Assembly (NCBI GenBank): GCA_023663265.1 | Contig: JAMPHV010000009.1 | Span: 1 to 52,780 of the forward strand | Direction of reading: 5' to 3' | Source of the DNA: Bacteroides sp. | GTDB taxonomy: Bacteria > Bacillota > Clostridia > Oscillospirales > Ruminococcaceae | DNA: 52,780 bases | Part shown: piece after piece, positions 1-52,780 of the stretch | How the letters are laid out: each line of letters begins with the position of its first letter | How positions within the stretch are numbered: the first letter of the stretch is position 1 | The notes under the pieces: model-generated | Database searches by the model: none | Told to the model about the DNA's origin: nothing | What the model saw: only the letters and a program-made list of their open reading frames with translations | Program-made: the position numbers and the translations under genes

Positions 1-35
1 CTTGCTGTTTCTATGACGGTTGATGTGAGTGCTGA

Positions 36-263
36 TTAAAAGGGATAGCCATATTTTATTATTACTACATCATAACCGATGATTTTGAAAAGCTTATGAA
101 CGATAAAAAAATATCCGATTACAGAAAAATTTTAGGGCTTTTAAAGAAAAACGGTATTCTATGCACCGAGGACAAGGGAAAGCTTATAAAACGAATATCG
201 CTTAAAGAACGTGGACGTATATCGACCTACTGTTTTAAAATTCCTGTTTCCTCGGATAATTAA
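36..263 (+). CDS. C-terminal fragment of an unrecognised protein, no start visible
   Basis: The frame is open from about 36 to the TAA at 261-263 but has no start codon before the internal ATG at 96. Residues such as DYRKILGLLKKNGIL followed by a basic, beta-rich tail look like the last helix-and-wing of a primase/helicase or replication-type protein, which is only a loose impression. Another frame ends with TAA at 37-39 (residues VDVSAD), so a gene end or a frameshift lies at the window edge. It is followed at once by a strong terminator, which supports a real gene end. The function is not recognised. Confidence 0.4.
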   Translation, partial: LKGIAIFYYYYIITDDFEKLMNDKKISDYRKILGLLKKNGILCTEDKGKLIKRISLKERGRISTYCFKIPVSSDN

Positions 264-281
264 GAAATATAATTATGTACA

Positions 282-327
282 TACGGCGGCTGACGTAAAC
301 AAGTACGTCAGCCGCCGTATTTTTTTA
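282..327 (+). terminator. Rho-independent terminator after the partial ORF
   Basis: A perfect 15-bp stem (ACGGCGGCTGACGTA and its complement) with a 6-nt loop is followed by seven T. It sits 19 bp after the stop at 261-263. Confidence 0.85.
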
Positions 328-411
328 CTTGATTTACGATTTACATATATATTATTATACAATAGTATTATTAAACATAGTAATTGGAGCATAGAAAATC
401 TTTTTTTACTT

Positions 412-445
412 AGGCGGCTGAAACAAAAATGTTTCAGCCGCCTGC
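412..445. terminator. Hairpin at the end of the leftward HTH gene
   Basis: A stem AGGCGGCTGAAAC with a 6-nt loop and perfect complement contains the stop codon of the leftward gene. The T-run (GCCTTTTTC) follows on the + strand, so it would best stop rightward transcription. The stem shares the core GGCGGCTGA with the terminator at 282-327. Confidence 0.5.
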
Positions 446-1150
446 CTTTTTCAGCACTTCCGATAAATCATAATCAAAGGTTTTATTACCCCAATATTTA
501 CGTGCATATTTATAAAACAGAGCATAGGAGAAAGGGCGTTCCTTGAAATCCTTATCTTCTTTCAGCTTATGGTAAACCTCTTCATAGTTTTTCTTTACCC
601 TGTTGTAGTGACGGTAGTACTTTACGGTGTTTTTGTACTTTTTGTTCATATTAACTCTTGTAAAGCCTGTAACGCTGTTGGGAAGGCTTCTGTTATTAAC
701 TGGGCTTAATATATCGTGCTTTACGTCATTGGGAGTCAGTCCGTATTCCGTTGCTATATTTTCCAAAATGGCGTTTATATATTCAAGTATGCTCCTGTCG
801 GCAATATAATAATTGAGATATTTTACACAATACTCTTTTATTTTCATTTCCATATCCAAGGAAAGAGTATTTTTATAGGCGGCGTTTAGCCTTTTCATAT
901 ATTTTTGCGCTTTAGGAGAACGGCAAAAGCATACTATGTCGTATTCACTGTCAAGCTTATGCAGCTTTACCGATTCCACAAGCGACTTTATGTCCTTAGA
1001 ATTAACAATATCGTCCTTTAAGTACAAATAACGGTTTACAGCCTTGCTTACGGTATTACGGCTATATTCCAAATATTCCGCCGTGGCTTTATTGGTTTTC
1101 AGTTTGTTGTAAACGCATATAAGAGTATACAGAGTTTCCTCGTTAGTCAT
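434..1150 (-). CDS. Helix-turn-helix protein of a mobile element, function unknown
   Basis: A 238-residue protein on the minus strand. Residues about 10-42 (TAEYLEYSRNTVSKAVNRYL is the core) look like a helix-turn-helix that recognises DNA. The rest is rich in Lys, Tyr and Asn with long predicted helices and no signal peptide or membrane segment. The start is preceded by GGAGA at a good distance. It lies between the partial gene and the small-ORF/recombinase region and is divergent from the latter, so a regulatory or accessory role in the element is a reasonable guess. I do not recognise the family. Confidence 0.6.
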   Translation of the reverse strand: MTNEETLYTLICVYNKLKTNKATAEYLEYSRNTVSKAVNRYLYLKDDIVNSKDIKSLVESVKLHKLDSEYDIVCFCRSPKAQKYMKRLNAAYKNTLSLDMEMKIKEYCVKYLNYYIADRSILEYINAILENIATEYGLTPNDVKHDILSPVNNRSLPNSVTGFTRVNMNKKYKNTVKYYRHYNRVKKNYEEVYHKLKEDKDFKERPFSYALFYKYARKYWGNKTFDYDLSEVLKKAGG

Positions 1151-1224
1151 TTTATTTTCTCCGAAATTTACTTATATTTGAGCTGCACACTTTGTCAAAA
1201 AAGTTTACTCGTACAAATCATTAT

Positions 1225-1240
1225 GGTTAATTTCTTAACC
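1225..1240. promoter_or_regulatory. Inverted repeat upstream of the small element ORFs
   Basis: GGTTAA-TTTC-TTAACC is a 6-bp inverted repeat in the divergent region between the HTH gene and the small hydrophobic ORF. Related TAACCG/GGTTAA words recur at about 1,769-1,806 ahead of recombinase A. It is a possible operator for the HTH protein, by inference only. Confidence 0.3.
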
Positions 1241-1266
1241 AAATTTTTTTCGAGGAGGCAGCTTTT

Positions 1267-1494
1267 ATGGTAAAGCTTCTTTTTCTTTTTCTTTTTCTTT
1301 TTCTTTTTCTTTTAATTCTATCACTTTTCCATTGGAAAAGCAACAGCCCTTTGTATATTCCGCAAAGGGCAAAACATCTGACGGCTTGGCTTATGTCAAC
1401 GCCGTTGTTTTATTTTATAAAGATATATGATATCTTTAGTGTTACCGTACAACCGTTCCCTCATATATCTGTAAAAAGGGGGGCAGCGGTATGA
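1267..1494 (+). CDS. Small hydrophobic ORF with a CTTTTT hexanucleotide repeat
   Basis: A 75-codon ORF with a textbook ribosome site, AGGAGG at 1,253-1,258, eight bases before ATG. Codons 4-16 are a run of Leu-Phe pairs encoded by about five tandem CTTTTT units, giving a strongly hydrophobic N-terminus that could be a membrane segment. It ends in an ATGA overlap with the next small gene, suggesting translational coupling. Two stable hairpins lie inside it (1,324-1,340 and 1,346-1,370). It may therefore be a leader that controls the downstream genes rather than a protein of its own. No family is recognised. Confidence 0.4.
   Translation: MVKLLFLFLFLFLFLLILSLFHWKSNSPLYIPQRAKHLTAWLMSTPLFYFIKIYDIFSVTVQPFPHISVKRGAAV
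1279..1316 (+). repeat. Hexanucleotide microsatellite (CTTTTT)n
   Basis: About five to six tandem CTTTTT units. The unit is six bases, so gain or loss keeps the frame and only changes the number of Leu-Phe pairs. Confidence 0.85.
1324..1370 (+). promoter_or_regulatory. Two consecutive RNA hairpins in the recombinase-module leader
   Basis: The first is CTTTTCC-ATT-GGAAAAG (1,324-1,340). The second is GCCCTTTG, a 9-nt loop, then CAAAGGGC (1,346-1,370). Neither is followed directly by a T-run, so they look like leader structure rather than terminators. Confidence 0.4.
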
Positions 1495-1682
1495 AACTGA
1501 AACGAGGTATTCCGAGAAAGTATGTATGTATCAGTATGCCCTCCGATTTAAGCGAACGGCAGGATATAATCGATTTTAACTTGTCCTTGGCTGTTTTAAG
1601 TTCTTTAGAGAAAAGGGGATTTTTAAATTACAAGCAGTATTCCTCCTGTGTAGAGGAAATGAAAAAAATTTTTGGAAAGTAG
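1491..1682 (+). CDS. Small basic protein paired with the recombinase (SHOCT-like), intact copy
   Basis: 63 residues, start ATG in an ATGA overlap with the preceding ORF and preceded by a GGGGGG-rich site. The C-terminal half (LEKRGFLNYKQYSSCVEEMKK) has the pattern of short SHOCT-type helices, 'Leu..rG.l...qy......'. Such small genes often sit just before large serine recombinases in clostridial elements. A second, truncated copy lies ahead of recombinase B at 3,498-3,647. The role is unknown; control of excision direction is one possibility, by inference only. Confidence 0.6.
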   Translation: MKLKRGIPRKYVCISMPSDLSERQDIIDFNLSLAVLSSLEKRGFLNYKQYSSCVEEMKKIFGK

Positions 1683-1708
1683 TGCTTATATACGCGTAAA
1701 TTTCGGTG

Positions 1709-1746
1709 GAGCTGTAAGTAAAATTACAGCTCTGCTGTATTTTTTA
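1709..1746 (+). terminator. Terminator-like hairpin between the small gene and recombinase A
   Basis: The stem GAGCTGTAA, a 6-nt loop and TTACAGCTC are followed by TGCTGTATTTTTTA. A related GAGCTGC hairpin occupies the same place in the second module (3,633-3,659). Confidence 0.7.
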
Positions 1747-1836
1747 TATTGGCGAAAAAAGTTGAATATTTAACCGAATTGTAACCGAAGTATGTTATTA
1801 TGGTTAATACAAAAATAATGAAAGGCGGTAAAAACC

Positions 1837-3507
1837 ATGAGCGTAAGTAAATATTATAAAATGAACGAGGAGTATCTCCTTAGTAAAGCTGAAAAGGAAG
1901 CTGTAAAAACCAAGCGTGTCGCTGCATACTGCCGTGTATCAACCGATAGCGACGATCAAGCAAGCTCTTTGGAAAACCAGCAAGAATTTTTTAAAAAGGA
2001 AATAAATAATAACCCCAATTGGGTGCTGTATGATATATTTACCGATGAGGGTAAATCAGGTACAAACACCAAAAATAGGAAAGCGTTCAACCGTATGATT
2101 GAGTGCGCACGAAACGGCGAAATAGACTTGATTATCACCAAGGATATTTCCCGTTTTGCACGAAATGTTATGGATTGCCTTACATTTACACAAGAATTGT
2201 ATGACTTGGGAGTTGAGGTTCGGTTTTTAACTCAAAATATCAGTACCTTTGATTCAGCCTATAAGATAATCTTTTTAATTTTGTCGGCATTTGCGCAAGA
2301 GGAAAGCAGAAATACCTCTATGCGTGTAAGATTCGGGCAAGGACAGCGAATGGAAGAGGGAGTGACTTTCGGAAGAAGCTTGCTTGGATATGACGTTAAG
2401 GACGGCAAAATAACCGTAAACGAGGAGGAAGCAAAAATAGTTAGACGAATATTCGAGAAAGCCTTAGAAGGTAAAGGCTCTCATGTAATTGCAAGAGAAT
2501 TGATGGAAGAAGGTTTTTTCCCAAAAGAATCAAAGCGTTGGAGTAGTGCAACCGTTCTTAGGGTGCTGCAAAATGAAAAATATTGCGGTGACTTGGTTCA
2601 GGGAAAAACCTATACGCCCGATTATCTCACACATAAAAGAGCAGTCAATCATGGTGAATCGAAATTTTACATTATAGAGAATCATCATGAGCCGATAATA
2701 TCAAAGGAAGTGTTTGATAAGGTAAATGAGATGTTAAACGAACGGTCAAAATCACAAAGAGGCAAATCAAAGTACAGCAACCGCTATGTCTTTTCTGGCA
2801 AAATCAAGTGCAGTGCGTGCGGTTCAAGCTATGTTTCAAGAATCAGGGAAAGAAAAGACGACTCTCCCTATAAGGATTGGCGGTGTAGTGAAGCCGTCAA
2901 TCACGGCAAGCCAAAAATCGATCAATCCGGCAATCAGGTAGGCTGTTCGCTGAACGCCGTCAGAGATGAGGACGCTGCACACCTTATGTATCTTACCCTT
3001 AAAAGCTTGAAAGCAAATGAAAAAAAAATCAAGAGCAGTGTATTAAAAACCGTTAAGTCCGTTATAGCGGAAACCTCGGAAGAGTCAACCCTTAAACAGC
3101 TTAAAGCAGAGTTGGAAAAGCAATCGGAAAAAGGCAACAAGCTGTTGGATATTTATATGAGCAATACGATAACAAAGGAAGAATATCTTAACAGAAAGTC
3201 CGAGATAGATTTGACCGTAAGCAGAATAAATGAGGAAATTCAGAGAATAAACAGCCGTGAAAAAATCCGACAAAGTCAAGATAAGCTTATGTCCGATATA
3301 GAAAATGCTATTGACGAAATTTTGAACGGAGTTGAGAAAGAGGACGAATTTTACAGGGAGATACTCGATAAAATGGTCGTAATCGACAAGGACACTATGG
3401 ACGTTTATTTGAAATTTGTACCCGAAAAATGGCGTTATGTTTTAGCCAACGCTGCCAAGGATAAATATGATGTGGTCTTTTCCGACACAGAATTACCTCC
3501 GATTTAA
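1837..3507 (+). CDS. Large serine recombinase A
   Basis: 556 residues, the usual size of a large serine integrase. The N-terminal resolvase domain (about 27-180) carries the nucleophile Ser35 in AAYCRVSTDS and the arginines of ISRFARN. It is followed by the 'recombinase' DNA-binding domain (about 190-300), a zinc ribbon (CSAC, then two later Cys, about 330-375) and a long charged coiled coil (about 395-490). It would cut and rejoin DNA at att sites with a 2-base crossover. From about residue 185 on it closely matches recombinase B, but the segment around residues 125-165 differs strongly. Its end is abnormal: after VVFSDT it reads ELPPI and stops inside a truncated copy of the small gene. Confidence 0.93.
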   Translation: MSVSKYYKMNEEYLLSKAEKEAVKTKRVAAYCRVSTDSDDQASSLENQQEFFKKEINNNPNWVLYDIFTDEGKSGTNTKNRKAFNRMIECARNGEIDLIITKDISRFARNVMDCLTFTQELYDLGVEVRFLTQNISTFDSAYKIIFLILSAFAQEESRNTSMRVRFGQGQRMEEGVTFGRSLLGYDVKDGKITVNEEEAKIVRRIFEKALEGKGSHVIARELMEEGFFPKESKRWSSATVLRVLQNEKYCGDLVQGKTYTPDYLTHKRAVNHGESKFYIIENHHEPIISKEVFDKVNEMLNERSKSQRGKSKYSNRYVFSGKIKCSACGSSYVSRIRERKDDSPYKDWRCSEAVNHGKPKIDQSGNQVGCSLNAVRDEDAAHLMYLTLKSLKANEKKIKSSVLKTVKSVIAETSEESTLKQLKAELEKQSEKGNKLLDIYMSNTITKEEYLNRKSEIDLTVSRINEEIQRINSREKIRQSQDKLMSDIENAIDEILNGVEKEDEFYREILDKMVVIDKDTMDVYLKFVPEKWRYVLANAAKDKYDVVFSDTELPPI

Positions 3508-3647
3508 GCGAACGGCAGGACGTAATTGATTTAAATGCGTCCTTGGCTGTGTTAAGTTCCTTAAAGAAAAGAGGACTGATGAATGAGGAGCAGTATTCCC
3601 GTTGTGTAAACGAAACAAAAAAGAAGTTTAAAAAGAGCTGCGACTGA
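3498..3647 (+). pseudogene. Truncated second copy of the small recombinase-associated gene
   Basis: In the frame starting at 3,498 the sequence reads SDLSERQDVIDLNASLAVL and continues to TGA at 3,645-3,647, closely matching residues 18-63 of the small protein at 1,491-1,682. Its first 17 codons and start are missing. They are replaced by the 3' end of recombinase A, joined at a CCT shared by both parents. It is presumably not translated from its own start. Confidence 0.8.
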
Positions 3648-3665
3648 AATGCAGCTCTTAATTTT
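3633..3665 (+). terminator. Hairpin ahead of recombinase B
   Basis: AAGAGCTGC, a 9-nt loop containing the TGA stop of the truncated gene, then GCAGCTCTT and TAATTTTA. It is the counterpart of the 1,709-1,746 hairpin in the first module. Confidence 0.55.
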
Positions 3666-3688
3666 ATGACGAAAGGACAGTACTAAAA

Positions 3689-5392
3689 ATGTATACCGAA
3701 AAATACGAATCGCTTAAAAAAGAATACGAGGTTTTAAAGCTTAAAAAAATAAAAAAAGTAGCGGCTTACTGCCGTGTATCGACCGACAGCGACGAACAGT
3801 CGGGTTCGCTTGAAAATCAGCGTCTGTATTTTCAGGACTACATTACAAAGCATGAAAACTGGGAGTTGTACGAGATATTTGCCGAAGAGGGAAAGTCGGG
3901 TACAAGCACCAAAAACCGCACCGAGTTTAACCGAATGATAAGCTGCGCTTACAAGGGAGAGATAGATGTAATAATCACTAAAGAAATTTCACGTTTTGCC
4001 CGAAACGTTCTTGACAGTATCAAATACACAAGAGAGTTAAGGGCAATAGGCGTTGAGGTCATATTTTTAAACGACAATATCAATACGATAAACCCCAAGG
4101 ACGAATTTATACTTACTCTGCGGGGTTCTATAGCGCAAAGCGAAAGTGCCGCCACCTCCGAACGTGTTAAGTGGGGGCAGAAAATACAGATGAAAAAAGG
4201 TGTGGTTTTCGGGGGCAGTCTGTTGGGATATGACGTTAAAGACGGTAAGATAAGCGTAAATAAAGAGGGAGCGGAAATAGTAAAGCGAATATTTGAAAAA
4301 TGCGTAAACGAGGGCAAGGGTACTCATGTAATTGCCAGAGAGCTTATGGAAGAAGGCTTCTTTCCGCAGAAGACAAAATACTGGACTAATATCGCCGTAC
4401 TCAGAATTTTGAGAAACGAAAAATACTGCGGCGATTTGGTTCAAGGGAAAACCTATACCCCCGATTTCCTTACCCACGAAAAAAAGAAAAACAGGGGCGA
4501 ATCCGAGATAGTTATTATCAAGGATCACCATGAGCCGATAGTGTCGAGGGAAGTGTTTGAAAGAGCAAACAAGATACTTGACGAACGCTCCGACTCACAG
4601 ACAGGCAAATCCAAGCACAGCAACCGCTATGCCTTTTCGGGCAAAATCAAATGCGGCGTATGCGGTTCAAGCTATGTTTCAAGAATAAGGAAACGCAAGG
4701 ACGGCACTTCCTATAAAGACTGGCGGTGCGGCAATGCCGTTAATCACGGTAAGCCGAAAATCGACCAATTCGGCAATCAGGTAGGCTGTTCGCTGAACGC
4801 CGTAAGAGATGAGGACGCTGCGCACCTTATGTATCTTACCCTTAAAAGCCTAAAAGCGAACAACAAGAAAATAAAGAACAGCGTATTAAAAACAGTTAAG
4901 TCCGTTATAGCCGAAACCTCGGGCGACCCAAGCTTAAGAAAGCTTGAAAAGGAGTTGGAAAAGCAAACGGAAAAAGGGGAAAAGCTTCTCGATATTTATA
5001 TGAACGATATTATCACAAGGGAAGAGTACCTTAAGAAAAAAAACGAAATTGATTTATCGGCGGAAAAAATAAAGGAAGATATACAGGGGATAAGAAGCCG
5101 TGAAAAAATGCAGGAAAATCAAGATAAGCTGTTTAGCGACATTGAAAAAGCCGTTGACGAAGTCTTAAACGGTGTCCGATATGACGATTGGTTTTACAGG
5201 TCAATACTTGATAAAATGGTTGTGGTTGACAAGGACACGGTGGACGTTTATCTTAATTTCTTGCCCGAAAACTGGCGTTATGTCATAGCCGATGCTGCCA
5301 AAGATAAATATGAAGTGGTCTTTTCCGATACAGATGTACCTATATCCGTCAACAACCCGATTCCCATGTTATCCGGCATGGTGAACCTTTGA
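3689..5392 (+). CDS. Large serine recombinase B, reading through the attachment site
   Basis: 567 residues with the same domain order as recombinase A. Ser31 in AAYCRVSTDS is the nucleophile. A resolvase domain runs to about 175, then the DNA-binding domain, a zinc ribbon (CGVC with two later Cys) and a coiled coil. The start ATG follows GAAAGG. From residue 550 onward the codons lie in the antisense of cotJC, so the last 18 residues (VPISVNNPIPMLSGMVNL) are borrowed from the integration site and would change when the element moves. It is the gene nearest the junction, which is typical for an integrase acting on the adjacent att site, and it is the better candidate for the active enzyme. Confidence 0.93.
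   Translation: MYTEKYESLKKEYEVLKLKKIKKVAAYCRVSTDSDEQSGSLENQRLYFQDYITKHENWELYEIFAEEGKSGTSTKNRTEFNRMISCAYKGEIDVIITKEISRFARNVLDSIKYTRELRAIGVEVIFLNDNINTINPKDEFILTLRGSIAQSESAATSERVKWGQKIQMKKGVVFGGSLLGYDVKDGKISVNKEGAEIVKRIFEKCVNEGKGTHVIARELMEEGFFPQKTKYWTNIAVLRILRNEKYCGDLVQGKTYTPDFLTHEKKKNRGESEIVIIKDHHEPIVSREVFERANKILDERSDSQTGKSKHSNRYAFSGKIKCGVCGSSYVSRIRKRKDGTSYKDWRCGNAVNHGKPKIDQFGNQVGCSLNAVRDEDAAHLMYLTLKSLKANNKKIKNSVLKTVKSVIAETSGDPSLRKLEKELEKQTEKGEKLLDIYMNDIITREEYLKKKNEIDLSAEKIKEDIQGIRSREKMQENQDKLFSDIEKAVDEVLNGVRYDDWFYRSILDKMVVVDKDTVDVYLNFLPENWRYVIADAAKDKYEVVFSDTDVPISVNNPIPMLSGMVNL
5328..5345. other. Element-chromosome junction (att site) in cotJC
   Basis: On the + strand GATACAGATGTACC joins TATATCCGTC. 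The right part is the complement of cotJC codons for TDIG. The left part matches the end of recombinase A (ACAGAATTACCT) and so belongs to the element. The crossover must lie in or next to TGTACC (about 5,335-5,340), which contains the palindrome GTAC. The exact dinucleotide cannot be fixed without the other junction. Confidence 0.75.
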
Positions 5393-5523
5393 GAAAGATA
5401 TCTCAACGACGCGCTCAGCTCGCCGTCGGGACCGCCGTACTGACTTAAAATGATTCCTGCCAGCTTTGGGTTCCTGTTGTTTATTCTTACAGGTATTTGT
5501 GTTCTTTTTTCAAAAATAAACAT
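5335..5523 (-). pseudogene. cotJC: cotJC, 5' fragment interrupted by the element
   Basis: The first 63 codons match the start of CotJC, the manganese-catalase-like spore coat protein: NPKLAGIILSQYGGPDGE and ASLRYLSQR are family hallmarks. After LLTDIGT the family continues with glutamates and a metal-binding His region, but here the frame enters recombinase B antisense, adds 18 foreign residues and stops at 5,278. GGGAGG precedes the ATG, and the gene follows cotJB by 14 bases. The ligand residues of the catalase fold are lost, so the fragment cannot work unless the element is excised. Confidence 0.9.
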
Positions 5524-5537
5524 TTTCTATACCTCCC

Positions 5538-5795
5538 TCAAACCGTTTCGGGAGGCCAGGTGCCCCTGAGCCAATCCCAGCACTCATCGTCCTTGCTGCC
5601 GCAGGTGTTCAGAGGGTAACAGCTGCATTCAAAGGCGTCCTTGCATGCCTTGTACTGCTTGCATGCCTCCTTGAACATCTCTATGGCGGCGGTATCGTTG
5701 GGGTGCGTGTCAAGATAAAGATTTAAATCCTGCATATAAAAGCACGCTTCGTCAACTGCCTGAAGCAGACGGCGGCAGTTTGAATTATTTTCCAT
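5538..5795 (-). CDS. cotJB: Spore coat protein CotJB
   Basis: 85 residues, the normal size. The DEACFYMQDLNLYLDTHP segment and the C-terminal CWDWLRGTWPPE ending are typical of CotJB. It is a small, Cys-rich soluble protein that goes into the inner spore coat with CotJA and CotJC. Its start overlaps the cotJA stop by 11 bases and cotJC follows 14 bases on, so the three were one operon. In Bacillus this operon is read in the mother cell under sigma-E. Here cotJB is intact although cotJC is broken. Confidence 0.92.
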   Translation of the reverse strand: MENNSNCRRLLQAVDEACFYMQDLNLYLDTHPNDTAAIEMFKEACKQYKACKDAFECSCYPLNTCGSKDDECWDWLRGTWPPETV

Positions 5796-5994
5796 CCCAA
5801 AGCCCCCTTTCGTATTCGTTTATGGTGATGTTAAGCTCGGGAAAGATAGTTCCGACCGAAAGCGCCTTTTGAGGGGAATACACTTTTCCGATACCGTTCT
5901 GCATAGCCGCGAATACATAGCCCAACGGAGCCCTGGGGCATATGTTCGCACATTGCGTATCATGGCATTTTTGCCATTGCGATTGTGTTTGCAT
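5785..5994 (-). CDS. cotJA: Spore coat associated protein CotJA
   Basis: 69 residues. The C-terminal half (FSPQ-type ALSVGTIFPEL) is the CotJA signature 'a...GT.fPeL'. The N-terminus has several Cys (HDTQCANICPRAP). It is the first gene of the cotJ operon, preceded by AAAGGAAC. About 60 bases upstream there are AT-rich stretches where a sigma-E promoter could lie, but I cannot assign one with confidence. Confidence 0.88.
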   Translation of the reverse strand: MQTQSQWQKCHDTQCANICPRAPLGYVFAAMQNGIGKVYSPQKALSVGTIFPELNITINEYERGLWDGK

Positions 5995-6071
5995 TATATA
6001 GCCGTTCCTTTCTTAAAAATACGGAATATACCGCTTGATGTATTTTATGCAGCTTAACTCAAACGGTGAAA

Positions 6072-6107
6072 AAACGGCATCGCCTATCAAAGCGGTGCCG
6101 TTTTTGT
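6072..6107. terminator. Bidirectional terminator between cotJA and the oxidoreductase operon
   Basis: AACGGCATCGC, an 8-nt loop and GCGGTGCCGTT, flanked by A-run and T-run. It lies just 3' of the leftward gamma-subunit gene (stop at 6,123) and would end that operon. Confidence 0.85.
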
Positions 6108-6122
6108 TGCTATTGACCGTCA

Positions 6123-6653
6123 TTATTGCTCCATACCCAGCTTTAATGCCTTTAAATTAGCCTCGATCAAATGCGCTTTTTTGGGGGGAACGACCTTTTT
6201 TACGGTTTTTTCAATGACTGCCTCGTCAGCCATTCCCGTTTCCTTTATCATCTTTCCCAAAAGTATAACGTTTGCCATGCCGTGAAGATCGTTTTCATTG
6301 GCAAGCTGCGTGGCGGGAATATAGTAGCAGCTTATGTCGGTCCTGTCGCACTTTTCGTCTATAAGCGTGCTGTCGATAAAGCAGCTTCCGCCGGCTTTAA
6401 CGCTGCCGATAAATTTATCGTAGCTCGGAGTGTTCATCACAAGCAGGTTATCTGGATCAAGCACAAGGGGAGAGCCTATGGGATCGTCGCTTATGCAGAC
6501 CGAGCAGTTGCAGGTCCCGCCTCTCATTTCGGGACCGTAGGAGGGAAGCCAGGAAACCTGCTTATTGCCGTAAAGTCCCAAATAAGCCAGCATTTTTCCG
6601 ATAAACAGAATACCCTGTCCGCCGAAGCCCGCTAAAAGTATATCGTTTGTCAT
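6123..6653 (-). CDS. 2-oxoacid:ferredoxin oxidoreductase, gamma subunit
   Basis: 176 residues of the pyruvate/ketoisovalerate oxidoreductase gamma domain. It starts with the glycine-rich LLAGFGGQGILFIGK and has the family motif YGPEMRGGTCNC around residue 40. It forms part of the cytoplasmic enzyme that oxidatively decarboxylates 2-oxoacids to acyl-CoA and reduces ferredoxin (or runs in reverse). Its ATG overlaps the beta-subunit stop (ATGA). Separate delta, alpha, beta and gamma genes fit the VOR/KOR type. Branched-chain 2-oxoacid versus 2-oxoglutarate specificity cannot be read from sequence. Confidence 0.92.
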   Translation of the reverse strand: MTNDILLAGFGGQGILFIGKMLAYLGLYGNKQVSWLPSYGPEMRGGTCNCSVCISDDPIGSPLVLDPDNLLVMNTPSYDKFIGSVKAGGSCFIDSTLIDEKCDRTDISCYYIPATQLANENDLHGMANVILLGKMIKETGMADEAVIEKTVKKVVPPKKAHLIEANLKALKLGMEQ

Positions 6654-7390
6654 CTTACAGCTCCCTCCTTATATACTCCCAAGGGATAATAGGGAATCAT
6701 TTCGTCCTTTAATCTTTGGATCGCTTCGACAGGCGTTTTTCCCCAGTTGGTGGGGCAGGTGGAGAGCACCTCTATAATTGAAAAGCCCTGCTTGTTCTTT
6801 TGAAATTCAAAGCCTTTTCTGATAGCCTTCTTTGCGTTCATTACGGATTTGGGATCAATGACCGTAACTCTTTCCGCCAAGGCTACGCCGTCAAGCTGCG
6901 ACAGCATTTCGCACATTTTAACGGGGAAGCCCTCAACGCTTGTGTTGCGTCCGTAGGGCGTGGTCTGAGTTACCTGTCCGGGGAGAGTGGTGGGAGCCAT
7001 TTGTCCGCCTGTCATGCCGTAGGTGGTGTTGTTGACGAAAATCACGGTGATGTTTTCGCCTCTTGTTGCGGCATGAACCGTTTCGGCGGTACCGATAGCG
7101 GCAAGGTCGCCGTCTCCCTGATATGTAAATACAAACTTATCGGGATTAGCTCTCTTAACGCCTGTGGCAACGGCGGGAGAACGTCCGTGGGAAGCCTCCA
7201 GCATATCGCAGTTAAAGTAATCGTAAGCCATAACGGAGCAGCCGACAGGGCAAACTCCGATGGTATCGCCCTCTATACCCATTTCATCTATTACCTCGGC
7301 GACCAAGCGGTGAATAATACCGTGGGTGCAGCCGGGACAATAATGCAGGGGTACGTCGCAAAGGGCATGCGGTCTTTTAAATTCGGGCAT
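6650..7390 (-). CDS. 2-oxoacid:ferredoxin oxidoreductase, beta (TPP) subunit
   Basis: 246 residues. YCPGCTHGI near residue 17 and CPVGCS supply the usual Cys. GDGDLAAIG followed about 30 residues later by NNTTYGMTGGQ is the thiamine-diphosphate/Mg motif. It is the catalytic partner of the alpha subunit and lies 35 bases downstream of it, with an ATGA overlap to gamma. It is named vorA or korB in related genomes; substrate is uncertain. Confidence 0.92.
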   Translation of the reverse strand: MPEFKRPHALCDVPLHYCPGCTHGIIHRLVAEVIDEMGIEGDTIGVCPVGCSVMAYDYFNCDMLEASHGRSPAVATGVKRANPDKFVFTYQGDGDLAAIGTAETVHAATRGENITVIFVNNTTYGMTGGQMAPTTLPGQVTQTTPYGRNTSVEGFPVKMCEMLSQLDGVALAERVTVIDPKSVMNAKKAIRKGFEFQKNKQGFSIIEVLSTCPTNWGKTPVEAIQRLKDEMIPYYPLGVYKEGAVR

Positions 7391-7425
7391 TTATATCATT
7401 CCTTTCATAATCTGATGTTATGGGT

Positions 7426-8493
7426 TTATTCGGCGTGTATGCTTTTGATCCTGTCAAGTATTTCTGCGGGGCTGGGGATAACTCCGCCCGTTCTGCCGAA
7501 AAATTCAACGGGTATGCGGCAGTTAAGCGCCAGCCTTACGTCATCGACCATCTGACCCATTGACATCTCGACCGCAAGCGCCTTTTTCGCGTTTTTGCAT
7601 GCCTCGTTTATTTCCTTTACGGGGTAGGGCCAAAGGGTTATAGGTCTGAAAACGCCCGCCTTTATGCCTTCTTTTCTTGCCAGCTCTACCGCCGATTTGG
7701 CAAGGCGCGCCGTTGAGCCGTAAGCCGCGACTATTATTTCCGCATCCTCGGTTTTATAGCACTCCGCCATGGTCTCATTGGCTTTTACCTGTTCGTATCT
7801 TTCAAAACGTGCCTTTACCTTTTCTTCCAGCTCCGTTGCCTGTAAGTAAAGGGAATTTATGATATTGTGCTTTCTGCCGTTTTTGTGGCCCGTAGCCGCC
7901 CAAGGCTTGCTTGAAGCGTCCGCCGGCGTTATTTCTGCGTTTTCGTCAAAAGCCACGGGCTCCATCATCTGCCCCAAAAGACCGTCGGCCAAAATTACGG
8001 CGGGCATTCTGTACTTATCCGCTAAGTCAAATGCCTTTGTAACGGTATCCGCCATTTCCTGAACGGTGGAGGGAGCAAATACCAAAACATGGAAGTCGCC
8101 GTGACCCAATGCGCGGGTCACCTGCCAGTAATCCGCCTGGGAGGGCTGAATACCGCCAAGCCCGGGACCGCCTCTTTGTACGTTGATGATAACGCAGGGA
8201 AGATCGGCGCCCGCTATGTAGGAAATACCCTCCGTTTTAAGCGATATTCCCGGAGACGAGGAGGAGGTCATGCAGCGTATTCCCGAGCCCGCGCAGCCGT
8301 AAACCATATTTATAGCGGCAACCTCGGATTCCGCCTGTAAAAACACGCCGCCCACCTTGGGCATACGCTTTGACAGGTACGCGGAAATTTCGGTCTGCGG
8401 AGTGATAGGGTAACCGAAAAAGCACTTGCAGCCCGCTCTTATGGCTGCCTCCGCCAATGCCTCGTTGCCCTTCATAAGTGTAAGCTCGCTCAT
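7426..8493 (-). CDS. vorB: 2-oxoacid:ferredoxin oxidoreductase, alpha subunit (VorB type)
   Basis: 355 residues. GYPITPQTEI near residue 27 is the pyrimidine-binding signature of the family, followed by QAESEVAA and MTSSSSPGISLKTEG. The C-terminal transketolase-like domain has AYGSTARLAKSAV. It pairs with the beta subunit to form the active site. The ATG overlaps the ferredoxin-subunit stop (ATGA). Annotators usually call this form VorB (3-methyl-2-oxobutanoate dehydrogenase). Peptide and amino-acid fermentation is the likely setting. Confidence 0.92.
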   Translation of the reverse strand: MSELTLMKGNEALAEAAIRAGCKCFFGYPITPQTEISAYLSKRMPKVGGVFLQAESEVAAINMVYGCAGSGIRCMTSSSSPGISLKTEGISYIAGADLPCVIINVQRGGPGLGGIQPSQADYWQVTRALGHGDFHVLVFAPSTVQEMADTVTKAFDLADKYRMPAVILADGLLGQMMEPVAFDENAEITPADASSKPWAATGHKNGRKHNIINSLYLQATELEEKVKARFERYEQVKANETMAECYKTEDAEIIVAAYGSTARLAKSAVELARKEGIKAGVFRPITLWPYPVKEINEACKNAKKALAVEMSMGQMVDDVRLALNCRIPVEFFGRTGGVIPSPAEILDRIKSIHAE

Positions 8494-8708
8494 TTCTTTT
8501 CGTCACCTCCTATTGTGATCGCACAGTCGGGACACATCATAGCGCAGAATGCACAGCCGATGCATTTTTCATCGTCAATGCATATCGCGGTATAATAGCC
8601 CTTTTTGTTCAGCTTGTCCTGTTGGATATGCACTATGCCCTTTGGACAGGCTGTGGTGCAGAGACCGCAGCCCTTGCAGCGGTCAAATTCGACCTTCATT
8701 TTTGCCAT
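8490..8708 (-). CDS. 2-oxoacid:ferredoxin oxidoreductase, delta (2x4Fe-4S) subunit
   Basis: 72 residues with two complete CxxCxxCxxxCP motifs, CKGCGLCTTACPKG and CIGCAFCAMMCPD, which bind two [4Fe-4S] clusters that pass electrons from the TPP site to ferredoxin. AGGAG precedes the start. It is the first of the four subunit genes and lies 34 bases after the nucleoside phosphorylase gene. Confidence 0.94.
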   Translation of the reverse strand: MAKMKVEFDRCKGCGLCTTACPKGIVHIQQDKLNKKGYYTAICIDDEKCIGCAFCAMMCPDCAITIGGDEKK

Positions 8709-8742
8709 TGTATTCTCCTTTCAAGGTATGTATATTTTGATT

Positions 8743-9525
8743 TTACAATGTATAAAGCGTTTCTATAGCAATATGCGCCAGCCTTTCTCTTGCCGACATA
8801 TCGTTGTACCACTCTCGGTCGTCGTAATTGCCCTCGCCCGTTACAACATCGCCGCTGTACAAAAGCTGTCCGAAGCTTTTTCCCTTGAATTTTGCCACGG
8901 CGGCAAAGGCGGCGCACTCCATTTCAACGGTTTTGCAGCCCTCCGATCTTCTGTATTCGACCATTTCCTTGGTTTCTCGGAAAAGCCCGTCGGTGGTCCA
9001 TGTGATGCTTTTTATGTAGGGCACCTTAAGCCTATTCAGCACGGCTTCGATTTTTTCGATAACATTGTCCGACAGCCCCACAAATCTTGACGGCGGCAGA
9101 TATTGATACGAACTGCCCTCGCCGCGTAAAGCCTTTACGGGAACAATAACGTCTCCTCTCGGAATATCGTCCAGTACGCCGCAGCCGCCGCAGCAAATTA
9201 TCGTTTCAACTCCGTTGGAGTACAGATAATCGGCAAAGGAGGCGGCGCCCGACGAGCCAACGGGAGCCCTCATCATACACATTTCCTTGCTCTTATAGCT
9301 GATCTTCAGCACGGGAAAATCTCCGATCTCCGAGTTGTATCCGCCGATCTCTTTTTCCCCGCAGCCGTATTTTTTTGCGTATTCCTCAAACACCTCGCCG
9401 AAAAACGGCATAAAGCAAAGCTTGGGAAAGTCGGCGTTTTTATAATCGTAGGCTTCCTTGGCGTCAAGTATTCCTTTTTCCTCGGTGCTGTATTCCAATA
9501 TGGGAAATTCGTTTTTTGTTATCAT
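8743..9525 (-). CDS. Nucleoside phosphorylase (PNP/UDP family)
   Basis: 260 residues of the purine/uridine phosphorylase fold, which splits nucleosides with phosphate. Family marks are the phosphate-loop region MMRAPVGSSGAA (about residue 97), CCGGCGVLDDIPRGDVIVP, the late TVEMECAAFAAVA motif (ribose and base contacts, about 205) and SGDVV. It is preceded by GGAGC. Only 12 bases separate it from the upstream ATPase gene, so they are probably co-transcribed. Base specificity (uridine or purine) is not clear. Confidence 0.85.
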   Translation of the reverse strand: MITKNEFPILEYSTEEKGILDAKEAYDYKNADFPKLCFMPFFGEVFEEYAKKYGCGEKEIGGYNSEIGDFPVLKISYKSKEMCMMRAPVGSSGAASFADYLYSNGVETIICCGGCGVLDDIPRGDVIVPVKALRGEGSSYQYLPPSRFVGLSDNVIEKIEAVLNRLKVPYIKSITWTTDGLFRETKEMVEYRRSEGCKTVEMECAAFAAVAKFKGKSFGQLLYSGDVVTGEGNYDDREWYNDMSARERLAHIAIETLYTL

Positions 9526-9537
9526 ATCAGAGCTCCT

Positions 9538-10200
9538 TTAAGTCTGCTCCCAAAGAGGCTTTACATAAATTTCTATCGGCATGGCGGGGCTTATCCCCTC
9601 AAGATTTTTTTCCTCGGAGCAGGTAAATATTAACGGACAGCTTGTTTTTTTCGCCACCTGCTCGGCGTACTCCACGGAATCCTTAACGGTTTTGCTGTCG
9701 GTAAGCCTTCCTAAATTGGAATTATTGATTATCCCGCTGCAGGGAAGTCCCGAAGCCGCCTTTATTTCAGCCAAAAGCTCTGCCGCCTCGTCCGCGGTTG
9801 AGGTAAGATAACGGTATTTGTTTATTACGCAGTACAGCGCAAGATCGTCTCGGTCTCTTAGCAGATCGCCGTATCTTCCCAGAGCGACCGCGCCCTCGGG
9901 GTCGCCGCCCACGTCTATTACCACGCTGCCCTCTCCGTTGACGATACCGCTCAGATCAAAGCTCAATGCGGGAATATCCAGGTTCGAGTTGGCATACATA
10001 GGGGTCACAAGCCTAACGCCCTTTTTTTCAAACAGGCTTCCGAAGTCGGCGGTGCGAAAATAGGGGTTTACTATATCCAGGTCCACGACCGTGACCCTTT
10101 GAGTTTTCGCGAGCCTTAAAGCGATATTTACCGCAGCGTTGGTCTTGCCGCAGCCGTAGTGCCCTGTGATAACGGTAATTTTGGGAAAATCAAAGTCCAT
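9538..10200 (-). CDS. P-loop ATPase of the MinD/ParA/CobQ type
   Basis: 220 residues. The N-terminus ITVITGHYGCGKTNAAVNIA is a variant Walker A loop and VVDLDIVNPYFRTAD is the Walker A'/B-like aspartate region found in MinD/Mrp-type ATPases. VVIDVGGDPEGA is Walker B. It is soluble, with no membrane segment. It appears to be the first gene of the leftward run leading to the 2-oxoacid oxidoreductase. Its target is unknown; a metallocluster or maturation role is possible by analogy with Mrp-type proteins but unproven. Confidence 0.75.
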   Translation of the reverse strand: MDFDFPKITVITGHYGCGKTNAAVNIALRLAKTQRVTVVDLDIVNPYFRTADFGSLFEKKGVRLVTPMYANSNLDIPALSFDLSGIVNGEGSVVIDVGGDPEGAVALGRYGDLLRDRDDLALYCVINKYRYLTSTADEAAELLAEIKAASGLPCSGIINNSNLGRLTDSKTVKDSVEYAEQVAKKTSCPLIFTCSEEKNLEGISPAMPIEIYVKPLWEQT

Positions 10201-10357
10201 TTTCTTGTACCTTTTGTTTATTAAACCGATAAATTTTTTGATAATCAGTCGATATTTATTTTAACATATTTTTTGCCGATTGTAAAGAAAAATGCCAAAC
10301 TTTTGCCAAAAAAGAAAAAATGTTCTTATAAAACACGGATTTTTGTTGTTTTTTTAC

Positions 10358-10386
10358 TTTACAGAAGCAAAAAAAAGTTATATAAT
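10358..10386 (+). promoter_or_regulatory. Sigma-A promoter of the MATE operon
   Basis: TTTACA at 10,358-10,363, 17-base spacer, TATAAT at 10,381-10,386, 39 bases before the chosen start. Confidence 0.8.
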
Positions 10387-10425
10387 CATAGTGATAAAAA
10401 GGAGCGATTGAAGGAAAGTGATAAA

Positions 10426-11763
10426 ATGATAACGGATATGAGCGTCGGCAAGCCGTGGAGGACGCTGCTGAATTTCAGCATGCCGCTGCTTTTGAGCGCG
10501 GTTTTTCAGCAGCTTTACAATATGGCGGACACCATAATAGCGGGGCGCTGCATAGGAGAAAACGCCTTGGCGGCGGTAGGCTCATCCTATCCCATTACCA
10601 TGATATTTATGGCGTTCGCTTTAGGCTCTACCCAAGGCGCCTCGGTCGCGATCAGCCATCTTTTCGGCGAGAAAAAGCTCACCGATATGAAAACGGCGAT
10701 CTACACCACCTATATTTCCATAACCGCCTTAAGTCTTGTTTTAACGCTGTTGGGCGTGATCTTCTGCGATACTGTGCTTAACGCTCTGAATACCAACGGG
10801 GAAATTATAGCGGAGGCTGCCGATTATCTGAGAATATATACGTGGGGACTGGTGTTCCTGTTTGTTTACAATATCTCCACCTGTGTGTTTTCCTCCTTGG
10901 GCGACTCCAAAACGCCGCTTTTTCTGCTGATCTGTTCGTCGGTGGGGAACGTTATACTCGATCTTGTATTGGTAGAAGGCTTTGGTATGGGCGTTGGCGC
11001 TCTCGCATTGGCAACGCTTACAGCGCAGGGAGCGGCTTCGGTAACCGCAGCGCTGATACTGTTCCGCCGCCTTAAAAAGATAGAAACGCCGAAAAAGCCG
11101 AAAATGTTTTCTTTAAATACTCTCGGAAAAATTTCCAGACTTGCGGTTCCCGGTATTTTTCAGCAAAGCTTTGTGTCGGTGGGGAATCTTTTTGTACAGA
11201 GCTTGGTGAACGGCTTCGGAGATCCGTCCGTGATCGCGGGCTTTGCGGCGGCAAGCAAGATAAACACCTTTTCCGTCACTATGATAATTACGCTGGCCGG
11301 CGGAATATCCAACTTTACGGCTCAGAACATAGGCGCGGGAAAGTCGGAAAGAGTAAAAAGCGGCTACATAGCGGGGATAATAATGTCCGAATGCTTAGCC
11401 GCCGCGCTTTCGCTTATTTCGGTCCTTTTCAGCAGGCAGCTTATGGGGCTTTTCGTGGAGGAGCCTACCGATACGGTAATTTCCACGGGAGTTGATTTTC
11501 TGACAATAGTGTCTCCGTTTTTGTTTGCGGTAACTGCAAAGCTGGTGGCGGATAATGTGCTTAAGGGATCGGGCACTATGGTTTTCTTTATGATATCCAC
11601 CTTTACCGACTTGATCCTGAGAGTGGGGCTGGCGTATATTTTCGCGGGCTTTATGGGAGCTGTGGGCGTATGGTGGTCATGGCCCGTAGGCTGGTCTGTT
11701 GCTGCGGTGGTGTCGCAGGTGTTTTACCATACGGGGCTTTGGAGAAAAAAGCATAATATATAA
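10426..11763 (+). CDS. MATE family multidrug/cation exporter
   Basis: 445 residues with about 12 membrane segments in two MatE repeats. The N-terminal MSVGKPWRTLLNFSMPLL and later QQLYNMADTIIAGR are typical of the DinF/NorM-like clostridial branch. It would export toxic compounds in exchange for Na+ or H+. I use ATG 10,426 (after AAGGAAAG and a good promoter), because an upstream extension would place 51 basic residues ahead of the first helix and overlap the promoter. Two flavoprotein genes and rubrerythrin follow closely, so it may serve in redox or toxin stress. Confidence 0.92.
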   Translation: MITDMSVGKPWRTLLNFSMPLLLSAVFQQLYNMADTIIAGRCIGENALAAVGSSYPITMIFMAFALGSTQGASVAISHLFGEKKLTDMKTAIYTTYISITALSLVLTLLGVIFCDTVLNALNTNGEIIAEAADYLRIYTWGLVFLFVYNISTCVFSSLGDSKTPLFLLICSSVGNVILDLVLVEGFGMGVGALALATLTAQGAASVTAALILFRRLKKIETPKKPKMFSLNTLGKISRLAVPGIFQQSFVSVGNLFVQSLVNGFGDPSVIAGFAAASKINTFSVTMIITLAGGISNFTAQNIGAGKSERVKSGYIAGIIMSECLAAALSLISVLFSRQLMGLFVEEPTDTVISTGVDFLTIVSPFLFAVTAKLVADNVLKGSGTMVFFMISTFTDLILRVGLAYIFAGFMGAVGVWWSWPVGWSVAAVVSQVFYHTGLWRKKHNI

Positions 11764-11778
11764 TATAGGAAGTGCAAG

Positions 11779-13005
11779 GTGGAAAAAAACAGCGATATCT
11801 TAATAATCGGCGGCGGCGCGGCAGGGCTTGCCTGCGCGGTTTCGGCGGCTCGAGCGTCAAAGGGTCTGCGTATAACCGTGATCGACCGCATGCCGAGAGT
11901 GGGCAAAAAAATATCGGTAACCGGTAACGGACGCTGTAATTTAAGCAATCTCGATATCTCTCCCAAATATTATCACGGCAGCGTGGATATAAGCGGGCTT
12001 CTTGCCGATATGCGGGATATACGACCGTTTTTTGAAAGCTTAGGTCTCTTTACTTATGCGGACGGTGCGGGACGGATATACCCTCTGTCCAATACCGCTT
12101 CTTCGGTCGTCAGCGCCTTGAGGCTTGCCGCCGAAAAAGAGGGGGTAAGCATTCTTACCGATTCGGACTGTATCGGTATAAGCAAGCGGGACGGAAGCTT
12201 TCGTATAAAAACCGACAAGGAGGAAATAAGAGCTAAAGCGGCGGTTTTAGCGTGCGGCGGCGCGGCGGCGCAGGTTCACGGAAGCAACGGAAGCGGATTT
12301 GTGCTTGCGGGAGAGCTGGGCTTAAGGATAAATACGCCTTACCCCGCCTTATGCTCCCTAACCGCCGAGGGCGCCAAGAGCATGGACGGAGTAAGAGCCA
12401 AGTGCAAAGCGGAGCTTATCCGCGGCGGCAGGACAGTAAGATTTGAGAGCGGCGAGGTCCAGTTCACCAAAAGCGGACTGTCGGGCATCTGTATCTTTAA
12501 TTTATCGGCGGAATTTGCTTCGGGGGATTACAGCGTAAGATTGGATTTAGCGCCCGACCTTTCCGACGAAGAGCTGACGCAAATGCTGAGCAAGGCTGTC
12601 AAGGCGCGAAGCGGAGCCGAAGCGGGGGATTGCTTCAACGGGATATTCAACAAAGCCGTAGCCTTTAACCTGCTGAAAAAATCGGGTATTTCTGTCTCAA
12701 CGCCCGCGGAAAATATAGGCGGGAAGGGAATAGAACGTATCGCCAAAACGGCTAAAGGGCTTGAATTTAAAATAAAAGGCAGAGGCGATCTTTCCTCCGC
12801 ACAGGTCACTGCGGGGGGAGTATCGGGCGAGGAGATAAACGATAGGTTTATGTCAAAAAAAATAAAAGGGCTTTTCCTTGCGGGAGAGATATTGGATATA
12901 TGGGGAGACTGCGGAGGCTATAATCTGCATTTTGCCTTTGCGTCGGGCGTCAAGGCGGGCAGGGAAGCGGCGGCGTTTATAAAAACAGCGCGAAAGGATA
13001 AATAA
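11779..13005 (+). CDS. FAD/NAD(P)-binding oxidoreductase, HI0933/BaiN family
   Basis: 408 residues starting at GTG, 15 bases after the MATE stop, with AAGG ahead. ILIIGGGAAGLACAVSAA is the FAD Rossmann loop. VGKKISVTGNGRCNLSN is the strong family motif around residue 42. The C-terminal GLFLAGEILDIWGDCGGYN closes the FAD site. In gut clostridia a member (BaiN) has been linked to bile-acid reduction, but most members have no known substrate. It directly abuts a second flavoprotein gene. Confidence 0.9.
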   Translation: MEKNSDILIIGGGAAGLACAVSAARASKGLRITVIDRMPRVGKKISVTGNGRCNLSNLDISPKYYHGSVDISGLLADMRDIRPFFESLGLFTYADGAGRIYPLSNTASSVVSALRLAAEKEGVSILTDSDCIGISKRDGSFRIKTDKEEIRAKAAVLACGGAAAQVHGSNGSGFVLAGELGLRINTPYPALCSLTAEGAKSMDGVRAKCKAELIRGGRTVRFESGEVQFTKSGLSGICIFNLSAEFASGDYSVRLDLAPDLSDEELTQMLSKAVKARSGAEAGDCFNGIFNKAVAFNLLKKSGISVSTPAENIGGKGIERIAKTAKGLEFKIKGRGDLSSAQVTAGGVSGEEINDRFMSKKIKGLFLAGEILDIWGDCGGYNLHFAFASGVKAGREAAAFIKTARKDK

Positions 13006-14586
13006 ATGATAAAAATAAACAGCCTTAGGCTCCCTCTTAATTACTGCGAGGCAGACATAAGAACAGCAGCGGCAAGGGCGGTAAATCAAAAAAAAGAGGA
13101 CATAGGCGAGATAAAAATACTGAAAAAATCCCTTGACGCAAGAAAAAAAGACGATATACACTATGTTCTTACGGTGGCGGCGGAGCTTGGGAACGAAGCG
13201 GTAATTTTGAAAAAATTTAAAAACGTTGAAAAATATCGACCGTTTTCACCTCTTTCCGTTCCCGTCAAGGGCTTAAGAAAACGCCCCGTGGTGGTGGGCT
13301 TCGGACCCGCGGGAATATTTGCGGCGCTTATTTTGGCAAAGGCGGGGGCGAGACCTATCGTGCTGGAGAGAGGGGAGGACGCGGACAGCCGCAAAAAAAG
13401 GATAGATAGGTTTTGGCATGGCGGCGTGCTTGACGAAGAATCCAACGTTCAGTTCGGCGAGGGCGGAGCGGGAGCTTTCTCGGACGGCAAGCTGAATACA
13501 GGCACTCACAGCCCGCTGATAAATCAGGTCCTTAAGGAGCTGGCGGACTGCGGCGCGCCTCCCGAGATACTGTATTCGGCAAAGCCGCATATAGGTACGG
13601 ACAGGCTGTTGATCACAGTAAAAAACATTAGGGAAAAAATAAAGTCCTTGGGCGGAGAGATCGTTTTCGGAGCCAAGCTTTGCGATTTTCAGATCGGAAA
13701 CGGCGCGGTGCGTTCCTGCGCGTATCTGAAAAACGGCGAGAGAATCGAAGCGGAGACTGACGTACTGATATTGGCGGCGGGACACAGTGCGAGAGATGTA
13801 TTTAAACTGCTGCTTGACAAAGGCATAGAGGTTGTACCGAAGGCGTTTTCCGTGGGCATGAGAATAGAACACTTGCAGAGCGACCTTAACCTTTCCATGT
13901 ACGGGAGCAGCGCTCCCATCGAGCTGCTTCCCCCTGCCGACTACCGTTTGGCGGTACACTTGGAGAACGGGAGGGGAGTGTACACATTCTGTATGTGCCC
14001 CGGAGGCACGGTGGTCGCTTCCGCCTCCGAAAGGGAAACCACGGTGACCAACGGAATGAGCTATTACAGCCGTAACGGAGAAAACGCCAACAGCGCGGTG
14101 CTGGTGGGGATAACTCCCGAGGATTTCGGCGGGACGTCGCCCCTTGCGGGAGTCGAGCTTCAAAGAAGGATCGAAAGAACGGCTTTCGCAAAAGCGGGCG
14201 GTAAGTACCTTGCTCCCTGTACCACCGTGGGTAAGCTGCTTGGCGTTACCGAATTTTTTGAAATAGGGAAAGTAAAGCCTACCTATCTTCCGGGAACGGC
14301 ATATACCGATCCGAGGGAATATTTGCCCGAATATGCCGTGGAGAGTATTAAACAGGCGCTTCCTATGTTTGCAAAAAAGATAAGCTGCTTCGGGGACAGG
14401 GAAGCGGTCCTTACGGGACCCGAGACCCGCAGCTCCTCACCCGTAAGAATTACAAGAGGAGAAACCCTTGAAAGCGTTTCGCTGAGGGGCTTGTATCCCT
14501 GCGGCGAGGGCGCGGGCTACGCAGGCGGAATAGTATCCTCGGCGGTGGACGGGATACGGTGCGCTTTGGCGGCGTTGGAAAAATAG
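13006..14586 (+). CDS. FAD-dependent dehydrogenase, COG2509 family
   Basis: 526 residues. ATG immediately follows the TAA of the previous gene, so the two are translationally coupled. A small N-terminal domain (1-85) precedes the dinucleotide loop VVGFGPAGIFAALILAK (about residue 97). Next come ESNVQFGEGGAGAFSDGKL, a family hallmark, and a C-terminal YPCGEGAGYAGGI. These soluble flavoproteins are widespread in Firmicutes without an assigned substrate. Pairing with the HI0933-type gene here suggests a related redox role, by inference. Confidence 0.88.
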   Translation: MIKINSLRLPLNYCEADIRTAAARAVNQKKEDIGEIKILKKSLDARKKDDIHYVLTVAAELGNEAVILKKFKNVEKYRPFSPLSVPVKGLRKRPVVVGFGPAGIFAALILAKAGARPIVLERGEDADSRKKRIDRFWHGGVLDEESNVQFGEGGAGAFSDGKLNTGTHSPLINQVLKELADCGAPPEILYSAKPHIGTDRLLITVKNIREKIKSLGGEIVFGAKLCDFQIGNGAVRSCAYLKNGERIEAETDVLILAAGHSARDVFKLLLDKGIEVVPKAFSVGMRIEHLQSDLNLSMYGSSAPIELLPPADYRLAVHLENGRGVYTFCMCPGGTVVASASERETTVTNGMSYYSRNGENANSAVLVGITPEDFGGTSPLAGVELQRRIERTAFAKAGGKYLAPCTTVGKLLGVTEFFEIGKVKPTYLPGTAYTDPREYLPEYAVESIKQALPMFAKKISCFGDREAVLTGPETRSSSPVRITRGETLESVSLRGLYPCGEGAGYAGGIVSSAVDGIRCALAALEK

Positions 14587-14639
14587 TATAAAAGTGTTCT
14601 CCCTTGGGCAAGATAATCTCCGAAAGGAAGGTGTTTTTT

Positions 14640-15182
14640 ATGCAGCTTGAAGGCTCAAAAACTCTTGATAACTTAAAAACCGCCTTTATAGGAGAAAGCC
14701 AGGCGAGGAACAAGTATAATATTTACGGCGAGGTTGCCCGAAAGGAGGGCTATGAGCAGATCGGAGATATTTTTGATATCACCGCGCATAACGAACGGGC
14801 TCATGCCGAGCTGTGGCTGTCGCTGATGAGCGACGGCATTCCGCAGAATACGGCAAAGGCGCTGGAGAACGCGGCAGGAGGCGAGCGTTACGAGTGGACG
14901 GAAATGTATGCCGATTTTGCAAAAACCGCGCGTCAGGAGGGCTTTGATAACATTGCGGCGCTGTTTGATATGGTGGCGGCTGTGGAAAAGGATCACGAGG
15001 CAAGATTCAATTGCTTTTTGGAGCAGTTGAATACGGGAAAGGTATTCACAAAGGACGGGGAAGTGGTATGGGTTTGCCGCAATTGCGGACATTTGCACAC
15101 GGGAAAGGCGGCGCCGCTTGTTTGTCCCGTTTGTAAACGCAAGCAGGCGTTTTTTGAAGTGAAAAACGGGAAGCCGCAGTAA
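14640..15182 (+). CDS. rbr: Rubrerythrin
   Basis: 180 residues. The N-terminal four-helix domain has the di-iron ligands in [11 protein letters not shown] (residue 19 area) and [13 protein letters not shown] plus a second EKDHEARF. The C-terminal rubredoxin-like domain has VCRNCG and VCPVCKRKQ, four Cys for one iron. It reduces hydrogen peroxide in the cytoplasm of anaerobes using NAD(P)H-derived electrons. I use the ATG at 14,640 after GGAAGG rather than an upstream start. It closes the MATE/flavoprotein run, 53 bases after the last gene. Confidence 0.95.
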
Positions 15183-15514
15183 CGCCGCGAAAACTATACG
15201 TTTATACTATTAACCAATTAAAAAAATTAGAGCTATTGTACGAATTTCAACGAACCAAAAAACGGACAGATATATATTACGGATTTGTATCTATCCAATA
15301 AAAAGTACAGAAAAAATAAAGCCGATTTTTGTAAAAAATCAACTTAAATGAAACCGAAAAATAGTGAAAAAAGCAGCCCGACCTTTCGATCGAGCTGTTT
15401 TCTTATGCTTACAATGAAGCAATAATGTACCCTAAAAGCCGCGTCAAACGGCAGTGCATAACGGAAAAATCGGTTATGAATCAGGGTGCAGAGTGATAAA
15501 GTTGAAGATAAAAT
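15183..15514. other. Gene-free stretch between rubrerythrin and the zinc-ribbon gene
   Basis: AT-rich and without a credible ORF. It holds one hairpin (15,365-15,402) and otherwise nothing I can name. Confidence 0.6.
15365..15402. terminator. Bidirectional terminator-like hairpin
   Basis: CAGC-C-CGA, a short loop and TCG-A-GCTG, with an A-run before and a T-run after, so it could stop either strand. It is far from both genes (about 180 and 110 bases). Confidence 0.5.
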
Positions 15515-15787
15515 TTATTCACCCTTTTGCTTTGCGAAGCACTCGCTGCAATATACAGGCCTGTCGTCACGGGGCTGGAAAGGAACCTTAGCTTCTCCGC
15601 CGCAAGCCGCACACGTGGCTGTGAACATTTCCTTGGTTCTTCCCGCATTCTTTCTTGCGTCACGGCATGCTTTACAGCGCTGAGGTTCATTTACGAAACC
15701 CTTCTCAGCATAAAATTCCTGCTCGCCTGCCGTGAAAACAAATTCAGCTCCGCAGTCCTTGCAAACAAGTGTTTTGTCTTCGTACAT
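15515..15787 (-). CDS. Small zinc-ribbon protein
   Basis: 90 residues with three Cys pairs: CKDCGAEF, CKACRDAR and CAACGG, plus CSEC near the end. The order 'CkdCg..F.fta.EQ.fy..kGf..p.rC..Cr..rk' is the probable-zinc-binding domain found in many Firmicutes. It is soluble, likely binds two zinc ions and has no known role. It ends with a lysine-rich tail. Confidence 0.85.
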   Translation of the reverse strand: MYEDKTLVCKDCGAEFVFTAGEQEFYAEKGFVNEPQRCKACRDARKNAGRTKEMFTATCAACGGEAKVPFQPRDDRPVYCSECFAKQKGE

Positions 15788-15815
15788 TTTGTTATACCTC
15801 GCTTAATAATTTTCC

Positions 15816-15878
15816 GACCTCGGACGGATTCGAACCGACACCTTTGATAAACAACGCTCTTATTTAAGCTACCCGGTC
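15816..15878 (-). other. Degenerate tRNA-like sequence
   Basis: On the minus strand GACCGGG...TAGCTTAAATAAGAGC...GGTTCGAATCC...CGAGGTC has the order of a tRNA: acceptor strand, D arm, T arm with an intact TTCGAAT loop, acceptor strand. Only 63 bases separate the acceptor ends, the anticodon arm does not fold, one T-stem pair and two acceptor pairs are mismatched. It looks like a tRNA that lost its anticodon stem-loop, so I call it a relic. Confidence 0.4.
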
Positions 15879-16005
15879 ATATTTAGGAGCATACTCCCAT
15901 TTTTTTCGAAGCTTTTACTTTTTGTACCGTTTGCCTGTTTACTTACCGCACGCTTGCCGAATGCTCGGCGGAAACGCACAAATAAGCTTATTCTGAAAAC
16001 GGTTT

Positions 16006-16584
16006 TTATTGCTCCGTATCCTTGAAGCAATTACGCAGCTTTGCTTTTGCCCTTGTAATCGCATTATCGACTGATTTAGCCGATATTCCCAGCTTCTCGG
16101 CGATCTGACCGTAGCTGTACGCTGAAATATACAGATAAAATACCTCGCGTTCTCTTTCGGAGAGCAGCTTATCGACCTGCTTCAGTATTTCATTATTCTG
16201 TTCCTTCAAGATTATCAGATCCTCTGTTCCGAGATTACCGTCGCTTATCGTTTCAAGGAAAGAGTCCTCAAGCGACGTTACTAAAAGGGAATTAGCTGAG
16301 CCCTTTGCAACTGCCGATTTCATTTTGTTGGAAATACAGGTTGAAGCAAAGGCGGCAAATGAGCCTTTTTCGGGATTATAGGACCTTATCGCGGACAGCA
16401 GCCCCAAAAATCCCTCCGATACCAAATCGTCGTTTTCAATACACGAATTTTTAAAACAATGAGCCTTAGCCTTTATTAAAGGCATATATCTGTATATCAG
16501 CAAAGCGGTGTATTTATTGTGTTCAGACGTTACGCCGTTTGCTTCTGCTTTGGCGGCGTCCAACAAAAGTTGTTCATCGGTCAT
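16006..16584 (-). CDS. Sigma-70 family RNA polymerase sigma factor
   Basis: 192 residues. Region 2 (about 25-95) has YMPLIKAKAH, NDDLVSEGFLGLLSAIRSY and FAAFASTCI. Region 4 (about 135-185) has LSEREREVFYLYISAYSYGQI and KSVDNAITRAKAKL, a helix-turn-helix for the -35 box. It lacks regions 1 and 3 in full, like SigH/ECF-type alternative sigmas. Similarity in region 2 is closest to the SigH sporulation sigma, but a clear identity is not possible. It has its own sigma-A promoter. Confidence 0.88.
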   Translation of the reverse strand: MTDEQLLLDAAKAEANGVTSEHNKYTALLIYRYMPLIKAKAHCFKNSCIENDDLVSEGFLGLLSAIRSYNPEKGSFAAFASTCISNKMKSAVAKGSANSLLVTSLEDSFLETISDGNLGTEDLIILKEQNNEILKQVDKLLSEREREVFYLYISAYSYGQIAEKLGISAKSVDNAITRAKAKLRNCFKDTEQ

Positions 16585-16608
16585 TCCGATTCCCCTTCGG
16601 TAGTCTAA

Positions 16609-16637
16609 ATTATATCATTAAAAGTATGCTTAGTCAA
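16609..16637 (-). promoter_or_regulatory. Sigma-A promoter of the sigma-factor gene
   Basis: Read on the minus strand: TTGACT (16,632-16,637), 17 bases, TATAAT (16,609-16,614), 25 bases before the ATG. Confidence 0.8.
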
Positions 16638-16737
16638 CTAAAATATGAAAGATTGTAAAAATTTGTTAGAAATATCACAAATTGTAATAAAAAAACTATG
16701 AATTTTTTACTTTTATTTTATTCATACATAAGATTTT

Positions 16738-17280
16738 TTAGCGTTTGTAGGCTTCTCTGCCCGTTTTAAACAGATTTCCTCCGTGGCAGTCTATGGCGAC
16801 GATTAGGGGAAAATCTCGGATAAATAGTTTTTTTACGCTTTCACAGCCCAGATCCTCGAACGCTATGACCTCGCAGCTTTCGATGCATTTACAGGCAAGA
16901 GCGCCGGCTCCGCCTATTGCGCAGAAGTATACCGCCTTATTTCTTATAATGGCTTCAACAACGTCTGCGTTTCTTTCTCCCTTGCCTATTATGCCCGTTA
17001 ATCCCATATTTAAAAGCTGAGGCGTGTAGGGGTCCATTCTTCCCGAGGTGGTGGGACCGCAGGAGCCTATCACCATTCCCTCCTTGGTGCCTGTTGGACC
17101 CGCATAGTATATGACTGAGTTCTTTATGGGGAAGGGGAGCTCTTTTCCCTCCGCCGTAAGCTGTGCGAAGCGTTTATGGGCAGCGTCTCTTCCCGTATAA
17201 ATAAATCCGCTCAGCTCGACCTTGTCGCCCGATTTTAAGCTCGGGGCAAGCTGCGGCAGCTCGGAGGTATTGGCTTTCAT
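16738..17280 (-). CDS. fumB: Fumarate hydratase (class I) beta subunit
   Basis: 180 residues of the Fe-S hydro-lyase beta domain. YAGPTGTKEGMVIGSCGPTT near residue 50, TSGRMDPYTPQLL and IGKGERN are family motifs; the swivel domain completes the active site of the [4Fe-4S] alpha subunit. I use ATG 17,280 after AGGAAG rather than the longer open frame. The alpha subunit gene, normally next to it, is absent on both sides here. It interconverts fumarate and malate, or tartrate if the partner is a tartrate dehydratase alpha. Confidence 0.88.
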   Translation of the reverse strand: MKANTSELPQLAPSLKSGDKVELSGFIYTGRDAAHKRFAQLTAEGKELPFPIKNSVIYYAGPTGTKEGMVIGSCGPTTSGRMDPYTPQLLNMGLTGIIGKGERNADVVEAIIRNKAVYFCAIGGAGALACKCIESCEVIAFEDLGCESVKKLFIRDFPLIVAIDCHGGNLFKTGREAYKR

Positions 17281-17342
17281 ATTTTTGATCTTCCTTTCTT
17301 CCGATAATATCTTGTCTTTAATTGGGAAAGCAATAAAATTGA

Positions 17343-17395
17343 TAGGCAACACTGCGCAATAAAACAGATCGTATGCGCAATGTTGCCTTAATTTT
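17343..17395 (-). terminator. Terminator after the DivIVA-like gene
   Basis: AGGCAACACTGCGCAAT, an 11-nt loop and ATGCGCAATGTTGCCT pair almost perfectly. It lies just after the leftward gene's stop and before fumB. Confidence 0.75.
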
Positions 17396-18976
17396 TTACA
17401 GCATACCCGAGAAAGAAACGTCGGTGCTCATATCGTCTTCCTCGTCGTCGGAATCCTCGGAAAGGAAAGAAAAGTCGAACGGGTCTTCTTCCTTTTTGGC
17501 GTCTGCGGCTTCCTTGACGCTTTCGGTCAGCTCGTCGGCTGCGTCCATACCGAAATCTATGTTCCCCACGGATATCCCGAGACCGTCGTTTCTCTCTTCG
17601 TCGCTGGCGGCGGTCACAAGCATATCTCCAAATTCAGCAAGCTCGGAATTCTCTTTTTCGAGTATCATCTCTCCGAGATCGCCTATGTTTTCATCGTGGT
17701 TGATAACGATGTCGGAAAGGAGAGACGCGTCCAAATCGTCTCCCTTTACGATTTTGGGCTCGTTTTCATTGATCAGGATGTCTTCGCCGAGGTCGGGCAT
17801 CTCCTCCGACTCCGCCAGCAGGCTTTCAAAATCATCGTTCGCGCCCACCGTATTGTCGGCGGGTTCAACGAGGAAATCCGAAAGATCGTCGGCAAGCAGG
17901 GAGCTCAAATCATCGTCTATTTCGATCTTCGGAGCCGGCGCGGCTTTTTTCGGCTTAGGAGTCGGAGCGGGCTCGGGAGCGGCGATCAGATCGTCCGCCA
18001 TCGGGCTGTCCTCGGCAAGAAGAGAGCCGAAATCATCGTTTGCCGCAGGCGCTGCAACAGGCGGCTGAGCCTTCGGCTTTTTAAGGAGCAGGTCAACATC
18101 GACCTCTTCCATTACAGGCTCGGGTTCGGGTATAGGCTCGGGCTTGGGAATCGGCTTGGGTGCGGGTGCAGCCTCCGCTTTTTTCTTGGAGCCTTTGACC
18201 TTTTTAGCGGACCTGTCGGGCTCGGCAGGTTTCGGCTCCTCGGGAAGAGGTTCTGCAAGCAGGTTCTCGTCAATATCGATTTTTGCCTCCGAAACCTCCG
18301 CTTTTATTTCCGAGAAGGTATCCGAAAGGTTATCTGTGATTGAATCGTCATTGACCTCTTCCGTATTTACGGAGCTGTCAATAAGCGTCTCGGAAGCCTC
18401 GGAAGCGGATAACGCCGCCGTATTCTCGGCGCTCTCGTCTTCCTGCGCTCCCATTTCGGCGGCAGCTGTTCCGAATTCTCCTCTCCATCGCTGTTCCATC
18501 TCGATAAGGGTCTTTTCCACCGAGCTTGAAATGGAACGCAGCTCGCGGGTGAACTGCATATACGCTTTAGCGGCGCGTGCGCTTATTACAGCGTCGGAGC
18601 TGGTGTCGGAGGTCGCCGCCGCAAGCTGTGTTCTGAGCGACGCCACCTTGTCCTGGCTTATTTTCAGCTCGTTTTCGAGCTCATTGATACGCGCTTGCTG
18701 CTGCTTAAGGATATTATTGCGTTCATTAAGCTTTTCGCCCCATATTTTTTCGGTTTCCGCACGAATGACCTCGCGTTCATGCTTCAGCACGTCGTTGGAG
18801 GCGGTAGGATTTTCCAGAGCCTGGGCGAGCTTTTGCTCGAACTCCTCCTCCATATTTTTCATTTTTTTCCTTAGACTTGCGATGTACATATTTACATCGT
18901 TTTTATCAAAACCAAAGGCGGCGGTCTTAAAACCGCCATTGGACTCTGCGCTTGTGTTGTTTTTCGTTGAAGCCAT
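17396..18976 (-). CDS. DivIVA-like coiled-coil protein with a long acidic tail
   Basis: 526 residues, ATG after GGAGGT. An upstream TTG in the same frame overlaps that ribosome site and is rejected. The N-terminus AAFGFDKNDVNMYIASLRKK resembles the membrane-binding start of DivIVA/GpsB proteins. A coiled coil runs from about 38 to 115. The rest is low-complexity, rich in Asp, Glu, Ser, with a Lys/Pro/Ala section around 260-285 and repeated 'DDF.SLLAE' and 'DDLSSLLADD' segments. There is no signal peptide. A role at the cell pole or division site is suggested by the N-terminus only. Confidence 0.6.
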   Translation of the reverse strand: MASTKNNTSAESNGGFKTAAFGFDKNDVNMYIASLRKKMKNMEEEFEQKLAQALENPTASNDVLKHEREVIRAETEKIWGEKLNERNNILKQQQARINELENELKISQDKVASLRTQLAAATSDTSSDAVISARAAKAYMQFTRELRSISSSVEKTLIEMEQRWRGEFGTAAAEMGAQEDESAENTAALSASEASETLIDSSVNTEEVNDDSITDNLSDTFSEIKAEVSEAKIDIDENLLAEPLPEEPKPAEPDRSAKKVKGSKKKAEAAPAPKPIPKPEPIPEPEPVMEEVDVDLLLKKPKAQPPVAAPAANDDFGSLLAEDSPMADDLIAAPEPAPTPKPKKAAPAPKIEIDDDLSSLLADDLSDFLVEPADNTVGANDDFESLLAESEEMPDLGEDILINENEPKIVKGDDLDASLLSDIVINHDENIGDLGEMILEKENSELAEFGDMLVTAASDEERNDGLGISVGNIDFGMDAADELTESVKEAADAKKEEDPFDFSFLSEDSDDEEDDMSTDVSFSGML

Positions 18977-19006
18977 ATTTACCTCCAAGTATACTTTATC
19001 TATTTT

Positions 19007-19035
19007 ATTATATCAATAAGGAGCGCTAAATTCAA
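19007..19035 (-). promoter_or_regulatory. Sigma-A promoter of the DivIVA-like gene
   Basis: Minus strand: TTGAAT (19,030-19,035), 17 bases, TATAAT (19,007-19,012), 30 bases before the ATG. Confidence 0.75.
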
Positions 19036-19129
19036 TAGTGATATTTCCTAAAAAAACGGTTAAATTTTTTAGCGAAGGATTTTATCCTATCCTATGCGGA
19101 CAAGTTTTGAAAAAATTTTAAAAAAAGAC

Positions 19130-19158
19130 TTGTAACTCGGTCGATTTTAGTGTATAAT
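19130..19158 (+). promoter_or_regulatory. Sigma-A promoter of ireB
   Basis: TTGTAA (19,130-19,135), 17 bases, TATAAT (19,153-19,158). Confidence 0.75.
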
Positions 19159-19196
19159 GTAAGTAGCCCGCGTAAAAACAGTTAGGAGGGAATATC

Positions 19197-19448
19197 ATGC
19201 ATGAAAAAACAATGACCTTTTCGGTGCGTGACGAGCGTGAATCCGAAATGAAGGAGATACTTTGCACCGTTTACGAAGCTCTCAAGGAAAAGGGCTATAA
19301 TCCGATAAATCAGTTGGTCGGCTACATTCTTTCCGAGGATCCCACTTACATTACGACTTATAAAAACGCCCGCAGTCTTATCAGACATATCGACCGAGAC
19401 GAGCTGCTGCAATCCTTGGTGAGAAACTATCTTGACGACGCGGAATAA
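19197..19448 (+). CDS. ireB: IreB family regulatory phosphoprotein
   Basis: 83 residues, full family length, with [11 protein letters not shown] at the N-terminus and the core [20 protein letters not shown]. In Enterococcus, IreB is phosphorylated on N-terminal Thr by the PASTA kinase IreK and tunes cephalosporin resistance. The Thr residues in HEKTMTFSV match that site. In most Firmicutes it stands before ruvX; here it is alone with its own promoter, AGGAGG ribosome site and a terminator 110 bases on. Confidence 0.93.
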
Positions 19449-19559
19449 AAATTCGCCCTAACGGAGCGTCGTATTTGGTTTTCGTAGAGCTTGCTTTTGG
19501 ATTTACCTGTGAAGACAGACGTTCATTTTTCGTATTGGCTTTTTTTGGAAGAATATCGG

Positions 19560-19586
19560 ATGACCGATTGTTCGGTCATTTTTTTT
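19560..19586 (+). terminator. Rho-independent terminator downstream of ireB
   Basis: TGACCGA, a 4-nt loop and TCGGTCA, followed by eight T. Confidence 0.85.
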
Positions 19587-19661
19587 GCAGAATTTAACAG
19601 CTTTGGAAAAGCATAATGTTGGTATATTTCAGCAAAATAGTACTATTCAAGTCTTATACTG

Positions 19662-19835
19662 ATTTTCGATCAAAGTATAGACATTATTTGCTGTCGATCG
19701 AAAATTAGTGTTTAGGGTGTACTTCGCAATCATCTTGCAGACCCTATAAAATTTTGTCTACAAGATGATTGTGAAGTAGTATTAGCGCGGCTTGGACTTT
19801 CCGAGGGAGCCTCGGCTTATCCGCGGAGGCTCTCT
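19662..19835 (+). promoter_or_regulatory. Structured leader of three hairpins before the deacetylase
   Basis: Hairpin 1 is ATTTTCGATC (19,662-19,671) with GATCGAAAAT (19,696-19,705). Hairpin 2 is a 22-bp near-perfect inverted repeat, 19,720-19,741 with 19,757-19,778, two mismatches, 15-nt loop. Hairpin 3 is GAGCCTC (19,807-19,813) with GAGGCTC (19,826-19,832) and flanking pairs, ending 27 bases before the ATG. Hairpin 3 could block or free translation. No known riboswitch consensus is recognised; a small inserted inverted-repeat element is an alternative for hairpin 2. Confidence 0.55.
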
Positions 19836-19861
19836 TGAATCAATGCTGAAAGGATAATTTT

Positions 19862-20779
19862 ATGAAAATCAATGCTGTAATACTTTCTTTTGTCATATTG
19901 TGGGGGTTGACCCTTTCGGGCTGCACCGCGAGCGGAAATAACGGCGCCGCTGGCTCCGGCGGCGTATTGCGGGACGAGGGCGGCAGCTCCTCCGATGATA
20001 CTCTTCCCGATGAGGACGCTCTGAACGGACTCAAAACCGCCGACGCGATAGCTGAGAGAATAGGCGTTGCCGCCGTCTCGGACGCTAATGGAACGCTTGT
20101 CGGATGGGGCTTGGGCCGCGACAGAGACGACCTTGGCAGACCGATCGACGCATTAAAAGCGCAGGAAAAGTACGGCAAGTATTCCGCGCTGTTTATCGAC
20201 GCTTCCGAAAGCAAAAATATTTATCTGACCTTTGACGAGGGCTATGAAAACGGCTATACTGGCGCTATACTCGACACGCTGAAAAAGGCGGGGGTAAAGG
20301 CGACCTTCTTTGTGACCTATGATTACTGTGTTTCCGCTCCCGATCTGGTGGAAAGAATGATATCCGAGGGACATACGGTGGGGAATCACAGCTATTCGCA
20401 CCCAAGCTTTCCTTCCTGCTCGGAAAGCGAGGTAAGAGACGAGGTCATGACGCTTCATGATTACGTAAAGGATAACTTCGGCTATGAAATGACGCTTTTC
20501 CGTTTTCCTATGGGAGAGTTCAGCGAAAGAACGTTGGCGCAGCTTAAGGAAATGGGCTACACAAGCGTTTTTTGGAGCTTCGCCTATCAGGATTGGGACG
20601 CGGACAAGCATCACTCGGCTGCGGAAGCCTTCGATACGGTAACCTCAGCTTCCCACAGCGGCGGTATTTATCTTCTTCACGCGGTGTCCAAGGCAAATTC
20701 GGACGCGCTTGGGGATATTTTGGATTATTGGAGCTCCAACGGCTTCACGGTAGGCAGCGCAGCCGATCTGGCGGCTTGA
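19862..20779 (+). CDS. Lipoprotein polysaccharide (peptidoglycan) deacetylase, PdaA-like
   Basis: 305 residues. A signal peptide ends in the lipobox LSGC, so it is anchored to the outer face of the membrane. A low-complexity Gly/Ser/Asp linker follows. The NodB domain (about 115-300) has LTFDEGYENG, the metal-binding NHSYSHPS, and FRFPMGEFSERTL, plus a late YLLHAV. TFDEG in place of TFDDG is a PdaA trait, the enzyme that de-N-acetylates muramic acid to make the spore cortex muramic lactam. A sporulation or cell-wall role therefore fits. Confidence 0.88.
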   Translation: MKINAVILSFVILWGLTLSGCTASGNNGAAGSGGVLRDEGGSSSDDTLPDEDALNGLKTADAIAERIGVAAVSDANGTLVGWGLGRDRDDLGRPIDALKAQEKYGKYSALFIDASESKNIYLTFDEGYENGYTGAILDTLKKAGVKATFFVTYDYCVSAPDLVERMISEGHTVGNHSYSHPSFPSCSESEVRDEVMTLHDYVKDNFGYEMTLFRFPMGEFSERTLAQLKEMGYTSVFWSFAYQDWDADKHHSAAEAFDTVTSASHSGGIYLLHAVSKANSDALGDILDYWSSNGFTVGSAADLAA

Positions 20780-20836
20780 AATTCACTGCTGCCCTTTAGA
20801 TTTGAGCAGACAATCGGCATAACGGAGGATAAGGTC

Positions 20837-21451
20837 TTGGACGGTACGGAAATATCGGTCGCGTTGACGGAAGGGATAAACGAGGCTTGTTTGAGGCTCG
20901 CATTAAATTTGCTTCCGAGCTGGCGCAGAGAATATATTGAAAAAAAGCCCCTATCCGAGCAAATAAACGGCGCTTTCTCATATCTGCTTCTTCAAAGGCT
21001 TACAGCAGAGCGGTTCGGCGTATCCGACACCGCTCGGTTTACATACGGCGAGCACGGAAAGCCTTATTATTCAAGCATAAAAAATGTATTTTTCAGTATG
21101 AGCCACTGCAAAACGGCTGTCGCGGCGGCGGTCTCGGAAAAGGAAATCGGGATTGACGTCATGGACGACCGATATATAAACGAGGGTCTTGCCTTTAAGA
21201 TATGCAGCGAGAGTGAATTAAAAAAATTTAACGTATCGGAAGATAAACAAAAATTTTTGCGCGAGCTGTGGTGCAAAAAGGAAAGCATAGTCAAAAAAAG
21301 CGGACTCGGCTTCACGCTCGGCTTTAAGGCTGCCGACACGGAAAAGGCTCACTGTCGGGTGTTTTACGCGAAAAAATACACCGTATCCGCGGCGGCAGAG
21401 GCGGCAGATACGGTAAGACTGTCGGAGATCCATTTCAGCGAGCTTATTTAA
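20837..21451 (+). CDS. 4'-phosphopantetheinyl transferase
   Basis: 204 residues of the Sfp/AcpT family. GEHGKPYY, the Mg-binding EIGIDV and RELWCKKESIVKKSG are the three core motifs. It moves the phosphopantetheine arm of CoA to a Ser of carrier proteins. The start is TTG at 20,837, with GGAGG eight bases upstream. No carrier-protein or synthase gene is near, so its client may be the general fatty-acid ACP. Confidence 0.88.
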   Translation: MDGTEISVALTEGINEACLRLALNLLPSWRREYIEKKPLSEQINGAFSYLLLQRLTAERFGVSDTARFTYGEHGKPYYSSIKNVFFSMSHCKTAVAAAVSEKEIGIDVMDDRYINEGLAFKICSESELKKFNVSEDKQKFLRELWCKKESIVKKSGLGFTLGFKAADTEKAHCRVFYAKKYTVSAAAEAADTVRLSEIHFSELI

Positions 21452-21475
21452 TTAACGCCGATTAAAGCGCAGCGT

Positions 21476-21530
21476 AACACGATCAGCCGCGCGAGCGTAC
21501 CCGTTTGAGCGGGGCTATTGTGTTTTCTTT
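21476..21530. terminator. Terminator between the convergent transferase and DtxR genes
   Basis: AACACGATCAGCC pairs with GGCTATTGTGTT with small mismatches across a loop of about 20 bases, followed by TTTTCTTT. Confidence 0.6.
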
Positions 21531-21533
21531 AGA

Positions 21534-21944
21534 TCACCTTGCAGCCTTTTTGGTTTCCTCGGCGGTTTCCTCCGAAAGAGACTCGCTCATAAAGTCGCGG
21601 AGCCTTAAATAAGTCTCTTCGCTTATAACATGCTCCACCTTGCAGGCGTCAATTTCCGCAGTGGTGGCGTTTACGCCTAACTTCTTGATAAAGAACTCGC
21701 GTATGAGCAGATGACGGGCATAGACCTCCTGGGCACGCTTCAGCCCGGTTTTGGTAAGCTTTATCTGTCCGTCCGACGCCATATTGATATAGCCTAATTC
21801 GCGGAGAATGCTCATGCCCTTGCTGACGCTGGGCTTGGAGTAACCCATTTCTGTGGCTATGTCGATAGACCGCACATAGCCCGTGCGGTTTTGCAGGATA
21901 TAAATGGTCTCCAAGTAATCCTCGCCTGAACGCTGTATGTCCAT
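21534..21944 (-). CDS. DtxR/MntR family metal-dependent regulator
   Basis: 136 residues. The N-terminal winged helix has GEDYLETIYIL, MGYSKPSVSKGMSIL (recognition helix) and a wing at LTKTGLKRA. The dimer/metal domain follows with RHLLIREFF and KVEHVISEET, which supply typical Mn/Fe ligands (Cys, Glu, His). It lacks the C-terminal SH3 domain, like MntR. It would repress or activate metal uptake genes in response to Mn or Fe; its targets are not adjacent. A sigma-A promoter lies upstream. Confidence 0.9.
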   Translation of the reverse strand: MDIQRSGEDYLETIYILQNRTGYVRSIDIATEMGYSKPSVSKGMSILRELGYINMASDGQIKLTKTGLKRAQEVYARHLLIREFFIKKLGVNATTAEIDACKVEHVISEETYLRLRDFMSESLSEETAEETKKAAR

Positions 21945-21988
21945 TTGTTGTGCTCCTTTCCCGAGCTAATGCTATTATAATATAAATA

Positions 21989-22017
21989 ATTTTAACATAT
22001 TTAAGCCGATTTTGCAA
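21989..22017 (-). promoter_or_regulatory. Sigma-A promoter of the DtxR-type gene
   Basis: Minus strand: TTGCAA (22,012-22,017), 17 bases, TAAAAT (21,989-21,994). Confidence 0.7.
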
Positions 22018-22073
22018 GAAAATTTTACGCTTTTTACAATTTTTTATAAATTATTATTTCAGAGGTGATCGTA

Positions 22074-22547
22074 ATGTCGGAAGCCAAGACCAACGCGATG
22101 CGAATACTTGAACAAAATAAAATATCATATGAGGCTCACAGCTATCCCCACGGAAATGAGCCGCCGAGCGGCGAAACGGTAGCCAAGCTTCTCGGACAGG
22201 CGCCCGAAAGAGTGTTTAAAACCCTTGTCACAAAGGGAGGGAGCAATTATTATGTGTTTGTGCTTCCCGTTTTGAAGGAGCTCGATCTTAAAAAGGCGGC
22301 ACGGGCGGTAGGGGAAAAGTCGGTCGGTATGATACCCGTTAAGGATATCAACAAGGTAACGGGCTACGTACGGGGCGGATGTTCACCAATAGGAATGAAA
22401 AAGCAGTATAAGACCGTCTTCGCCGAGGAGTGCCGCGGTGCGAAAAAAATTATCGTCAGCGGAGGCAGGATCGGTCTTCAAATCGAGACCGACACGGAAA
22501 ATCTCGTAAAATCGGTGAACGGAGTTATCGCAGACATCACTTTATGA
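22074..22547 (+). CDS. ybaK: YbaK/EbsC family Cys-tRNA(Pro) deacylase
   Basis: 157 residues. The core [14 protein letters not shown]-type start, VFKTLVTKG near residue 50, [18 protein letters not shown] and a final [11 protein letters not shown] match YbaK, which hydrolyses Cys wrongly charged on tRNA-Pro. Lys in FKTLV is the conserved catalytic Lys. I use ATG 22,074 after AGAGGTGAT rather than GTG 22,065, which lies inside that ribosome site. Confidence 0.9.
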
Positions 22548-22618
22548 CGGTTTATCGGTCGAAAATTTGGTTAAATTGCAAGAAAATTTATTTTTTTTGA
22601 CTTTTTTTGCCAAAATCA

Positions 22619-22647
22619 TTGACAAACCTTATAAAACCCAGTATAAT
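22619..22647 (+). promoter_or_regulatory. Consensus sigma-A promoter of the HU gene
   Basis: TTGACA (22,619-22,624), 17 bases, TATAAT (22,642-22,647). It is a perfect consensus, fitting an abundant protein. Confidence 0.9.
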
Positions 22648-22680
22648 TCATATATATTACGTTTAACGGAGGAATTTAAA

Positions 22681-22962
22681 ATGACTAAGGCAGAACTTGT
22701 ATCAGCTATTGCTGAAAAGACCGAATTGACCAAGAAGGATTCCGAGAAGGCTCTCACAGCCGTTATCGATAGCATCACAGAAGCGCTCAAAAAGGGCGAT
22801 AAGGTTGCTCTTGTCGGATTTGGTACTTTTGAAGTAAGAGCTCGTGCAGCCAGACAGGGTATCAATCCTCAGACAAAAAAGAAGATCAAGATTCCCGCAA
22901 CAAAGGTTCCCGCGTTTAAGGCAGGAAAGGCTCTTAAGGAATCCGTTGCAAAGGTTAAGTAA
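22681..22962 (+). CDS. hup: HU family DNA-binding protein
   Basis: 93 residues. [13 protein letters not shown] starts the protein, [14 protein letters not shown] and the arm [13 protein letters not shown] are hallmarks of HU/IHF proteins, and PAFKAGKAL ends the family core. It forms dimers that bend and compact DNA. I use ATG 22,681 after GGAGG; the longer open frame would run through the promoter. It is monocistronic, between a consensus promoter and a terminator. Confidence 0.96.
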
Positions 22963-22979
22963 GAACATTTCAAATGAAA

Positions 22980-23008
22980 AGGGACGCTTTCGGGCGTCCT
23001 GTTTTTTT
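22980..23008 (+). terminator. Terminator of the HU gene
   Basis: GGACGC, a 6-nt loop and GCGTCC, followed by TG and seven T. Confidence 0.9.
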
Positions 23009-23023
23009 AAAATCATAAATAGG

Positions 23024-23052
23024 TAGACTTTTTTGCATTATTATGGTATAAT
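23024..23052 (+). promoter_or_regulatory. Probable promoter of the nucleoside salvage run
   Basis: TAGACT (23,024-23,029), 17 bases, TATAAT (23,047-23,052), 38 bases before the first ATG. Confidence 0.6.
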
Positions 23053-23090
23053 AAATAATAATACAATAACTTCGCATTGAGGAGAGAAAA

Positions 23091-23582
23091 ATGAATTTCG
23101 GTTTTTCCTATATTGGATCGATCTTTTTGATCATGCTTTTTGTTCCGAATATCATATGGACAAAAAATATGCCTAAGGATTATGAAAAATACGTAAAAAA
23201 CGAAAGCAAGGTGCTTATTGTATTTGAACGGGCGGGAGAAGCGCTTGTCTCCTGCTTATCGCTGATTTTCTCGGATTTTAATGTGAATGGCGTTTCGGCT
23301 TGGTCCTTGTGGCTGCTCGGAGCGTTTGCTTTGATGATATTGTATGAAATATACTGGCTGCGTTATTTTAAAAGCGAAAAAACCATGAGCGATTTTTACA
23401 AAGGGCTTTTGGGCATACCCGTAGCGGGAGCGACGCTTCCCGTTCTGTCTTTCCTGCTGCTCGGAATATACGGGAAAAATATTTTTATGATAGCGTCTGT
23501 GGTGATCTTGGGCATAGGTCACATAGGCATACATCTTAATCACAGAAAAGAAATCGGCAAGAGGTCGGAGGTGCAGCCGTGA
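23091..23582 (+). CDS. Four-helix membrane protein of unknown function
   Basis: 163 residues with about four membrane segments: near 5-22, 67-85, 107-128 and 133-150. GAGG precedes ATG. The stop overlaps the GTG of the phosphorylase gene (GTGA), so it is coupled to nucleoside salvage. The family is not recognised. MPKDYEKYVKNESK after the first helix is likely the first cytoplasmic loop. Confidence 0.65.
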   Translation: MNFGFSYIGSIFLIMLFVPNIIWTKNMPKDYEKYVKNESKVLIVFERAGEALVSCLSLIFSDFNVNGVSAWSLWLLGAFALMILYEIYWLRYFKSEKTMSDFYKGLLGIPVAGATLPVLSFLLLGIYGKNIFMIASVVILGIGHIGIHLNHRKEIGKRSEVQP

Positions 23583-24913
23583 ACATGATTGAAATAATTG
23601 AAAAGAAAAGAGACCGCAAGGAGCTTTCGGAGGAGGAAATACGCTTTTTTGTAAGGGGAGTGTGCGATGAAACGATACCCGACTATCAGATAAGCGCCTT
23701 GCTGATGGCGATCTGTATCAACGGAATGAACGACGTGGAGATCGCGGCGTTGACCGACGCTATGGCTAAAAGCGGAGATACGGTGGACCTTAGCTATATT
23801 GACGGAATTAAGGTAGACAAGCACTCCAGCGGAGGTGTCGGGGATAAAACCACTCTTGCGGTGGCTCCCATGGCAGCGGCCTGCGGACTTTCCGTTGCCA
23901 AGATGTCGGGCAGAGGTTTGGGCTTCAGCGGAGGCACCATTGACAAGCTTGAATCTATAGAGGGCTTTCGCACCACTCTTTCCGAGGAGGAGTTTAAGGG
24001 ATTTATACGCCGCGACGGGATAGCCTTGATGGGTCAGACCAAAAACGTAGCTCCCGCCGATAAAAAGCTTTATGCCTTGAGAGACGTTACGGGAACGGTG
24101 CCCAGCCTTCCTCTTATCGCCGCCAGCATTATGAGCAAGAAGCTGGCATGCGGTTCGGACGCTATTGTGCTTGACGTAAAGTGCGGCTCGGGTGCGTTTA
24201 TGAAAAATCTCGACGACGCGATCGAGCTGGCGCAGAAAATGACTTTTATAGGAGAAAGGAACGGCAGACGTGTCTTCGCCGTCGTCACAAATATGGACCA
24301 GCCGTTGGGCAGAGCCGTGGGAAACGCGCTGGAGGTAAGAGAGGCAATAGATACTCTCAAAGGAAAGGGTCCCGCGGACTTTACCGAGCTTTGTTATATA
24401 ATCGGTTCCTTTATGCTGGTGGCAGGTAAAAAGGCGGAGAGCACGGAAAAGGCGAGAGATATGCTCAAGAACGTCGTTTCAAGCGGTAAGGCGCTTGAAA
24501 AGTTTAAAAGGTTCATAGAAAATCAAGGCGGAAATCCCGAAATTGTTGAAAACAGCTCGCTGCTGCCGTTAGCTAAGGTGAAAAAAACGGTCCTTTCCCC
24601 CTGCGGCGGAGTTGTTACCGCTATAGACGGGGAAAAGACGGGCGCGGCGGCGGTAGAGGTCAAGGCGGGAAGAACGGTAAAAACGGATAATATAGACTTT
24701 GGGAGCGGCTTTGTGCTGACCGCAAAAATCGGAGACAGAGTAACTAAGGGGCAGCCCATAGCGGAAATATACGCGCCCGACGAGGCTTTGGCGGCAGCGG
24801 CGGAGGAGCGGCTTTTAAGCGCTTACTCCTTCGGAGAAGCCGCGGTGATAAAGCCCATGCTGCTTGCATATGCGGATAAGGAGGGGATATATCGTGATCA
24901 GAACAAGTATTGA
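23579..24913 (+). CDS. pdp: Pyrimidine-nucleoside phosphorylase
   Basis: 444 residues, normal size. KVDKHSSGGVGDKTTLAVAP is the family signature (residue 80 area). Next come KMSGRGLGFSGGTIDKLESI, KLACGSDAIVLDVKCGSGAF and a C-terminal PYNP domain. It phosphorolyses uridine, thymidine and deoxyuridine to base and (deoxy)ribose 1-phosphate. GTG start after GGAGG, coupled to the membrane gene; the cytidine deaminase gene overlaps its end by 20 bases. Confidence 0.94.
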   Translation: MNMIEIIEKKRDRKELSEEEIRFFVRGVCDETIPDYQISALLMAICINGMNDVEIAALTDAMAKSGDTVDLSYIDGIKVDKHSSGGVGDKTTLAVAPMAAACGLSVAKMSGRGLGFSGGTIDKLESIEGFRTTLSEEEFKGFIRRDGIALMGQTKNVAPADKKLYALRDVTGTVPSLPLIAASIMSKKLACGSDAIVLDVKCGSGAFMKNLDDAIELAQKMTFIGERNGRRVFAVVTNMDQPLGRAVGNALEVREAIDTLKGKGPADFTELCYIIGSFMLVAGKKAESTEKARDMLKNVVSSGKALEKFKRFIENQGGNPEIVENSSLLPLAKVKKTVLSPCGGVVTAIDGEKTGAAAVEVKAGRTVKTDNIDFGSGFVLTAKIGDRVTKGQPIAEIYAPDEALAAAAEERLLSAYSFGEAAVIKPMLLAYADKEGIYRDQNKY

Positions 24914-25310
24914 GGACTGCGGGTACACACTGCTTGCGGAAAAGGCAAGGGAAGCGGTTGAAAGGGCGTACTGCCCTTATTCCGACTATAAGGTAGGCGC
25001 GGCGGTGCTTACGGAGGGAGGCAATATTTATACAGGCTGCAACATAGAAAACGCCAGCTACGGAGCTTCTAACTGCGCCGAAAGAACCGCGGTGTTTAAG
25101 GCGGTGAGTGAGGGGGAAACAAGGATAAAGGCAGCGGCGGTATTTACCGAGGAGGGCAACGAGGCGCCTTTTCCCTGCGGAATATGCCGACAGGTGCTAA
25201 GCGAGTTTTGCGAGCCTGATACGCCCATAATTATTTACGACGGAGCCGATTCGGTCTATTGCGCCGAGCTGGCGGAGCTGCTGCCGTATTCGTTTCGGCT
25301 TGATAAATAG
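24894..25310 (+). CDS. cdd: Cytidine deaminase
   Basis: 138 residues. CNIENASYGASNCAERTA holds the zinc-ligand Cys and the catalytic Glu (CAE), and PCGICRQVL supplies the other two zinc Cys. Tetrameric homologues have this three-Cys pattern. It turns cytidine into uridine, the substrate of the overlapping phosphorylase. Start GTG 24,894 after GGAGG. The upstream ATG at 24,864 lacks a ribosome site. Confidence 0.95.
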   Translation: MIRTSIEDCGYTLLAEKAREAVERAYCPYSDYKVGAAVLTEGGNIYTGCNIENASYGASNCAERTAVFKAVSEGETRIKAAAVFTEEGNEAPFPCGICRQVLSEFCEPDTPIIIYDGADSVYCAELAELLPYSFRLDK

Positions 25311-25336
25311 AGGTATAATACGGAAAGGACAACGGT

Positions 25337-26536
25337 ATGTACAACAATTCAAAGAGAATGAGCGCGCTTTTTATTTCCGCGGGTATGCTTATTGCTGCGC
25401 TTCTGCCCGGCTGCAGCGGCAAGGAGGAAAGCGACCTGACAGGCACGGGCGTTGAGATACCCGTGTATGACATTGAGGCAAGAGAGCTTCCCGAAAATGA
25501 AGCTATGACCTTTGTAAGAAATTTGAAAATAGGCTGGAATTTGGGCAATACCCTTGACGCCGATTCAAAGACCTCGGTGGAGAGCGCTTCGGAAACCTCC
25601 TGGGGCTCCCCGATGATAACCGAGGAAATGATAGCGGATATAAACAAGGCGGGCTTTAACACTATACGTATACCGGTGACCTGGCATAACCATGTGGACG
25701 ATGATTTTAATATATCGGATTACTGGTTGGGAAGAGTAAAGGAGATAGTGGATTATGCCTATAAAAGAAAGATGTATGTTATAATCAATATTCATCACGA
25801 TATGATAAAGTCCTTCTATTATCCCACCTACGAGACGCTTGAAAGCTCAATGGCTTTTTCGGACGCCGTATGGGCGCAGCTTTGCGAAGCCTTTAAGGAC
25901 TATGACGAGCATTTGATATTTGAAGGAATAAACGAACCGAGATTAAAGGACACAGACAACGAATGGTGGATAGACGAGAAAAGCGAGCTCGGAAAGGAAG
26001 CCGTAGACTGTATTATGCAGATCAATCAGTCCTTTGTCGATCTGGTGAGAGCCTCGGGAGGAAACAATGCCGAACGCTATCTTATGACGCCGAGCTATTG
26101 CGCTTCGCCGACCTATGCCTGCTCCGATCTGTTTTCTTTGCCGAACGACCCCGCAGGAAGGACCATACTTTCCGTACATGCCTACGAGCCGTATAATTTC
26201 GCTCTTTCGGACGATAGCAGCTCAAATACCTTTGTGGCAGGCAGAACAAGCACAAGCATAAAATCGGTCATGGATTCCTTGTATGAAAAGTATACCTCAA
26301 AGGGTATACCTGTTGTGATCGGTGAATTCGGCAGCCGAAACAAGGACAATCTCGAAGCGAGAATAGAACATGCTGCATATTATGTGAGCGAGGCAAGATC
26401 GGCGGGAATATCCTGCGTGTGGTGGGATAACAACGCCTTTATCGGGAACGGAGAGCTGTTCGGGCTTTATGACAGAGCGGAGATGACATGGAAGTATCCC
26501 GATATTGTTATTGCGCTTATGAAAAACTGCGGTTAA
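25337..26536 (+). CDS. GH5 family glycanase lipoprotein (endoglucanase-like)
   Basis: 399 residues. Signal peptide with lipobox LPGC. The GH5 barrel (about 55-395) has KIGWNLGNTLDA, RIPVTWHNH, FEGINEPR (acid/base Glu, about residue 198), HAYEPYNF, VVIGEFGS (nucleophile Glu, about 330) and CVWWDNNA. It would cut beta-glucans or mannans outside the cell. No carbohydrate-binding or dockerin module is present. It lies 26 bases after cdd and may be co-transcribed with it, which is an unusual partner. Confidence 0.93.
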   Translation: MYNNSKRMSALFISAGMLIAALLPGCSGKEESDLTGTGVEIPVYDIEARELPENEAMTFVRNLKIGWNLGNTLDADSKTSVESASETSWGSPMITEEMIADINKAGFNTIRIPVTWHNHVDDDFNISDYWLGRVKEIVDYAYKRKMYVIINIHHDMIKSFYYPTYETLESSMAFSDAVWAQLCEAFKDYDEHLIFEGINEPRLKDTDNEWWIDEKSELGKEAVDCIMQINQSFVDLVRASGGNNAERYLMTPSYCASPTYACSDLFSLPNDPAGRTILSVHAYEPYNFALSDDSSSNTFVAGRTSTSIKSVMDSLYEKYTSKGIPVVIGEFGSRNKDNLEARIEHAAYYVSEARSAGISCVWWDNNAFIGNGELFGLYDRAEMTWKYPDIVIALMKNCG

Positions 26537-26613
26537 CAGCGCTTTGGGGCTAATAAACATTTTTTTCTTGTGTTGAAAAACGATTATTGGTATGAAAAGG
26601 AGAGAACTTGAAA

Positions 26614-27144
26614 ATGCAGATACGCAAGGCTGTGTATACCGATCTCGAATCCGCTTCCGCGCTGTACGACAAGGTGACCCTGTATCTTAAGCAGAATGTG
26701 AATTATCCTCATTGGACTCATAAGCTTTATCCCTGTTCGGATACGGTCAAGGAGGGACTGGAGACGGAGAGCCTGTTTGTGTGCGAGGATAACGGCGCGA
26801 TAGTGGGAGAGCTTCTTTTAAACACCGACCCTGCGGGAGATTACTCGGCGGGAGAATGGAGCCGAGCGCTCGGCGAAGGGGAATATATGATAATACACGC
26901 TTTGGCGGTGGATCCCGAGGTTTCGCGAAGAGGCATCGGAAAGGAAATGGTTCGGTTTTGTCTGAATTACGCAGAGGAAAGAGGCTTTAAGGCGATACGC
27001 CTTGACGCGGTGCCCTCAAATATTCCCGCAAGGCGTATGTATGAGGGGCTTGGCTTTCGCTTTGCGGGAGAAAAGGACTTAAAACGGTATGAAACAGGCA
27101 TTCCGCTGTTTGCCTTATATGAATACAATTTAGATAAACAATAA
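26614..27144 (+). CDS. GNAT family N-acetyltransferase
   Basis: 176 residues. The acetyl-CoA fold has IIHALAVDPEVSRRGIGKEM (pyrophosphate loop RRGIGK, about residue 105) and a late PSNIPARRMYEGLGF. The N-terminal IRKAVYTDLESASALYD is typical of the RimI-like branch. Substrate unknown. ATG 26,614 follows GGAG; TTG 26,608 in the same frame is an alternative. Confidence 0.88.
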   Translation: MQIRKAVYTDLESASALYDKVTLYLKQNVNYPHWTHKLYPCSDTVKEGLETESLFVCEDNGAIVGELLLNTDPAGDYSAGEWSRALGEGEYMIIHALAVDPEVSRRGIGKEMVRFCLNYAEERGFKAIRLDAVPSNIPARRMYEGLGFRFAGEKDLKRYETGIPLFALYEYNLDKQ

Positions 27145-27150
27145 AATAAT

Positions 27151-27182
27151 TCCCCTATCAAGCCGTTAAGCTCGATAGGGGG
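27151..27182. terminator. Hairpin between convergent GNAT and SprA-like genes
   Basis: TCCCCTATC, a 14-nt loop and GATAGGGGGA. The T-run is weak on both sides. Confidence 0.5.
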
Positions 27183-27205
27183 AACATACTATTAAATTAT
27201 TATTT

Positions 27206-27793
27206 TTATGCCACTGCGTCAAATAACTTTCCCAATTCCTCTGTTTTATCATTAAGCCCCACGTCAAAGCGTTCGTCTCTTTTTTCGCGGGTAACGGTTT
27301 TTGTTTCGCCGCCCGAAACGTAGGATTTTCCGCACTCGGGGCAGATTGCTCTCTTTATTACCACGCTTTGAGATACTATCTCCTTGCCCTCGCGCGCCGC
27401 TTTAGCTTGGTTGCGGTTCACGTGCTCGTATTCGTGACCTCTTACGGCAGCCTCGGCGCTGGTACCCGCGCCGAGCTTGGAGGCAGATTTAAAGGAAACT
27501 CCCGGGTCGTCGGATTCGTCCTGATATCTCCTGTTTTTGCAGGTCTCGCACTCTCCGTCCTCCTCTTCCTCGGCTTCGTCGCTTTTCATTTTATCCAAAC
27601 GGGCTTGGAGATTCTTTATCCTGTTGTCGAGGTCGGTTATTTTTTTATCGGCGGGAGCGCCGTTCTGCTTTTCATATTCGTCGCGCTTGCGTTCAAGAAG
27701 CTTTATGGTGTCCTCAATATTGCTTTTTGAGCTTTTGTCGGAGGCTCCGACAAAGCCGACAGACGTGCCGACACCGATAGGCGATACTGCCAT
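27206..27793 (-). CDS. SprA-related putative metalloprotease
   Basis: 195 residues. A coiled coil (about 25-75) and a Glu-rich linker are followed by a CETC pair, then RGHEYEHVNRNQAKA, a HExxH zinc-protease motif (about residue 118), and CPECGKSYVSGGET, a second Cys pair. The whole matches the SprA-related/putative metalloprotease family found in clostridia. No signal peptide. Substrate unknown. It has a consensus promoter of its own. Confidence 0.82.
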   Translation of the reverse strand: MAVSPIGVGTSVGFVGASDKSSKSNIEDTIKLLERKRDEYEKQNGAPADKKITDLDNRIKNLQARLDKMKSDEAEEEEDGECETCKNRRYQDESDDPGVSFKSASKLGAGTSAEAAVRGHEYEHVNRNQAKAAREGKEIVSQSVVIKRAICPECGKSYVSGGETKTVTREKRDERFDVGLNDKTEELGKLFDAVA

Positions 27794-27831
27794 AAAAACA
27801 CTTCCTTTCGAGAGATCATTATATTAGCTTT

Positions 27832-27860
27832 ATTATAACACGGATTTGTTGTTTTGTCAA
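27832..27860 (-). promoter_or_regulatory. Consensus sigma-A promoter of the metalloprotease gene
   Basis: Minus strand: TTGACA (27,855-27,860), 17 bases, TATAAT (27,832-27,837). Confidence 0.85.
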
Positions 27861-27876
27861 TTATTAGCGAAAAAAA

Positions 27877-28941
27877 TCAGTTAAAAGAAAGATCGGTGAC
27901 TTTCCATTCATCTTCGAGCTGCACCATATAAACGGTATAATCTGCCTTGGAGTGCTGCTCGCCGTTTTCGGAGGAGCTTACTCCGTACAGGACATGGTCG
28001 TATTTCACTCTGACCGATACGCATTTATCGCTGTAAAAGATCGGATCGTCGGCTTGAACGTCAAGAAAGTCATAGCCGGAATGCCAATTGTGCCAAAAGT
28101 TTTCATAGCCGTACAGCTCGCCGTATATCGGCATATCTGGAGCAAGATACTGAGTCGCTTCGCTTAGTCCTCCGTCGTTTACGACATATCTCGAATATGC
28201 CTTTGAAAATTCAAGAGCAAGCTGCGACAGCTCGGGGCTTTCGGACTGCGCCAACGAAAAACTGCCGTCCTTAAGTGCAAGAGGGTGCCCCAGCTTGTCA
28301 TAGGCGGTAAATTCGGGCTCGTTGATAAAGCCTGTTATTTTGTATGTAACTGTGCAGGGAGCGGCTTCGATAAGACCCTGAAAATGCTCTGTCTCGGGGT
28401 ATGCCGTTCCCGTTTCGGAAACATAAACCGAGGATATCTCCTTTCCGTTGCAGAAAACCGAGGCTCCGCCCGGAGCGGAAACCGAGCAGTCAAAGGTGGG
28501 TATCTCTCCGAATACTACCTTTGACAGCTTATATTCGTAAAAGCCGCAGTCTATCTCCTTTTCCGATTTTATTACCTCGGCTTCGGCGATAACGCCCTCG
28601 TCGGATATAATATTGTAAACGGTGGCATTTTCGCTGCTCTTTCTGCCGTTTCGGCTGTAGGACAGACTGCCGCTTGTCAGCTTTTCAAAATAACCCTTTA
28701 TTGCCGAATCGTCCTCAAACTCATTGTGCTTTCCGTTTAAGCTGCTTATAAGAGAGTCCCTGCTGCTGTCAAATTCCGCCAAGAGCCTATTCATCGGGAT
28801 CTCGGGACTGCTTTTTTCATAGGCGGCAAGCGCTTTCCAAAGCAGCGACAGCGCCGCCGCTATCACGGCTGACGCCAAAAGCGTGAGAGTTACATAAATT
28901 ATTCTGAATGCAACGGTGCCCTTAGTCGTTTTTTTCTTCAT
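27877..28941 (-). CDS. Membrane-anchored extracellular protein of unknown function
   Basis: 354 residues. Start ATG 28,941 (KKKTTKGTVA follows), since the longer frame overlaps the next gene. One membrane segment at about 12-35 (residues RIIYVTLTLLASAVIAAALS), then about 320 residues outside the cell, rich in Ser, Glu and Tyr. No known domain is seen. It is the third gene of a surface cluster, 26 bases after the phosphodiester-glycosidase gene. Confidence 0.65.
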   Translation of the reverse strand: MKKKTTKGTVAFRIIYVTLTLLASAVIAAALSLLWKALAAYEKSSPEIPMNRLLAEFDSSRDSLISSLNGKHNEFEDDSAIKGYFEKLTSGSLSYSRNGRKSSENATVYNIISDEGVIAEAEVIKSEKEIDCGFYEYKLSKVVFGEIPTFDCSVSAPGGASVFCNGKEISSVYVSETGTAYPETEHFQGLIEAAPCTVTYKITGFINEPEFTAYDKLGHPLALKDGSFSLAQSESPELSQLALEFSKAYSRYVVNDGGLSEATQYLAPDMPIYGELYGYENFWHNWHSGYDFLDVQADDPIFYSDKCVSVRVKYDHVLYGVSSSENGEQHSKADYTVYMVQLEDEWKVTDLSFN

Positions 28942-28967
28942 TTTATATTTATCCCGTTTTATATCAT

Positions 28968-30140
28968 TTATTGTTCGCTGACAAGGAATGCGGTGCACAT
29001 TTTTCTGAGACCGATAAGGCTGGCGTTGGAATTGATATGCTCGCCGTTGAACAGCATACTTGACGACGAACCGCCGTCTAAGTTATAGGCATTGACCGCG
29101 CCGAACTTCAGCATAACGTCCTGTACGTCCACAAGGCTCGCGCCCAAGCTGTTCGACTGTCTGCCGTCAATAACGAGCAGGAGCATTGCTCCGTCCGCTC
29201 TCTGACCTATGGCGGTCCTGGGATTAAGTCCGCCTCCCGTGCCGAGGGATTCGGTGGGAACATCGTTTACAATAAGGGTAGGACCGTATTTTGCCGCGTC
29301 CGTTACGCCCATTTCGATGGCTTTTTGTATGGAAAAAGTCCCTACTATAAGCTTTCCCTCATCGGTAATGGCGCAGCATTCCCAGCTTGTGCTCAAGGGA
29401 CCGCCCCACAGCACCTCGCCTTGAGACATCACTATTCCGTACGGCTCGCCGCCCGTTCCGTGACCGGGACGATCGTCCCAGCCGCCGCCGTTTATTCCCG
29501 CGGCTATATTGTCGTAGCTTGCATATATTTCGTCGATGGTTTTTCCGTATTTATCCTCGCCAAATTCACCCGATACGCCTACAAAAACTCTTGTGGGGTC
29601 ATAAACTATCATCATTTTTCCCCGATAGGTGGAGCCCACGATCTCCACAATGTCTATCCCGTCGTTGTCGGGGTCGATCTCCTGCCCGTCGGAGCCGGGG
29701 ATAGTGCTTTTTTCCTCCGCGCTGCTACTCGGATCGCTTGACGTGCCGCCGTCCTTTTTTCCGCCGATGACCACAAGCTCGGTGTCGGTAATGTCGTCCG
29801 TGTTTTGTATGGCGTTTGCCGCCATTATTTCGTTCACCTTTTCCTGTCCCAAAAAGGAGGTAGCCAAAAACTGCGCCGCGCTGGTTTCCATCATGGAGAC
29901 CACAAAAAGGTCTCTTGCTTTTTCGGAGGGTCCAAACTCCACTATCATAACCGCGCCCAAAAGACCGCCGACGATCAGAGCGATTATGGTAAAAAAAACA
30001 AGAGCGGTTCTTAAAATAAAGGTTTTAGCATGGCTTGTTTTTCTGTGGACAGGCTTCGGCTGTCTTCGACCGCCGCCGTAATCGTCGCCGTCGAGCGCCA
30101 CTGCGCGTTTTTTTATCATTATATCCTTGTATGACGGCAT
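28968..30140 (-). CDS. Phosphodiester glycosidase (NAGPA-like) domain membrane protein
   Basis: 390 residues. ATG 30,140 after GGTGGAG. One membrane helix around 36-60, then a Ser/Asp linker. The extracellular domain (about 170-390) has the NAGPA/exopolysaccharide pattern: RPGHGTGGEPYGIV, GLNPRTAIGQRADGAMLLLV, and NLDGGSSSSMLFNGE near the C-terminus. Relatives split sugar-phosphodiester links or act in wall-polymer processing. It overlaps no neighbour and sits between a glycosyltransferase and an unknown membrane protein. Confidence 0.88.
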   Translation of the reverse strand: MPSYKDIMIKKRAVALDGDDYGGGRRQPKPVHRKTSHAKTFILRTALVFFTIIALIVGGLLGAVMIVEFGPSEKARDLFVVSMMETSAAQFLATSFLGQEKVNEIMAANAIQNTDDITDTELVVIGGKKDGGTSSDPSSSAEEKSTIPGSDGQEIDPDNDGIDIVEIVGSTYRGKMMIVYDPTRVFVGVSGEFGEDKYGKTIDEIYASYDNIAAGINGGGWDDRPGHGTGGEPYGIVMSQGEVLWGGPLSTSWECCAITDEGKLIVGTFSIQKAIEMGVTDAAKYGPTLIVNDVPTESLGTGGGLNPRTAIGQRADGAMLLLVIDGRQSNSLGASLVDVQDVMLKFGAVNAYNLDGGSSSSMLFNGEHINSNASLIGLRKMCTAFLVSEQ

Positions 30141-30156
30141 TTTTATGCTCCACCTT

Positions 30157-31215
30157 TCATAGCGTTCTTTCCTTGAATACCCATTCTCTTTGAACGACAA
30201 AGCAGATAAAGAACAAAAACAGATCCACCGCCATTTTGTAGAGAGTTTGGAAAATGCTTTGACTCGTGCCCGCGGCGCAGGTTATAAGATACACCAAGCC
30301 GTAGGACGCCAGCGTCTGACATACCGTCAGCGTGTAATATTTTAAAAGAGACTTTTTGAGCTTGCTTTTGCTTTTAAATACCCTTCGTCTGTTTACGGTA
30401 AAGTTCACCGCGGAGGAAACGGCTCTCGCGGCAGCGGTGGAGGCAAATATCCTAAGATGCTCGTCCCAGCTTTTGGGGAGCAGCAAATTGAGCAGAGTAA
30501 AGAAAATCAGATCGATAGCCGAGGACGTCAGAGAGCTTGCTATGTACTTCAATATTACCGCGTATATTTTGACGGAATCCCTTACAGGTCTGAAATGAGT
30601 GCCCGAGTTGTTATCCGCATAAATGGTTTTTATCGGTATTTCCTTGAAGGTAAGCCCGTTTTCTTTCATGGAAAGAAGCATATTTGTCTCGTACTCAAAG
30701 CGTTCGCCGTCGGTTTTCAAAAATACGGGAATATAGCTTTTGGGAACGGCGCGCAGACCCGTTTGAGTATCGGATATTTTTATACCGCAGAGAAAGCGGA
30801 AGGTAAAGGAGGTTATATTGTTTCCGATACGGCTTTTGGGAGGGATATCCTCTCCCTTGAAGCTTCTTGCGCCGAACACCGCAATACCTGTTTTTTTCAT
30901 TTCATCGCAGCAGGCGGTTATATCCTCCGTTCTGTGCTGCATATCGTCGTCGGTGGTCACGGCGCCAAGCTTGTCCCGCCTGTTTTCAAGAAAATATTCA
31001 AAGCCTGTTTTGAGAGCTCTGCCCTTTCCTTTGTTTTTTTCATGGGTGATAACCGTAACAAAAGGGAGATCGCTTATTCTGTCAAATATTTCCGTTTTTT
31101 CACTTCCGTCGTTTATAACTATTATATCGTCAAAGCCCGCCTCCGACAGCTCCTGTACTGCTGTAACCAGCTTTTCCGTGGGGTTATAGCTTGGAAGAAT
31201 GACCGAGATATCCAT
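30157..31215 (-). CDS. GT2 glycosyltransferase fused to a GtrA-like membrane domain
   Basis: 352 residues. The N-terminal GT2 domain (1-225) has SVILPSYNPTEKL, VINDGSEK and VTTDDDMQHRTEDI (DxD metal site). The C-terminal part (about 228-350) has four membrane helices of the GtrA type, with NFTVNRRRVFKSK, the family signature. Such fusions move a sugar to or with polyprenyl phosphate for wall glycan decoration. It is the first gene of the leftward surface cluster and has a clear promoter. Confidence 0.9.
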   Translation of the reverse strand: MDISVILPSYNPTEKLVTAVQELSEAGFDDIIVINDGSEKTEIFDRISDLPFVTVITHEKNKGKGRALKTGFEYFLENRRDKLGAVTTDDDMQHRTEDITACCDEMKKTGIAVFGARSFKGEDIPPKSRIGNNITSFTFRFLCGIKISDTQTGLRAVPKSYIPVFLKTDGERFEYETNMLLSMKENGLTFKEIPIKTIYADNNSGTHFRPVRDSVKIYAVILKYIASSLTSSAIDLIFFTLLNLLLPKSWDEHLRIFASTAAARAVSSAVNFTVNRRRVFKSKSKLKKSLLKYYTLTVCQTLASYGLVYLITCAAGTSQSIFQTLYKMAVDLFLFFICFVVQREWVFKERTL

Positions 31216-31247
31216 ATCTCCTCCGATGGTGTTTTCTTTTTAAAAAT

Positions 31248-31276
31248 ATTATATCACCTTTTGAAGCAAAATTCAA
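31248..31276 (-). promoter_or_regulatory. Sigma-A promoter of the surface-glycan cluster
   Basis: Minus strand: TTGAAT (31,271-31,276), 17 bases, TATAAT (31,248-31,253). Confidence 0.75.
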
Positions 31277-31369
31277 TTACAAAACGGTAACAATTTTTTT
31301 AAGCCATCTATAAGAAAAATATATGGGCTCGCATTAAGAAAAAGTATGTCGGAAAAAGCCGCCGCTTCA

Positions 31370-31398
31370 TTGACAAGAGCGTAAATGTGTGATATTAT
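31370..31398 (+). promoter_or_regulatory. Sigma-A promoter of the DUF4430/ECF pair
   Basis: TTGACA (31,370-31,375), 17 bases, TATTAT (31,393-31,398). Confidence 0.8.
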
Positions 31399-31442
31399 TA
31401 CTTTTGCAAAATACAGGTTCTAAAGGAAAGAAGGAGAACAAA

Positions 31443-31907
31443 ATGAAAAATTCAATCAAGGCGTTATTGCTTGCGGCGCTGTTGGGCTTATCGGCGGTGT
31501 TCTGCGCGGGCTGCGGCAAGGAGGGCGCGGTCGTAAGCGATGAAAGCGGGAACGGAAGCGCGGTTTCGTCCGTATGGGACAGCGCCGTTTATACCGAGGA
31601 CTCCGAGGTCGGAGAGGGAAGCGTTACAATTAAGGTGGAGGTCGCCGCCGAGGACAGGTCCGTTACCCTTACCGTTCATACCGACAAGGATAATTTGGGG
31701 GACGCCCTGCTCGAAAACGAGCTGGTTTCGGGCGATGAAAGCGAATACGGCTTGTATATCAAGTTTGTTAACGGTATGGAAGCCGATTACGACAAGGACG
31801 GTACCTACTGGGCAATAAGCAGGGACGGAGAGTATCTCATGACAGGCGCGGACAGCACTCCCATAGCGGACGGTGAGCATTATGAGCTTACGCGCACAGA
31901 GGGCTAA
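31443..31907 (+). CDS. DUF4430 lipoprotein
   Basis: 154 residues, ATG 31,443 after AAGGAG. A signal peptide ends in the lipobox FCAGC. The C-terminal domain (about 70-150) has KVEVAAEDRSVTLTV, DALLENELV and GTYWAISRDGEYLMTG, which fits DUF4430, a family related to the C-terminal domain of transcobalamin. It is likely a membrane-tethered ligand-binding protein. Its end overlaps the ECF-type gene, so the pair is coupled. Confidence 0.85.
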   Translation: MKNSIKALLLAALLGLSAVFCAGCGKEGAVVSDESGNGSAVSSVWDSAVYTEDSEVGEGSVTIKVEVAAEDRSVTLTVHTDKDNLGDALLENELVSGDESEYGLYIKFVNGMEADYDKDGTYWAISRDGEYLMTGADSTPIADGEHYELTRTEG

Positions 31908-32424
31908 GCCGTTTCTGTCTCCAACCGAGCTGGTGACCTTTGCGATCCTCGGTTCGCTTATGTATTGCTCCAAAATAATAATGGAGTGGGCTCCGAATAT
32001 TCACCTGCTGGGAATGTTTACCATGACCTATACGTTGGCTTACAGGGTCAAGGGTCTTATACCCGTTTATGTTTACGTTTTTTTAAACGGCTTTTTCTCG
32101 GGCTTCGCGCTGTGGTGGATACCGTATTTATATATATGGGCGGCGCTTTGGGGAGCTGCGATGCTGCTGCCCAAAAAGCTTCCCGTAAAAGCGGCGGTGT
32201 TTGTTTATCCCTTGGTGTGCGGACTTCACGGGCTGATGTTCGGCACGCTTTACGCTCCCGCGCAGGCTCTGCTGTTTGGCTACGACCTGCGGCAAACGTT
32301 GGCATGGATAGCGGCGGGGTTCCCTTGGGACGTTCTTCACGGAGTGGGAAATTTCGCGGCGGGTTTTCTGATACTGCCCTTGGTCAAGCTTATACGGAGG
32401 CTGGACAAAAACGCGTATAAATAA
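31882..32424 (+). CDS. ECF-type transporter substrate-specific (S) component
   Basis: 180 residues with about five to six hydrophobic helices and a short basic tail. The N-terminal PTELVTFAILGSLMYCSKI is typical of ECF S components. ATG 31,882 (after GGTGAG) lies inside the end of the lipoprotein gene; GTG 31,873 is an alternative. An S component binds the vitamin and pairs with shared EcfAAT, whose genes are not here. With the DUF4430 lipoprotein it suggests uptake of a cobalamin-like compound, by inference only. Confidence 0.8.
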   Translation: MSLRAQRAKPFLSPTELVTFAILGSLMYCSKIIMEWAPNIHLLGMFTMTYTLAYRVKGLIPVYVYVFLNGFFSGFALWWIPYLYIWAALWGAAMLLPKKLPVKAAVFVYPLVCGLHGLMFGTLYAPAQALLFGYDLRQTLAWIAAGFPWDVLHGVGNFAAGFLILPLVKLIRRLDKNAYK

Positions 32425-32463
32425 CCCGTAAAAATTCGGTTCGTCCGAATTTTTACGGGTTAT
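32421..32463. terminator. 19-bp perfect bidirectional terminator
   Basis: ATAACCCGTAAAAATTCGG, a TTCGT loop and its exact complement, lying between convergent genes. Confidence 0.85.
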
Positions 32464-32477
32464 TTACGTGATTCAAG

Positions 32478-32990
32478 CTATGCGGTTTTTACCTTTCCGC
32501 TCAGGAATTGTTTTTTTACCGCTTTATTGCTGTAAGGCTCAATATGCAGCGTTTCCAAAATCGAACAGTATTTATCGACCAAGCAAACGAGCCAGCTCTC
32601 ACGGTTAAAGGGCACTCTTGTGAACGTAAGGGGCCACATATGAGTAACTATTATGCTGTACTCTTTAGGAGAAATACCGAATACCTTACGGGCGTTTTCC
32701 GCCGCCACCATTGGGTGGTTAAAGCCGTGCAGCCCCTGCTTTGCCACCTCCTTTGGCATATTATGCCAGTCGTACAGGAAAAAATCGTGCAGCAGAGCGC
32801 CTCTTACGAGCGCCTTGGAGTCGCAGCCGAGATCGAATATGCAGTTTAAATAAAACGCGTATTTTGCTACCATAATGCTGTGAGTCAGAACGCTTACCGT
32901 GCCGTGCTGTATGTTTTCGGCAGAGGACAGCATTTTTTCGTCTTTTAAAATCGATCTTGCGTATTCTTTAAAGACCGTGTCTATGTTCAT
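32478..32990 (-). CDS. HD domain protein
   Basis: 170 residues. VLTHSIMVAKYAFYL, GALLHDFFLYDWH and the final DKYCSILE give the H...HD...D metal pattern of the HD phosphohydrolase fold. Clostridial relatives of this length are uncharacterised. The substrate (nucleotide or second messenger) cannot be told. It is the last gene of the run that begins at 35,130, 31 bases after the permease-like gene. Confidence 0.85.
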   Translation of the reverse strand: MNIDTVFKEYARSILKDEKMLSSAENIQHGTVSVLTHSIMVAKYAFYLNCIFDLGCDSKALVRGALLHDFFLYDWHNMPKEVAKQGLHGFNHPMVAAENARKVFGISPKEYSIIVTHMWPLTFTRVPFNRESWLVCLVDKYCSILETLHIEPYSNKAVKKQFLSGKVKTA

Positions 32991-33021
32991 GCGGGTGTTC
33001 TCCTTGATATGTGTTTAAAGG

Positions 33022-33702
33022 CTATGATCTGTTTTCTCCGTTTTCCGAGATATTTTCCTCAGACTCGTTTTCTTCATTGCCGCGGTGGAGAACTGCGGTG
33101 AAATGCCCGAAAATGCGTCCTATCTTCATTTTCTTTTCGGCAAAGGCGTGCTTTATCTGATCGGGGGTGAGCTTGCTCCGTATTTCCATCCACTTTGTGC
33201 TGCTTTTAACGGTCAATATTATATCGACAGCAAACACGATCATCATCGCGCAGTCGAAAACGATCATAAACGAGCTTCCGACCTTGTACCCGAGCCACTT
33301 CATGAACGGGAAAAGAATGTACACCATCAAAAGAGACAGCAGACCCCAGCAAAGAGAGCTTACGAGACTTATGCGGTTTTTGTAGACCAGCTTCATCATA
33401 CTGTAGTCCCAAAACTGTCTTTTAAACAGCTTTTCCATAAGATACCCCGTAAAGTATTCCAAAATGGTGCAGCCGATCATTCCCGCCAAAAATACGAAGA
33501 ATCCGTTTACTCTGAAAGGATATGCACAAAGAATGATAAGGCAGCCGCCAAAGCCGTAAATCGGTATATACGGTCCTTTCAAGGAGCCTCTGTTGACAAA
33601 TTTTCTGTGATAGAGCGATTCTACCGTTGTTTCGTGTATCCAGCCTATGAAGGTGAATATAAAGAACATAAATACCCAGTGTTCAAAATAAATATTTTCC
33701 AT
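33022..33702 (-). CDS. Putative ABC transporter permease, type IV (CmpB family)
   Basis: 226 residues with about five to six membrane helices. FIGWIHETTVESLYHRKFVN and RGSLKGPYIPIYGFGG are hallmarks of this widespread Firmicutes family, whose transport function is assumed rather than shown. A cytoplasmic tail (about 165-226) is charged and ends in Glu/Asn-rich residues. No ATPase gene is adjacent. Confidence 0.85.
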   Translation of the reverse strand: MENIYFEHWVFMFFIFTFIGWIHETTVESLYHRKFVNRGSLKGPYIPIYGFGGCLIILCAYPFRVNGFFVFLAGMIGCTILEYFTGYLMEKLFKRQFWDYSMMKLVYKNRISLVSSLCWGLLSLLMVYILFPFMKWLGYKVGSSFMIVFDCAMMIVFAVDIILTVKSSTKWMEIRSKLTPDQIKHAFAEKKMKIGRIFGHFTAVLHRGNEENESEENISENGENRS

Positions 33703-33756
33703 TTTCTCCCTTTTCCGTCTTTTTATTTTTTCATGTAATACTTATTACTCTTCCGT

Positions 33757-35130
33757 CTATGCTTCGTCGGGTTGGTCGGCAGACGCTTTCGAGGTCGCTT
33801 CGGTTTCGGATGCCTCGACATAGGGGTGCAGAGTGTTGTTCAGAAGGGAAATGTTTGCGGGGCTCCAGCCGCTTTCGGACTGAGCTTCCTTTATGCAGCG
33901 CTCCAGCTCGTTCTGATTGCTTTTTAGCACTGCGGCTCTCGTTCTGTCCTCGCTGTTTTCCGAATTTCTTAAGCGCTCATAATCCTCGCTGCTTAGCTCC
34001 AAATATATTTCGGGCTTGCTGCCCTTGTCGCGGTTGAGCTTAACTCTGAACCAACGGGAGGCTATATTGTCGCCGTTTTGCGTAAAGGCTCTGAAAATGC
34101 ACTGCGTGGAATATGTGCCCTCGTTTACGTAAGCCTCTGCTATGTAAATATCCATATCCTCCGGAATGGCATTGTAGACCACCGCGTTTACCGATCTTTG
34201 CGCGAACTCCTGACATTCGGGAACGGGCAGCTCGGGGAAGATAAACATTTTTCCGAAATACCCTCCGCAAAGACCTATCGCCAGCGCTATGACCGCGGCT
34301 AAAGCAATGGCTGCGGGAGAGCTTTTGCCTTTTTGTTTTCCGCTCTTTTCGGATTTGGGCTTCTTTTCCTTTACGCGTTTTTCTTTTTTGGGCTTATCCT
34401 TAACGGGATTTCCGTTTTCATCGACCTCAAACAGCGTGGGCTCGCTGTTTTTTTCCTTTTTCGCGCTCTTTTTGGGAGGCTTTTCCTTTTTGCTTTTCTT
34501 CGCTCCCTTAGGCTCGTTTTCCGCATCGGGCGCGGGATCGGGCGCCGCGGAGGGAGCGGCGGTCGGGGTCGGCGCTTGTTCGGCTTGTCTTGCGGTTTCA
34601 CGCTGCGTCAGATCCACAAATCCGTCGCTGACAGGGGCGGACGCCGAGGAAAAATCGGGCAGATCGTCGGGAAGCGTGCCTCCCGCTTTCGGGGGCGCGG
34701 GAGCACGGTCGGGAACCTGTACGGGCTTTCTCTCCGCTGCGCCGCCGCTGTCGCTGGCGGAAAGATTGATGATACCTCCCGACTGTATGCCGTCCTTTTG
34801 CTCCTCGGACAGCTCGGGCGGGAGCTCGTGGAGGACTACTTTTTTAAATACGGTCTCTTCCTCCGCTTCTTCCTTCTCCTCGTCTTCCTCGCCGTCTTCG
34901 CTTTCCTCGTTGAAAATATCCATTTCGTCCAATCCCAAGGATTCGCTTTCTTTCATAAACTGCGATGCGGAACGAAGCATAGCGTCTATGGCGGCGCTGT
35001 TATCTATGGGCGCGCCCGAGATATCGTTCTCGAAGAGCACGCCTGTGGGCGCGCCGCAGGAGGGGCAGTTTTCCATATCGCTGGAAACTTCTTCTCCGCA
35101 GGCGGGGCATTTTATTGTTTCGGTAGGCAT
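33757..35130 (-). CDS. Zinc-ribbon, single-pass membrane protein of unknown function
   Basis: 457 residues. The N-terminus CPACGEEVSSDMENCPSCG is a zinc ribbon. A Glu-rich segment (about 75-92), a long Pro/Ala linker and a Lys-rich stretch (about 205-270) follow. A membrane helix lies near 275-297 and an extracellular domain of about 160 residues ends the protein. Zinc ribbon inside and sensor outside resemble many clostridial surface or signal proteins of unknown role. It has a consensus promoter. Confidence 0.7.
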   Translation of the reverse strand: MPTETIKCPACGEEVSSDMENCPSCGAPTGVLFENDISGAPIDNSAAIDAMLRSASQFMKESESLGLDEMDIFNEESEDGEEDEEKEEAEEETVFKKVVLHELPPELSEEQKDGIQSGGIINLSASDSGGAAERKPVQVPDRAPAPPKAGGTLPDDLPDFSSASAPVSDGFVDLTQRETARQAEQAPTPTAAPSAAPDPAPDAENEPKGAKKSKKEKPPKKSAKKEKNSEPTLFEVDENGNPVKDKPKKEKRVKEKKPKSEKSGKQKGKSSPAAIALAAVIALAIGLCGGYFGKMFIFPELPVPECQEFAQRSVNAVVYNAIPEDMDIYIAEAYVNEGTYSTQCIFRAFTQNGDNIASRWFRVKLNRDKGSKPEIYLELSSEDYERLRNSENSEDRTRAAVLKSNQNELERCIKEAQSESGWSPANISLLNNTLHPYVEASETEATSKASADQPDEA

Positions 35131-35190
35131 AAACAGGCTCCTTTCGTAAGGAATGTATATTTCTGTTATTCCGATTTACATACACTAATT

Positions 35191-35219
35191 ATTTTAACAT
35201 TATTAAGATAAAATGTCAA
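35191..35219 (-). promoter_or_regulatory. Consensus promoter of the zinc-ribbon/permease/HD run
   Basis: Minus strand: TTGACA (35,214-35,219), 17 bases, TAAAAT (35,191-35,196). Confidence 0.8.
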
Positions 35220-35282
35220 TGGTTACGCAAAGAAAAATTTCCTCTCATAAAATTCCTCTCATAAAATTCCGTTAAAAAATTC

Positions 35283-35311
35283 TTGCATTACCCAAAAAGC
35301 TGTGGTATAAT
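35283..35311 (+). promoter_or_regulatory. Promoter of the thioesterase-lysA run
   Basis: TTGCAT (35,283-35,288), 17 bases, TATAAT (35,306-35,311). Confidence 0.75.
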
Positions 35312-35354
35312 TACAATATTATATAATGGCTATTTTTATAAGGCAGGAATTATT

Positions 35355-35738
35355 ATGGAAATCGGAATAAAAAACACCGTCACGATCACCGTAAAAGAAA
35401 GTGATACCGCTTTATCCCACGGAAGCGGTACTCTAAAGGTCTTTGCCACTCCCGCGATGATAGCTTTAATGGAAAATACGGCTATGAACGCCGTTTCCGA
35501 TAGCCTTGATGAGGGAGAGACCACGGTGGGAACGGAAATAAACGTAAAGCATATCAGCGCTACTCCCGTCGGCGGCACCGTCACCTGTGAAGCCGAGCTT
35601 GTCGAGGCAGACGGCAGACGGCTCGTGTTCAGTGTCAAGGCTTTCGATAACGGCGGCGTTATCGGAGAGGGAACTCACAAAAGATATATTGTCAAAACGG
35701 AAAAATTTCTTGCCAAAGCATACGATAAGCTTAAATAA
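35355..35738 (+). CDS. Hotdog-fold thioesterase (FlK-like)
   Basis: 127 residues, ATG 35,355. The family core is LKVFATPAMIALMENTAMNAV, then TTVGTEINVKHISATPVG and a C-terminal GEGTHKRYIVK. FlK-type proteins hydrolyse acyl-CoA thioesters using a Thr/Glu/His set; Glu in MENTA and His near GTHKR fit. Substrate unknown. It is the first gene of the run ending in lysA. Confidence 0.88.
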   Translation: MEIGIKNTVTITVKESDTALSHGSGTLKVFATPAMIALMENTAMNAVSDSLDEGETTVGTEINVKHISATPVGGTVTCEAELVEADGRRLVFSVKAFDNGGVIGEGTHKRYIVKTEKFLAKAYDKLK

Positions 35739-35762
35739 TAAAAACTGAAAGGATCTGCGAAT

Positions 35763-36572
35763 ATGAAAAACAAGGTATTTTATCTCAACAATGAAAAAAC
35801 GGCCTACGTGAAAGCATATCTTTTGGATAAGGTAGAAAGCATACCATTCGGCAATAAACGTCCCGCTATACTTATTTTTCCCGGCGGGGGCTATGAATAC
35901 TGCTCGGGCAGAGAAGCCGAGCCTATCGCCATGCGATATCTTGCCGAGGGCTATAACGCCTTTGTTCTTTACTATTCCTGCGGCAAGCGGTTTCCCGCCG
36001 CTATTATCAACGCCGCTTACGCAATGTTCAAAATAAGGGCGAGAGCCGACGAGTTTGATATCGATAAGGATAAAATAGCTGTTTGGGGAGCAAGCGCGGG
36101 AGGACATCTTGCGGGCTGTCTCGCTACTATGTGGGGAGACGCGTCTATCTATAACGCCGTAGGCTGCGAGCCGCAGGATATAAGACCCAACGCTGCCGTG
36201 TTGAGCTATCCCGTCATCAGCGGGATAACCTCGCCCCACGTAGGAAGCTTCGAGGTGCTTCTCGGAAAGGAGCCTAAGCCCTCCGATCTCTCAAGGCTCT
36301 CTCTTGAAAACAGGGTCACTCCCAAGACGCCGCCCTGCTTTGTATGGTGTACCGCCAACGATGACAGCGTTTCCGCTCACAACAGCCTTGTTTTCGCCAA
36401 GGCGTGCGTTTCCAATAAGGTGCCCTGCGAGCTGCATATGTTTGACGAGGGTCCTCACGGAATTTCCGACTGCTCCAAAAATACGGGCTGGAACGAATAT
36501 TTTTATAACGATAACTGCAAGCAGTGGATAAATATGTCGGTCAAATTTTTGGAAAAGTATATGAATATATAA
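35763..36572 (+). CDS. Alpha/beta hydrolase (esterase of the BD-FAE/acetyl-esterase type)
   Basis: 269 residues. PAILIFPGGGYEYCSGRE is the oxyanion region (HGGG-like, here PGGG). VWGASAGGHLAG gives the nucleophile Ser (about residue 117). The Asp in ANDDSV and His in GPHGI complete the triad. No signal peptide, so it is cytoplasmic. Relatives remove acetyl groups from xylo-oligosaccharides, which would suit an organism with a GH5 enzyme, but the substrate is unproven. Confidence 0.87.
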   Translation: MKNKVFYLNNEKTAYVKAYLLDKVESIPFGNKRPAILIFPGGGYEYCSGREAEPIAMRYLAEGYNAFVLYYSCGKRFPAAIINAAYAMFKIRARADEFDIDKDKIAVWGASAGGHLAGCLATMWGDASIYNAVGCEPQDIRPNAAVLSYPVISGITSPHVGSFEVLLGKEPKPSDLSRLSLENRVTPKTPPCFVWCTANDDSVSAHNSLVFAKACVSNKVPCELHMFDEGPHGISDCSKNTGWNEYFYNDNCKQWINMSVKFLEKYMNI

Positions 36573-36596
36573 CGCTGTGTTTCCGAAAGGACTGCT

Positions 36597-36962
36597 ATGG
36601 TAAAGAGAACTAAATATAAGCGCTGTCAGTTTGTGCTGGAATGGGTAACGCTGGGTCTTGCCGCGGCGTGGCTGACGGCGGCGCTGGTGCTTTTGAATTA
36701 TTTTTGCGACAGGGAGAACGAAATATTAAAAAGAAATCTCCTTATGTTAAGCATAATATTCGACGTGTTGGCTTATTTCGGTTTTTCGGCAATGAGCGTA
36801 CTGCCCGCCAATAATTCGCTGATCAACACAAAAAAATACGGCAACGGCACAAAGGAATATCAATATAAGAGAGAAAGCGGCTTAAGAAATTTTGCTCTTG
36901 CCGCTAAGATCGCAGCGGCTGTGATAGCCGTATTTATGGGGCTTTACAAATATATTTTCTGA
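36597..36962 (+). CDS. Small membrane protein of unknown function
   Basis: 121 residues with three membrane helices: about 13-31, 46-65 and 99-117. Basic N-terminus. GAAAGG precedes the ATG. It is between the esterase and lysA with short gaps, so it is co-transcribed. No family recognised. Confidence 0.6.
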   Translation: MVKRTKYKRCQFVLEWVTLGLAAAWLTAALVLLNYFCDRENEILKRNLLMLSIIFDVLAYFGFSAMSVLPANNSLINTKKYGNGTKEYQYKRESGLRNFALAAKIAAAVIAVFMGLYKYIF

Positions 36963-36997
36963 CATCGCACGAAAAACGGCAGAAGAAAGGGCTTAAA

Positions 36998-38263
36998 ATG
37001 AAAAAGGAACCATTTGTTACCAAGGAAAAGATAGAGGAGATAGTTAAGGAGTATCCTACTCCGTTTCATATCTATGACGAAAAGGGAATCAGAGAGAACG
37101 CAAGACTGCTTAAGGCGGCATTTGCGTGGAATAAGGGTTTTAAGGAATACTTTGCGGTAAAGGCGACTCCCAATCCTTACATAATGGAGATACTTATGGA
37201 GGAGGGCTGCGGCTTCGATTGCTCCTCTTACACCGAGCTTATGCTGTCCGACAGGGTGGGAGCAAGGGGCGATGATATTATTTTCAGCTCCAATGCAACG
37301 CCCGACGAGGATTTTCTTCTTGCAAGAAGGCTCGGAGCGCAGATAAACCTTGACGATTTTACTCATATCGAGGTTCTCGATAAGCTTTGCGGCATACCCG
37401 AAGCTGTCTGCTGCCGCTATAATCCCGGCGGAGAATTTAAGACAAGCGAAAAGGGAAACGTAATGGATACCCCCAAGGACGCAAAATACGGCTTTACCCA
37501 TGAGCAGATCATAGAGGGCTTTAAAATCCTTAAGAAAAAGGGAGCGAAGCGTTTCGGGATACACGCCTTTCTTGCAAGCAATACCCTTACAAACGAGTAT
37601 TATCCCGTTTTGGCGGAGATACTTTTTAAAACCGTCGTTGAGATCAAGGAAAAGACGAGCGTTGAGATAAGCTTTATCGACCTTTCCGGAGGCATCGGGA
37701 TAGCCTATAGGCCCGAGCAGCCCGAAAACGATATTATGGAGATAGGAAGAGGAGTTGAGCGGGCGTACAATAATATACTTGTACCCGCGGGACTCGGAAA
37801 CGCCGCCGTATATACCGAGCTTGGACGGTTTATGCTGGCTCCCTACGGTCACCTTGTGGCAACGGCGATTCGCGAAAAGCATATCTATAAGGAATACATA
37901 GGATTGGACGCCTGTGCGGCTAACCTAATGCGCCCCGCAATATACGGAGCGTATCACCACATAACCGTTGCGGGAAAGGAAAATAAGCCCTGCGACCACA
38001 AGTACGATATAACGGGAGGGCTTTGTGAAAACTGCGATAAATTTGCCGTTGACAGAATGCTGCCCGAAATAGAAGCAGGGGATCGCATAATAATTCACGA
38101 TACGGGTGCTCACGGTTTTTCGATGGGATATAACTACAACGGCAAGCTTAGAAGCGCGGAGATACTTTTAAAGGAGGACGGCAGCTTTAAGCTTATTAGG
38201 CGCGCGGAGACTCCCAAAGACTATTTTGCGACCTTTGATTTTGACGAAAAATACAAATTTTGA
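36998..38263 (+). CDS. lysA: Diaminopimelate decarboxylase family protein (LysA)
   Basis: 421 residues of the group IV PLP fold. YFAVKATPNP contains the PLP lysine (Lys55), DLSGGIGIAY binds phosphate, and CENCDKFAVDR is the substrate-site Cys motif. ACAANLMRPAIYGAYHHI is typical of the family. It would turn meso-diaminopimelate into lysine. The N-terminus lacks an extension, as in clostridial LysA. Members of the family include other amino-acid decarboxylases, which I cannot exclude. Confidence 0.9.
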   Translation: MKKEPFVTKEKIEEIVKEYPTPFHIYDEKGIRENARLLKAAFAWNKGFKEYFAVKATPNPYIMEILMEEGCGFDCSSYTELMLSDRVGARGDDIIFSSNATPDEDFLLARRLGAQINLDDFTHIEVLDKLCGIPEAVCCRYNPGGEFKTSEKGNVMDTPKDAKYGFTHEQIIEGFKILKKKGAKRFGIHAFLASNTLTNEYYPVLAEILFKTVVEIKEKTSVEISFIDLSGGIGIAYRPEQPENDIMEIGRGVERAYNNILVPAGLGNAAVYTELGRFMLAPYGHLVATAIREKHIYKEYIGLDACAANLMRPAIYGAYHHITVAGKENKPCDHKYDITGGLCENCDKFAVDRMLPEIEAGDRIIIHDTGAHGFSMGYNYNGKLRSAEILLKEDGSFKLIRRAETPKDYFATFDFDEKYKF

Positions 38264-38302
38264 CAGTTGTCCGTTTTTAGATGGTTAAAAAACAGGGGCT
38301 GT

Positions 38303-38355
38303 AAAAAACGACCTGTCGGAAACGGGTCGTTTTTTGCGCCATAATAATTGATTGG
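38303..38355. repeat. Dispersed terminator repeat, copy 1
   Basis: Stem arms 38,303-38,316 and 38,322-38,335 (AAAAAACGACCTGT and its partner). GGGGCTGT precedes it and GCGCCATAATAATTGA follows. It serves both lysA and the leftward binding-protein gene. Confidence 0.85.
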
Positions 38356-38380
38356 AATTAGTATGAATTTATATTTTATT

Positions 38381-39184
38381 TTACCGTGCGATATATTTGT
38401 TGTATATCTCCTCAAGCCTGCCTTCGTCGTCCAAAGCTTCAAGGGCGTTGTTTATCTTTCCCAAAAGCTCGGTATTTTCCTTGCTGACGCAGACAGCATA
38501 GGATTCGTTGGCATAAGGAGCGTCAAGTATTCTGAGACTCGGATATTTTTCGGCAAAGGCTTTAGCAGGCTCGTTGTCGATGATCACCGCGGTAAGCTCT
38601 CCGATCGCCAAGGCTTGCACCGCTTCCTCGCCGGTAGCGTATTTTTTGACGTTTTTTTCATCAAAGCCCCAATCCACAGGGTCTGCCGACGCATATGTAT
38701 CGCCTGTCGTGCCTTTCTGAACTCCTACGGTAATATTTATTTTAGCGGTTATGGGGTTGCCGCTCTCGTCAAACCCGGCGAAAAAGTCGCTGAGCTCGTT
38801 ATATTCGCTGTTTTGCCTGACAATAATTGATTGTATTCCCGTTGCATAGGTATCGGAAAACATAACATGAGCCTTGCGCTCCTCGTTAACGGTAAGTCCC
38901 GCCATTCCGAAATCGCAGCTTCCGTTTTCTACCTTGCTGATTATTTCACTGAAAGGGATATTTTCAATTTTTAATGTCATACCGAGTTTTTCGGCGATCG
39001 CTTCCGCAACCTCTATGTCGAAGCCGACTATATCTCCGTTGTCGTCCTTATATTCAAAAGGAGGAAAATCCGCGTCGGTAGCCATCACCAAGGTTCCGCC
39101 GTCCTTTGGAGAGCAAGCCGACGTACAGCAGCAAAAGGAAAGCGCCGCGGCCGCAGACAGTATAAGGGAAAGTATCTTATTCAT
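38381..39184 (-). CDS. Amino-acid-type ABC transporter substrate-binding lipoprotein
   Basis: 267 residues. Signal peptide followed by a Cys-rich SFCCCTSAC lipobox region. The type 2 periplasmic fold (about 30-265) has LVMATDADFPPFEYKDDNGD and VGFDIEVAEAIAEKLG, hallmarks of polar amino acid binding proteins, and a late LEEIYNKYI. It would deliver an amino acid to an ABC importer. No permease or ATPase is adjacent, so it is an orphan here. It has a promoter and an inverted repeat in its leader. Confidence 0.92.
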   Translation of the reverse strand: MNKILSLILSAAAALSFCCCTSACSPKDGGTLVMATDADFPPFEYKDDNGDIVGFDIEVAEAIAEKLGMTLKIENIPFSEIISKVENGSCDFGMAGLTVNEERKAHVMFSDTYATGIQSIIVRQNSEYNELSDFFAGFDESGNPITAKINITVGVQKGTTGDTYASADPVDWGFDEKNVKKYATGEEAVQALAIGELTAVIIDNEPAKAFAEKYPSLRILDAPYANESYAVCVSKENTELLGKINNALEALDDEGRLEEIYNKYIAR

Positions 39185-39205
39185 ATCGTACTCCTATCGG
39201 TTAAC

Positions 39206-39238
39206 GTTAAAGCAATATCCTATGTTTCTTGCTTTAAC
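39206..39238 (-). promoter_or_regulatory. 10-bp inverted repeat in the binding-protein leader
   Basis: GTTAAAGCAA (39,206-39,215) and TTGCTTTAAC (39,229-39,238), 13-nt spacer, between promoter and start. Operator or leader hairpin. Confidence 0.5.
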
Positions 39239-39250
39239 TGATTATACTAC

Positions 39251-39279
39251 ATTATACCATTTGTAAAAAAATTTTGCAA
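39251..39279 (-). promoter_or_regulatory. Sigma-A promoter of the binding-protein gene
   Basis: Minus strand: TTGCAA (39,274-39,279), 17 bases, TATAAT (39,251-39,256). Confidence 0.75.
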
Positions 39280-39592
39280 TATTAAATCTCTGCTTTGTTA
39301 AATATTCACAATAACTTGGTTTCTCTTGTGGTGAAAAAAACAATTTGATTTTTTTGATCTTATTCAGACTTATTTTTTTTATTCTTTAATGCCGTAAATG
39401 CTTGACAAAATAACCGATAATATGGTAAAATGTAAATGTGTAGGCTTGCATTTTTATGCGGTTTGACCGCTGATAATTGCATAGAAAAATATAAAACATA
39501 GGAGATCGGGTTTGAAGGAGCTTGAAAAAATATTTCAAGCCCGCTGATCGCTGTCTTCGGTGTCAGCTCTCCGCGAAAGGAAGGATTTTAAA
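39280..39592 (+). promoter_or_regulatory. Promoter and long structured leader of the HPt gene
   Basis: No ORF. TTGACA (39,402-39,407), 18 bases, TAAAAT (39,426-39,431) gives a leader of about 150 bases. In it GCTTGAA, a 7-nt loop and TTCAAGC form a hairpin, framed by GATCGGG and a CCCGCTGATC-like partner. I recognise no riboswitch consensus. Confidence 0.5.
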
Positions 39593-39943
39593 ATGGATCT
39601 TATGAACGAGCTCGAAGCGCTTGGCGTCAACACGGCGGAGGCGCTGCAAAGATTCAGCGGCAACAGCGCGCTGTATGTAAAAATGTTGGGCAAGTTTACC
39701 TCTGCCGTTAAGGACCTGGAGGTAATGCCTTGCTTTGAAAGAGCGGATCATGAAGCCGCGCTTACAAATGCGCATACTTTAAAGGGAGTTACGGGAAATC
39801 TCTCCCTAACGCCTCTTTACGACGGTTATTCCGAGGTGGTGAATCTGCTTCGCGCGGACAAGCCCGACGACGCCAAAACGGTCATGGAGGGTCTTATTCC
39901 CGTCCAAGAGAAAATTTTGGCTTGCATAGAAAAAAATGTGTGA
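39593..39943 (+). CDS. HPt (histidine phosphotransfer) protein
   Basis: 116 residues. ALTNAHTLKGVTGNLSLTPL is the HPt motif, with the phospho-accepting His in AHTLKG (about residue 62). There is no other domain. It would take a phosphate from a hybrid kinase and pass it to a receiver domain. The response regulator with an HD-GYP domain follows 92 bases on, a natural partner. No kinase gene is in the window. Confidence 0.9.
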   Translation: MDLMNELEALGVNTAEALQRFSGNSALYVKMLGKFTSAVKDLEVMPCFERADHEAALTNAHTLKGVTGNLSLTPLYDGYSEVVNLLRADKPDDAKTVMEGLIPVQEKILACIEKNV

Positions 39944-40035
39944 GTTGTGAGACCGTGTTTTAAAAAAGTTTTTAAACCCAATCGACCGATTCTTTCGGCA
40001 TCGTTTTTCCTTAACAGGAAGGAAGGATTATAAAA

Positions 40036-41079
40036 GTGGAAAAATACAGCAAAAACATCTTACTGATCGTAGATGATATGGAAATAAACCGAGCTCCCCT
40101 TGTGGAAGCCTTCAGCGACACCTACGAAATTCTCGAAGCGTCCAACGGAAAGGAAGCTCTTGATATTATCAACTCCAACGACGGGATAGCGGCGGTGCTG
40201 CTTGACCTTATTATGCCCGTTATGAGCGGTATAGATTTTCTTAAGGAATTGAACAAGAACGGTAAGATCGCCGATATTCCCGTGTTCGTTGTTACCGGAA
40301 TGGGCAATAACGATCCCCTGCTGATGGACGCATATGATTTAGGCGCCTCCGACGTTGCGACAAAGCCTTTTATACTTAACTTCCTAAAGTGCAGAATCGG
40401 CAACGTTGTTGAGCTTTACCGCCACAGGACCGATTTGGAATCGGTCCTGGAGGAGAAAATAGATAAGCTTAATCTTATCAACCAGTCTATGGTGGAAGCT
40501 CTTGCCAATATCATAGAATTCCGCGACGGCGAATCCGGCGAGCACGTAAAGCGTATCAGCAGTCTTGCAAAGGTGCTTCTTACAAAGCTCAGCAAAATGT
40601 ACCCCGAATATTATCTTCCCAAGGCTGAGATAGAAAAAATTTCCACAGCTTCCATTCTTCACGATGTCGGAAAGATCGCGATTCCCGACAGCATATTGAA
40701 TAAGCCCGGCAGACTTACCAAGGAAGAATTTGACATTATGAAAACTCATACCGTTAAGGGCTGCGAGATATTGGCGCATATACCCAATCTGATCGACGAG
40801 GATACATACAAGTACAGCTATGATATCTGCCGCCACCATCATGAGCGTTGGGACGGAAAGGGCTATCCTGACGGCTTGGCGGGCGACGAGATATCTTTAT
40901 GGGCACAGGCCGTTTCGATCGTGGACGTATACGACGCATTGATCTCTCCCCGTGTATATAAAGCGCCTTTCACCCATGAAGTGGCGGTAAATATGATCTA
41001 CAACGGCGAATGCGGCACCTTTAATCCGAAAATCCTCGAAGCCTTCAACGAAGCTATCGGAAAAGGAGAGCAGAAGTAA
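40036..41079 (+). CDS. Response regulator with HD-GYP output domain
   Basis: 347 residues starting at GTG after GGAAGG. The receiver domain (1-125) has IVDDME, phospho-acceptor Asp in LLDLIMPVM (about 54) and KPF (Lys about 105). A coiled helix (about 125-150) joins the HD-GYP domain (about 155-340) with ILHDVGKIAIPDSIL and HHERWDGKGYPDGL. HD-GYP domains break down cyclic di-GMP. It looks complete, with all metal ligands present. The HPt protein upstream is its likely phosphodonor. Confidence 0.93.
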   Translation: MEKYSKNILLIVDDMEINRAPLVEAFSDTYEILEASNGKEALDIINSNDGIAAVLLDLIMPVMSGIDFLKELNKNGKIADIPVFVVTGMGNNDPLLMDAYDLGASDVATKPFILNFLKCRIGNVVELYRHRTDLESVLEEKIDKLNLINQSMVEALANIIEFRDGESGEHVKRISSLAKVLLTKLSKMYPEYYLPKAEIEKISTASILHDVGKIAIPDSILNKPGRLTKEEFDIMKTHTVKGCEILAHIPNLIDEDTYKYSYDICRHHHERWDGKGYPDGLAGDEISLWAQAVSIVDVYDALISPRVYKAPFTHEVAVNMIYNGECGTFNPKILEAFNEAIGKGEQK

Positions 41080-41102
41080 GTAATTAAAAAAAGCTGTAAA
41101 AG

Positions 41103-41162
41103 GGCTGTAAATAACTGCGACCCGTCTCCGACGGGTCGTGTTTTTTGCACCGTAATAACCGA
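41103..41162. repeat. Dispersed terminator repeat, copy 2
   Basis: GGGCTGTAAA, then CGACCCGTC, TCC, GACGGGTCG (41,118-41,138), T-run to 41,146, and GCACCGTAATAACC. Perfect 9-bp stem, the most diverged copy. Confidence 0.8.
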
Positions 41163-41172
41163 TAATTTACGA

Positions 41173-41646
41173 TTATTGAGTGTTGCTTTTTTGCGATTCT
41201 GTATCTTCTTTATTCATTTTTATCTCGGTTTTATCGACAACCTCCAAAAGATTGCTGAGCTTAAACCGTTCCTCCTCGGAAAAATTGCTTAAAAAGCAGT
41301 CCATAAGCTTGTCCTCAAAGTTTTTTATTCCTTCGGCTATAGAACTTCCGCGTTCGGTTACGCAGACCTTAGTCGCCCGACCGTCAAAGGGATCGACGCT
41401 TCTTTTGATATATTTCTTGGATTCAAGCTTCCTGAGCATTACGCTCATTGAGGAAGCCTTTACTCCAAGCTTTTCTGCCAGCGCGTGCTGTTTGGCGCCG
41501 TTATTCTCATAGACAGCGGAAAGTACTTTATAAAACGAGACCTTTAAGCCGCTTTTTCTGATCTCTGTCTCTACCAATTCATCAAATTTTCTTGTTATTT
41601 TTATTATCAGCTTCATCGATTTGTTGTTGTAATCAAACAAATACAT
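41173..41646 (-). CDS. MarR family transcriptional regulator
   Basis: 157 residues, ATG 41,646 after GGAGG. The winged helix (about 40-105) has KQHALAEKLGVKASSMSVML and the wing DPFDGRATKVCVTERG, where DGRA is the family hallmark. It binds DNA as a dimer and usually responds to small aromatic acids or oxidants. tyrA is divergent to it with a shared intergenic region, so it may control itself and tyrA. Confidence 0.9.
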   Translation of the reverse strand: MYLFDYNNKSMKLIIKITRKFDELVETEIRKSGLKVSFYKVLSAVYENNGAKQHALAEKLGVKASSMSVMLRKLESKKYIKRSVDPFDGRATKVCVTERGSSIAEGIKNFEDKLMDCFLSNFSEEERFKLSNLLEVVDKTEIKMNKEDTESQKSNTQ

Positions 41647-41689
41647 AAATACGTCCTCCGTCTGACATAAGGGCACCTATAAAAATCTC

Positions 41690-41740
41690 ACATTGAAACT
41701 TATTTATTTTATTTTATAACAAATACTTCAAATTGTCAAG
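41690..41740 (-). promoter_or_regulatory. Promoter and imperfect operator of the MarR gene
   Basis: Minus strand: TTGACA (41,734-41,739), 17 bases, TAAAAT (41,711-41,716). TTGAA at 41,728-41,732 and TTCAA at about 41,692-41,697 (minus-strand reading) form an imperfect inverted repeat across it. Confidence 0.6.
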
Positions 41741-41801
41741 GGTTTTTTAACAGATTATTATTATTTAGATTATAAAACGTTTAAAAGAAAGGAAGATAAC
41801 T

Positions 41802-42647
41802 ATGAATATTGCTGTTGTCGGCTTGGGACTTATAGGCGGAAGCTTGTGCAAAAGCCTTAAAAAAAATACCTTTCATCATATTATGGGGATAGACTCGGAC
41901 AGGAGTACAATTGCAAAGGCGCTTGAACAAAATGCGATCGACGAGGAGATAACGGCGGACGGATTAAAGGAGGCAAATCTTACCATAATTTGCCTGTACC
42001 CCGAGGCGATATGTGAATTTGTAAAAAAGAACGCCGATAAATTCAAAAAAGGAAGTATAGTGACGGATACCTGCGGCGTAAAAAAGGCGATAGTTGACAG
42101 TTGTACCCCCGTACTGGAGCAAAACGGCGTGATGTTTGTCGGAACTCACCCAATGGCGGGCAGGGAATTCAGCGGTTTTGACTATTCCACCGATACGCTT
42201 TTTGATAACGCAAGCTTTATTATAACTCCCGGGGAGAACACTCCGCAGATCGCCATTGATCTGCTTTCCACATTGGCGGGAAGCATAGGCTTCGGTAAAG
42301 TTGTGGTATCAACTCCCGAAAAGCACGACCAGGTCATAGCCTACACCTCCCAGCTTGCTCATGTTGTTTCCAACGCTTACGTAAAAAGTCCGTCGGTGCT
42401 GGATTTCAACGGCTTTTCCGCGGGAAGCTTTATGGATCTTACAAGAGTCGCCAGGCTTAACGAGGATATGTGGACAAGCCTTTTTATGTGCAACAAGGAG
42501 GCGCTGCTGAGCGAGCTCGACCATATTATCAATAGCATATCGGAATACCGCGACGCAATAAAGGACGGGGACCGCGAGCGTCTTCGCGTTTTATTGAGAG
42601 ACGGAAGGATACTGAAGGAAAAGTGCAGCGAAATGTACAACAAATAG
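41802..42647 (+). CDS. tyrA: Prephenate dehydrogenase
   Basis: 281 residues, normal for a single-domain TyrA. The NAD loop NIAVVGLGLIGGSLCKSLKK starts it. VTDTCGVKK, GTHPMAGREFSGFD (substrate site) and YTSQLAHVVSNAYV are family motifs. It makes 4-hydroxyphenylpyruvate for tyrosine. It lacks an ACT or chorismate-mutase domain. The gene is preceded by AAAGAAAGGAAG and divergent from a MarR regulator. A membrane protein gene follows 21 bases on. Confidence 0.95.
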   Translation: MNIAVVGLGLIGGSLCKSLKKNTFHHIMGIDSDRSTIAKALEQNAIDEEITADGLKEANLTIICLYPEAICEFVKKNADKFKKGSIVTDTCGVKKAIVDSCTPVLEQNGVMFVGTHPMAGREFSGFDYSTDTLFDNASFIITPGENTPQIAIDLLSTLAGSIGFGKVVVSTPEKHDQVIAYTSQLAHVVSNAYVKSPSVLDFNGFSAGSFMDLTRVARLNEDMWTSLFMCNKEALLSELDHIINSISEYRDAIKDGDRERLRVLLRDGRILKEKCSEMYNK

Positions 42648-42668
42648 ACAGTGAAAGGAGAATGGGCA

Positions 42669-43226
42669 ATGTCTAAGCGCGGCGGGAAAAGCTTTAATAT
42701 CGCTTACTGCGGAATAGTTGTGGCTTTGAGCGTCATTGTGATGCTTTTGGCTTTGATACCGTCTATGACCTATGTTTTGCCCGCTGTATCGGGGATATTC
42801 ATTTGGACGATCTCGGATCAGATAAGCAAAAAATGGGGAGTGCTTTCCTATGCCGCTTCCGCGCTGCTGTGCTTTCTGCTTATTCCCGAGATCGAAGCGG
42901 ACCTGTACTACTTGTTTTTTTTCGGTTATTATCCTCTTGCAAAGGATATTGTGGAAAAAATCAAGCCAAGGCTGCTTGGTGCAGCCGTAAAATTTCTCAT
43001 TTTCAACGCGGCTGTTGTCACAGTGTTTAATATATTGTCTCATATAATGAATTTGGAGCAGATATTGGAGGGCTTGGAGGGCTTCGGAGATATGGCTGTC
43101 TATGTGCTTTGGGGAGCCGCCAATATAGCCTTTCTGTTTTACGACCTTTGTTTGAATCATTTGTTTTACGCTTTCAGAAAATGGATAAAGCCCAGGATCA
43201 ACGGGAAGCTGAAAAAAACTTTTTAA
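42669..43226 (+). CDS. Membrane protein of unknown function downstream of tyrA
   Basis: 185 residues with about five membrane helices; SFNIAYCGIVVALSVIVMLLA starts it. ATG 42,669 follows GGAG by eight bases; the GTG at 42,651 lies before that ribosome site and is rejected. Basic C-terminal tail. No family recognised. Probably co-transcribed with tyrA. Confidence 0.65.
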   Translation: MSKRGGKSFNIAYCGIVVALSVIVMLLALIPSMTYVLPAVSGIFIWTISDQISKKWGVLSYAASALLCFLLIPEIEADLYYLFFFGYYPLAKDIVEKIKPRLLGAAVKFLIFNAAVVTVFNILSHIMNLEQILEGLEGFGDMAVYVLWGAANIAFLFYDLCLNHLFYAFRKWIKPRINGKLKKTF

Positions 43227-43256
43227 AATTTGTCGCGGTTTTAATCATTTTACCTC

Positions 43257-43285
43257 TTGACCCTTTGACAAAAATGGTATATAAT
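43257..43285 (+). promoter_or_regulatory. Sigma-A promoter of pckG
   Basis: TTGACC (43,257-43,262), 17 bases, TATAAT (43,280-43,285). Leader of about 95 bases. Confidence 0.8.
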
Positions 43286-43385
43286 AGTATTTGACAAACG
43301 TTGCGCTTTTTGACGAGAAATTTGGCGAAAAGTCGGGAAAGCTCCCCAAGGCGGCGTATTACAAAAAAGAAAAGGAGAACCAATA

Positions 43386-45194
43386 ATGTCAATGACTAAC
43401 AACAAAAACGTTTTGAAGTGGGTTGAAGAAATGCAGGCGTTGACCAAGCCCGACAAGGTAGTTTGGATCGACGGCAGCGATGAACAGCTTAACGCGTTGA
43501 AGGAAGAGGCTATTTCCACAGGCGAGATGATAAGACTTAACCAGGAAGAGCTTCCCGGCTGTATTTATCACAGAACAAAGCCCAACGACGTTGCCCGTGT
43601 TGAGGACAGGACCTTTATCTGCACAAGCAAGAAGGAAAACGCCGGTCCTACCAACAACTGGTGCGACCCCAAGGAAATGTACGCTAAGCTTACTCCTATG
43701 TACGACGGAGTAATGAAAGGCAGAACCATGTACGTTATCCCTTATTCCATGGGACCTATCGGCTCTCCTCTCGCTAAAGTCGGCGTTGAGCTTACCGACT
43801 CGATCTATGTTGTTTTGAATATGGACATAATGACCCGTATGGGCGCACAGGCGTTTAAGAATCTCGGCGATGAAAGCAACGACTTCGTCCGCGGTCTTCA
43901 CTCCAAGGCTGACGTTGATCCCGAGGGCAGATATATAGTACAGTTCCCCGAGGACAATACCATTTGGAGCATCAACTCCGCTTACGGCGGAAACGTTCTT
44001 CTCGGCAAAAAGTGCTTTGCGCTTCGTATCGCCTCCTACCAGGGCTGGAAAGAGGGCTGGATGGCAGAGCATATGCTTATTCTCGGCATAGAGAAGCCCG
44101 ACGGAGACATTAAGTACGTTACTGCCGCTTTCCCCTCTGCCTGCGGCAAAACAAACCTCGCGATGCTTATCCCTCCCGAGGGTTACAGAAACAAGGGCTA
44201 TAAGGTATGGACGGTAGGCGACGATATAGCATGGCTGAAGCAGGGTCCCGACGGAAAGCTTTACGCTATCAATCCCGAGAACGGCTTCTTCGGCGTTGCT
44301 CCCGGAACCAACGAAAAATCCAACTACAACGCTCTTCAGTCAACCAAGAAAAACACTATCTTCACCAACGTTGCTATCAACAACGATACCAACACCGTAT
44401 GGTGGGAGGGACTTGACAAGAATCCTCCCGAAAACGCTACCGAGTGGAAGGGCGCAAAGGTCAACGGCAAGGAGTATGTTGCCGCAATGGGACCCGACGG
44501 TAAGCCTCAAAAGCTTGCTCACCCCAACAGCCGCTTTACGGCTCCCGCAGAAAACTGCCCCTGCATTTCCAAGGAATTTAACAATCCCGCAGGCGTTCCC
44601 ATTTCCGCAATGATATTCGGCGGACGCAGAGCAAAGACCGCTCCTCTTGTATATCAGAGCTTCGACTGGAATCACGGCGTATTCGTAGGCTCGATCATGG
44701 CGTCCGAGACCACTGCCGCCGCCGCGGGCGCGGTAGGCGTTGTAAGACGCGATCCTATGGCTATGCTTCCTTTCTGCGGTTATAATATGGCGGATTATTG
44801 GCAGCATTGGGTAGATATGGGCGTTAAGCTCGGAGAAAACGCTCCCAAGATATTCAATGTCAACTGGTTTAGGACCGACGACGAGGGTCACTTTATCTGG
44901 CCCGGCTTCGGCGACAATATGCGCGTTCTTGACTGGATCATTCAGCGCGTCGAGGGCAAGGTAGACGCTGTCGAGACGGCTATCGGATATGAGCCCAAGC
45001 CCGAGGACATCAATATTGAAGGTCTTGAGGGAGAGGGAATTACCCTTGATGTTATCAAGGAGCTTTTGTCCGTTGACGTTGAATACTGGAAAGAGGACGT
45101 TAAGGGCATAAAGGAATTTTACGCTAAGTTTGGCGATAAGCTTCCCGAGGAAATGAAGAAGCAGCTTGCCGCTCTTGAAGCAAGGCTTGGTTAA
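43386..45194 (+). CDS. pckG: Phosphoenolpyruvate carboxykinase (GTP)
   Basis: 602 residues, the full GTP-type length. AFPSACGKTNLAMLIP is the nucleotide P-loop with the mobile Cys (about residue 240-255), RTMYVIPYSMGP the PEP site, and NGFFGVAPGTNEKSN and FNVNWFRTDDEG later motifs. It turns oxaloacetate and GTP into PEP, or in fermenting gut anaerobes fixes CO2 into oxaloacetate. It has its own promoter, AGGAG site and a shared terminator repeat. Codon choice is skewed to frequent codons, fitting high expression. Confidence 0.97.
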   Translation: MSMTNNKNVLKWVEEMQALTKPDKVVWIDGSDEQLNALKEEAISTGEMIRLNQEELPGCIYHRTKPNDVARVEDRTFICTSKKENAGPTNNWCDPKEMYAKLTPMYDGVMKGRTMYVIPYSMGPIGSPLAKVGVELTDSIYVVLNMDIMTRMGAQAFKNLGDESNDFVRGLHSKADVDPEGRYIVQFPEDNTIWSINSAYGGNVLLGKKCFALRIASYQGWKEGWMAEHMLILGIEKPDGDIKYVTAAFPSACGKTNLAMLIPPEGYRNKGYKVWTVGDDIAWLKQGPDGKLYAINPENGFFGVAPGTNEKSNYNALQSTKKNTIFTNVAINNDTNTVWWEGLDKNPPENATEWKGAKVNGKEYVAAMGPDGKPQKLAHPNSRFTAPAENCPCISKEFNNPAGVPISAMIFGGRRAKTAPLVYQSFDWNHGVFVGSIMASETTAAAAGAVGVVRRDPMAMLPFCGYNMADYWQHWVDMGVKLGENAPKIFNVNWFRTDDEGHFIWPGFGDNMRVLDWIIQRVEGKVDAVETAIGYEPKPEDINIEGLEGEGITLDVIKELLSVDVEYWKEDVKGIKEFYAKFGDKLPEEMKKQLAALEARLG

Positions 45195-45204
45195 AAAATC
45201 GAAT

Positions 45205-45262
45205 ATTATTAAAAAAACGACCTGTCAAAAACGGGTCGTTTTTTCGTTATAATAATTGACGA
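45205..45262. repeat. Dispersed terminator repeat, copy 3
   Basis: Arms 45,212-45,225 and 45,231-45,244 with a CAAAA loop, then CGTTATAATAATTGA. It ends pckG and the leftward small gene. Confidence 0.88.
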
Positions 45263-45272
45263 TTATCAATTT

Positions 45273-45422
45273 TTATTGCTCCTGTTCTTTTGCCATTGCA
45301 AGCTTATCGAGTAATTCAACGATTTCTTCGATCGTATAATTTTTTTTATCTCCATTTGTAAAAATCAAGCGTAACTCATAAAGCGTTGCCATTTTTGTAT
45401 CTTGTCTTTCTTTTTCGGTCAT
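45273..45422 (-). CDS. Small conserved-looking protein of unknown function
   Basis: 49 residues. GGAGGTGAT stands at ideal distance from ATG 45,422, the best ribosome site in the region, which argues that it is real. The sequence is amphipathic: LYELRLIFTNG then a helix IEEIVELLDKLA. No family recognised. It reads leftward from between nifJ's terminator and pckG's. Confidence 0.6.
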   Translation of the reverse strand: MTEKERQDTKMATLYELRLIFTNGDKKNYTIEEIVELLDKLAMAKEQEQ

Positions 45423-45493
45423 TGTAATCACCTCCTGCCGTATATATTTTATCACAAGACGTTAATATTGTCAACAGTTATCGATCGATAAAC

Positions 45494-45532
45494 AAATATC
45501 CGCACCTGTTAAAATCAGATGCGGATATTTCA
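45494..45532 (-). terminator. Terminator of nifJ
   Basis: AAATATCCGCA, a 15-nt loop and TGCGGATATTT, 20 bases past the nifJ stop. Confidence 0.7.
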
Positions 45533-45549
45533 ATATTACTTATTAGGAA

Positions 45550-48500
45550 TTATTCGGCAGGCTTATAGTAATCTACCAATCCTACCAAATCGTCGTAACG
45601 CTTCTTGGAGTTCTCAACAGCCTTATTGAAGAGCACCTCAGCCTTGGCGGGATTCTGACGGGCGAGGGAATTATAGCGTACCTCTCTCATCATAAACGCC
45701 TTATAATCGCCTGTGGGAGCCTTGCAATCCAAGCTGAAGGGATTCTTTCCTTCGGCGGCAAGAGCGGGATTAAATCTGAAGATGTTCCAGTAGCCCGCTT
45801 CAACGGCTTCCTTTTCAACCTGCTGAGCTATTGCCAAGCCGCCCTTGATACCGTGGTTGATGCAAGGAGCGTAGCAGATGATGAGGGAAGGACCGTCGTA
45901 AGCTTCCGCCTCGAGGATAGCCTTTAAGCACTGGTTCTTGTCCGCGCCCAAGGAAACCTGAGCCACGTATACATAGCCGTACTTCATTGCGATTCCTGCA
46001 AGGTCCTTGTTCTTGATATCCTTGCCGCCTGCCGCAAACTGAGCGATAGCGCCGATAGGCGTAGCCTTGGAGGCTTGACCGCCTGTGTTGGAGTAAACCT
46101 CGGTATCGAATACCATAATGTTGATATTCTTGCCGCTGGCGAGAACGTGATCAACACCGCCGTAACCGATGTCGTATGCCCAGCCGTCGCCGCCGAATAT
46201 CCAGTTGGACTTCTTGGAAAGGTAATCCTTAAGCTTAAGAACCTCCGCTCTGTCGGGATTATCGCAGCCGCATGCCTCAAGAGCCGCAACCAGCTCCTTG
46301 GTAGCCTTTGCGTTAGCCGCGCCGTCGTTGGCGGTCTCAAAATACTTGGCGATCTTTTCCTTTACCTCAGGCTTTTCAGCTTTTTCGTCAAGAGCCTTCA
46401 AATGAGCCTGCGCTCTTGCTCTCAATGTGTCCTGCGCAAGGAACATACCGAAGCCGAATTCCGCGTTGTCCTCGAACAGCGAGTTGCCCCAAGCGGGACC
46501 CTTGCCCTCGGCGTTAACGGTGTAAGGAGTAGAGGGTGCGGAGCCGCCCCAAATGGAGGAACAGCCTGTTGCGTTTGCGATATACATTCTGTCCCCGAAG
46601 AGCTGTGTAACAAGCTTAGCGTAAGGAGTTTCGCCGCAGCCCGCGCATGCGCCCGAGAACTCGAGGAGAGGCTGCTTGAACTGGCTGCCCTTAACGGTGT
46701 TTTCCTTGAACTTTTCGAGAACCTCGGGCTTGGACTGGAGCTTGTGAGCGTAGTCGAAGCCTTCCTGCTCCGACATCTGACTGTCGAGAGGCTTCATTGC
46801 AAGAGCCTTGGTCTTGGCAGGACAGGTGTTGACGCAAGCGCCGCAGCCTGTGCAGTCAAGCACGGAAACAGCCATGGTGTACTTGTAGCCGGGCATACCT
46901 GTAGCGTCCTTGGTCTTCATGGAAGCGGGAGCCTTGGAAGCTTCCTCCTCGGTCATGATAACGGGACGGATAACGGCATGAGGACAAACAACGGAGCACT
47001 GGTTGCACTGGATACAGTTTTCGGGGATCCACTCGGGGACGTCTACCGCGATACCGCGCTTTTCAAATGCAGCGGAGCCCTGAGGGAACGTACCGTCGGG
47101 CATTTTGGTAAATGTGGAAACGGGGAGCTCGTCGCCTCTCTGCGCGTTGCAGGGAGTTTGAATGGTGTTGATGAAGTCTTCAAGGTCTTTTCTGTCGCTT
47201 ACTGCCTTAACGGTGGGAAGACCGCCCTCGCAGTCCGCCCAAGCGGCGGGAACGTCAACCTTGACTACCTCTCCGGCGCCTCTCTCGATAGCGGCGTAGT
47301 TCATATTTACTATATCGTCGCCCTTTTTGGCAAAGGATTTGTATGCAGCCTTCTTCATGTAGTCGATAGCTTCGTCGCCGGGAATGATGTTCGCGATAGA
47401 GAAGAACGCGGACTGGAGCACGGTGTTGGTCTTGTTGCCCAAGCCGATCTCCTTAGCGACCTTGATAGCGTTGATGATATAGAAATTGATGTTGTTCTTT
47501 GCGATATATGCCTTTACGGGAGCGGGAAGCTTTTCGTCAAGCTCGTCCGCGGACCACTGGCAGTTCAGCAGGAAGCTGCCTCCGGGGATAACGTCCTGTA
47601 CCATATTGTACTTGTCAATATAGCTGGGGTTATGGCATGCAACAAAGTTAGCCTTGTTTACGAAATATGTTGACTTAATGGGACTCTTGCCGAAGCGCAG
47701 GTGAGAAATGGTCACGCCGCCCGACTTTTTGGAGTCGTAAGCAAAGTAAGCCTGCGCGTACATATCGGTATGGTCGCCGATGATCTTGATCGAGTTTTTG
47801 TTTGCGCCGACCGTACCGTCGGAGCCGAGACCCCAGAATTTGCAGCAGGTAGTGCCCTCGGGAGTGGTGTTGGGATTCTCGGTGATGGGAAGCGACAGAT
47901 TGGTAACGTCGTCCTCGATACCGATAGTGAACTGAGGCTTGCTCTCGTTGTTGTAAACCGCGATGATCTGCGCGGGGTTGCAGTCCTTGGAGCCGAGACC
48001 GTAGCGTCCGCTGTATACGGGAACGTCCGCAAACTTGTTGGCCTTTCTGAGAGCTGCGACAACGTCAAGATAAAGGGGCTCGCCCAAAGAACCGGGCTCC
48101 TTGGTTCTGTCAAGAACGCTGATCTTCTTGACGGTGGAGGGAATGGCGTCCACAAAAGCGTCGATGCTGAACGGACGGTAAAGTCTTACCTTAACAAGAC
48201 CTACCTTTTTGCCCTGTGCAAGCAAATAGTCAATGGTTTCCTCGATTGTATCGCATACGGAGCCCATAGCAACGATGATCTGCTCGGCGTCGGGAGCGCC
48301 GTAGTAGTTAAAGAGCTTGTAATCTGTTCCGATCTCCTTGTTGACCTTGTCCATATACTCGGTAACGATAGCGGGAAGCTCGTTGTAGTACTTGTTTGAA
48401 GCTTCCTTAGCCTGGAAGAAGATGTCGGGATTCTGAGCCGTACCGCGGAGAGTGGGGTGCTCGGGGTTGAGAGCGCGGCTGCGGAAATCAGCCAAAGCGT

Positions 48501-49092
48501 CTTGGTCGATCATGCCCTTAAGAGTGTCGTAATCCCAAACCTCGATCTTCTGGATCTCATGAGAGGTCCTAAAGCCGTCAAAGAAGTGCAGGAAGGGAAC
48601 CTTGCCCTTGATGGTGGAAAGATGAGCGACGGCGCCCAAGTCCATTACCTCTTGAGGGTTGGTGGAGCAGAGCATGGCGTAGCCTGTCTGACGGCAGGCG
48701 TAAACGTCGCTGTGGTCGCCGAAGATGGAGAGCGCATGCGTAGCCAGTGCGCGCGCGGATACATGAATAACGCTGGGGAGCAGCTCGCCCGCGATTTTGT
48801 ACATATTGGGTATCATCAAGAGCAAGCCCTGTGATGCGGTATAAGTGGTCGTAAGAGCGCCTGCGGTCAAGGAACCGTGAACGGCGCCTGCCGCGCCTGC
48901 CTCGGACTGCATTTCCACAACCTTAACTTCTGTTCCGAAAACATTCTTTCTTCCCTGAGTAGCCCAAGCGTCGGTAACCTCGGCCATTACGGAAGAGGGG
49001 GTGATGGGGTAGATCGCGGCAACCTCGGTAAACGCGTATGAAACGTGACCGGCAGCGTTGTTACCATCCATCGTAAGCTTTTGTCTTGCCAT
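45550..49092 (-). CDS. nifJ: Pyruvate:ferredoxin (flavodoxin) oxidoreductase
   Basis: 1,180 residues, the full single-chain form. IYPITPSSVMAEVTDAWA near the start is the pyrimidine domain. A CoA-binding and gamma domain follow. Two [4Fe-4S] motifs, CIQCNQCSVVCPHA and CTGCGACVNTCPAK, lie at about 690-760, and GGDGWAYDIGYGG is the TPP loop at about 965. CAGCGETPYAKL supplies the third cluster's Cys. It oxidises pyruvate to acetyl-CoA and CO2 and reduces ferredoxin. Strong promoter and AGGAGG site. Confidence 0.98.
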   Translation of the reverse strand: MARQKLTMDGNNAAGHVSYAFTEVAAIYPITPSSVMAEVTDAWATQGRKNVFGTEVKVVEMQSEAGAAGAVHGSLTAGALTTTYTASQGLLLMIPNMYKIAGELLPSVIHVSARALATHALSIFGDHSDVYACRQTGYAMLCSTNPQEVMDLGAVAHLSTIKGKVPFLHFFDGFRTSHEIQKIEVWDYDTLKGMIDQDALADFRSRALNPEHPTLRGTAQNPDIFFQAKEASNKYYNELPAIVTEYMDKVNKEIGTDYKLFNYYGAPDAEQIIVAMGSVCDTIEETIDYLLAQGKKVGLVKVRLYRPFSIDAFVDAIPSTVKKISVLDRTKEPGSLGEPLYLDVVAALRKANKFADVPVYSGRYGLGSKDCNPAQIIAVYNNESKPQFTIGIEDDVTNLSLPITENPNTTPEGTTCCKFWGLGSDGTVGANKNSIKIIGDHTDMYAQAYFAYDSKKSGGVTISHLRFGKSPIKSTYFVNKANFVACHNPSYIDKYNMVQDVIPGGSFLLNCQWSADELDEKLPAPVKAYIAKNNINFYIINAIKVAKEIGLGNKTNTVLQSAFFSIANIIPGDEAIDYMKKAAYKSFAKKGDDIVNMNYAAIERGAGEVVKVDVPAAWADCEGGLPTVKAVSDRKDLEDFINTIQTPCNAQRGDELPVSTFTKMPDGTFPQGSAAFEKRGIAVDVPEWIPENCIQCNQCSVVCPHAVIRPVIMTEEEASKAPASMKTKDATGMPGYKYTMAVSVLDCTGCGACVNTCPAKTKALAMKPLDSQMSEQEGFDYAHKLQSKPEVLEKFKENTVKGSQFKQPLLEFSGACAGCGETPYAKLVTQLFGDRMYIANATGCSSIWGGSAPSTPYTVNAEGKGPAWGNSLFEDNAEFGFGMFLAQDTLRARAQAHLKALDEKAEKPEVKEKIAKYFETANDGAANAKATKELVAALEACGCDNPDRAEVLKLKDYLSKKSNWIFGGDGWAYDIGYGGVDHVLASGKNINIMVFDTEVYSNTGGQASKATPIGAIAQFAAGGKDIKNKDLAGIAMKYGYVYVAQVSLGADKNQCLKAILEAEAYDGPSLIICYAPCINHGIKGGLAIAQQVEKEAVEAGYWNIFRFNPALAAEGKNPFSLDCKAPTGDYKAFMMREVRYNSLARQNPAKAEVLFNKAVENSKKRYDDLVGLVDYYKPAE

Positions 49093-49188
49093 TGGAATAA
49101 TCCTCCTTCTTTTTGCATAAATCTTATAATTTTTATTGAATTATCTGCGGAGCCATACATAAAAGCTCCTATTTATGCTATCTTAAAA

Positions 49189-49217
49189 ATTATAACACAA
49201 TTAGTCCGATTTGTAAA
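49189..49217 (-). promoter_or_regulatory. Sigma-A promoter of nifJ
   Basis: Minus strand: TTTACA (49,212-49,217), 17 bases, TATAAT (49,189-49,194). A GGAGC/GCTCC hairpin lies in the leader at about 49,149-49,170. Confidence 0.85.
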
Positions 49218-49221
49218 CACC

Positions 49222-50586
49222 TTACATTACATTTTTAGGAAGATTTTTACGGATTTTTTTTCTTTTTTTTTCGTCTGCTCCGAAGCTTGCCTTTTCCACC
49301 TCGGAGGACAGTATCAGTACGGCGGGAAGATTGGGCATCGCCATTAAGCCGTTAAGCAGGTCCGAAAGCTGCCATACAAGCTCTATTTTTACCGTTGCTC
49401 CCACGACAGCGGCTAACGCAAAGACGATAAGATACAGACGGCGTCCCTTTTTTCCTCCCATGAGGTACTCGAGGGAGGAGCTGCCGTACACCGACCAGCC
49501 CGCTGCGGTGGTAACGGCGAAAACCGTTATGGCTATCGCCACAAAGCCTGCCGAAAAATCCCCGAAAATGCTTCCGAAGGAGTAGACCGCGTTTGAAATA
49601 CCGTCGGCGGCGATCTTGTCCCCGCCCGTTACCAAAAGGGTCAAGGCGGTCATGGTACACATGACGACGGTGTCGAAAAAAACTTGAAGCATTGCCCACA
49701 TACCTTGTTTATGAGGGTCTTCGCACTGTGTGGCGCTGTTCAGCATAACGCTGCTCCCAAGTCCCGCTTCATTGGAAAAAACTCCTCTGCGAAAGCCCCA
49801 GCTCATGCTCTTCATCATAAGCGAGCCCAAAACGCCTCCGCTTACGGCCGAAGCGTCAAACGCCTCCGAAACTATCCTTACGATCACCCTCGGAAGCTCG
49901 CCTGCGTTAAAGATAATGACCGCCGCGCAGCCGAAAATATAGACGGCTGAAATTACGGGTATGACCTTTTCCGTTACCCTGCCGAACAGCTTGACGCCGC
50001 CGAATATCAGCCATGCCAGCAAAGCGGCGGACGCGGCGCCTATGACCCATGTCGGTATTCCGAAGGCTCCGTTCAGAGCTCCCGACATGGCGTTTATCTG
50101 CGTCATATTCCCTATGCCTATGCTTGCGGCAACGCAGAGAAGAGCGTACAGCTTTCCCGCGGCGGGAGTGTTGAAGGCTGCCGATATATAGTGAAAGGCT
50201 CCTCCGAAATAGCTTCCGTCGGTCCTTTTGACGCGGTGCTTCATTCCCAAAACATTTTCGCCGTAGCAGGTAGCCATTCCGAGAAAGGCGGAAATAAGCA
50301 TCCAAAAGACCGCTCCCGCCCCGCCTACCGCTACCGCCGAGCCTACCGCCACGATATTTCCCGTTCCCAAGGTTGTGGCGAGAGCCGAGGTAAGCGTTTG
50401 TATGGGTGAAAGATTTTTTTCGTCTCCCTTTTCCTTGGTTTTGCTGAACAAGGTCTCCAAAAAAATACCTCTCAGCCTCGTAAACTGAGAAAATCCGATC
50501 TTGACCGTAAAAATGACGCCCGTCAGCAGATATATTACAAGCATCGGAGCGCCCCAAATTACGTTATCGTTTATCCATTGCAGCAT
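49222..50586 (-). CDS. Sodium:alanine/glycine symporter (AGCS family)
   Basis: 454 residues with about 10-11 membrane helices. ATTLGTGNIVAVGSAVAVGG (residues about 71-90) and RRGVFSNEAGLGSS are AGCS signatures. It takes up alanine or glycine with Na+. The C-terminus is a short Lys/Arg-rich tail encoded by a T-rich stretch on the + strand. Its stop is very close to the nifJ promoter, only 5 bases before the -35 box. Confidence 0.93.
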   Translation of the reverse strand: MLQWINDNVIWGAPMLVIYLLTGVIFTVKIGFSQFTRLRGIFLETLFSKTKEKGDEKNLSPIQTLTSALATTLGTGNIVAVGSAVAVGGAGAVFWMLISAFLGMATCYGENVLGMKHRVKRTDGSYFGGAFHYISAAFNTPAAGKLYALLCVAASIGIGNMTQINAMSGALNGAFGIPTWVIGAASAALLAWLIFGGVKLFGRVTEKVIPVISAVYIFGCAAVIIFNAGELPRVIVRIVSEAFDASAVSGGVLGSLMMKSMSWGFRRGVFSNEAGLGSSVMLNSATQCEDPHKQGMWAMLQVFFDTVVMCTMTALTLLVTGGDKIAADGISNAVYSFGSIFGDFSAGFVAIAITVFAVTTAAGWSVYGSSSLEYLMGGKKGRRLYLIVFALAAVVGATVKIELVWQLSDLLNGLMAMPNLPAVLILSSEVEKASFGADEKKRKKIRKNLPKNVM

Positions 50587-50702
50587 ATCAACAACCGTTC
50601 CTTTTTTGTAGTGACGGGAAAATCCCCTCTGCTTGTCATTTTATGCCGCTTTTGAAATAAAAATGAACAAGCCCGCGCAAAAATAACGCGGCTTGAAAAA
50701 CA

Positions 50703-50760
50703 AAACGGGCTGTAAAAAAACGACCTGTCGGATACGGGTCGTTTTTTCGTCATAATAATT
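50703..50760. repeat. Dispersed terminator repeat, copy 4
   Basis: Arms 50,715-50,728 and 50,734-50,747 with a CGGAT loop. Preceded by CGGGCTGT, followed by CGTCATAATAATT. It stands 12 bases after the end of the hydrolase pseudogene. Confidence 0.88.
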
Positions 50761-51812
50761 ATAATACGCTTTCATAAAACGAAAGCACATCGTTCATAAA
50801 GTCCTCGTCAAGCTCGCTGCATTTTTTCTTATCGACAGACGAGAAAAATTCTTTTTCCTTTTCCTCGGGAATATTTCCGTCGTATTCCTCATAAAGCCTG
50901 TCATATTCCGCGCCGGCTTCTTTTACACATTCAATGGCGCTTAAGGAGATAAACAGGTTGCTGTGTCCGTTTTGGTGTTCTTTATCGCAAATTTTAAATT
51001 TAACGTTTGGATTTGTTATTTCGTCACGATAATTGATTATTCCCGATTCGTGATAGCCTACAGTATTGTCCTCGCTGCCGTGGATTATAAGAACGGGAGT
51101 ATCAACGCTGTTTAAGCTGTCAACTGCGGCGGCGTCGAGCTTTTCTCCGAAAAGGGCTTTCTGATACAGCCATATGTAAGGGTATTCGACATAGGTGAAG
51201 CCGCCTATCATTCCTCTCGCCCATTCGATTATCATTTCAAAGGGCTTGTTGAAGCCTGAAACGCTTAATATTATGGTCATAGCCGAAGATAGCGGCGACC
51301 GCATAGCCGCCCCAGCTATGCCCGTATAAAAGCAGGGGCAGCCCGTTGAACCGCGGCTCCTGTTCTATGTAGGTCAGCGCGGCGTCCAAGTCTATGACCG
51401 ATTGGGGCAGACCTATGCAGTTGCTGCCCTCGCTTCGGTAACAGCCTGTATTGTCGTAGCTGAAGACCCGATAACCGTTATCGACAAAGTAAAGCGTTTC
51501 AGCCAAATAATCTTCCGCTCCGCCGCCCAGACCGTGACATATCACTACAACGCCCTTTGTGTTTTCAGCGCCGTAAAGATAGCCTTGCAGAATGTTTTCT
51601 CCCGATCTGAACGACAGAAGCTCACGGCTGTATTCGTCCTCAACATCGCTGTAGCGCAGATAAACGGTAAGGTCGGTAAGCACCGTCCTGCTGAATACGT
51701 CGTCAAAATTCGCTTTCACAAACATATAGGAAGCTACCGAAAAAACCGTAAATACAATAAATACACCAAGCAATACTTTCTTTAAAGCTCTTTTTCTTTT
51801 TGTCTGCGTCAT
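50759..51812 (-). pseudogene. Alpha/beta hydrolase with a frameshift
   Basis: The N-terminal frame (51,812 down to about 51,262) has a membrane anchor at about 12-30, VVICHGLGGGAEDY (oxyanion) and LLLYGHSWGGYAVAA (nucleophile Ser). The family then continues with 'VSGFNKPFEMIIEWARG', but this lies in another frame that is open down to 50,759 and includes the Asp in HGSEDNTV and a catalytic-region His. The switch falls near 51,260-51,266 at AAGCGTT and needs a one-base change. The two frames joined give about 350 residues, the normal length. A sequencing error is possible. Confidence 0.8.
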
Positions 51813-51827
51813 AATGAATACTCCTGT

Positions 51828-52643
51828 TTAAGCTTTTTTGTAGGTCAAAACCAAAAACTCCGTTTCGGTCGAAAGCTCGGTCAAGTCGTCCAGCTTGCTT
51901 TGATCGGCGGCGGAGGTTTTGTAATAATAAGGCGTCATCATAAAAAGATTTTTGATATTTTCTGTGCCCTTGATCGTGATCGTCTTTTTTACTTCAATGC
52001 TTTTTACAAGCTTAAAGCCTTTTAGATCGGTATTTTCGGGCTTATTGCGGTAGGGCTTGTCATACACGGCTTTTTTTAGACCGAAAAGATGATTTTCCAG
52101 CGGAACGGCGGTAATAAAACAGCCTCCGCTTTTCAGCGTTCTGTAAAATTCCTCCGCCGCGAGAGGCGCGAAAAGCGAGGTTATAATATCGAGACTTTCC
52201 CGTCCGAACGGAAGAAAATAAGCGCTGGCGGCGGCAAAGCTTACTTCGGGACAGGCTTTTGCGGCAAGCTTTAATGCTTCCTTGGAGATATCTACGCCGT
52301 ACATCCTGCCGCCGCCTTTTTCCTTAAAGGCACGGTAAAACCCGCTCGTATAGTACCCCTCGCCGCAGCCAGAATCCAAGAGAGTACAATCGGCTTCGAC
52401 CTTATCGAGCAATTCGTCGATAATCGTCTTTTTCAAATGCTCATAATACCCCTTCGACAGGAAATCGCGGCGCGCTCGAACCATGAGCCTGTCGTCTCCG
52501 TGTCCTTTTTTTCCGCCTCTCGTTATAAGGTTGACATAACCCTTGGACGAAATATCAAAGCAGTGGTTTTCGCTGCATTTGAGGGAACGTTCGATTCTGA
52601 TAAGATTGTTTCCGCATATCGGACATATAAATTCGGTTGACAT
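51828..52643 (-). CDS. rlmA: 23S rRNA (guanine-N1)-methyltransferase family (RlmA-like)
   Basis: 271 residues. The N-terminal zinc finger CPICGNNL with a second Cys/His pair (CSENHC) is the RlmA mark. GYVNLITRGGKKGHGDDRLM is conserved in the family, and LLDSGCGEGYYTSGF is the SAM-binding motif I (about residue 90), with YGVDISKEALKLAA as motif II. It would methylate G745/G748-type positions in 23S rRNA. The exact base is not certain. A consensus promoter lies upstream. Confidence 0.88.
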   Translation of the reverse strand: MSTEFICPICGNNLIRIERSLKCSENHCFDISSKGYVNLITRGGKKGHGDDRLMVRARRDFLSKGYYEHLKKTIIDELLDKVEADCTLLDSGCGEGYYTSGFYRAFKEKGGGRMYGVDISKEALKLAAKACPEVSFAAASAYFLPFGRESLDIITSLFAPLAAEEFYRTLKSGGCFITAVPLENHLFGLKKAVYDKPYRNKPENTDLKGFKLVKSIEVKKTITIKGTENIKNLFMMTPYYYKTSAADQSKLDDLTELSTETEFLVLTYKKA

Positions 52644-52679
52644 TTGCGCTTTTCCTTATAATAAATTTGTGGCTTTTAA

Positions 52680-52708
52680 ATTATACATCATAATAAATTT
52701 TTTGTCAA
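52680..52708 (-). promoter_or_regulatory. Consensus sigma-A promoter of rlmA
   Basis: Minus strand: TTGACA (52,703-52,708), 17 bases, TATAAT (52,680-52,685). The remaining bases to 52,780 show no feature. Confidence 0.88.
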
Positions 52709-52780
52709 ATTTCGCGTAAAATTTCTCACGGAAATCAATTTTCATTAAGAATCCTTAAAATCAGTCTTGAATCAAGTAAG

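Follow-up and report, generated by a model that had tools for sequence, protein, structure and literature searches.

A spore-coat gene, cotJC, split by a large serine recombinase element, and the recurrent splitting of cotJC at several sites in related genomes

cotJ is a mother-cell operon and a coat gene locus. The DNA analyzed here (the window, 52780 bases) carries on its minus strand, in this order, cotJA (5994-5785), cotJB (5795-5538) and the 5' part of cotJC (5523-5335, codons 1-63), with cotJB 24 nt upstream of the cotJC part. A sequence-only reading of this DNA had described cotJA and cotJB as intact and in order, which is borne out by their matches to PF11007 (E 1.4e-8, 34.9 bits for a cut-off of 25) and PF12652 (E 3.6e-22, 78.8 bits, cut-off 29); both genes are complete. 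The same reading had cotJC stopping after 63 codons, at LLTDIGT, beside a large serine recombinase (LSR) gene. Indeed, the 5' part matches only positions 1-64 of the Mn catalase profile PF05067 (E 5e-15, 55.7 bits), the similarity ceasing at LLTDIGT (position 64), and an LSR ORF on the plus strand (LSR 2, 3689-5392) has its 3' end at the junction and crosses it, so that the final ~18 codons of the ORF read antisense to cotJC. The break of cotJC at an LSR gene in the window is confirmed, and it is not a chance break, because dozens of relatives are broken at the same codon. The probable crossover core is GGTACA (5335-5340, minus strand), placed there because the cotJC similarity stops at this point and because relatives have GGTAC-type cores at the same codon. 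The intervening element thus sits inside a sporulation gene, the cotJC 5' part lying behind cotJA and cotJB. Its visible end covers positions 1-5334 (no strand assigned) and it continues past the contig edge. The window takes up contig C133 completely, so it cannot be extended leftward to the far junction, which lies beyond the assembly.

The element carries a second LSR gene in tandem with the first (LSR 1, 1837-3507, plus strand), recognized from its Pfam domains and its place in the LSR tree. The two proteins are 67% identical, and both contain the Resolvase, Recombinase and Zn ribbon domains in that order (PF00239, PF07508 and PF13408 for LSR 2), each above its Pfam cut-off; the window LSR is assigned to the PHROG 95 integrases. 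At E<=0.001, they give the only two PF07508 matches of the window genome, compared with 21 in G204, of the same genus, three in G132 and one in G015. A 63-aa ORF (1491-1682, plus strand) lies upstream of LSR 1. A second copy, without a start, was found by profile match upstream of LSR 2 (3495-3647, plus strand), where the open frame 3471-3644 compares with the profile of the 63-aa ORF at 1.6e-33. As each LSR gene is preceded by a copy of this ORF, the pair is read as an old tandem duplication, LSR 1 being the older copy. Similar ORFs stand directly upstream of six LSR ORFs out of 129; the six include both LSRs of the window, and for two of the six the similarity is weak. The 63-aa ORF has no match in Pfam, PHROG or NCBIfam at E<=0.01; it is a candidate directionality factor, this assignment being a guess. 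In the LSR tree, the window LSRs group with an LSR of G204, all three belonging to the cotJC site near codon 65, and no close relative of the window LSR was confirmed in the genome and viral collections. A run of CTTTTT repeats is also found at 1284-1314, within a 75-aa ORF (1267-1494).

The 3' part of cotJC was not found in the window genome (96.5% complete, 133 contigs), either with PF05067 at E<=10 or with a profile made from the 3' parts of 15 relatives. The genome does encode one unsplit Mn catalase, on contig C87. The sequence-only reading had asked whether a second intact cotJC exists elsewhere; the C87 copy was rejected as such, being a diverged paralog that shares 27-33% identity with the cotJC of three genomes of the same genus and is not preceded by cotJB. 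Among the 81 full-length Mn catalase rows that were scored, cotJB is upstream in 61 and absent in 20 (19 distinct genes, C87 included). The cotJC 5' parts have cotJB 9-60 nt upstream in 42 of 42 rows, which represent 41 distinct loci as the window is counted twice; one of them, L140, is cut by a contig end. Within these full-length rows and 5' parts, splitting was seen only in the cotJ-operon copy. Full-length copies of G109 (C64), G027 (C36) and Ruminiclostridium papyrosolvens (C30) were considered as captured excised alleles and rejected because of their paralog-like scores and their 30-52% protein identity to the pieces; cotJB is absent from the stretch retrieved around each of them. A partial second copy in G088, 32% identical to the full copy of that genome, was rejected in the same way.

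A search of 247 genomes of the family with the PF05067 profile gave a match in 168, among which 71 (42 whose best match was weak, 29 whose matches were multiple or partial) were searched again for weaker pieces. Left out of the count were full-length copies, the partial rows of G060 and G157 C228, and distant ferritin-like matches (starts at about positions 9-32, second halves starting at 118-143). A complementary pair of cotJC pieces is present in at least 54 of the 168 genomes, a lower bound since only the 71 were searched for weak pieces, and at least one piece is present in 63, one of which (G034) is cut by a contig end only. Sorted by site, at least 33 pairs are split at codon ~65, at least 23 at ~33 and at least 7 at ~137, and in nine genomes cotJC is broken at two of these sites. 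Near codon 180 there is a fourth site, recognized from prematurely ending 3' parts that have an LSR beside them. The sequence-only reading had dealt with one element; the clade has four or more sites, and several lineages of LSR.

When both halves lie on one contig, they are in the correct order and on the same strand in 20 of 24 pairs, with gaps of 2.0 to 91 kb. The four exceptions comprise halves on opposite strands in G005 (L350-L351) and G100 (L356), and halves in reversed order in G145 (L355), 11 kb apart, and in G132. The arrangements of G145, G100 and G005 look as if later inversions had acted. In G132, a single contig of 2694742 bases, the halves (L068 3618-3806 and L069 5270-5641) are on the same strand and 675 kb apart, and the element ends are well matched; if the assembly is correct, recombination would leave the rebuilt cotJC on a circle of 675 kb. 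Named organisms, isolates among them, show the same organization. The halves are 99 kb apart in Caproiciproducens galactitolivorans BS-1, where 10 nt separate an LSR from the 3' part. In Ruminiclostridium papyrosolvens C7, cotJC is in three pieces distributed over two contigs, one LSR lying between pieces 1 and 2 and another after piece 2. In the record of Pusillibacter faecalis MM59, the halves are 30 kb apart, and the element carries mobilization and replication genes and an LSR 44% identical to that of the window. In a wider genome scan, the best 80 of at least 583 confirmed loci include 55 full-length copies, four that end near codon 178 and 21 otherwise incomplete within the retrieved stretch.

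Break edges fall within 200 bp of a contig end in 17 of 102 cases, against 1.7 expected. This excess would fit the coexistence of excised and integrated forms, of which it is only a hint; it could also come from repeats, from mixed strains or from breaks created by the contig end itself.

On the PF05067 profile, the breaks fall at codons ~27-33, ~61-67, ~136 and ~177-183. The metal ligands of the Mn catalase structure 1jku, which we take to be E35, E66, H69, E148 and H181, align with E35, E65, H68, E136 and H169 in a typical intact CotJC. The first three break sites coincide with a ligand or precede one by a few codons, and the fourth is about 8-14 codons after one. Judged from this alignment, all four places lie on or close to the codon of a metal ligand. 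The 3' part contains four ligand positions, whose residues are invariant in 14 detached sequences and one intact sequence.

Fifty-nine LSR genes were found within 3 kb of a break, and 51 of them have their 3' end facing it. In a tree of 55 break-adjacent LSRs, whose long branches were flagged, the site label requires five changes for a minimum of three, against a mean of 20.7 for shuffled labels; none of 200 shuffles was as low as five. Two LSRs do not fit, L213 and L091, and the label of L091 may be an error. The tree argues that each LSR lineage keeps to one cotJC site over long divergence. A scripted search for a common core joining the two halves in frame was applied to 38 pairs. A core of 5-12 nt was obtained for 27 pairs; another eight had one of only 3-4 nt, these short cores being weak and some of them possibly wrong, and three (G204, of the same genus as the window, G091 and G150) had no shared in-frame core. 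The outer 40 nt of the element ends have a dyad symmetry above that of swapped pairs (mean of 15.3 vs 13.1 matches in 31 pairs at site 65; 0 of 5000 permutations), as should be expected of LSR attP sites. The score is 13 or lower, no better than swapped pairs, in 13 of the 31, BS-1 and L234 being the lowest, perhaps because every pair was anchored at codon 61. The ends of the G132 element score third best (21). A scan for sigma-E motifs was blank in the LSRs and equally blank in the cotJ positive control.

The detached 3' parts could be compared between close relatives. Substitution rates are dN 0.015 and dS 0.44 for G239/G179, dN 0.023-0.029 and dS 0.55-0.56 for G111/G190, dN 0.022 and dS 0.90 for G076/G166, dN 0.049 and dS 1.33 for G162/G229, dN 0.024 and dS 1.23 for L276/L277, dN 0.073 and dS 0.93 for L213/L235, and dN 0.043 and dS 0.74 for L309/L310, whose insertions may be independent since their LSRs are only 59% identical. 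Close detached pairs thus give dN/dS of 0.02-0.08. For intact cotJC, 17 pairs have dN under 0.1, and the 10 with a finite dS give 0.02-0.10. Constraint therefore appears alike on split and intact genes in close pairs. Across all pairs with dS of 0.15-1.3, the median dN/dS is 0.30 for split and 0.22 for intact genes; the higher split median was put down to saturation, and as most of these pairs look saturated, only close pairs were used. In G239/G179 and G111/G190 (dN/dS 0.03-0.05), an LSR is at the same place in both species (86% and 96% identical, dS 0.57 and 0.34), and the DNA alignments extend through the LSR and the 3' part. From these shared positions and through-running alignments, the element was most likely inserted before the two species diverged, and the 3' part was conserved while detached; horizontal transfer of the element may instead account for the likeness. 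By contrast with these conserved cases, G027 (L344, L345) has its 3' part in two frames and a fragmented LSR, and would be a decayed split cotJC, the one case of this kind.

The preservation of the cotJC pieces suggests that the elements are cut out and the gene rejoined during sporulation. The sequence-only reading had hesitated between a skin-type element and a simple disruption. The relatives' halves, cores, attP-like ends and dN/dS values favor the former, but the 3' part was not found for the window itself. We consider it likely that the elements of the window and its relatives are skin-like, being excised in the mother cell with rebuilding of cotJC. By such a mechanism, an LSR-bearing mobile element would have integrated into cotJC around the codons of the Mn-ligand motif GTEELAH. 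In the mother cell, the LSR and a directionality factor, perhaps the small upstream ORF, would recombine attL with attR; the element would be deleted and cotJC rejoined in frame, the forespore retaining the element, and the split would be beneficial or neutral for the host. In some genomes, three or more pieces would need joining. From the site and tree data, cotJC appears to be a lasting target of several LSR lineages, with each lineage confined to a single one of the four places. A bolder proposal, to which we would give about even chances, is that cotJC resembles a gene with DNA introns, the coat catalase depending on mother-cell-specific excision of one to at least three elements of 2 kb to ~100 kb. 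If so, rearranged chromosomes of the G132 type would resolve into two circles.

A different account, which we find unlikely but the most serious of the rivals, is ordinary insertion of phages or integrative elements: cotJC would be a common attB, dead in carriers, with excision only on induction, its loss being tolerated because the cell can do without the coat catalase or has a paralog that replaces it. The intact paralog of the window genome and the mobilization and replication genes of the MM59 element are consistent with it, as are the viral collections: among the best 80 of 86 IMG/VR loci, a set that contains near-copies, cotJC is truncated in 73, and an LSR is within 300 bp in 50, all of them truncated. 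Against it, the detached 3' parts are as strongly constrained as intact genes in close pairs, the halves remain joinable, and the LSR lineages stay at one site over long divergence. Conservation of both parts could also mean that the split is the working state, 5' and 3' chains assembling into a two-part catalase without DNA excision. This seems very improbable, since the window part reads straight into the element, several 5' parts end at most a few codons away from the junction, no conserved start or promoter was seen for the 3' parts, and three-piece genes would require fragments of ~30 residues. It is hardly credible, finally, that an assembly artefact joined the end of cotJC to an unrelated recombinase contig. 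The genome is a draft and break edges are in excess at contig ends, but the same type of junction recurs in dozens of assemblies, including those of BS-1, R. papyrosolvens C7 and MM59. Mother-cell excision is the reading that we prefer.

The closest known systems are the elements that interrupt sporulation genes. As with skin, located in sigK of B. subtilis and C. difficile (PMC4191935, PMC10747680), a mother-cell sporulation gene is interrupted by an element that itself encodes a serine recombinase; unlike skin, which interrupts a sigma factor, the target here is a coat catalase, several sites and lineages are involved, and excision is a prediction. The gin element in gerE of B. cereus ATCC10987 (28.6-kb, without phage genes) has a 9-bp shared core and three serine recombinases of low similarity, and its excision restores the gerE frame (PMC5595907). 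More than one serine recombinase is a feature in common with the window, and shared cores with a frame-restoring join are a feature in common with its relatives; gin occupies one site with dissimilar recombinases, whereas the two LSRs of the window are tandem relatives. The yin element in yabG of C. botulinum (PMC10747680), SP-beta in spsM, vfbin in spoVFB and vrin in spoVR (PMC4191935, PMC10747680) are likewise prophage-like elements in coat or spore genes with a recombinase at one end; they use other genes, and the parts consulted describe no multi-site splitting. The prophage phi027 of C. difficile R20291 also adjoins a CotJC homologue (PMC11222575, PMC12122855). It was rejected as a published split cotJC, because the 678-bp ORF is placed just outside attR and no split is described in the parts consulted (PMC11222575, PMC12122855). 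No report of a split cotJC was found in the titles and abstracts searched, most subscription journals and preprints being outside their scope; the term cotJC is absent from the main text of PMC5595907, and cotJ from those of PMC4191935, PMC10083194 and PMC10747680. The novelty of the split is accordingly provisional.

In the sources covered, programmed rearrangement concerned sigK, spsM, spoVFB, spoVR, gerE and yabG, with one element and one site each. By comparison, a single coat gene is affected in at least 54 of the 168 family genomes with an Mn catalase match, roughly one in three, and at four conserved places. If excision is confirmed, these loci would be natural replicates for asking why elements choose sporulation genes, in which order several excisions occur and whether the split itself is useful. 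They also supply LSRs for which attB and attP sites are predicted. The cotJC pieces are probably labelled as pseudogenes by annotation pipelines, so that spore-coat predictions for such bacteria may be wrong.

Several single loci deserve mention. The split cotJC of MM59 is on a 504-kb 'plasmid' (NZ_AP023421.1; L258, L259) beside dxs, tyrS, ruvABC, ligA, murD and radA, so that either a second replicon carries core genes or part of the chromosome has been mis-labelled. Pseudobacteroides cellulosolvens (L180) has two 3' parts on the same strand, separated by 8 kb, and another at a different place in its genome, its 5' pieces being only short. In G204, translated repeats beside an LSR (L161 278-707) resemble a CRISPR array, and at another locus of this genome (L087 5714-7897), the LSR frame continues into the cotJC 3' part as a 728-codon open frame.
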